The position numbers and the translations under genes are program-made. From a virus, in IMG/VR virus record IMGVR_UViG_3300027800_000043, positions 1 to 28,579 of that record: DNA of 28,579 bases. One strand, given 5' to 3'. The stretch's first letter is position 1. Each line of letters begins with the position of its first letter. Under the pieces are notes generated by a model. It was not told the DNA's origin. It saw only the letters and a list, made by a program, of their open reading frames with translations, and did no database searches. Shown here one piece after another: positions 1 to 28,579 of the stretch.

Positions 1-39
1 ACGTGTTTACCGGCCTTCCGCGTGGCGGCTGACCACGCC

Positions 40-117
40 CTACTGAAAGAATTTCGTCTCCTTGAGTACCGGATAGAAGATATCCTCCTGTTCTCCATTC
101 CAAATGTAATCTTTCAT
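40..117 (-). CDS. Possible host gene 3' end, fragment
   Basis: Read on the minus strand, a frame runs from the phage end through about 25 codons to a TAG stop at 40-42. It is followed by a GCGTGG/CCACGC stem (20-38) that could be part of a transcript end. I do not recognise the peptide. It is placed outside the phage because the terminal repeat starts at 118. It could equally be a chance frame in flanking DNA. Confidence 0.25.
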   Translation of the reverse strand: MKDYIWNGEQEDIFYPVLKETKFFQ

Positions 118-154
118 GCAAAATAGAAAAATGAGAGATCAAACAGTAAAAAAA
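118..154 (+). repeat. Left terminal inverted repeat
   Basis: It begins GCAAAATA and continues AT-rich with CAAACAGTAAAAA. The complement of the right end begins GCAAAATA and has CAAAACATAAAAA at nearly the same distance. This is the expected position of the outermost transposase site (attL). The match is imperfect in the middle. Confidence 0.6.
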
Positions 155-181
155 CGAAAAAAAGCGTAAAAACCTCGTAAT

Positions 182-203
182 GCCCAGAAATAGGGCGTTT
201 TTT
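182..203 (+). terminator. Small rightward intrinsic terminator in the left end
   Basis: GCCC (182-185) and GGGC (193-196) pair around a 7-base loop. Outer T-G and A-T pairs extend the stem, and a run of six T follows at 198-203. Its orientation would stop transcripts entering the phage from the left flank, insulating the repressor region from host readthrough. The stem is short, so strength is uncertain. Confidence 0.45.
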
Positions 204-238
204 ATGTGAAAAATTATGTAAACCCATTGAAATGTCGG

Positions 239-262
239 AAATTTTTACATTTTGCTCGCAAG
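239..262 (+). repeat. Internal left-end transposase-type site
   Basis: This 24-base stretch matches 28401..28424 near the right end at 20 of 24 positions, in the same + orientation. Both contain a TTGC-T-pyrimidine-GCAA core. A match present only near the two ends of a Mu-like element is best explained as a binding site for the A transposase, like the L and R sites of Mu. The assignment is inferred from position and similarity. Confidence 0.55.
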
Positions 263-289
263 ATAAAATAGATCATCTTCAGCATAACG

Positions 290-305
290 GATCATGAAAA
301 TGATC
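290..305. repeat. GATCAT/ATGATC inverted repeat
   Basis: GATCAT at 290-295 and ATGATC at 300-305 flank GAAA; another GATCAT lies at 271-276. It may be a protein-binding dyad in the left end. Function is not shown. Confidence 0.3.
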
Positions 306-308
306 AAA

Positions 309-371
309 TTTAAACAATGTTAAAACAACCGTTTAAAACTGTTAAAACACCGTGATATCAGTGTTTTAACA
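309..371. promoter_or_regulatory. Phased TTAAAAC repeats with a perfect dyad
   Basis: TTTAAAC/TTAAAAC-type words occur at about 309, 320, 332 and 342, roughly one helical turn apart. The last belongs to an 11-base perfect inverted repeat, TGTTAAAACAC (340-350) and GTGTTTTAACA (361-371), around a spacer holding the palindrome TGATATCA. This is a likely multi-site protein-binding region such as a repressor operator, transposition enhancer or activator site. The related word CCGTTTAA recurs in tandem at 10836..10865. Confidence 0.5.
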
Positions 372-416
372 CATATTTACCGATCATAATATAAAAAATT
401 AAACGATTTTGTAAAC

Positions 417-463
417 GCGGACATGCGGACATTTCATCTTCAGGTCCGCGGACATGCGGACAT
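417..463. repeat. GCGGACAT direct repeats
   Basis: GCGGACATGCGGACAT occurs at 417-432 and again at 448-463, 31 bases apart, so the 8-base unit is present four times. The second copy overlaps the palindrome GTCCGCGGAC (444-453). The array lies just past the 3' end of the leftward repressor gene. It may be a binding site used by the repressor, transposase or a host protein. No function can be read from it directly. Confidence 0.5.
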
Positions 464-483
464 AATACGGCTATGTGAAGCAA

Positions 484-1164
484 TTAATTGATCCAACGAT
501 CAATTGAGACAGCTTTTCCATATAACGAAAAACCCATATCAAAAAATTCAGAATCATTAAAATTATGTCCTGGATAAAGATCGGCAAGAACAATTGCATC
601 TGTGATTATCAGCATTGGCGAAACTGACTGTTCAGCTGCTGTAGCGATATATCCAATCGAGATCTGAGTTAGTTTCCTAAAATAAACTTTTCCTTTAAAG
701 AAAAAAAGGTAATCAGAAACACCTTCGTAAGTGTCACCTATCTTAAAAATCACTATGTCACGAATTATGAAAGATGGACTCATAGATTGGTCAGTGATTT
801 CAACAGCAAAATACTTATTACTATCTCCTTTCTTCCCATATAACAAAGGCGTGAACTGAATAATGTCATTAATGTTGAAATGAGGGATATACGAATATTC
901 TCCATTTTCATATGTTTCCGTCTCTAAATACATGGTTTTATAAACTGGTATTTCTGTTTCTGGATTTGGCGATGTCCTACCTAGAAGTTCATCGAATGAA
1001 ACACCAAAAATGTCGGAAATCTTAATTAAGGAATCTACATCTGGAAACGATTTTGAGTTCTCCCATTTTGCCACGGATTGCTGACTTACTCCGATAATTT
1101 TAGCAAGTTCGATTTGCGAATACGAGTGTAGTTTTCGAAGTTCCCTAAGCTTTTTATCAAACAT
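484..1164 (-). CDS. CI-like repressor, HTH + S24 peptidase domain
   Basis: This 226-aa protein is read leftward, opposite to all other phage genes, as expected for the lysogenic repressor. Residues about 5-62 form an XRE-type helix-turn-helix (QIELAKIIGVSQQSVAKWEN). Residues about 110-220 look like a LexA/CI S24 domain, with Ser128 (in DQSMSPSF) and Lys164 (in YFRKL) as the likely Ser/Lys dyad. Their spacing of 36 is close to that in LexA. This family dimerises on operators and self-cleaves when RecA is activated, so SOS induction is likely. I could not identify the cleavage dipeptide. An AAGGAGA ribosome site precedes the ATG. The gene faces the palindromic operator at 1201..1223. Confidence 0.85.
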   Translation of the reverse strand: MFDKKLRELRKLHSYSQIELAKIIGVSQQSVAKWENSKSFPDVDSLIKISDIFGVSFDELLGRTSPNPETEIPVYKTMYLETETYENGEYSYIPHFNINDIIQFTPLLYGKKGDSNKYFAVEITDQSMSPSFIIRDIVIFKIGDTYEGVSDYLFFFKGKVYFRKLTQISIGYIATAAEQSVSPMLIITDAIVLADLYPGHNFNDSEFFDMGFSLYGKAVSIDRWIN

Positions 1165-1200
1165 ATAAATCTCCTTTTCACATAATTTTGGTTATCTGCA

Positions 1201-1223
1201 TTTTACTACCACAGGTAGTAAAA
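1201..1223. promoter_or_regulatory. Perfect 10+3+10 operator palindrome
   Basis: TTTTACTACC (1201-1210) and GGTAGTAAAA (1214-1223) are exact reverse complements around ACA. The dyad lies between the divergent repressor and Ner-like genes, 37 bases upstream of the repressor start. It is the obvious candidate for the repressor or Ner operator. A GTAGTA half-site recurs at about 1286-1291, inside the rightward promoter candidate. Confidence 0.65.
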
Positions 1224-1233
1224 AACACGCATT

Positions 1234-1295
1234 TTTACAAATATGTTACCGATAGTGATTATGACGTTTACAAATACGCCCATAAGTAGTAGACT
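1234..1295 (+). promoter_or_regulatory. Candidate rightward early promoters
   Basis: Two sigma-70-like pairs are visible. TTTACA at 1234-1239 and GATTAT at 1257-1262 have a 17-base spacer. TTTACA at 1267-1272 and TAGACT at 1290-1295 also have a 17-base spacer. Either would start the lytic operon ahead of the Ner-like gene. The second overlaps a GTAGTA half-operator, which fits control by repressor or Ner. Neither -10 box is close to perfect. Confidence 0.4.
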
Positions 1296-1305
1296 CGATT
1301 AAAAG

Positions 1306-1322
1306 AACAACCAATAGTTGTT
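1306..1322. repeat. AACAAC/GTTGTT inverted repeat before the Ner-like RBS
   Basis: AACAAC (1306-1311) and GTTGTT (1317-1322) surround CAATA and directly abut the GGAGGTGAT ribosome site. It could be a second operator or an RNA hairpin affecting translation of the Ner-like gene. Confidence 0.35.
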
Positions 1323-1334
1323 GGAGGTGATGTC

Positions 1335-1526
1335 ATGCGCGACTGGCTTATACAGGCAAGGGACGGAAGATCTCAGGTTGAACTTGCCAAAATTGCTGGA
1401 GTATCACAACAAGCTTTATCGGCATACGAAACCGGCCGAAAAACTCCATCAGTAAAAACCGCAAAACGATTGGCAGATGTATATGGTGTTTCCTGGACGC
1501 ATTTCTTTCAGGAAGAAGCGTCTTGA
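1335..1526 (+). CDS. Cro/Ner-like HTH regulator
   Basis: This 63-aa protein is essentially one XRE helix-turn-helix domain (QVELAKIAGVSQQALSAYETGR), with no oligomerisation or peptidase domain. Its position as first rightward gene, divergent from the repressor, is that of Ner in Mu or Cro in lambda: it probably represses the lysogeny promoter and tempers early transcription. Its helix resembles that of the repressor (AKIxGVSQQ), so the two may read related operators. The ATG follows GGAGGTGAT at 1323-1331. Confidence 0.75.
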   Translation: MRDWLIQARDGRSQVELAKIAGVSQQALSAYETGRKTPSVKTAKRLADVYGVSWTHFFQEEAS

Positions 1527-1542
1527 AAATCAGAAGTAATTC

Positions 1543-1560
1543 GCGGTACCCAGATACCGC
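1543..1560. repeat. GCGGTA/TACCGC hairpin
   Basis: GCGGTA (1543-1548) and TACCGC (1555-1560) surround CCCAGA just after the Ner-like gene. No T run follows, so it is not a standard terminator. It may be an operator or an RNA-stability hairpin. Confidence 0.3.
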
Positions 1561-1593
1561 TCCAAAAGACCACGAGAAAGGAGGAAATCTACA

Positions 1594-1797
1594 GTGAAGA
1601 AAGGCGTAACAAAGGAAATGTTGATAGCGAGTCTCGCATCTACCTTGCGGCTTACTCAAACGGAAGTAACCGATCTCGTCCTGGTCGACAAAGACACTGT
1701 CAAGATCGTGTTTGAAAGCGGTTATTCAATAACCGCAAATATCGCTTGCGACAGCGGAATAGCGTGTATCCGTGATATCTGCAAATTGATCAATTAA
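1594..1797 (+). CDS. Small hypothetical protein (67 aa)
   Basis: It starts at GTG after a strong AAAGGAGG. The product begins MKKGVTKEML and contains a predicted helix (residues 5-30) followed by beta-like segments (DTVKIVFESGYSITANI). Two cysteines (CDSGIAC) occur near the end. I do not recognise a family. It is the first of five very small genes between the Ner-like gene and the transposase, a place where Mu-like phages carry variable accessory functions. The next gene's ribosome site overlaps its stop. Confidence 0.65.
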   Translation: MKKGVTKEMLIASLASTLRLTQTEVTDLVLVDKDTVKIVFESGYSITANIACDSGIACIRDICKLIN

Positions 1798-1807
1798 GGA
1801 GGCCAGT

Positions 1808-1981
1808 ATGATCAGAACTCTCTCGAAATTAATAAGGGCAGCCATCCAGCACAACAAGGAAAAGAGACTCATGGATCTCGGGATCCGCCGGATTCCGGCT
1901 CCAATCCTCGGCACACAGATCCGGATCCAGCCCGCGGAACGTTCTAGCGATGACTATAGCCACATGTTCGGACCATGGTAA
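1808..1981 (+). CDS. Small basic hypothetical protein (57 aa)
   Basis: An ATG at 1808 follows AAGGAGG at 1796-1803 with normal spacing and opens a 57-codon frame ending TAA at 1979-1981. The N-terminal half is rich in Arg and Lys (SKLIRAAIQHNKEKR), then a proline/isoleucine-rich stretch, then an acidic tail ending FGPW. No family is recognised. Support is the good ribosome site and tight packing: the next gene's AGGGAG lies on its stop codon. Confidence 0.55.
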   Translation: MIRTLSKLIRAAIQHNKEKRLMDLGIRRIPAPILGTQIRIQPAERSSDDYSHMFGPW

Positions 1982-1992
1982 GGGAGAAAATG

Positions 1993-2223
1993 ATGAGTTT
2001 TATATCTAAGACGGTCATTCGAAAAATCGAGAGGTATCACAGTGCCGGATTCATTTCATATTCGGAAATTGCCGTGTGCTCAAATTGTGGAAGAGAGATT
2101 AACCCCAAAAAGATCCCGTTTTTTTGCCCCAGATGCCGGAAAATCATTCACGGGAAAGAAATCGGAAAGCCGATACTTCAAACCGTTGATGACGACATTA
2201 ACAGGACGAGGAGACCATTTTGA
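1993..2223 (+). CDS. Small zinc-ribbon protein
   Basis: A two-knuckle zinc ribbon is plain: CSNCGREI and, about 17 residues on, CPRCRKII. Such short treble-clef or ribbon proteins in phages bind nucleic acid or protein partners. The specific role is unknown. In-frame ATGs occur at 1975, 1990 and 1993; AGGGAG at 1981-1986 is best spaced for 1993, giving 76 aa. An overlapping alternative frame (2042..2293) has no ribosome site and is not used. The stop overlaps the TTG start of the next gene. Confidence 0.65.
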   Translation: MSFISKTVIRKIERYHSAGFISYSEIAVCSNCGREINPKKIPFFCPRCRKIIHGKEIGKPILQTVDDDINRTRRPF

Positions 2224-2417
2224 TAACAGCGGAGAATCCCTGGAGAGTCGAGGAAAGTTCATGCGGATCCGATCTCTTCTATCGAGTTTATAGACTGATA
2301 GACCCGGAGAATCCGGATCAGTACGGAAATCGAGATTATGGCGGAGATCTTGTTAGAGATCGAGGCGCAGCAGTTGTAGGAGCATTAATCCTGAACGCAA
2401 TGGAGGCTCAAGTATGA
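2220..2417 (+). CDS. Small hypothetical protein (65 aa), TTG start
   Basis: It starts with TTG overlapping the previous stop (TTGA) and follows a GAGGAG. The sequence is acidic and aromatic (ENPWRVEES, YRVYRLIDPENPDQYGNRDYGG), then has an alanine-rich helical end (GAAVVGALILNAMEA). No domain is recognised. It ends in ATGA, shared with the start of the membrane peptide downstream, so the two are probably translationally coupled. Confidence 0.55.
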   Translation: MITAENPWRVEESSCGSDLFYRVYRLIDPENPDQYGNRDYGGDLVRDRGAAVVGALILNAMEAQV

Positions 2418-2584
2418 ATGAGATCTATCTGAACAACGGTTTCATGGTTCTTATGGTTTGTATTTTATTCGGAATCATCATTGGGATCTTGCTGTTGGCC
2501 GTTTACTCCGCAATATCCCAATATCGCTTCCGGAAGTGGATCGAGAAAAACTACCCGAGATCCGACGATGAGCAGAAAAAGTAA
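2414..2584 (+). CDS. Small single-pass membrane protein (56 aa)
   Basis: The ATG overlaps the upstream stop (ATGA), after GGAGG about 8 bases earlier. Residues about 10-33 form a clear membrane helix (MVLMVCILFGIIIGILLLAV), followed by a basic, then charged tail (YRFRKWIEKN, ending DDEQKK). The predicted topology is N-out, C-in. Nothing identifies its function. Small early membrane proteins in temperate phages often mediate superinfection exclusion or lysis timing, but that is only a possibility here. Confidence 0.6.
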   Translation: MNEIYLNNGFMVLMVCILFGIIIGILLLAVYSAISQYRFRKWIEKNYPRSDDEQKK

Positions 2585-2653
2585 CGAGCCGAAACGCCGG
2601 GAGGCGTATGCAGGGGGATAACCGCCCTTGTACTGATGAGGCAGGTGAGAGTC

Positions 2654-4633
2654 GTGAAGTTAGACGTTAAAGAAGTTGCAGAATTAGCAAAAATATCACC
2701 ACGGCACTTGTGCCGGTTAATTTTATCTGGGTGCATAAGTGCCGAGAAGGACGATCGCGGCAAATATTTGATTCCTGTGGAAACCCTACCGGAGGATCTT
2801 AAGGCCGCCTACTATAATTCATGCTCAAAAAGCACTTGCCTCAAAGTGTCAAGACCGGCTCCGATCTTCGAAAACAAATCTCTCGAAGAAATGTCATATG
2901 AAGAGCGCAGAGAATATGCATTTTGGCAAAAAACAATCAAGAATTGGGAGAGCTTTAGGCTCGCTTACACTGGATCCAAAGACGAAGCCGATCAGGCTTT
3001 TATCGACAGTTTAAGAAGCCCCGAATATCAGATATCAAGAGCGATTTTATACCGGAAGAAGAAGCTTCTGGAAGCCGGTAATCCGTACGCTGTAGTCGAT
3101 CATCGCGGAGGCCACAACAAAGGCGTCAGCGCGATCCCGGAAGAAGCCTGGGATTGGTTCTTTGCGACTTACCTCGATCAGCGCCGGCTGAGTGTCACAC
3201 AGGTGTACACAGCGGTACAGGCCTGGTGCCGTACATTTCATCCGGAGCTCGCTTCCAGCATTCCTTCTGAGTGCGCCTTCCGCCGCCGTATCAAACAGCA
3301 GCCTATAGCGTTAATTACGCTTGGCCGGTATGGCCTTAAGGCATGCTCAGACCTTCATATGCCATATATCCAGAGGCTGTACGACGATCTTCAGCCGAAT
3401 GACTACTGGATCGGAGACAATCACACGTTGGATATCATTTCAAAGGTCGACGATGGCGGCGAGACAACGCACCGTCTGTACTTGACGGCCTTCATCGACG
3501 CCAGGAGTGGCGTAATGACCGGCTGGTATGTCACGGAGAACCCGTCTTCCCAATCGACGATCTACGCGCTGCGTCACGCGATCATGCGCTTCGGTATCCC
3601 GAAACACATTTACCTGGATAACGGTTCAGAGTTCTTGACACACGACCTTGCCGGGCGCGGACACCGCACTAAGAAGAGCTCTGAGAATCAAATCGAGCCA
3701 CCTACGATATTTGCAAGGCTCGGCATCGAAATGACTAATGCTATCGTCAGAAACGCGAAAGCAAAGCCTATTGAGCGTACCTTCTTAGCCTTTAAAGGAC
3801 AGATCTCTCAGCTGTTTGAGACCTTTACTGGAGGCAACACCCAGGAGCGTCCGGAGATCCTTAAGGATGTCCTCAAGAAAGGCCGCATCCCGCTCGATGC
3901 GCAGCTTAGAACCATGCTGGACGACTTGATCGATGGCGTTTATAACGCAGGACTTTACGGCGGAGCGATCCAGAAGGACCGCAAGAAGACCCGGCTCGCT
4001 GTCTGGAACGAATACATTCAGGAACAGCGCCTAGCGCCGGAAGAAGATCTTAATCTTATGCTCCTCCGGACTTCCAAACCGCAGAAGATTAGCCGGAACG
4101 GTGTTTACCTCAACATCGCCGGCGAGAAGCTTTTCTATTGGACAGACGATTCGTGGAAGCTGCAAGGCCAGCTTGTTTATGTGCGATTTGATCCGCAGTG
4201 TCTTGACTCGATCCGAGTCTATGACGCCGAGACGGATCGGTTTATTGCATCCTGGCCGATGGCTAAGGAAACCCGCCTCAGATTCGCTGCAGACGTTGAA
4301 GAAGTCAGTATCGGAATGCAGCGGATCCGCGGTGTAGGCAAGGATATAAGGCGTCATCTTAAGGCCGTCAAAGAGGCGGTACCGCAAGCGACGCACATCG
4401 ATATTTTAGATCTCCAGCTGAGACAGTCACACGCTGCGCGTGAAGGTATGGTCATTACCTCCCCGAAGAAGATCGTTCCGATCAGTTCTGGAGAGGATAT
4501 GACACCTTACGCAATGGTAGCCGGCGACGTTAAGACGATCGATATATCGTACGAGCGGATGAACCGGAACGCTGCAGCCAGAACCGGTAAGGATTTGCAA
4601 GGGTATCAACCGGGATTATCCGGTAAAAAATAA
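2654..4633 (+). CDS. Mu-type DDE transposase A
   Basis: This is the transposase that binds the phage ends and catalyses integration and replicative transposition. The N-terminus (LDVKEVAELAKISPRHLCRLI, then a LIPVETLPEDLKAAY segment) resembles the Mu A DNA-binding region. The RNase H-like core has Asp255 (IGDNHTLD), Asp322 (IYLDNGSEF) and Glu374 (AKPIERTF), counted from the chosen start. The D-D spacing of 67 equals that of Mu A (269/336) and the D-E spacing is 52 against 56. A beta-barrel and C-terminal partner-binding region follow. I chose GTG 2654 (659 aa) because AGGTGA at 2643-2648 is ideally spaced; ATG 2636, in frame, lacks a site. It leads the A-B operon. Confidence 0.92.
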   Translation: MKLDVKEVAELAKISPRHLCRLILSGCISAEKDDRGKYLIPVETLPEDLKAAYYNSCSKSTCLKVSRPAPIFENKSLEEMSYEERREYAFWQKTIKNWESFRLAYTGSKDEADQAFIDSLRSPEYQISRAILYRKKKLLEAGNPYAVVDHRGGHNKGVSAIPEEAWDWFFATYLDQRRLSVTQVYTAVQAWCRTFHPELASSIPSECAFRRRIKQQPIALITLGRYGLKACSDLHMPYIQRLYDDLQPNDYWIGDNHTLDIISKVDDGGETTHRLYLTAFIDARSGVMTGWYVTENPSSQSTIYALRHAIMRFGIPKHIYLDNGSEFLTHDLAGRGHRTKKSSENQIEPPTIFARLGIEMTNAIVRNAKAKPIERTFLAFKGQISQLFETFTGGNTQERPEILKDVLKKGRIPLDAQLRTMLDDLIDGVYNAGLYGGAIQKDRKKTRLAVWNEYIQEQRLAPEEDLNLMLLRTSKPQKISRNGVYLNIAGEKLFYWTDDSWKLQGQLVYVRFDPQCLDSIRVYDAETDRFIASWPMAKETRLRFAADVEEVSIGMQRIRGVGKDIRRHLKAVKEAVPQATHIDILDLQLRQSHAAREGMVITSPKKIVPISSGEDMTPYAMVAGDVKTIDISYERMNRNAAARTGKDLQGYQPGLSGKK

Positions 4634-4644
4634 GGAGGTATCAC

Positions 4645-5568
4645 ATGTACAAAGACGAACAGGTATTGGCTCTTCAGAAATTCGAGGATTTGGCAACGGC
4701 TCTTGGGAGCCAGAACAAAGCTTGTCTGCAGGTCGGCATTAGTGCTGCCATTATCAGCCAGCTCAAGAAAGGCGCTTATCCGGGAGACTCGGATAGACAG
4801 CTGGAAAAGCTCGTGAGCTATTTTCGGGTAAAGGATACAGCTGCTCTTCTTCCTTCGTTCGATCCGATCAGAAGCTATGTCCCTACATCGATCTCCTCTG
4901 ATATCTACAAGGTCATCGAAAATTGTCAGCTGCAGGGCGGTCTTGCGATCGCATGTGGCGATGCCGGAATCGGTAAGACGAAGGCAGCCAAGCACTTCAT
5001 GAACGAACATCCGAACGACGCCATTTACATCTCTCTTAACCCGTGTTTAAAGACCATTAAATCACTGCTTAAGATCCTATGCTCAAAGCTGAATGTAAAT
5101 GAACGCACCATCGATGAGATGTGGCTTGGCATCTGCCAGAAGCTCAGAGACGGCATGGTAATCATCATCGACGAAGCGCAGCACCTCCCTGTTAAGACGA
5201 TCGAGGCCCTTAGAGCCTTCTCCGACTATTTTTCAGAGCGCGGAATGACATTAGGAATCGCGTTTGTCGGGAACCGTGAGACGGTCGATTACTTCGGCGG
5301 GAAGCAGAAGGCTGAATTCGCACAGATCGTCAACCGTACCAAAGCCCGTCGAGTCCTGGGAACAAATCAGACCAAAAGAGAGGATATCACTCTTCTTTTC
5401 CCGGGGATCATCGAAGATATCGCGATCGATCTCCTTCTGAACATCGCAAGATCCTCTCAGGCCATCCGCGGCGCTGTGAATCTCTATAACAATGCCCTCG
5501 ACAATGACAACACATCTTATGAGGGGCTTATAGCGATGGCAAAGCACATGGACATGATGCTGATCTGA
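4645..5568 (+). CDS. Mu B-like AAA+ transposition ATPase
   Basis: This 307-aa ATPase should act like Mu B: it binds target DNA as ATP filaments, delivers it to transposase A and helps provide target immunity. Residues about 15-50 resemble the N-terminal HTH of Mu B. Walker A is GDAGIGKT (105-112, Lys111) and Walker B is IIIDEAQH (Asp176-Glu177). A sensor-like GNRE follows near 210. The C-terminal 60 residues are helical. It starts 12 bases after transposase A, behind a near-perfect AAGGAGGT. Confidence 0.9.
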   Translation: MYKDEQVLALQKFEDLATALGSQNKACLQVGISAAIISQLKKGAYPGDSDRQLEKLVSYFRVKDTAALLPSFDPIRSYVPTSISSDIYKVIENCQLQGGLAIACGDAGIGKTKAAKHFMNEHPNDAIYISLNPCLKTIKSLLKILCSKLNVNERTIDEMWLGICQKLRDGMVIIIDEAQHLPVKTIEALRAFSDYFSERGMTLGIAFVGNRETVDYFGGKQKAEFAQIVNRTKARRVLGTNQTKREDITLLFPGIIEDIAIDLLLNIARSSQAIRGAVNLYNNALDNDNTSYEGLIAMAKHMDMMLI

Positions 5569-5582
5569 AAGGAGCAAGGCTT

Positions 5583-5660
5583 ATGGACACACCGATTTGG
5601 ATAACCTTGATCATATGCTGCACCGTAGTCGCATTATTTATTCTCGGGAGGAAGAAATGA
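5583..5660 (+). CDS. 25-aa membrane peptide
   Basis: An AAAGGAGC site precedes ATG 5583, which opens 25 codons encoding almost only one membrane helix (IWITLIICCTVVALFIL) capped by RKK. The stop overlaps the next start as ATGA at 5657-5660. The ribosome site, coupling and clean hydrophobic character support a real gene despite its size. It may insert in the membrane or serve as a translated leader coupling B to the next gene. Confidence 0.45.
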   Translation: MDTPIWITLIICCTVVALFILGRKK

Positions 5661-6007
5661 AACGAGTCACTTGCCCGCATTGCGGGATGGAATTTAATCC
5701 TTCGGAGCATACCGGAGCAGAGGCTGAAAAGCTTCTGCTCTTTACTGCATTTTGGGATGAGTACCCAAAGAAGATCCAGAAGCCGGCTGCGCAGCGTGCC
5801 TGGGCAAAGATCAATCCTTCAGAGCAGCTTGCGGCGGCCATAACGGAGTCCGTAGATCTCTGGAAGAAGAACCCCGCCTGGAAAGACATCACCTATATAC
5901 CGTATCCGGCGACTTTTCTGAACAATCGAATGTTCGATGATGTTCCTCCGTGCCCGCTGAAAGCAGCTGAGAGCAACAGTATTTGGGATAAGGTCAAGGA
6001 TCTATGA
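5657..6007 (+). CDS. Replication protein with lambda O-like C-terminal region
   Basis: This 116-aa protein begins MKRVTCPHCGMEF, a single CxxC knuckle. The rest follows a pattern I know from C-terminal regions of phage replisome organisers: FWDEYPKKIQKPAAQRAW near 32-50, then IPYPATFLNNRMFDD near 84-98. In those proteins the region is thought to contact the helicase or its loader. The DNA-binding N-terminal domain usually fused to it is absent. ATG 5657 is chosen over the upstream in-frame ATG 5597 because GGGAGG is correctly spaced and it couples with the preceding stop. It overlaps the helicase-loader-like gene by ATGA. Confidence 0.65.
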   Translation: MKRVTCPHCGMEFNPSEHTGAEAEKLLLFTAFWDEYPKKIQKPAAQRAWAKINPSEQLAAAITESVDLWKKNPAWKDITYIPYPATFLNNRMFDDVPPCPLKAAESNSIWDKVKDL

Positions 6008-6591
6008 ACAGAGACGAAACAAAGCTCATATTTGCCGCTATTGCTTCCTGCTTCCCTACCTCGCTTATGCCGCCAATTACCTCCGAGTTGATTAATGCCT
6101 GGACGGCAATATTGGAAGATCTGACATACGAAGAAACACAAGTGGTCGTAATGGCAATGCTTTGTGAGAACCGGAAGTATCCACCTACACCCGGAGAAAT
6201 CCGAGGAAGAATGGCAGACGCCAAGACGAATATCATTCCCGGCGATCAGGCGTATGGCATTGTACGTGAAGCAGTAAGAAAGTTTGGATCCTACCGGAAA
6301 GATGAAGCTGCAGTCTGGCTAGGAAAAGAGATCTGGGACCTTGTAAGCCGCTTCGGATGGGATTACTTCTGTATGATGCCGCTGGATCAGATCAGCACAT
6401 ACCAATCACAGTTTCGAAGAGCCTGGGACGCTGAATCAGAAAGAAAGCTAAACAGAGTAACAATCCCTGTAAAGATTCAGTCTCAGTTAGACAGAATGAG
6501 ACCCAGTACCGTATCACCGGCTCTTCTAGAGCACATAGAGCGTCCATTAATTTCACTCAAGCCGCCTCCGGATCCGCCTCCGGCAGCGTAG
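6004..6591 (+). CDS. Helicase loader (SPP1 G39P-like)
   Basis: The 195-aa product has the pattern of the G39P-type helicase-loader/inhibitor domain in its first 75 residues: an N-terminal ETKLIFAAIASCFP helix, AWTAILEDLTYEETQVVVMAML, then KYPPTPGEIRGRM. G39P of SPP1 brings the DnaB-type helicase to the phage origin. The middle has aromatic helices (FGWDYFCMM) and the end is proline-rich (PPPDPPPAA). It overlaps the preceding gene by ATGA, consistent with the two acting together to put host helicase on the transposition fork. The function is inferred from motif similarity. Confidence 0.7.
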   Translation: MNRDETKLIFAAIASCFPTSLMPPITSELINAWTAILEDLTYEETQVVVMAMLCENRKYPPTPGEIRGRMADAKTNIIPGDQAYGIVREAVRKFGSYRKDEAAVWLGKEIWDLVSRFGWDYFCMMPLDQISTYQSQFRRAWDAESERKLNRVTIPVKIQSQLDRMRPSTVSPALLEHIERPLISLKPPPDPPPAA

Positions 6592-6611
6592 CAGCAAAGA
6601 AAGGAGAAATC

Positions 6612-6884
6612 ATGAACGGATACGAAAAGATCATTCGAACGAAGCTCAAGAAGGGCGTTGAGAAAATGTTCTCTTACCTTGAGAACTCCGGAATACACAT
6701 CGAGTTTATGGAGATCGAAGTACGCTTCAAGGATGGGACTAGAGACATTTATCAACGGTATGACAAAAACGGAGAAATGGCTCCGGACTCCGGTGTTCTC
6801 GAGCTCGAGAACCTTGTCGAAGGAATTATCAAGAGATCAACGCAGGAAAGGAGAAGCCTCAATGAGAACCGAAACAATACTTGA
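6612..6884 (+). CDS. Hypothetical protein (90 aa)
   Basis: It starts after AAAGGAGAA. The sequence is charged: a basic N-terminal helix (KIIRTKLKKGVEKMFSYLE), beta-like strands (IEFMEIEVRFKDGTRDIYQRY), then an acidic helix and a basic tail. No catalytic motif is seen. It overlaps the MazG-like start by 23 bases and sits in the early operon between replication and nucleotide-metabolism genes. Confidence 0.6.
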   Translation: MNGYEKIIRTKLKKGVEKMFSYLENSGIHIEFMEIEVRFKDGTRDIYQRYDKNGEMAPDSGVLELENLVEGIIKRSTQERRSLNENRNNT

Positions 6885-7167
6885 GCTGGTCGCAGATGAG
6901 CGTAAAAGACAGAACGAAAAATGGGGTTATCCTCAGCACAATACATTGCCAGAATGGGGGATCATTTTGGGAGAGGAAGCCGGAGAGGTCACTAAAGAAA
7001 TCAATGAATTGCACTTTCGGCGTAATAACGATCTCGATTTACTTCTCTCCGAACTGATCCAGCTGGCCGCCGTAGCCGTCTCAATGGTAGAGCATTTAAC
7101 GGATTTTCCGGTAGACACAAAAGAACCATTTAACCCTACTCGCATTGGTGTTAGGAGGAAATTATGA
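6862..7167 (+). CDS. MazG-like nucleotide pyrophosphohydrolase
   Basis: The 101-aa product fits the short MazG-like fold: ERKRQNEKWG at the start, then the metal-binding ILGEEAGEVTKEI (acidic residues of an ExxE motif) and SELIQLAAVAVSMVEHL with the second acidic helix. Such enzymes hydrolyse nucleoside triphosphates to monophosphates and pyrophosphate. In phages they may adjust dNTP pools or lower (p)ppGpp signalling. The ATG 6862 is chosen from AAAGGAGA; the longer in-frame extension upstream overlaps the preceding gene. Its stop shares ATGA with the AbrB-like gene. Confidence 0.75.
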   Translation: MRTETILELVADERKRQNEKWGYPQHNTLPEWGIILGEEAGEVTKEINELHFRRNNDLDLLLSELIQLAAVAVSMVEHLTDFPVDTKEPFNPTRIGVRRKL

Positions 7168-7331
7168 AAACGAAAAAGTTAAACAAACGTGGCGGCCTTA
7201 CAATCCCGAAGGATCTCAGAGTCGCTGCCGGACTCTTCCCCTCAAGTGCCGTAGAAATCCGGATTGAGAACGGATCGGCAATCATTACCGCTAAGGAGGT
7301 ACATGCAGATGAACAATCCCTCGTACATTAA
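7164..7331 (+). CDS. AbrB/SpoVT-like small regulator
   Basis: This 55-aa frame starts at ATG 7164 after TTAGGAGGAA, overlapping the MazG-like stop. It shows the swapped-hairpin AbrB pattern: KLNKRGGLTIPKDLR, then a helix and VEIRIENGSAIITAK. Such domains dimerise and bind DNA as transition-state regulators or as antitoxins. No toxin gene is adjacent, so a regulatory role is likelier. Its last 23 bases overlap the next gene, whose ribosome site lies inside it. Confidence 0.7.
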   Translation: MKTKKLNKRGGLTIPKDLRVAAGLFPSSAVEIRIENGSAIITAKEVHADEQSLVH

Positions 7332-8061
7332 CGATAAAGAAGCCATAATCCCGATGGGAGCCATTATCCGTGAACCGGTTTGTATCCGTGAACCTATTAT
7401 TGTTTCAAAGCCTCCGGTGAACCCGGTCGACGAGCTTGCGCAGCTGGAGAAGGAGATCAACGAGCTTACCGTTCGCCGCGATACGATCCAGGCCGAGCTT
7501 CTGAAGAGAGCCGAAAAGGATCTGGCTGCTTCAAAGGTTCGCACGATCCGGTATGCCGGAAGCAACGGTTACTATGCCGTAGCTACTCTGTCCCAGAATG
7601 TCAAGATCGTTCTTGAATCTATGCTCCCGGATATTCTCGGGAAAGCTTTCCCTGACCTGACCTCTTCCAAGACTACGACACAGCTGACTTCGGTTGGTAA
7701 ACGCATCCTGGGAAGCATCTATATGCATGACTTCATCCGTGACGATGTCGACGCAGTTATCGCACAAATTACACCGGATCCTGATAAGCGGTCGCTGCTT
7801 AAGAAAAAGCTGAAGGGCGCAAACCCCAAGACCGATGCGAAATCAATCACGGCCATAACCGGACGCGACGATGAAACAGCGGAGACTTACGCGTTTTTCG
7901 TCAGCGAAGCGATTGTCTGGAGAGACTTCCAGAAGATCATGAAGGCGAACGGCATCACGGATCCGGATAAGCAGCAGGAAATACTGGAGCTGATCGATAC
8001 TGTCATCGCGGTCGAAGAGATACCGAAGATACAGATCGTCAACACTGAAGATCAGGCGTGA
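7309..8061 (+). CDS. Early protein of unknown function (250 aa)
   Basis: An N-terminal region rich in isoleucine and proline leads into a coiled coil (DELAQLEKEINELTVRRDTIQ and on to about residue 75), then a beta segment (RTIRYAGSNGYYAVATLSQNV), then a largely helical C-terminal half. No catalytic motif is visible. By position between AbrB and GemA it matches a slot where Mu-like phages keep variable early genes. The coiled coil followed by a small beta region vaguely recalls Gam or Gp157-type phage proteins, not enough to name it. Start 7309 is chosen for AAGGAGGT 8 bases upstream; ATG 7303 is too close. Confidence 0.65.
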   Translation: MNNPSYINDKEAIIPMGAIIREPVCIREPIIVSKPPVNPVDELAQLEKEINELTVRRDTIQAELLKRAEKDLAASKVRTIRYAGSNGYYAVATLSQNVKIVLESMLPDILGKAFPDLTSSKTTTQLTSVGKRILGSIYMHDFIRDDVDAVIAQITPDPDKRSLLKKKLKGANPKTDAKSITAITGRDDETAETYAFFVSEAIVWRDFQKIMKANGITDPDKQQEILELIDTVIAVEEIPKIQIVNTEDQA

Positions 8062-8069
8062 GGTGGAAT

Positions 8070-8585
8070 ATGGGAACTACATCAATTAGCAAAGCAGACA
8101 TCCGGGCTATTTACGCTTTAGGCTCTGTTCTGGGAATGGTAAGGACAGGGGATCACGACGACGATCTGCATCTGCTTGTATCCGGGACGACCGGAAAGAG
8201 TTCCGTTTCTGAACTTAGTTCTACAGAAGCGCACGATGTGCTTCAGAGGCTGCAGCAATTGATGAAAGGGAACCATATTCCGCCTGCTCCCTCCCGGCGC
8301 AAGACACCAGAGACGGTTCCAGGACGCATCTCATCCGTGCAGAAAGGGCTTGCATGGAGGTTGATTTACAGGCTTCAGGAACTGGATCCGCGTCCTGGTG
8401 TCGCCGTTGGTGATAGATTGTGCGGCGCGATCCGGAAGATCCTTGGAGTTGACGCATCCGTCGAAACCCCTTTCGTATGGGTTACAAACGAACAGGCCAC
8501 TAAGCTGATCGAGCAGCTTAAGAGATATGTACGATCCGCCGAGAAGGCGAAAGGAGAGCACTATGAAAGACGAACTGCTAAGTGA
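8070..8585 (+). CDS. GemA/Mu gp16-like protein (DUF1018 type)
   Basis: The 171-aa product has the GemA layout. An N-terminal helical part (SKADIRAIYALGSVLGM) and a TGTTGKSSVSELSSTEAHDVLQRLQQLM-like segment resemble the Mu gp16 repeat of small helices (part quoted as SELSSTEAHDVLQRL). A C-terminal part around 90-165 has WVTNEQATKLIEQLK. GemA of Mu affects host gene expression and gyrase-related supercoiling; the role here is inferred. A GTG at 8058 overlaps the previous stop, but GAGGTGG favours ATG 8070. It lies immediately before the Mor-like activator and overlaps it by 23 bases, as in Mu. Confidence 0.72.
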   Translation: MGTTSISKADIRAIYALGSVLGMVRTGDHDDDLHLLVSGTTGKSSVSELSSTEAHDVLQRLQQLMKGNHIPPAPSRRKTPETVPGRISSVQKGLAWRLIYRLQELDPRPGVAVGDRLCGAIRKILGVDASVETPFVWVTNEQATKLIEQLKRYVRSAEKAKGEHYERRTAK

Positions 8586-8883
8586 ACTGATGATAGAGGA
8601 CCTGAACGGAGATCAGGCGCAGCTTGCAGCCATCATCGGGATTGACGCCTACAGATCGGTTGTGGCCAACTACGCCGGGACTGTTATCTATATCCCGACA
8701 CAGTCCACTCTTTTGGCATGCTGCAGGGATCGGATGATCAAGGACGATTACGAACGGGGGTTGAGTTATCGTGACATCGCGGTAAAATGGGGATTGACCA
8801 CCGTGTGGATCCGGAAGATAATTCATGGTGAAGAGTCGGGTACATGGCCCGGCCAGCTTTCTATGGATCAGATCGAAAACTAA
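8563..8883 (+). CDS. Mor/C-like middle/late transcription activator
   Basis: The 106-aa product matches the Mu Mor/C family: an N-terminal dimerisation region (LAAIIGIDAYRSVVANYAGTV), the conserved strand IYIPTQSTL, a CRDRMIKDDYERGLSYRDIA linker, and a C-terminal HTH (AVKWGLTTVWIRKIIHG). In Mu, Mor turns on the middle promoter and C the late promoters by binding dyads just upstream of -35. Only one such gene is seen here. AAAGGAGA supports ATG 8563 rather than the upstream in-frame ATG 8527. It is last in the early operon; a strong terminator follows 42 bases later. Confidence 0.87.
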   Translation: MKDELLSELMIEDLNGDQAQLAAIIGIDAYRSVVANYAGTVIYIPTQSTLLACCRDRMIKDDYERGLSYRDIAVKWGLTTVWIRKIIHGEESGTWPGQLSMDQIEN

Positions 8884-8924
8884 TTTTCTAAAGCCCTTTG
8901 TTTTACGCGATACGCAGATTATTG

Positions 8925-8959
8925 ATAAGGTTTGAGCTAATAGCTCAAGCCTTATTTTT
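8925..8959 (+). terminator. Strong terminator of the early operon
   Basis: A 14-base stem, ATAAGGTTTGAGCT (8925-8938) with AGCTCAAGCCTTAT (8942-8955), has only one G-T pair and a 3-base loop. A T run follows. It separates the early genes ending with the Mor-like activator from the packaging genes. Passage beyond it needs a new promoter or antitermination. Confidence 0.85.
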
Positions 8960-8973
8960 ATCTGGAGGTATTC

Positions 8974-9276
8974 ATGATAACCGCTGATTCAATCCTGAAT
9001 AGCATAGCAAACATATGTGTAACGGTAGCGATCGGCGTAATTGCCTTCTTCCTTCGGCGAAGTTTCACCCAGATAGATAATAAGGCTGATGCAAAAGACT
9101 GCGAACAGTGCCAGAAGGACATTCTTGCACTTAGAGCCGATATCACCACGATCAAGCAGGACTATATCACCAAAGAGGACTTCTTTCGTGAGCAGGCAAA
9201 GACCGATAAAAAGCTTGATCGAATCATGGATATCTTATTGGAATTCAAGGGATCCGGGAACGGAATTGCTCGATGA
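8974..9276 (+). CDS. Membrane-anchored coiled-coil protein (Mu gp25-like position)
   Basis: This 100-aa protein has one N-terminal membrane helix (about residues 11-29, NICVTVAIGVIAFFLRR), a CEQC pair near 43-46, then a coiled coil to the end (DILALRADITTIKQDY, TDKKLDRIMDILLEF). Mu-like phages have a similar small anchor-plus-coil protein (DUF2730/gp25 type) ahead of the small terminase gene. A spanin- or holin-accessory role is an alternative. It begins after TGGAGGT and is the first gene beyond the terminator. Its stop shares ATGA with a possible tiny gene. Confidence 0.65.
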   Translation: MITADSILNSIANICVTVAIGVIAFFLRRSFTQIDNKADAKDCEQCQKDILALRADITTIKQDYITKEDFFREQAKTDKKLDRIMDILLEFKGSGNGIAR

Positions 9277-9359
9277 TATTAAACACCGAAAAATGGCCGA
9301 GTACGGCAAAAAATAAATCAAATGTAGAAATCAAGGAGGGCGCCGGGGATGAACACTGA
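9273..9359 (+). CDS. Possible 28-aa ORF coupled by ATGA
   Basis: The stop of the preceding gene overlaps an ATG (ATGA at 9273-9276) opening 28 codons that end at TGA 9357-9359, 11 bases into the next gene. The peptide is lysine-rich with no recognised motif. It may only carry ribosomes across to the next AAGGAGG site. The evidence is position alone. Confidence 0.25.
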   Translation: MILNTEKWPSTAKNKSNVEIKEGAGDEH

Positions 9360-9681
9360 CGATCTGAAGGCGAGAATTCGGGCAGGAAACTTTGTCGACA
9401 ATAATGGCCGGGTGCTGCGGACGATCAATATTCTGCGTACGGGCTACAACAAGCTGAAAAGTATCAAGTACGCGCTGGAAGAAATCAGCGAGTCGGAATT
9501 TCTCGATTCGGTGAACTACCTCCATGAAGAAGGATATATCCACCTCCGGAACTGTGTAACCAAAGATCCGGCTGTAACAGGCCTGGCCGATACGGATTAC
9601 AAGGATCTTGAAGGAAAACTCACAGGAAAAGGAATCAAGCTCCTTGCGGGCGGGATTGACGACAGTTTAATCAAGTCTTAA
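9349..9681 (+). CDS. Winged-helix-like phage protein (Mu gp26-like position)
   Basis: The 110-aa product has the order of a small winged helix: RTINILRTGYNKLKSIKYAL, a recognition-like helix SESEFLDSVNYLHEEGYI, then a wing-like segment and LTGKGIKLLAGGIDD. Mu-like phages carry such a protein directly before the gp27 small terminase. DNA binding in packaging is plausible but not shown. It starts after AAGGAGG with somewhat long spacing. Its stop lies 11 bases before the small terminase start. Confidence 0.65.
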   Translation: MNTDDLKARIRAGNFVDNNGRVLRTINILRTGYNKLKSIKYALEEISESEFLDSVNYLHEEGYIHLRNCVTKDPAVTGLADTDYKDLEGKLTGKGIKLLAGGIDDSLIKS

Positions 9682-9692
9682 GGAGGATCAGG

Positions 9693-10238
9693 ATGGCACG
9701 GCGTAAACACAGTAAGATTGATAAATTGCCCGATACACTTCGGCAGGCTGTTGAACAGATGATGCAGTCGGATTTCACCTATTCGGAGATCTGCGACTAT
9801 ATCAAGCAGTCCGGGCATGATATCTCTATCGGTTCTGTGTTCCGCTATGCGCAGACCCTCAATGCTTCCGTACAGCAGATCCGCATGGCGCAGGAGAACT
9901 TCCGGGTCATCATGGACGAAATAAACAAGTATCCCATGCTTGACACTTCCGAAGGAATCATCCGGCTGCTGTCTCATCACCTCTTGGAGACGATCCAGAA
10001 CACTTCACAGGACCAATGGAATGAAGTGGATCCGGCAACACTAATTAAGCAAGGATCCGCGCTGATCCGCGCTGCTTCTTATAAGACCAATACGGACCTT
10101 AAGAACAAAGATATTCTGGACGCTGGTTACGAACAGGTCAAAACGATGGTTTTCGAAGCAATGTCGAAAGAACGTCCGGATCTCTACCGCGATGTCTCCG
10201 GATTCTTGGCAGCCAAGAGTCAGGAGGTCAAACAGTGA
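9693..10238 (+). CDS. Small terminase-like protein (Mu gp27 / DUF3486 type)
   Basis: The N-terminus, RRKHSKIDKLPDTLRQAVEQM then FTYSEICDYIKQSG and ISIGSVFRYAQTL, is the typical opening of Mu gp27-like proteins: a helix-turn-helix that should recognise the packaging end. The remaining 110 residues are helical, as in small terminase oligomers. It should hand concatenated or transposed DNA to the large terminase at 10961. It starts after AGGAGGATC and overlaps the NusG-like start (GTGA). Confidence 0.8.
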   Translation: MARRKHSKIDKLPDTLRQAVEQMMQSDFTYSEICDYIKQSGHDISIGSVFRYAQTLNASVQQIRMAQENFRVIMDEINKYPMLDTSEGIIRLLSHHLLETIQNTSQDQWNEVDPATLIKQGSALIRAASYKTNTDLKNKDILDAGYEQVKTMVFEAMSKERPDLYRDVSGFLAAKSQEVKQ

Positions 10239-10735
10239 TCTACGTATTACATACGATGTCCGGGAGCGAAAACGAGGTAGTTCGAGATCTCCAGCGATCC
10301 AGATATAACGCGATTGTCCTCCGGGAGAACACGACAATCCGGAGAGGCGGTTCCTGGAAGCAGGAGACTCGATATTTGCTCCCCGGATATGTATTCCTTA
10401 TTCTCCCGAGCAGTATCCTCACCTGGCAGTATTCGGAGATCAAGAGAATCCACGGAATTATTCGATTTCTCGGTACCGGATATCCGGTACCGCTCCCGGA
10501 GGAAGAGGAAGCATGGGTAAGGTGGTTATCCAACGATGGATGCGACCGGCCTATCGAGGAAAGTAAAGTCGAAGTCGGAGAACAGATACGCGTCCTGGGC
10601 GGACCTCTCTATGGCCGGGAAGGACAGATCGTTAAGATCGACTCCCGGAGGCATCGAGTCAAAGTTAAAATCACGACGCTGGGAATCATGCATGAGATAA
10701 GTCTTTCTGCTGAATTGGTCACATCACTTACCTGA
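10235..10735 (+). CDS. NusG paralog, LoaP/RfaH-like antiterminator
   Basis: This 166-aa protein has a NusG N-terminal (NGN) domain: YVLHTMSGSENEVVRDLQR, a beta region with RRGGSWKQETRYLLPGYVFL, and IIRFLGTG near residue 82. A KOW domain follows (VEVGEQIRVLGGPLYGREGQIVKI, about 112-135). The family binds RNA polymerase at the clamp; NusG paralogs such as RfaH and LoaP work on chosen operons. GTG 10235 is set by AGGAGGT at 10221-10227 and overlaps the small terminase stop. It lies directly before a 225-base structured leader and the long late operon with internal terminators, so late-gene antitermination is the natural reading (inference). Confidence 0.85.
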   Translation: MIYVLHTMSGSENEVVRDLQRSRYNAIVLRENTTIRRGGSWKQETRYLLPGYVFLILPSSILTWQYSEIKRIHGIIRFLGTGYPVPLPEEEEAWVRWLSNDGCDRPIEESKVEVGEQIRVLGGPLYGREGQIVKIDSRRHRVKVKITTLGIMHEISLSAELVTSLT

Positions 10736-10771
10736 TTAAATCTGTTGATTCGCTCCAGAATTCATCCGGAA

Positions 10772-10818
10772 AGCTTCGAAAAACGATCCACTGCACATCA
10801 AATGCAGATGGCGAAGCT
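10772..10818 (+). ncRNA. Two-part stem-loop in the late leader
   Basis: An outer stem AGCTTCG (10772-10778) pairs with CGAAGCT (10812-10818). An inner stem CCACTGCA (10788-10795) pairs with TGCAG-A-TGG (10803-10811) around the loop CATCAAA. The 3' strands are contiguous and a 9-base bulge lies on the 5' side. It stands just behind the NusG paralog gene. LoaP-type proteins act with RNA hairpins in leader RNAs, so this is a candidate loading element. The fold was drawn by eye. Confidence 0.5.
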
Positions 10819-10835
10819 ATGCCAAACGACTAGTA

Positions 10836-10870
10836 CCGTTTAACTCCCGTTTAACTCCGTTAAATTGACA
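10836..10870 (+). promoter_or_regulatory. Tandem CCGTTTAACTC repeats before the terminase gene
   Basis: CCGTTTAACTC occurs at 10836-10846 and 10847-10857, followed by the variant CCGTTAAAT, with an 11-base period. A TTGACA follows at 10865-10870. Helically phased repeats next to a -35-like box suggest an activator site, perhaps for the Mor-like protein. No good -10 box is seen 16-18 bases after TTGACA, so the promoter itself is doubtful. The core CCGTTTAA is shared with the left-end repeats near 329-336. Confidence 0.4.
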
Positions 10871-10960
10871 TGTGCCATTGCTAGGAGAACAAACGGGGCT
10901 ACTTGCTTAGATTTGACGAATTTGGGCGTTGTAAGGGCATCAAGCGAAAGGGGAAGCAAA

Positions 10961-12691
10961 ATGAAAAAGCAAAGCATCAAATTGCTTTCTGAGAACCTGA
11001 CTGCTGCCGAACAAAAACTGGCCGAAGAGCAAAGTCACGACAAGGAATACATTCATAAGCTGTTTGAGGAATACGTAAAGCCGGATTTGGATCCTGATAG
11101 ACAATCTCTTTGGAGAGACTATCAGGGCGGCGCGGAACTTACAGGACCCTCCGGACTCAGAAAGAGGCTGGCGGCGATCGATCTTGGATATTTCGCACGA
11201 GCGTATCTGTCACATTACTTCTCCCGGCCTTCTCCTCCATTTCACGTCGAGCTCGATGGAATCTGGCAGGACAACGTCCTTCACAAATTGAATCCGGTTG
11301 TCGAAGCAAAGAGGATCAGCCTGATGGATGGATCACGCTGCGTAACAGCTGCTCCCAGAGGCCACGCCAAATCCACTAACTTCACATTTAAAGACTCTTT
11401 ACACGCTGTTTTATACGAATATAAACACTACATCATTCTTCTCTCTGACAGCCGTGATCAGGCAGTAGGCTTCTTGTCATCGATTGCAGAAGAGCTTGAT
11501 ACGAACGAGACGATCCATGAAGACTTTGGCCGGCTCGCCGGAGGCGTCTGGCGCGAAGATGTGCTTATCACTAAGACCAAGATCAAGGTCGAGGCTATGG
11601 GTGCCGGACAGAAGATCCGAGGACGTAAGCACAAGAATTGGCGTCCGGATCTGATCGTACTTGATGATATTGAGAATGACGAAATGGTTCGAACACAGGA
11701 GCAGCGTAAGAAGCTCTATAACTGGTTCACAAAGGCGGTCTCCAAAGCCGGCGACTCGTATACGGATATCGTCTATATCGGAACCTTACTTCATTACGAC
11801 GCGCTCCTGGCTAAGGTCCTTCAGAACCCTGGTTATAAAGGCAAAATGTACAAGGCTGTTATCCAGTTCTCTGAGTCTTCTCTTTGGGATGACTGGGAAG
11901 TACTGTATACGGACTTAGATAATGCCGATCATGAAGCGACGGCTGAGAAGTTCTTTCTTGAACACAAAGAAACCATGCTCGAAGGAACACAGGTTCTCTG
12001 GCCGGAGAAGAACAGCTATTACAGTCTGATGAAGTCGAGGATCGAAGACGGTGTGGCCGCTTTCAATTCCGAACTCCAGAACGAGCCTATCGATCCGGAA
12101 ACATGCCTCTTTAACGAGGATTGGATCGATTACTACAATCCGTTCGAAGTGGATTTCAAGGACGCAGACTTCACCTTCTGGGGTGCTGTTGATCCGTCCC
12201 TGGGCAAATCAAAGAAGTCGGACTTTAGCGCGATCATAACGATCGCTAAGAGTACGAAGACCGGGTACATGTACGTCGCCGATGCCGACATCGAAAGAAG
12301 GCATCCGGATCAGATCATTGACGACTGCCTAAAGAAGGCAGAATGGATCTTAAAGACATACGGCAAGAAATACAAGGCCTTTGGCTGTGAAACTGTTCAG
12401 TTCCAGTGGTTCTTAAAAGAGCAGCTGGGCAAAGCGTCGGCGGCTCGCGGAATATACCTTCCCCTTGTCGAAATCAACTCGACTGGGAACAAGTTGCTTC
12501 GGATCCAGACGCTGCAGCCTGATATTAAGAACAAATATATCAAGTTTGAGCGAGGCCAAAAGAAGCTTATTCAGCAGTTGAAAGAGTTCCCTATGGGAGA
12601 TCATGATGACGGACCTGATGGTCTCGAAATGGCAAAGAGTCTTGCGACCACCCGAAGAGGTGGCCGCTTCGTAATGGTAAAGAACATGTGA
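10961..12691 (+). CDS. Terminase large subunit
   Basis: This 576-aa motor packages DNA. Walker A is the phage-type RGHAKST (133-139, Lys137). Walker B is LIVLDDIEND (231-240, Asp235/236). A coupling-type IGTLLHYDALL follows. The RNase H-like nuclease begins at GAVDPSLGKSKKSDFSAI with Asp411, and later conserved segments are FGCETVQFQWFL and HDDGPDGLEMA near the end. Mu-like phages cut at host DNA beyond the phage ends (headful). ATG 10961 follows AAAGGGGA; the upstream in-frame extension to 10865 is TTG-initiated and has no site. It is the first gene behind the structured leader. Confidence 0.9.
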   Translation: MKKQSIKLLSENLTAAEQKLAEEQSHDKEYIHKLFEEYVKPDLDPDRQSLWRDYQGGAELTGPSGLRKRLAAIDLGYFARAYLSHYFSRPSPPFHVELDGIWQDNVLHKLNPVVEAKRISLMDGSRCVTAAPRGHAKSTNFTFKDSLHAVLYEYKHYIILLSDSRDQAVGFLSSIAEELDTNETIHEDFGRLAGGVWREDVLITKTKIKVEAMGAGQKIRGRKHKNWRPDLIVLDDIENDEMVRTQEQRKKLYNWFTKAVSKAGDSYTDIVYIGTLLHYDALLAKVLQNPGYKGKMYKAVIQFSESSLWDDWEVLYTDLDNADHEATAEKFFLEHKETMLEGTQVLWPEKNSYYSLMKSRIEDGVAAFNSELQNEPIDPETCLFNEDWIDYYNPFEVDFKDADFTFWGAVDPSLGKSKKSDFSAIITIAKSTKTGYMYVADADIERRHPDQIIDDCLKKAEWILKTYGKKYKAFGCETVQFQWFLKEQLGKASAARGIYLPLVEINSTGNKLLRIQTLQPDIKNKYIKFERGQKKLIQQLKEFPMGDHDDGPDGLEMAKSLATTRRGGRFVMVKNM

Positions 12692-12700
12692 GGTGATCTG

Positions 12701-14062
12701 ATGCTTTTCGATTTATCGTTCCTGGATAAAGGCAAAAAATGGCCGCCCGAAAGCGAATTGCCTCGGATCCGTCGGTATGAAGAAAACGAGCGGCTCTTTC
12801 TGACAGAGCATGCGGAAGTATGGGCGGAAGAATGGAAGAAGGTTGAAGCACAGTTCCGAAAGTGCAAGATGAAGGTCGATCTCGTTTTGAATTACCATCA
12901 GCTCATAACCAAGAAGACCGCGGATTTTGTCTGTGGCGACTTTCCAACGATTGAGAGCGAGGGCGATACGGATATTCTTGTAGAACTAACCGACCGTCTT
13001 ATGCTGGCACCCAAAACATATGAGGCGTTCATCGATGTGAGCAGATACGGAAACGGAATTTTTAAACATGTCGGAACATCCATTTCAACCGCAACACCTA
13101 AGGTCTGGTTCCCTGTAGTTTCAGAAAAAAACACAAAGGAAATTTGCTTTAATGTATTCGGATGGCCGATCGGGAACGAAACTCAGCTATATGTAGAAAT
13201 TCATTCCCGCGGATCTGTAGATCAGCGTTGGTACGAGCTTGACAAAGAAAAACACGAGATTGGCGATTTGATCAAGTCGGAAGTTTCTAGTGTTGATCCG
13301 GATATCTCTACGGTTCTCATTCTGACCAATATCACCCATTCTTCATCCCTATTCGGGATAGATGACTATGTTATTATCAACAGCCTTATAAAGCATCTGA
13401 TGTGGAGGCTACATTGTGTCGACCTTGTACTGGATAAACACGCAGAGCCTTCTATGGTCGGACCCGAATCCGCACTCGCACAAGATCCTAGGACCGGGGA
13501 ATATTTCGTACCTCTCGGAAACTACTTTGTTCAGGCTCCCGGGGAGAACAAAGATCCTAAATACTTAACTTGGGATGGAAATCTCGACGCAGCATATAAG
13601 GAGATCGACTTTATCATCTCGCAGCTCTACATCCTTTCCGAGATGGGACAGGCCTTCATAGATGGCGGAGGGCAAGGATCTGCTGAATCGGGTACCGCAC
13701 TCAAACTTAGGATGGTATCGCCACGGATCAAGGCCAAGCGCATTGTGAACCTAAACAAAGGTGCCTTTAAGATACTGCTCGCAGATCTCGCCAAGTTGAA
13801 CCATATCGATGTGAAATACAAGGATCTATCCATTACCTGGAACGATGGCCTTCCGGTCGACGAAGTGGAAGAAACGAACCGACTTGTAGCAGCCACCGGA
13901 GGGAAGGCGATCATGTCCCAGTACGCAGCGATTAAATCCATGGGAAAAACCGATACTGAGGTTGAAGCAGAGCTTAAGCAAATGCAGACAGAAGATGCTA
14001 CGAGCTCGCCTTATGTGCTTGGAACTGTCGATCAAAATGCAGATATGGAAACGACCCCTTAA
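12701..14062 (+). CDS. Portal protein (SPP1 gp6-like)
   Basis: The 453-aa product fits the SPP1 gp6-type portal rather than the Mu gp29 type. It has an early helical region, then NYHQLITKKTADFVCGDFP (residues about 64-83), FIDVSRYGNGIFKHVG, HRAFDK-like stem sequence HCVDLVLDKHAEPSMVG, and a late GQGSAESGTALKLRMVSPRIKAKR crown-side helix region. It would form the dodecameric vertex for packaging and tail joining. GAGGTGAT precedes the ATG. Next to the terminase and minor capsid genes the order is standard. Confidence 0.82.
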   Translation: MLFDLSFLDKGKKWPPESELPRIRRYEENERLFLTEHAEVWAEEWKKVEAQFRKCKMKVDLVLNYHQLITKKTADFVCGDFPTIESEGDTDILVELTDRLMLAPKTYEAFIDVSRYGNGIFKHVGTSISTATPKVWFPVVSEKNTKEICFNVFGWPIGNETQLYVEIHSRGSVDQRWYELDKEKHEIGDLIKSEVSSVDPDISTVLILTNITHSSSLFGIDDYVIINSLIKHLMWRLHCVDLVLDKHAEPSMVGPESALAQDPRTGEYFVPLGNYFVQAPGENKDPKYLTWDGNLDAAYKEIDFIISQLYILSEMGQAFIDGGGQGSAESGTALKLRMVSPRIKAKRIVNLNKGAFKILLADLAKLNHIDVKYKDLSITWNDGLPVDEVEETNRLVAATGGKAIMSQYAAIKSMGKTDTEVEAELKQMQTEDATSSPYVLGTVDQNADMETTP

Positions 14063-14077
14063 GATTGGAGGGAAATC

Positions 14078-15724
14078 ATGAGAGCAGCCATAGACAACCT
14101 GTTGGAAATTTATGTGCTGTCTCGTGATGAACTCCTTAATGAGGTACTTAACGGCAAAGGGATCGGGACCAAAGTGTTTGCCAATACCCTGTTAAGATCT
14201 TTGCAGAAGCAGATTAAGAAGCTTAAAAAAGCATCATCCGAGTACATTAAGGCTGAAATTCCTAAAGCCTATAGAAAAGCTTTGAAGGAACTATATTCCG
14301 AGTACGCTAATGCTTTGAGGATGGAAAAGCCAAATCTGTTTGCAACAATCCACACAGAGGCCATTGAGACGGCGGCTCGGGAAATGCAGTATCAAATCTC
14401 TTCCGGCCTTGAACAGGCTGGTCGACGAGCGCAGCGCTATATCAACATAGCCAAAGACGAAGCCTTAAGAACGGAAGGATTAAAAGCAACAGGCGTTAAG
14501 TTTGGAAGCGGCCAGACACTTGAAGCGATGAAAGAAAGCCTGAAAAGTTCCCTGTCTGGGCAAGGTTTTCTTTCCGTGCAATACGGATCAGGTCCAAATG
14601 CCTATCAGGTCGGATTAGACAGTTACGTAAACATGGTCGCAAGGACTACTACTAAGGAAGTCGGCAATCTCGCAAGGGTGAACGGACTGATCGAAACCGG
14701 ACACGACCTGGTTAAGATGACAGAACATTATCCGACATGCAGCCTTTGCGCTACCTTGCAGGGACGGGTTTACTCGATCTCTGGTAAAGACAAGCGATTC
14801 CCTCCGCTGTCGAAAGCGTTTACCAATGGATATAAGACAGTGCATCCAAACTGTAGACACATAGTTACGCCCTGGATCGAGTCGTTACAGAGTCCGGAAG
14901 AGATCAAAGAAGCATCTGCTTTCTCATCCCGACCATTTGAGGATTCACGCGACAAGAAAGAAATCGATCTTTATAACAGCCAGCAAGCCAAATCTCGAGA
15001 GTATCGAGAGACGTTAGGTGCATATGAAAGATACAAATCAAGGTTAGGATCGGAAGCCCCGCAAACTCATAAGGAGTTTGTGAAAGTAAAAAATGATCCT
15101 GAACAATGGAAGCAGCTACAGAGAAAGTATGCTGTAAAACCAATTAAAGATGCAATATCTGTTGAGCATCCGGATTTAAAACTCGGAGACTTCGAAGTGA
15201 TCAAAGGGATTGATACAAGAAAGGATGTTGAGGAGTTTCTTACTTCCCGTTCCGCACAAGAGCGCGGTTATTTTACAGATTTTGCAAGCTTTCAAAAATT
15301 CAAGTATAATACAGGAGATCATACATATAAGCTGTTCAGTGGATACAGTAGAGCTGTTGATCTCGGAGACATATTGCCTCTTATTAATTTCGAAACCTAT
15401 GAGCAAGTAGCCTCGGAGGTTGAAAAGGAACTTATCGGGCTTGTTACTTCAGATGGAATGAAGATTACAGATTATAAGACTCATTTCATCGACAGGATTA
15501 TAGGTCAACACCATGCAGGTGATCCAGGCATTCCCGGATTAAGAAAAGGTGTATCGATTGAAGATGCCAAGGATGCGTTATTGAATTCAATTATGACACC
15601 TCTTCACCGGACAGATGATAAAGGCCGATCGAGCAAAAAGTACGAAAGCGAAGTCTGTGTTGTTACACTCAATGACCTCGGAGAACTGATACAGACAAAT
15701 CCCAAAAGACGAAAGGGGGAATAG
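14078..15724 (+). CDS. Minor capsid protein with toxin-like C-terminal domain
   Basis: Residues 1-300 look like a phage minor capsid/head-morphogenesis protein. A helical N-terminus leads to the motif TCSLCATLQGRVYSISG, and then VHPNCRHIVTPW (around residues 215-270) completes the Cys/His pattern of the Minor capsid 2 family. After a charged linker (about 290-355) there is an extra domain of about 190 residues not needed by this family. It ends with HFIDRIIGQ (around 470), GVSIEDAKDALLNS and VVTLNDLGELIQTNPKRRKGE. That layout recalls BECR-fold toxin or nuclease domains (RelE, EndoU, colicin types) reported fused to phage head proteins. The DNA of this tail is visibly more AT-rich. A small gene follows 5 bases later, as an immunity gene would. 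Confidence 0.78.
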   Translation: MRAAIDNLLEIYVLSRDELLNEVLNGKGIGTKVFANTLLRSLQKQIKKLKKASSEYIKAEIPKAYRKALKELYSEYANALRMEKPNLFATIHTEAIETAAREMQYQISSGLEQAGRRAQRYINIAKDEALRTEGLKATGVKFGSGQTLEAMKESLKSSLSGQGFLSVQYGSGPNAYQVGLDSYVNMVARTTTKEVGNLARVNGLIETGHDLVKMTEHYPTCSLCATLQGRVYSISGKDKRFPPLSKAFTNGYKTVHPNCRHIVTPWIESLQSPEEIKEASAFSSRPFEDSRDKKEIDLYNSQQAKSREYRETLGAYERYKSRLGSEAPQTHKEFVKVKNDPEQWKQLQRKYAVKPIKDAISVEHPDLKLGDFEVIKGIDTRKDVEEFLTSRSAQERGYFTDFASFQKFKYNTGDHTYKLFSGYSRAVDLGDILPLINFETYEQVASEVEKELIGLVTSDGMKITDYKTHFIDRIIGQHHAGDPGIPGLRKGVSIEDAKDALLNSIMTPLHRTDDKGRSSKKYESEVCVVTLNDLGELIQTNPKRRKGE

Positions 15725-15729
15725 CAAAA

Positions 15730-15927
15730 ATGAATCTAAGTAAATCTGATGCTGAGTTCATCAATAAAGAACTGGGTCATGAATATATATCCAGAATGGA
15801 TGTAAATTCTGTTTTGGCGAAAATTGACGAACTGATCACTTTTAAAGGTTTTGATTCCAACTATGCGCTTAATCCCTTTGGCCGGGAAGCACAGCGCGTT
15901 TACGACAGCATTTTATCTTTGAATTAA
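15730..15927 (+). CDS. Possible immunity protein for the capsid-fused toxin domain
   Basis: This 65-aa protein starts 5 bases after the minor capsid stop, with AAAGGGGGA inside the end of that gene. It is helical and acidic (SDAEFINKELGHEYI, VLAKIDELITFKGFD) and ends NPFGREAQRVYDSILSLN. No structural role in phage heads is known to me for such a protein. Its size, charge and tight position after a toxin-like domain, and the terminator directly behind it, make an immunity function the best guess. The two genes look like one exchangeable cassette. Confidence 0.55.
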   Translation: MNLSKSDAEFINKELGHEYISRMDVNSVLAKIDELITFKGFDSNYALNPFGREAQRVYDSILSLN

Positions 15928-15953
15928 CTCCATATAAGTAACACATTATTGTT

Positions 15954-15981
15954 AAGAGAGCCTACGGGCTCTTTTAATTTT
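15954..15981 (+). terminator. Intrinsic terminator inside the late operon
   Basis: AAGAGAGCC (15954-15962) pairs with GGCTCTTTT (15967-15975) around TACG with one G-T pair, followed by AATTTT. It lies between the toxin/immunity-like cassette and the scaffold gene, so late transcripts must pass it or restart. It is one of the elements the NusG paralog may override. Confidence 0.7.
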
Positions 15982-16014
15982 GCCCAAATTCAGAAAGGAG
16001 GGCCTATTTCCCTA

Positions 16015-16032
16015 TGAAAAAGTACATCTAAG
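16015..16032 (+). other. Five-codon mini-ORF with strong RBS
   Basis: AAAGGAGGG precedes ATG 16015, which encodes only MKKYI before TAA at 16030-16032. It could be a leader peptide, a ribosome-loading decoy or a remnant of a gene cut short when the upstream cassette was exchanged. Confidence 0.3.
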
Positions 16033-16077
16033 GAACTACGGTGACGCTGAAACATAAAGAAAGTGAGGACATGAAAA

Positions 16078-16602
16078 ATGCCTGACGAACAGAAAGACCC
16101 TGTCAAGACTACAGACCCTACCCCTGTTATTCCTTCCTCGACATCTGATCCTAGCCCCACTCCCGCCGCAACTCTTCCCGCCATTGCTCCTGTTCCCGCT
16201 GCTGATCCCGCGCCGGCTCTGAACGAATCGGCCCCAAAGATCACCCCGGAGGAGTATCAGGAATATAAAGCCTGGAAGGACTCGCAGGAGAAGAAGGATC
16301 CCGAAGCGGCCAAGGCCTCCGCTCCCGAGAGTGCGGAGCTGATCCGCCTCCAGACCGAGAACATTGCCATGAAACAGGCCATTCCCCCGGAAGCAATTGA
16401 CAAGTATGTCCGCCTTGCTATGACGCACCAGACGGAAGGAAAATCCATCGCGGACAGTATCACAGCAGCCCTTGCAGATTTCCCCCTTCCTGCCGTAACG
16501 GTTCCTGGAAGCGCGGCCAACCCGAGCTTGCCGCCGGCGAAGTCTGCAGATGATGTTTATCTGGACAGTAAGTACGGTAAGAACCCGTACTTCAAGAAAT
16601 AA
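16078..16602 (+). CDS. Head scaffolding protein
   Basis: This 174-aa protein lies directly before the major capsid gene. It has a proline/alanine-rich N-terminal half (repeated PTP and PAP-type segments to residue about 50), then a charged helical part (EEYQEYKAWKDSQEKKDPEAAK, in part) and LIRLQTENIAMKQAI. It ends in a conserved-looking short tail, DDVYLDSKYGKNPYFKK, like capsid-binding tails of scaffolds. It should guide procapsid assembly and leave before maturation. No protease gene is seen nearby. Confidence 0.75.
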   Translation: MPDEQKDPVKTTDPTPVIPSSTSDPSPTPAATLPAIAPVPAADPAPALNESAPKITPEEYQEYKAWKDSQEKKDPEAAKASAPESAELIRLQTENIAMKQAIPPEAIDKYVRLAMTHQTEGKSIADSITAALADFPLPAVTVPGSAANPSLPPAKSADDVYLDSKYGKNPYFKK

Positions 16603-16614
16603 GGAGGCATATTC

Positions 16615-17475
16615 ATGCAGTACAATTCCGTTTTTGTTGACGAGAAGTATTCCAAGATCGTTGAACCCAACCTCTACGGCGACGCCATTCTCCAGCCCGG
16701 TATCTCGTGTAACGATGTATATTCTGGAGACGCCGCCTCCGGCCTGGTCAAGATCTATCGTATCATCCGCGATGCAGCTGAGGATCCCAAGACTCCTGCA
16801 GGTGAATTTACACATGGTGAGCAGTCAAACGAGCTTATCGATCTTCGCCTGAACAACGCATTCAGAAAATCGAAAAAGATTTTTCAGGTGACGGCCAATG
16901 CGGTTCCCTACAAGCTGGGAGAAGAGACGCTTCAGGTTGCGATTATGGACAACGCTGAAGACCGACAGTATGCCGGCCTTGCGTGCCTCGCAAAGGAAGG
17001 CACCACATCAGCTGACACGGCTGCTATCACCGCAGCGAATGTTAAGACGAAGGTTGTGGCAATTCGGAAAGAAGTCAGAAAATCGCATGCCAAGGCTGAT
17101 ACGGCTATCGCGTCTGTCGATGTGTTTGCGGCGATGCTGGAAGCTGCAGGCAGCTCCTATACGCCCGTTGCCAACGAGAATACATTGACGACAGGTCGAA
17201 TCGGAAAGTGGATCGGAATGACATGGTACGAGGGCGATCTGCTCGATAGAGCGGCTGCTAAGTACTACGATTCGACCGGAACCTTGCAGACTGTCGATCT
17301 CACAAAGGTTGAACTGATGATCTACGATCACCGCGCATTCCATGTTGTCGACAATCTCATTGCGCAGCGTATCGTCGATGCAACCGACTTTGTCGGTTCG
17401 TATGCCCAGAACGAAATCAATACGGGATTCCGCGTATCGAACGCCAAGTGTGCTGTGATTAAGGTTAAGGCCTAG
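16615..17475 (+). CDS. Major capsid protein
   Basis: The 286-aa product is the size and place expected for an HK97-fold capsid protein. It begins with an N-arm (QYNSVFVDEKYSKIVEPNLYGD). The middle contains KIFQVTANAVPYKLGEETLQ and a helix-rich part (AANVKTKVVAIRKEVR), and NTLTTGRIGKWIGMTWYEGD suits an A-domain strand. Near the end VELMIYDHRAFHVVDNLI and FRVSNAKCAVIKVKA follow the family pattern. It starts after AAGGAGGC. A long hairpin follows the stop. Confidence 0.8.
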   Translation: MQYNSVFVDEKYSKIVEPNLYGDAILQPGISCNDVYSGDAASGLVKIYRIIRDAAEDPKTPAGEFTHGEQSNELIDLRLNNAFRKSKKIFQVTANAVPYKLGEETLQVAIMDNAEDRQYAGLACLAKEGTTSADTAAITAANVKTKVVAIRKEVRKSHAKADTAIASVDVFAAMLEAAGSSYTPVANENTLTTGRIGKWIGMTWYEGDLLDRAAAKYYDSTGTLQTVDLTKVELMIYDHRAFHVVDNLIAQRIVDATDFVGSYAQNEINTGFRVSNAKCAVIKVKA

Positions 17476-17500
17476 TCTCAGCCACTACCTATACAGAAGC

Positions 17501-17533
17501 GGATCGAGGGCTCTGAATAAGGGCCCTTGATCC
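17501..17533 (+). other. Long hairpin after the capsid gene
   Basis: GGATCGAGGGCTC (17501-17513) pairs over all 13 bases with GGGCCCTTGATCC (17521-17533), with two G-T pairs, around a 7-base loop. No T run follows; instead the GTGGAGGT ribosome site of the next gene comes directly after. It may end or stabilise the capsid transcript, or adjust the ratio of capsid to connector expression. Confidence 0.6.
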
Positions 17534-17548
17534 GGTGGAGGTAACAAA

Positions 17549-18046
17549 ATGCTTACTGTTGGAGTGGAATCATATCTGGATGTCGAACTTGCTGATTTGT
17601 ATGTTTCTACACAGTATCGGTCGACGTCAGCAGAAAAAAAGAGATGGAACGCTCTTACCACTGAAGACAAGGAAATCCTTCTTCGTCAGGCATGCGCAAA
17701 AATCGAAATGCTTCCATTCGGCGGAAGAAAGGTATCGACCACGCAGACTCTCGCGTTTCCCCGGCTGCCGTACCAATATGCTCAATCACTTGAGATACCT
17801 GCAGACGTCCGCGCGGCACAAGTTGAGCTGGCGATCTGCCTCGGTGATGATTCAGCTGAAACGGCTAAGAAGAAACGTAAGAGCTTGCAGCAGTCCGGCG
17901 TCACCTCGTTCTCGATCGGAGGCGCAAGCGAGTCTTTCGCAGATTCAAGCGGCGCTCCGAACTCGCCAATGAACGAAATCTACCAGTACCCGAATGTTTA
18001 CCGGCTCTTGAATCGATACCTTTCCGGAGGCCGCCAAATCTTGTGA
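17549..18046 (+). CDS. Head-tail connector, adaptor
   Basis: The 165-aa product is the first gene after the capsid. It has helical segments in the order of SPP1 gp15/HK97 gp6-type adaptors: YLDVELADLYVSTQY, EDKEILLRQACAKIEMLPF, then PYQYAQSLEIPADVRAAQVELAICL. Its C-terminus (YPNVYRLLNRYLSGG) is aromatic. Such proteins form a ring below the portal. GGTGGAGGT precedes the ATG. An alternative frame at 17535..17972 has no site. Confidence 0.72.
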   Translation: MLTVGVESYLDVELADLYVSTQYRSTSAEKKRWNALTTEDKEILLRQACAKIEMLPFGGRKVSTTQTLAFPRLPYQYAQSLEIPADVRAAQVELAICLGDDSAETAKKKRKSLQQSGVTSFSIGGASESFADSSGAPNSPMNEIYQYPNVYRLLNRYLSGGRQIL

Positions 18047-18059
18047 GGAGTGATTCTTG

Positions 18060-18347
18060 ATGGATGAGCTTTATCTTCCTAACTATGCTGCATTGCGCAG
18101 GGTTTCTGGCACTCCTTCCAGGAGAGGTGAGAAAGTGTATGCCGCTCCTGTACTGATCTCGTGCCGCATCGATGCATCCGTAAAGGTGATCAAAAAGACG
18201 AACGGCGAAACAGCCGTTACAAGCGCGGTTGTGTATACAAATGCGGAGATCACCGAAGGAGATCTCTTAAATGATCTGGATGTACTTGAGGTCAGCAAGT
18301 TACAAAGTGTGTTCGGCGAAGAAGAAGGATACAAGGCGGTGATCTGA
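18060..18347 (+). CDS. Head-closure/stopper protein
   Basis: This 95-aa protein is mostly beta in appearance (KVYAAPVLISCRIDASVKVI, TSAVVYTNAEITEGDLL, LDVLEVSKLQSVFG). Position and size fit the stopper (SPP1 gp16/HK97 gp7-type head closure) that plugs the filled head. ATG 18060 is chosen over the TTG immediately before it. Its stop overlaps the next start as TGATG. Confidence 0.65.
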   Translation: MDELYLPNYAALRRVSGTPSRRGEKVYAAPVLISCRIDASVKVIKKTNGETAVTSAVVYTNAEITEGDLLNDLDVLEVSKLQSVFGEEEGYKAVI

Positions 18348-18814
18348 TGAAGAAATTTCGCGTTACTCTCGATGACAAAAAACTGAACAAAACCATAAAA
18401 CAATCACAAAAGAAGAACCCTGTAGAGACGGTTAAAGCAGTCCATGAGTGTTTGCTTGATTTGGCCGGAGAATCTGCCAGAAGAGCGCCGATTGAGTCAG
18501 CAGATCTAAGGAACGATTGTCATGCGGAATTGAATGGTAGAACCGTGTATGAGAAGCAAGCATCAAAAGGCCTTCCATCTGGAAATCTGAAGGCGTATGG
18601 GAAAGTAGGATACTCGCTACCGTATGCACTCAGACAACACGAGGAGCTGGACTACAGGCATGACAGAACGGATGGATACGTTCGACCGGACGGATCCACG
18701 GTAAACATGGTGGCAGGAGGCGAGGCGAAGTATCTGGAGCGGCCTTGGGAAGAGCGAAAGGGCCGTTATATTCAAAGGATTAAGCTTGTCGGGAAGTTGG
18801 TGTTAAAAAAATGA
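18347..18814 (+). CDS. HK97 gp10-like tail-completion protein
   Basis: The 155-aa product carries the gp10-like order: helix VETVKAVHECLLDLAGESARRAP followed by APIESADLRNDC, then a beta segment with VGYSLPYALRQHEELDYRH and GEAKYLERPWEE near the end. The PxxTGxLRxS-type motif of the family is here PIESADLRND. It acts at the head-tail joint. It overlaps its neighbours on both sides. Confidence 0.72.
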   Translation: MKKFRVTLDDKKLNKTIKQSQKKNPVETVKAVHECLLDLAGESARRAPIESADLRNDCHAELNGRTVYEKQASKGLPSGNLKAYGKVGYSLPYALRQHEELDYRHDRTDGYVRPDGSTVNMVAGGEAKYLERPWEERKGRYIQRIKLVGKLVLKK

Positions 18815-19167
18815 ATGATCTTCTGGATCTGATTGCTGACTTACTCGAGAGCAAAGGAGAATCCAATATCTTCACTGGAACGCTTCCTGCAAAGCCGGAT
18901 CAACTCATATCCCTCTTCTTATACGAAGGAGAGGTTAAACACTACTTTTGCATTACGGTAATTAACCCAAAGCTTCAGGTTCGTGTCCGAGCACTAACAT
19001 ATGTCGAAGCCAATACTATCTGCGAACGAGTTTCCAAAATCCTTGACCGATATCACGACCAAAACATATGTGTACAGCAGATAAGCCCGGTGCTTGACAT
19101 AGGCTTTGACAGCGCTACACCGCCGCGGCGAGAGTTCACCGCGAATTTTATCATTAGGAGGAATTGA
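18811..19167 (+). CDS. Tail terminator protein
   Basis: This 118-aa product lies between the gp10-like gene and the tail tube gene. It begins with a helix (LLDLIADLLESKG) and has alternating strands (ISLFLYEGEVKHYFCITV, KLQVRVRALTYVEANTICERV). Size, order and the DLIADLL-type start match minor capsid/tail-terminator proteins of siphophages, which cap the finished tail tube. It overlaps the preceding gene by ATGA. Confidence 0.68.
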   Translation: MNDLLDLIADLLESKGESNIFTGTLPAKPDQLISLFLYEGEVKHYFCITVINPKLQVRVRALTYVEANTICERVSKILDRYHDQNICVQQISPVLDIGFDSATPPRREFTANFIIRRN

Positions 19168-19168
19168 T

Positions 19169-19573
19169 ATGCTTTACAACGGAATTACAGGCGGAATTAA
19201 AGCCGGTGCCACAGAACTTGCGGCAACAGACGTTCTGCATATGTCCACATGGGACGTCGACATGAGTACAGACATCAAAGAGATCAGCTCGTTCGGCAAG
19301 GAGTACAAGGAAAAGCTTCCGGGTATAAAGGACTGGTCAGCAAGCGCTTCCGGTGCTGCCGACTTTGAGACGGCCTCCGGGCAGAAGACTCTTCTGGACG
19401 CGTGGAACGCTGGACAGAAAGTATTTGCGACTTTCCTGCTGACGGAAACTACCTTCTTTAAGGGTACTGCTCTTATCGAGTCTATCAAGATTTCTCAGGA
19501 TGTCGAAGGCAATGCAACCATCGATATAAGCCTGACGGGTACGGACGGTGTCGTACTTACTATTCCCGCATAA
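19169..19573 (+). CDS. Major tail tube protein
   Basis: The 134-aa product starts MLYNGITGGIKAGATEL and has the beta-sandwich pattern of siphovirus tube proteins: WDVDMSTDIKEISSFGKEYKEKLPG, DWSASASGAADFETASGQKTL, then an FLLTETTFFKGTALIESIKI strand pair and EGNATIDISLTGTDG at the end. It forms the non-contractile tube, so no sheath is expected and none is seen. The ATG 19169 follows TTAGGAGGAA; the upstream in-frame start at 19106 overlaps the tail terminator. Confidence 0.82.
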   Translation: MLYNGITGGIKAGATELAATDVLHMSTWDVDMSTDIKEISSFGKEYKEKLPGIKDWSASASGAADFETASGQKTLLDAWNAGQKVFATFLLTETTFFKGTALIESIKISQDVEGNATIDISLTGTDGVVLTIPA

Positions 19574-19591
19574 TGAAGGAGGGTCATCATA

Positions 19592-20017
19592 ATGTTTATT
19601 AAGGCAGGAGAAAAGCAATATGAGCTGAACACTAAGCTCGGAACAGCAAAACGAATCGAAGGCAAGTTCAAATTGCCTATCACAAAAATCTTCGAGAATA
19701 TCGAGACAGCACACATTAGTGAGTTGATGGATATTCTCTATATTTCTGCTCACGCTCCCGGAGTAACTGATCCGGACTTCTTCGCGGCCCTCGACGACAA
19801 TCTTGACTATACGGACATTATGTCCACAGTACAGGAATTCGTCTTGCGGATCCTCTTCTCTGGAGATGATGACGCCATAGCGAGAAAGCTGGAGAAGTAC
19901 CCGGTACCGGAAGACGTAAAAAACCAGTTCAGGGAGATCTTGGGACTTCCGGTTGTGAAGATCGAAAAACCGATTGCAACAACGGAGAGTCTGAATCCCG
20001 AGAATCTCCCTGGATAA
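19592..20017 (+). CDS. Tail assembly chaperone, G part
   Basis: This 141-aa product lies between the tube and tape measure genes, the place of lambda G. It is helical with a conserved-looking core (YELNTKLGTAKRIEGKF, ELMDILYISAHAPG, TVQEFVLRILFSGD). The zero-frame product runs to the stop at 20015-20017. A slippery heptamer at 19918-19924 lets part of the ribosomes enter the -1 frame, making a fused 242-aa GT protein. The chaperone coats the tape measure during tail assembly. Confidence 0.78.
   Translation: MFIKAGEKQYELNTKLGTAKRIEGKFKLPITKIFENIETAHISELMDILYISAHAPGVTDPDFFAALDDNLDYTDIMSTVQEFVLRILFSGDDDAIARKLEKYPVPEDVKNQFREILGLPVVKIEKPIATTESLNPENLPG
19918..19924 (+). other. -1 frameshift site A_AAA_AAC
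   Basis: In the chaperone frame the codons are GTA AAA AAC, giving the classical X_XXY_YYZ heptamer A AAA AAC. Slipping by -1 enters a frame that stays open from 19924 to the stop at 20319 without interruption. The downstream frame has no ATG or ribosome site of its own near its start. This matches the G/GT arrangement of siphophages. Confidence 0.72.
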
Positions 20018-20319
20018 ACTGGGCAGATTTGCTAACGGATGCCTTTACAATCGGTATCCACCCACCAGAGCTCTATGATATGGAGCTCTGGGAGTTTAAT
20101 GCCTGTATGAAATCCTACAATTTGTCATGCGAAAAGACAGAAAAAAGGGCAATTAACAGAGCATGGCTAACAGCCAATTTCACAGGAGCGGCATACGCCG
20201 GGAAACTCAAGAAACTTGAAAACTATACAGAACTCCTCGTTCGCAAGCAAGGGCCGAAGGTATCAAAAAAAGAATTCGAGGATAAACTACAACGTGCCGA
20301 AGCGGCACAAAAAAGATGA
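19924..20319 (+). CDS. Tail assembly chaperone, T extension (by frameshift)
   Basis: This frame supplies the last 131 residues of the GT fusion. Its recognisable part is PPELYDMELWEFNACMKSY followed by AINRAWLTANFTGAAYAGKL and LVRKQGPKVSKKEFEDKL, the pattern of T-type extensions that recruit the tail tube protein to the tape measure. The only free start would be TTG 20029, without a ribosome site. It ends 18 bases before the tape measure start. Confidence 0.7.
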   Translation, partial: PVQGDLGTSGCEDRKTDCNNGESESRESPWINWADLLTDAFTIGIHPPELYDMELWEFNACMKSYNLSCEKTEKRAINRAWLTANFTGAAYAGKLKKLENYTELLVRKQGPKVSKKEFEDKLQRAEAAQKR

Positions 20320-20337
20320 TTATTGGGGGTGTGGCGA

Positions 20338-23300
20338 ATGGCACTGGCTGACTTAGTAGTTAAATTTGGAGCGGATACTTCCGGTCTGGATAAAGGCTTT
20401 CGCCGCACCCGCGGTAATGTAGAATCTCTTAAAAGTGGTATAGCATCGCTTGTTAAAACAGGATTGAGCCTTTTGGGGCTATCTGTTGGTTTGCATAGCC
20501 TTGTTGATGCATACAAGTCATACGCCGCAATGGAATCGAATATTCAGCGTACAAACGATCTGTTTGGAGCTTCTCAGAAATATATATCTTATTTTGCTTC
20601 AAATACAGCTAAGCAGTTTGGCATAGCCGAAACCGCAGCGTATCAATACGCCTCCACTTATGGAAACTTGTTCAAATCAATAACAGCATCCAACAATGAG
20701 AACGCGAAAGTCACAATAGCGATGCTTAAAGGCTCGGCTGTGGTAGCGAGCAAGACAGGCCGGACCATGGACGATGTCATGGAGCGTATCCGCAGCGGTC
20801 TTCTTGGCAATACGGAATCAATCGAAGATTTAGGAATTAACGTTGGCGTCGCCTCGCTCCAGATGACAGATGCATTCAAGACAATTGCCAATGGACGCTC
20901 CTGGGATAAGCTTAATTACAGCGAACAGCAGCAGGTCCGCACGCTCGGAATATTGGAACAAATCACTTCGAAGTATGGCGATACTGTCACCAACAACGCG
21001 GCTTTTTCCATGTCTGTTTTATCCGGATCCTTCTCGGATTTCGGCGCTTCGGCAGGGTTATTATTAAGCGCAGTTATCAATCCAATAATCAATGGACTTA
21101 TCATTGTCGTACGAGCAGCTACCGCTGCGACTAAGGCGATAGGAAACTTCCTGGGCATAAAATTCAACACAACAACAAGTGACGAAGCGGATAGCATTGC
21201 GGCAGCCAATAATGATATTGCCACTTCGGCTAATAAGGCAACAGCTGCTTCAGCCAAACAGAAGAAAGCTCTAATGGGTTTTCAGGAACTCAACATAGCA
21301 GACTTCGGTTCTTCAAAATCAACAGCAGCAGATACCTCCGGAGGATCTTCAGCATCTACCGGATCGTCAGTGTTTGATAGTATTGCGATGCCCGAATATG
21401 AAGCACCGGCAATCGATACCGACTCTGCAGAAGCATCCATTGCTAAATTCGTTGGTCTCTTCAATTTTGAGCCCATTAAGCAGTCGTGGCAGAATTTAAA
21501 AACCGCATTGTCGCCTATAGGAGAAAAGGTTGGCGAAGGTCTTAAGTGGCTCTGGGATAATGTTCTCGTGCCATTCTCGCAGTGGACTATATCTGATCTT
21601 ATCCCTTCATTTCTTGATGGATTGTCGGCTGGAATAGGGGTTTTAAATTCAGTGATCGATGCCTTAACTCCATTAGGACAGTGGCTCTGGGATTCGTTTC
21701 TACAGCCAATAGCACAGTGGACAGGCGGAACAATCATATCTATTCTCAAAGGGCTTGCAGACGGACTCACGGCTGTTTCAACGTGGATTCAAAACAATCA
21801 GCAAGCGGTAGAGGTCCTAGCTATTATTATAGGATCTTTTGCAGCGGCCTGGGGCATATTATCCGCTGCAGTAACCATCTGGAATGTCGTGTCAGCCATT
21901 GCCACGGGTATTACGACCGCCTTTGGTGCTGCGGTTGCTTTTCTCACTTCGCCGGTCTTTCTTGTCGTCCTTGCGATCGCTGCACTGATCGCAATCGGTG
22001 TGCTTCTATACAAGAATTGGGATACGGTATCTGCATGGCTGACCAGCGTGTGGGAGGGAATAAAGACTACAGCGGTCAATGTCTGGAATTCAATCAAAGA
22101 TTTCTTCGTTCAATGGGGTCCGCTTATCCTTGCGATTCTAGGCGGTCCGATCGCATTGCTTGTATACGCTATCGTAAAAAACTGGGATGCGATCAAGGCA
22201 AAAACCGTCGAGATTTTCAACTCGGTTTATAATTTTCTGACCGGAATACTTACCTCAATTTCCGCGTGGTTGACCAGCGCGTGGGAGGGTATAAAAACGA
22301 CGGCGGTAAACGTCTGGAACTCAATTAAAGATTTCTTCGTTCAGTGGGGTCCGCTTATCCTTGCGATTCTTGGCGGTCCGATCGCATTGCTTGCATACGC
22401 TATCGTAAAAAACTGGGATGCGATCAAGGCAAAAACCGTCGAGATTTTCAATTCGGTTTATAATTTTCTGACCGGAATATTAACCACATTATCCGCATGG
22501 TTGACCAGCGCGTGGGAGGGAATAAAGACTACAGCGGTCAATGTCTGGAATTCAATCAAAGATTTCTTCGTTCAATGGGGTCCGCTTATCCTTGCGATTC
22601 TTGGCGGTCCGATCGCATTGCTTGTGTACGCAATCGTAAAAAACTGGGATGAGATCAAGTCGAAGACCGTTGAGATTTTCAACTCGGTTTATAGTTTTCT
22701 TCTCGGGATTTTTACCACAATTCGCGATGGTGTTGTCAATGCCTGGACGGCAATTCGCGACTTTTTTGTCGGCACTTTAAACGGTATAAAAAACACTTTT
22801 ACAAGCAGTTTTAATGCTGTTTCATCCTTCGTTTCTGGGATTTGGACAACGATTTCAACCAATGCAAAAAATAGTTGGAATGCCTTGATATCATTTTTTA
22901 CAGGAATCAAAGACAAGATCCAGGGCATCTTTTCTGGAGTCGGTTCTTTCGTGTCCAATATTTGGGATGGGCTCTCTAATGGATTCAAAAACTCAATTAA
23001 CACAATTATATCCGGGCTGAATGTATTTGTTCGTGGTATCAACAAGATCAAGTTTGACATACCTTCTTGGGTTCCGGTTATCGGAGGAAAGACATTCAGT
23101 CTGGCGATTCCGGAGATCCCTAAGCTCGCCAAAGGTGGTATCACCACAGGTGCCACGATCGCACAGATCGGCGAGGCCGGTACCGAAGCAGTTCTTCCTT
23201 TGGAAAACAATACAGGGTGGATGGACACGCTCGCGGACCGCCTTGGACTTAAGCTTCAAGCAATGTTCTCCCGGAATACCAACGGGCAGCAGATCATTCA

Positions 23301-23394
23301 AATCTATATCGGAAACAGACTGTTGAGAGAAATCCTACTCGAAGAAGCAAACGCTGCCACGCTTCAGGCGGGAAAGTCAATCTTTCAGATTTAG
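20338..23394 (+). CDS. Tape measure protein
   Basis: This 1018-aa protein sets tail length; at about 0.15 nm per residue the tail would be near 150 nm. The N-terminal part (ALADLVVKFGADTSGLDKGF) is typical, and helices follow with small-residue-rich sequence. Residues about 500-570 contain strongly hydrophobic segments (VEVLAIIIGSFAAAWGILSA, FLVVLAIAALIAIGVLLY). Three near-identical 77-residue repeats follow. The end has AKGGITTGATIAQIGEAGTEAVLPLEN, a common tape measure signature. ATG 20338 follows GGGGGTG; the TTG 20323 upstream is less likely. Confidence 0.9.
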   Translation: MALADLVVKFGADTSGLDKGFRRTRGNVESLKSGIASLVKTGLSLLGLSVGLHSLVDAYKSYAAMESNIQRTNDLFGASQKYISYFASNTAKQFGIAETAAYQYASTYGNLFKSITASNNENAKVTIAMLKGSAVVASKTGRTMDDVMERIRSGLLGNTESIEDLGINVGVASLQMTDAFKTIANGRSWDKLNYSEQQQVRTLGILEQITSKYGDTVTNNAAFSMSVLSGSFSDFGASAGLLLSAVINPIINGLIIVVRAATAATKAIGNFLGIKFNTTTSDEADSIAAANNDIATSANKATAASAKQKKALMGFQELNIADFGSSKSTAADTSGGSSASTGSSVFDSIAMPEYEAPAIDTDSAEASIAKFVGLFNFEPIKQSWQNLKTALSPIGEKVGEGLKWLWDNVLVPFSQWTISDLIPSFLDGLSAGIGVLNSVIDALTPLGQWLWDSFLQPIAQWTGGTIISILKGLADGLTAVSTWIQNNQQAVEVLAIIIGSFAAAWGILSAAVTIWNVVSAIATGITTAFGAAVAFLTSPVFLVVLAIAALIAIGVLLYKNWDTVSAWLTSVWEGIKTTAVNVWNSIKDFFVQWGPLILAILGGPIALLVYAIVKNWDAIKAKTVEIFNSVYNFLTGILTSISAWLTSAWEGIKTTAVNVWNSIKDFFVQWGPLILAILGGPIALLAYAIVKNWDAIKAKTVEIFNSVYNFLTGILTTLSAWLTSAWEGIKTTAVNVWNSIKDFFVQWGPLILAILGGPIALLVYAIVKNWDEIKSKTVEIFNSVYSFLLGIFTTIRDGVVNAWTAIRDFFVGTLNGIKNTFTSSFNAVSSFVSGIWTTISTNAKNSWNALISFFTGIKDKIQGIFSGVGSFVSNIWDGLSNGFKNSINTIISGLNVFVRGINKIKFDIPSWVPVIGGKTFSLAIPEIPKLAKGGITTGATIAQIGEAGTEAVLPLENNTGWMDTLADRLGLKLQAMFSRNTNGQQIIQIYIGNRLLREILLEEANAATLQAGKSIFQI
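22036..22728 (+). repeat. Three tandem 231-bp repeats in the tape measure gene
   Basis: Copies begin at 22036, 22267 and 22498 (77 codons each) with WLTS-V/A-WEGIKTTAVNVWNSIK, FFVQWGPLILAILGGPIALL and KTVEIFNSVY. Copies 1 and 3 are identical at the DNA level for about 80 bases in the middle. The last copy degrades at its end. The near-identity implies recent duplication or gene conversion, a known way of changing tail length. Confidence 0.85.
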
Positions 23395-23402
23395 GAGTAG
23401 TT

Positions 23403-23783
23403 ATGGGCGTTTTACTTAAAATCAATGATGTCGATATTCGTGATCCGACCTCGTACGAATGGCAATTTATGGATGTTTCATCAGAAGACTCCGGAATGTC
23501 TGAAGACTATAAAAACATCAAGGATATTCAGAAGTCTTTTCGGAAGCTCGTATGCAGCTGGACCAACCTCTCCTTTTCCGATGCATCCGCTATCTTGAAG
23601 GCGATTCGTCCTCCTTTAAATTCCAAAAACCCCTATATCAAGCTCTGGTATCTTGATGCCGAGGCCGGCGCATGGATAGAAAAATGGTTTACCTGCGGCG
23701 ATAGGTCTCTGCCACTCGAGATGAATGCTAAAAACAGGTGGGACTCGTTAAGTGTCAATTTCATTGAAAGGGATGGTGAGTAG
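23403..23783 (+). CDS. Distal-tail-associated protein (DUF6711-like)
   Basis: The 126-aa product follows the tape measure, where siphophages encode distal tail components. It begins VLLKINDVDIRDPTSYEW and has SFRKLVCSWTNLSFSDASAIL, then NPYIKLWYLDAEAGAWIEKWF and RWDSLSVNFIERDG. This resembles a short phage family I remember as DUF6711 rather than a full Dit protein. GGAGTAG precedes the ATG. Confidence 0.6.
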   Translation: MGVLLKINDVDIRDPTSYEWQFMDVSSEDSGMSEDYKNIKDIQKSFRKLVCSWTNLSFSDASAILKAIRPPLNSKNPYIKLWYLDAEAGAWIEKWFTCGDRSLPLEMNAKNRWDSLSVNFIERDGE

Positions 23784-23785
23784 AG

Positions 23786-25999
23786 ATGTATCCGTGTCCG
23801 TCTTCCTATTTGGAATCGATAGCCGATCCCTTTCAACAGAAAGAATGGCATTTAAGCGGAACGATACATTCCCCTTCGGGACCGATTATCCTCGCCGATT
23901 CGGATTTTGTCGCCGGATCGCTTCAGTACTCTGAGGCATCCGTATCCGGAAATGTTATCGAGCTTGGTTCCGTATACATTTCCGATGCATCTTTCTCCAT
24001 TAAGGCAGACAGAGACGAATACGATGCCATGCAGTTCAAAAGGTCTAACATCGATCTCTATGTAGCCTGTTCCTTGCCTGACAATTCTGTTTTTCAGATC
24101 CCGCTTGGCAAGTTCATCATTACTTCCGCCTCTCTTCCGACATCGACAATAGAAATTAAGTGCCTGGATTACCTTATAAAGTTTGAGGTTCCGTTTTCCG
24201 GAATCAATATTACGTATCCGACAACACCTAGAGATATAATCATCGAAATGGCATTCCAGCTTGGAATAGATGTAGCACCGTTCCCCGTTTTGGTAAACAG
24301 CGACTATATTGTTGCGGCACCTCCAACTGGAAATCTTTCGTGCCGGCAGGCTCTTGCGTACTGTGCTGCTATGCTCGGATGCAATGCCCGTATGAACCGT
24401 CAGGGCCTTCTGGAACTCTATTGGTACGCGGATCAGCGTCAAGCCATCGAGTATTCAGCGGGAAAGTCTGAGATCGATGCGGGAACAATTGACAATCAGT
24501 TAGGAAACATGGCTGTTTTTGATGCCGGATATGTCAATCAGAGTGTATTTAAACAGGTGTTCGATCCTGGTTCCAGAAAATCGTTTGTTCTGACTGGATA
24601 CCAAGTAATTATTTCTGGAATTCAGTATGAAGATACCAATGTGGTTTACCAAGTTGGAAGTGATCGGTATTCGATTAAGCTTGATCAGAACCCTTTTATG
24701 ATCGGTAATATATCCACAGTTATTCAGAATTTATGGATTAAAATCGGACCGATGTCCTATATGCCGTATGCGGCTACAGTGCTCTCCAATCCAGCTTTGC
24801 AAGCTGGAGACAATGTCAAGTTTACGACCCGCGATGGACTGAAATCGTATATGAGTATTGTCACAAGTCTGGTGTATAAGTTTCGCGGTCGCATGGACCT
24901 TAAGGCTGTTGGAGAGGCCGAAGAAACCGCCAATTCTATGAGCCCAATGAAGTCAGCCATTTCGAAGATTTCACAGTCGCTAAAAAGCACCATGCAAGAG
25001 CAAGGAAACTATCAAGCGGCGGCAGCGAAATTTACATCCCTTATGGCCGGCGCCCTGGGCGGGTACCCAATTACAACAGACACGGCATTTTACATCGCGG
25101 ATAATCCGGATCTTGATGCTGCACAAACGGTCTGGTGTTGGAATATCAACGGCTTTGGCAAATCTGTAACGGGCAAGGATGGACCCTATATTACTGGCAT
25201 CGGAGCAGATAATTCGATAATTGCTTGGCTGGCTACGTTTGGCATTGTGAAGGCCGAAAACATCAAAGTCGGAGGCTCTGGAACATCCGGTACGCTTTTC
25301 GTATATGATGCCGCAAATAATCCAATCATCAAGCTTGACCAGCTCGGAATTACACTGGCAAACGGCGGAAAATTGATTGGTGGTAACGGTGTGTTGTCGT
25401 CATTTATATTCACGGGCCATGGAGAACAAGGCAGTCTGGAAGGAGACTGGTGCGAGCTCGGTTTTAAAGGGTTCTCCGGAGACGGAATTATCGAACGCAG
25501 AGAAATCGCAATTGATTATTTATTGCCGGCTGACTTCATAGTTAAAGAAGCAAAAATAGAGTTCAATACTGTTTGCAGATATGCAGATGCAGCGTTCTTC
25601 GACGGTGGCATTGTTCATACCGGATTCGGTTATCCACGTGTTATTAAGGCTGCCAAAAAGGTCGCTTCTGTCGGCTTGATTCCGGTCTATAGCGCCTACA
25701 ACTCATACGAAGATGACGATTACACCAACACTGACAGATACGAAAATATATCCGATTTAGTGTTCTCTGCAGACAGTTATTCTCCTGTGTTTTTGCAGAC
25801 AACACCCCCTTCAAATGCTCAGTATATTGTCGCTAAAACATCTGCAGATATAAGCGCAAAAATTGAGGCTGGAAGCTGGAAAAGAATGATCATCTGGTGC
25901 GACGAAACATACTCAGGATCTGACACAGAAGAATGGTGGTCGTTCCAGCATTCAGGGGAAATGATAGCTCAACTCTATATAATCGGATATCTCAAATAG
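23786..25999 (+). CDS. Baseplate/tail-tip protein (hub-like)
   Basis: The 737-aa product starts 2 bases after the previous stop. Residues 1-330 look like the hub part of siphophage tail-associated proteins: beta-rich sequence with IELGSVYISDASFSIKAD, IPLGKFIITSASLPTSTIEI and LSCRQALAYCAAMLGCNARM followed by GLLELYWYAD. Residues 390-440 are helical. The C-terminal 280 residues are beta-rich and unlike the hub, probably host-interaction or structural. No lytic catalytic motif is seen. The ribosome site is weak, so coupling to the gene above is likely. Confidence 0.7.
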   Translation: MYPCPSSYLESIADPFQQKEWHLSGTIHSPSGPIILADSDFVAGSLQYSEASVSGNVIELGSVYISDASFSIKADRDEYDAMQFKRSNIDLYVACSLPDNSVFQIPLGKFIITSASLPTSTIEIKCLDYLIKFEVPFSGINITYPTTPRDIIIEMAFQLGIDVAPFPVLVNSDYIVAAPPTGNLSCRQALAYCAAMLGCNARMNRQGLLELYWYADQRQAIEYSAGKSEIDAGTIDNQLGNMAVFDAGYVNQSVFKQVFDPGSRKSFVLTGYQVIISGIQYEDTNVVYQVGSDRYSIKLDQNPFMIGNISTVIQNLWIKIGPMSYMPYAATVLSNPALQAGDNVKFTTRDGLKSYMSIVTSLVYKFRGRMDLKAVGEAEETANSMSPMKSAISKISQSLKSTMQEQGNYQAAAAKFTSLMAGALGGYPITTDTAFYIADNPDLDAAQTVWCWNINGFGKSVTGKDGPYITGIGADNSIIAWLATFGIVKAENIKVGGSGTSGTLFVYDAANNPIIKLDQLGITLANGGKLIGGNGVLSSFIFTGHGEQGSLEGDWCELGFKGFSGDGIIERREIAIDYLLPADFIVKEAKIEFNTVCRYADAAFFDGGIVHTGFGYPRVIKAAKKVASVGLIPVYSAYNSYEDDDYTNTDRYENISDLVFSADSYSPVFLQTTPPSNAQYIVAKTSADISAKIEAGSWKRMIIWCDETYSGSDTEEWWSFQHSGEMIAQLYIIGYLK

Positions 26000-26015
26000 A
26001 AACGGAGGTGTGTAT

Positions 26016-26930
26016 ATGGCCATAGAACGAATACAGGTTTTACGCGGTCTTGAAGCTTCTCTACCTGCCGCAAATATGCTGCAGGGTGAATTGTACTATG
26101 CCGTAGATACGAAGAAGCTTTGGATTGGGAATGGAGACGGAACCTGTTCCCCTGCAGATAGTGTCTTAGCCGCTTTGGTATCCAGCTTGTCGCAATCTCT
26201 ATCGAGTAAAGCAAATCTTGCATCTCCTACATTCACCGGATCTGTCACGGTTCCTGCACCGACATTAAATAATCATGCTGCTACCAAAAAATACGTAGAT
26301 GATAATGGGTCACCCTCATCTGGCTGGAAGGCCATAGCTGAGACCTGGACATACTTGTCAGCTAATAGTGTTTCGGTGCCGAGCGGAGCAGCATCGAGGT
26401 ATCAAAAAGGTGACTATATAATGATCGGACAGTCGACGACTAAGTACTTTGTTGTAACGGCGGTTTCTGACACGGCTCTGTCGCTTACCGGAGGCTCTGA
26501 TTATGTTGTCGACAACGCTGTGATCAGTGCGGTGTATTTATCACGCGTTGCTAATCCGCTTGGATTCCCAGGCGAATTTAACTATATTCCCGTTTCGACG
26601 GGATTCTCAGTAGTTCCCACTGGTGTAGTAGGCAGGTTTTCTGTCAGAGGCGGCGTATGTAGTGTATCGATCCGGCAGGCTAATAATGGAACGTCTAACA
26701 GTACGGCATTTAGTATTACTCTTCCAATACAGGCTTTGGCAGTGCCAGGCGCACAATGGATCGCGCCGGGACAAATTGTCAACAATAACGATGTACCCCC
26801 ATCCCCGGGTATGGCAATTATTAATGCCGGTGCGTACTCGATTTCGATGTATATAAATTACGCTGGGACAACGTTTACTGCGTCCGGAGGAAAGCGTGTT
26901 GGATCCATGTTTATATCGTATTCAATTTAA
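26016..26930 (+). CDS. Tail fibre / receptor-binding protein
   Basis: The 304-aa product begins with a motif frequent at the start of phage fibre proteins: IERIQVLRGLEASLPAANML then GELYYAVDTKKLWIGNGDG. A short stalk (SSLSQSLSSKANLASPTFTG) leads to NNHAATKKYVDDNG, as in T4-type fibre repeats. The remaining 200 residues are beta-rich and serine/threonine-rich, probably the receptor-binding head. No diversity-generating reverse transcriptase is nearby. ATG 26016 follows GGAGGTG at 26004-26010; GTG 26010 overlaps that site. Confidence 0.75.
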   Translation: MAIERIQVLRGLEASLPAANMLQGELYYAVDTKKLWIGNGDGTCSPADSVLAALVSSLSQSLSSKANLASPTFTGSVTVPAPTLNNHAATKKYVDDNGSPSSGWKAIAETWTYLSANSVSVPSGAASRYQKGDYIMIGQSTTKYFVVTAVSDTALSLTGGSDYVVDNAVISAVYLSRVANPLGFPGEFNYIPVSTGFSVVPTGVVGRFSVRGGVCSVSIRQANNGTSNSTAFSITLPIQALAVPGAQWIAPGQIVNNNDVPPSPGMAIINAGAYSISMYINYAGTTFTASGGKRVGSMFISYSI

Positions 26931-26955
26931 ACCACTTGTGTTGTTTATCGGAATC

Positions 26956-26977
26956 AAGACCTTTGGGTCTTTTTTTA
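26956..26977 (+). terminator. Terminator between fibre and lysis genes
   Basis: AAGACC (26956-26961) pairs with GGTCTT (26966-26971) around TTTG, and a T run follows to 26977. This classical element separates tail genes from holin and lysozyme, so lysis genes may need readthrough or their own promoter. Confidence 0.82.
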
Positions 26978-27011
26978 GTTCAAAAAACAATGAAAAACGG
27001 AGGAATTTACT

Positions 27012-27395
27012 ATGAACTGGACTGAAATCATCGTCGCTTTTATCACACTTGTTCTTGCCCCTATTGCTGTTTTACTGACCAAATCGATACTTTCTGCTAT
27101 GTCCGCGTCCACCAAGGATACCCTGTTACAGTCAGTTATCGCCGACGTCGAAACGGCAGTTCCAACAGCCGCTGATTGTCTGACACAGACAGTAGTAGCT
27201 GAATTGAAAGCGTTATCCTTGGACGGAAAATTAACATCTGAAGACGCAAAAGCAGTAATGAAAACGGCGGTTGAAAAAGCCTTCTCCATGCTTGCTCAAT
27301 CAACAATTATATATATTAAGCAACAGGGGAAAGACCCGTATGAATATCTCGAGGACAAGATAGAAGCGTACCTTACTTCAATACAACGGAGGTAG
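27012..27395 (+). CDS. Holin, LLH type
   Basis: The 127-aa product has one N-terminal membrane helix (WTEIIVAFITLVLAPIAVLL, residues 3-22) and a long amphipathic helical remainder ending with QQGKDPYEYLEDKIEAYL. This matches the LL-H-type holin family of Gram-positive phages. It should perforate the membrane for the lysozyme downstream. GGAGG precedes the ATG, and the lysozyme start is 4 bases after its stop. Confidence 0.85.
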   Translation: MNWTEIIVAFITLVLAPIAVLLTKSILSAMSASTKDTLLQSVIADVETAVPTAADCLTQTVVAELKALSLDGKLTSEDAKAVMKTAVEKAFSMLAQSTIIYIKQQGKDPYEYLEDKIEAYLTSIQRR

Positions 27396-27399
27396 AGAA

Positions 27400-28248
27400 A
27401 TGAAATTAACTGCCGGCTCCCAAGGGTTTGATATATCCCATCATCAATCGATTAATTATGACGGGATGATGAAGGCAAAAGCGGCGGGGTATAGCTTCGT
27501 TTTTATACGGGCCAGCCACGGATTCAACAAAGACAAGAAGTTTGAAAAACACTATTCAGCCGCTAAGGCTGCTGGACTCCAGGTCGGGACATATTCCTAT
27601 TACTACTATAAGGACGATGCGGACTCCAAACGGGAGACGGAGACGTTTCTCAAAGCTATTGATGGCAAGCACTTTGACTTTCCTGTCTGCGTTGACGCCG
27701 AGAATCGAGGAGAGTATGCGCGAGGCAGGCATCTCGGTGCGCTACCTTACACTACAATCACAGACCGGGTTCTTGCGGCGCTGTCTGCTATTAAAGCGGC
27801 GGGCTTTAGGACAGGCCTATACTGCGATGTCAACTGGGCAAAAACTAAGATGCAGATGGAACGCATCCCGTCTGACTGCACCGTGTGGCTCGCAGACTGG
27901 GCAGGAAAACTTGACTATTCCGACCGCTGTGAGATTCGGCAGTATTCTGACAACATTGCGATTCCCGGTGTCGGTAGTGGCATCGATGCGAATCGGCTAC
28001 TTGTCGACTTCGCTACGGAGGTCATCGGCGGTGCGTTCGGTGTGATTGTGAACTGTATGTTTTGGTGTAACCGTCGAATGGGACCATCTACAGATACCCA
28101 AAAGATGGGTAAAGCTACGCGCGGCCTTGATATTTTTATCAACGGCAAACGTTACGTCAAAGGCGTGCTCTGGTATCACGACAGCGACGGCACATGGCTG
28201 CACAGCAAATTTGTTCAGACCAATCCCGACGAGATCCCTTATATGTAA
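27400..28248 (+). CDS. Endolysin, GH25 lysozyme
   Basis: This 282-aa muramidase begins GFDISHHQ (Asp11), and has FVFIRASHGFNKDKKF, VGTYSYYYYKDDADSKRE and FPVCVDAENR (Asp99, Glu101), the expected GH25 acidic residues. WLADWAGKL and IRQYSDN complete the barrel by about residue 210. The last 65 residues (MFWCNRRMGPST to the end) form a separate small domain with two Cys and aromatic repeats, presumably for cell-wall binding. There is no signal peptide, so it depends on the holin. GGAGGTAGAGA precedes the ATG. Confidence 0.9.
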   Translation: MKLTAGSQGFDISHHQSINYDGMMKAKAAGYSFVFIRASHGFNKDKKFEKHYSAAKAAGLQVGTYSYYYYKDDADSKRETETFLKAIDGKHFDFPVCVDAENRGEYARGRHLGALPYTTITDRVLAALSAIKAAGFRTGLYCDVNWAKTKMQMERIPSDCTVWLADWAGKLDYSDRCEIRQYSDNIAIPGVGSGIDANRLLVDFATEVIGGAFGVIVNCMFWCNRRMGPSTDTQKMGKATRGLDIFINGKRYVKGVLWYHDSDGTWLHSKFVQTNPDEIPYM

Positions 28249-28252
28249 AATG

Positions 28253-28287
28253 AGCCGCTCATCCTTTGGGGTGGGCGGCTTTATTTA
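28253..28287 (+). terminator. Terminator after the endolysin
   Basis: AGCCGCTCATCC (28253-28264) pairs with GGGTGGGCGGCT (28269-28280) over 12 bases with two G-T pairs, followed by TTATTT. It ends the rightward transcript before the right end. Confidence 0.82.
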
Positions 28288-28332
28288 AATGATCTTTTAA
28301 TAGCATTTTTAGTTTGTTGACAATTGGTTTTT

Positions 28333-28380
28333 TGGTTTTAAATTTTGTGTTTAAAGTGATAAGGTCACATTTAAAAACCA
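28333..28380. repeat. Long imperfect inverted repeat in the right end
   Basis: TGGTTTTAAAT (28333-28343) faces ATTTAAAAACCA (28369-28380) with one inserted base. Inside, TTTAAAGTGA and TCACATTTAAA form a second nested dyad. The 50-base region is non-coding and close to the right transposition end, so it may bind a protein in the transpososome or be a second bidirectional terminator. Confidence 0.45.
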
Positions 28381-28400
28381 GTTTAATTAACTAATAATCT

Positions 28401-28424
28401 AGATTTTTATGTTTTGCTTGCAAG
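28401..28424 (+). repeat. Right-end transposase-type site
   Basis: This 24-base stretch matches 239..262 at 20 positions and ends 15 bases before the phage end. Its TTGCTTGCAA core is a palindrome. It is the likely R1 or R2 site for transposase A. Confidence 0.55.
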
Positions 28425-28439
28425 TTATTTATATTTTGC
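28425..28439 (-). repeat. Right terminal inverted repeat
   Basis: The end TATTTTGC (28432-28439) is the complement of GCAAAATA at 118-125. Beyond it the sequence becomes GC-rich and encodes a bacterial protein, which sets the boundary. Confidence 0.6.
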
Positions 28440-28441
28440 GC

Positions 28442-28579
28442 GCGACGCCACACAACGACAACAACCGGCAGATCGTCTACGGACTGCAGGCGGTCGCAAG
28501 AGGAGGACTTTTCGGGCGCGGGATCGGAAACGGAAGCCCGGGCGGTATACCGCTCGCTTCTTCGGATATGATCTTTTCG
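28442..28579 (+). CDS. Host FtsW/RodA/SpoVE-family protein, internal fragment
   Basis: Past the phage end an open frame runs to the window edge. It reads RQIVYGLQAVARGGLFGRG then IGNGSPGGIPLASSDMIFS, the conserved segment of SEDS glycosyltransferases (pattern Q-x-GL-A-A-x-GG-L-G-G-G and IP-x-x-x-SDxIF). These membrane enzymes polymerise peptidoglycan. The coding part upstream is missing, as if the phage had interrupted it, but the left flank does not contain the matching N-terminal portion. Confidence 0.75.

Follow-up and report, generated by a model that had tools for sequence, protein, structure and literature searches.

Background

The closest described system is the LoaP of Bacillus velezensis, a NusG paralog whose gene lies just before its target operon, as known for dfn and mln (PMC12691694, refs 53-55). 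Until now, LoaP is known from antibiotic and polysaccharide operons of bacteria. The hairpins of dfn and mln are of the UNCG type, the dfn hairpin is needed in vivo and in vitro, and the dfn system requires only LoaP, the hairpin and NusA-dependent terminators, although a pause located between the hairpin and the terminator helps (PMC12691694). Two other systems offer partial parallels. RfaH, directed to its operons through ops, is also a NusG paralog with specific targets, and lambda Q, like Q21/Q82, is a phage-encoded processive antiterminator of late operons. For Q, the recruiting signal is DNA (qut) at a pause close to the promoter.

We analysed a stretch of 28,579 bases, hereafter the window, which is the IMG/VR virus record IMGVR_UViG_3300027800_000043. 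The computations make it very likely that it holds a phage-borne LoaP system together with a cognate RNA target before the late operon. Like the dfn/mln system, this one combines a NusG paralog gene just ahead of its operon with a leader UNCG hairpin (the dfn sequence itself was not compared), internal intrinsic terminators and a fold match to the structure 8f5g. It differs in that it rides a Mu-like phage of Bacillota bacteria, where it is placed between terS and terL and would serve virion genes rather than antibiotic or polysaccharide operons, in that it adds a phased DNA array, and in that the score of the window protein stays below the NCBIfam cut-off. It shares with lambda Q the role of a late antiterminator, which is inferred for the phage LoaP, but the protein families are unrelated and recruitment would be by an RNA hairpin instead of DNA. 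RfaH differs by reading non-template DNA, acting mainly against Rho and coupling translation. We saw no phage LoaP reported in the open-access literature searched, most subscription papers being outside the reach of that search.

Results

Gene plan of the window

The gene plan is Mu-like and runs from a repressor through a DDE transposase (PHROG 310, E 1e-94), a transposition ATPase (PHROG 296), a Mor/C-like activator, terS, the NusG paralog and a leader to terL, followed by portal, minor head, connectors, tape measure, tail, holin and endolysin genes (Table 1). The terS stop and the paralog start share 4 nt, and the non-coding leader between loaP and terL covers 225 nt (10736-10960). The terminator behind the Mor-like gene is inferred to close the middle transcript, with the late promoter probably just behind it.

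A preliminary description of the locus, made without database searches, had reported the NGN+KOW protein, the 225-base non-coding leader and a 16-kb late operon behind it. All three held: the coordinates of the protein are right, the terL ATG directly follows the leader, and the order of virion and lysis genes fits. The terminators that it placed at 15954 and 26956 and its hairpin at about 17501, which is strong, also held. It missed the UNCG hairpin, the CCGTTTAA array and the strong terminator after the Mor-like gene.

Table 1. Coordinates of the features of the window and the evidence for each.
Feature	Position	Strand	Evidence
Mor/C-like late transcriptional activator	8527..8883	+	PHROG 836 'late transcriptional activator', E 2.3e-14
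Strong intrinsic terminator after the Mor-like gene (15-bp stem and U-tract)	8924..8956	+	Terminator scan; -26 kcal/mol stretch
terS, terminase small subunit	9693..10238	+	PHROG 426, E 1.5e-28
NGN+KOW NusG paralog, phage LoaP (very likely; predicted)	10235..10735	+	166 aa, GTG start; NCBIfam, AlphaFold2, Foldseek
H1, UNCG hairpin UCUG-UU-GA-UUCG-CUC-CAGA, candidate LoaP-binding RNA	10741..10759	+	Leader pattern and covarying stem
H2, two-part stem-loop of the preliminary description	10772..10818	+	Fold; inner helix covaries in relatives
Conserved GGCGAAGC motif, 3' side of H2	10810..10817	+	GGNGWAGC counts in leaders
Helically phased array CCGTTTAAC / CCGTTTAAC / CCGTTAAAT, 10-11 bp spacing	10836..10865	+	CGTT[TC]AA enrichment
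terL, terminase large subunit, first gene after the leader	10961..12691	+	PHROG 38, E 7e-108; ATG start
Internal late terminator (15954), about 5 kb past the start of terL	15944..15975	+	AGAGCC-UACG-GGCUCU-UUUAAUUUU
Intrinsic terminator before holin and endolysin genes	26956..26979	+	AAGACC-UUUG-GGUCUU-UUUUU

A NusG paralog of the LoaP type

Sequence and predicted fold very probably place the product of 10235-10735 among the NusG paralogs of LoaP type. Its top NCBIfam model is LoaP (NF033641, 107 bits, E 1e-30), which is under the curated cut-off of 125; orthologs in the same place exceed this cut-off in some prophages (Fervidicella 138 bits, Paenibacillus/Brevibacillus 162-168). Neither the housekeeping NusG model TIGR00922 (63.8 bits, cut-off 135.7) nor the RfaH model TIGR01955 (19.3 bits, cut-off 144.5) is met, and UpxY reaches 44 bits.

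Structure prediction of the paralog, suggested in the preliminary description, was carried out for the protein with AlphaFold2 and gave a confident model (pLDDT 95) resembling 8f5g over its full length. This entry, titled 'NusG-RNA complex', is the top Foldseek match in the PDB (TM 0.80-0.83 over about 165 columns for its two fullest chains), the remaining NusG/RfaH entries reaching TM 0.50 or lower by query length; from its title, its date and ref 55 of PMC12691694 we take it to be the LoaP-RNA crystal structure. The C-terminal domain is predicted as beta strands (a beta barrel), not as the alpha-helical autoinhibited domain of RfaH type.

The E40A, R41A and I143A mutants of B. velezensis LoaP fail to recognise the hairpin (PMC12691694). 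Of this RNA-binding ER pair, the arginine aligned with R41 does not vary among 17 phage proteins and is present in more than 90% of 34, and the glutamate is an isoleucine in the window protein and E in many relatives. The position of I143 is only approximate in the phage proteins, the B. velezensis sequence not being in the alignment.

Relatives and spread of the cassette

Since the NusG family is too little conserved for an alignment-wide search, relatives were collected by terL scans of viral contigs and named Bacillota genomes. They occur in Lachnospiraceae, Oscillospiraceae, [Clostridium] citroniae, Fervidicella, Anaerotruncus colihominis, Paenibacillus, Brevibacillus and Desulfotruncus. 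Counting that of the window, 69 distinct forms of a LoaP-like gene with its leader were collected, almost always placed between terS and terL. The spacing from loaP to terL in these LoaP-positive phages is 86-940 nt, mostly 220-440, whereas in LoaP-negative relatives the upstream gene typically overlaps terL by about 19 nt. Three prophages examined across 20 kb all have homologues of transposase A, the ATPase, terS, LoaP and terL, and two have a Mor homologue; in the Paenibacillus prophage with a type B hairpin (see below) the transposase match is only distant.

The presence of LoaP on the terL tree takes 7 changes, at least 4 of them forced by starred branches, which indicates that the cassette was gained or lost several times. 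It also looks modular, because two human faecal phages (L004, L006) carry the terS-LoaP-leader unit ahead of packaging genes that do not match the terL family of the window. One Lachnospiraceae genome (G009, contigs C22, C26 and C66) contains nine LoaP-family matches, several of them as tandem pairs about 0.8-1 kb apart.

H1, a covarying UNCG hairpin

H1 sits upstream of the stem-loop reported in the preliminary description, and its core was matched by pattern in 67 of the 69 leaders, window included. In the type A form (54 leaders) the stem lies close to the loaP stop and is broken by UU, after which comes GA-UNCG-UC; two further leaders, that of the window and that of L006, contain one more C (GA-UNCG-CUC). 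The type B pattern UGU-UNCG-GC is found in eleven leaders, mainly the short ones of Paenibacillus, Brevibacillus and Desulfotruncus phages. As for the two leaders missed by the pattern, L005 can be read by eye as CUGCGG-CU-GG-UACG-CC-CCGCAG, and in L102 no H1 is visible by pattern or by eye. The N of the tetraloop is U in 49 cases, G in 10, A in 7 and C in 1.

Hairpin and protein occur together: an H1-type sequence lies upstream of terL in 65 of 67 LoaP-positive relatives and in none of 74 LoaP-negative ones; these relatives are not independent. The uninterrupted stem averages 4.66 bp in 41 distinct type A hairpins, against 1.93 when the 3' arms are shuffled (largest of 2000, 2.85). Changes on both sides affect 7 of 10 pairs (32 sequences), and the covariation score of 0.538 was not reached in any of 500 shuffles (0.155) or by slid alignments (at most 0.17). 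Such covariation of the stem implies a role at the RNA level. The H1 of the window is weaker than most, with a stem of only 4 bp and the extra C in its loop, and is not the RNAfold optimum. Without binding data, we regard H1 as the likely element gripped by LoaP, rather than the two-part stem-loop.

H2, a second conserved element

H2 is the local minimum-energy fold of the window leader and consists of an outer helix (AGCUUCG/CGAAGCU), a 9-nt 5' bulge and inner arms CCACUGCA/UGCAGAUGG. As the folding energy of the leader is by itself unexceptional (z = -1.1, 25 of 200 shuffles folding equally well), the reality of the structure rests on comparison. GGNGWAGC is present in 50 of 69 phage leaders (3.9 expected) and in 13 of 22 chromosomal loaP leaders (0.5 expected), the clearest chromosomal H2-like cases being L300 (GGUCAUAGC...AUGGCGAAGCUAUGGCC) and L302 (GGACAUAGC...AUGGCGAAGCUAUGUCUUUUUUU). 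In 23 relatives of the Lachnospiraceae/Oscillospiraceae set, 4 of 7 pairs of the inner helix show changes on both sides; a contiguous-stem test of this helix gave just 5.1, shuffles reaching 4.3. A plain outer helix is seen in the window, L019, L195 and L302, though not generally. The idea of a single covarying outer helix across all type A phages was dropped, a wide alignment having given it no support.

H2 is a second conserved leader element, common to phage and chromosomal loaP leaders. It may make the polymerase pause, serve as a stem resembling a terminator or give a second signal for recruitment, none of which is more than a possibility. In the open-access literature searched, only H1 is described as part of a LoaP signal, not H2/GGCGAAGC. 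That the conserved GGCGAAGC(UAUG) loosely resembles ops is a mere idea. No Rfam family was met by the window at gathering threshold, and none occurred above chance near loaP leaders.

In the Lachnospiraceae/Oscillospiraceae leaders L088-L181 (e.g. L159, L166, L173) we observed that AAGGAACC, which precedes H2, is able to pair with GGUUCCUUUUUU behind it; through this pairing H2 would be the core of a large terminator.

A phased DNA array before terL

The motif CGTT[TC]AA occurs in 90 copies in the 58 long leaders, against 1.9 expected. In relatives, CCGTTTAAA units recur at 10/11/21-bp spacing about 115-165 bp before terL; such arrays are found upstream of terL in LoaP-positive phages only and were not seen beside chromosomal loaP hairpins. 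The short leaders (85-92 nt) stop directly after H2 and are too short for an array. At times an AT-rich stretch such as GTGGGATAATTTCAC follows. The array could be an activator operator, a promoter or something else; a sigma-70 promoter scan stayed at chance level, and no consistent -10/-35 was found.

Terminators in the late operon

With one criterion applied to both sets, 35 intrinsic terminators lie in the opening 5.6 kb of the late operon in 58 LoaP-positive loci versus 10 in 63 LoaP-negative ones (shuffled controls 2 and 1; Mann-Whitney p 1e-5). A terminator 4.3-5.6 kb behind the terL start, the interval that holds 15954 in the window, is present in 25 of 55 LoaP-positive versus 3 of 55 LoaP-negative loci (Fisher p 1.6e-6, an overstatement since the relatives are not independent). 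One criterion for a LoaP system, that loaP adjoins a target operon with intrinsic terminators, is thus met by those at 15954 and 26956. Another, that the hairpin is followed by a leader terminator like that of dfn, is not met in the window, where no canonical U-tract terminator was found in the leader; it is a dfn trait and is not known to define the family. Among the 58 long leaders, 21 contain a strict U-tract terminator (0.55 expected). The terminator at 15954 has a UACG tetraloop, also of UNCG type, and lacks the bulged architecture found in H1.

Comparison with chromosomal loaP

Among 25 Bacilli loaP loci over the cut-off, a hand count found stem-(U)-CG-N-UGU-UNCG-GCA-CG-stem within 1.5 kb, on either strand, in about half; an automated scan for this hairpin gave 7 sense-strand matches in the full set of 55 loci, with no match in shuffled sequence. 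The type B phage hairpin, GGC-A-CC-U-UGU-UNCG-GCA-GG-GCC, has the same architecture, whereas type A phages have the core UU-GA-UNCG-UC in place of the UGU-UNCG-GCA of chromosomal Bacilli. Related hairpins lie directly behind the gene at six clostridial loaP loci (L282, L290, L295, L300, L301, L302). Downstream of three loci with H1 and H2 leaders (L295, L300, L301), polysaccharide-like genes (sugar transferase, chain-length regulator) were recognised by eye.

In the protein tree, chromosomal LoaPs form one group (100/98) which the type B phage proteins join (98/93), and the type A phage proteins lie across the midpoint root from them. Host housekeeping NusGs stand apart on a very long branch (1.57). 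Rooting on this branch would place the chromosomal LoaPs inside the phage ones, which long branches and limited sampling leave as a possible lead only. A search of the viral contigs for chromosomal-type LoaP found none.

Discussion

Proposed mechanism

The computations show the type and fold of the protein, the conservation and covariation of the hairpin, the co-occurrence of protein and RNA, the architecture shared with chromosomal leaders and the enrichment of terminators. By analogy, with no activity or transcription data, it is likely that LoaP is used for processive antitermination of the late operon, a lambda Q-like role played by another protein family. A phage LoaP with the hairpin that it would grip just ahead of the late genes probably carries RNA polymerase past internal stop signals. 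In the course of events that we infer, the late transcript would pass terS and loaP and the nascent RNA would then present H1; LoaP would bind H1 and load onto the elongating host RNA polymerase, possibly aided by a pause at H2/GGCGAAGC. It would displace or antagonise NusA and ride the polymerase across the 16-kb head and tail operon, reading through the internal intrinsic terminator at 15954 and perhaps also that at 26956 to the lysis genes. The timing of these steps downstream of the Mor-like activator is equally inferred.

The preliminary description had inferred that this transposable phage uses a dedicated, LoaP-like NusG paralog plus a cis RNA for late transcription. This is supported by the LoaP-type protein, the co-occurrence of hairpin and protein, the compensatory changes and the terminator enrichment in LoaP-positive late operons. 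It had named a lack of compensatory changes among relatives as a refutation; these changes are abundant in H1 and present in the H2 inner helix. Two corrections are needed: its two-part stem-loop holds as a fold but is the second element, the likely LoaP target being H1, and antitermination is inferred, not shown.

Alternative explanations

LoaP could, with H1/H2, be a local attenuator that governs one leader terminator or pause, as a checkpoint between terS and terL, without travelling through the operon. The strict terminators in long leaders and the U-tracts that follow H2 in some relatives speak for it; against it, the window leader has no U-tract terminator and deep-operon terminators are commoner in LoaP-positive phages, an enrichment that a purely local checkpoint does not explain. 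We judge it unlikely.

The CCGTTTAA array could instead mark a late promoter where a Mor/C-like activator binds, terL transcription beginning downstream of H1/H2 and LoaP acting on the incoming terS transcript only, or elsewhere. The array is highly conserved, fixed at about 145 bp from terL and confined to LoaP-positive phages. However, there is no consistent -10/-35, the covariation of the H1 stem requires an RNA role, and short leaders leave no space for an array; this reading is improbable too.

That the protein is a captured housekeeping-like NusG or pausing factor unrelated to the leader stem-loops has in its favour the common NGN+KOW fold and the 64 bits of the housekeeping model, but is already disfavoured and very unlikely given the separate branch of host NusGs and the hairpin-protein co-occurrence.

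Implications

Beyond the reading of LoaP as a late antiterminator, a bolder one is possible: LoaP would be native to phages, chromosomal LoaP deriving from, or sharing a phage ancestor with, Mu-like late antiterminators, and its RNA signal would be a conserved one in two parts, H1 and H2/GGCGAAGC. If antitermination holds true, Bacillota transposable phages would have in this NusG-family, RNA-recruited late antiterminator their counterpart of lambda Q. H2 is newly exposed as a second conserved leader element. With LoaP linked to many phages and prophages with covarying RNA targets, the LoaP-RNA code becomes readable from natural variation, and the question is raised whether bacterial antibiotic antiterminators are of phage origin.
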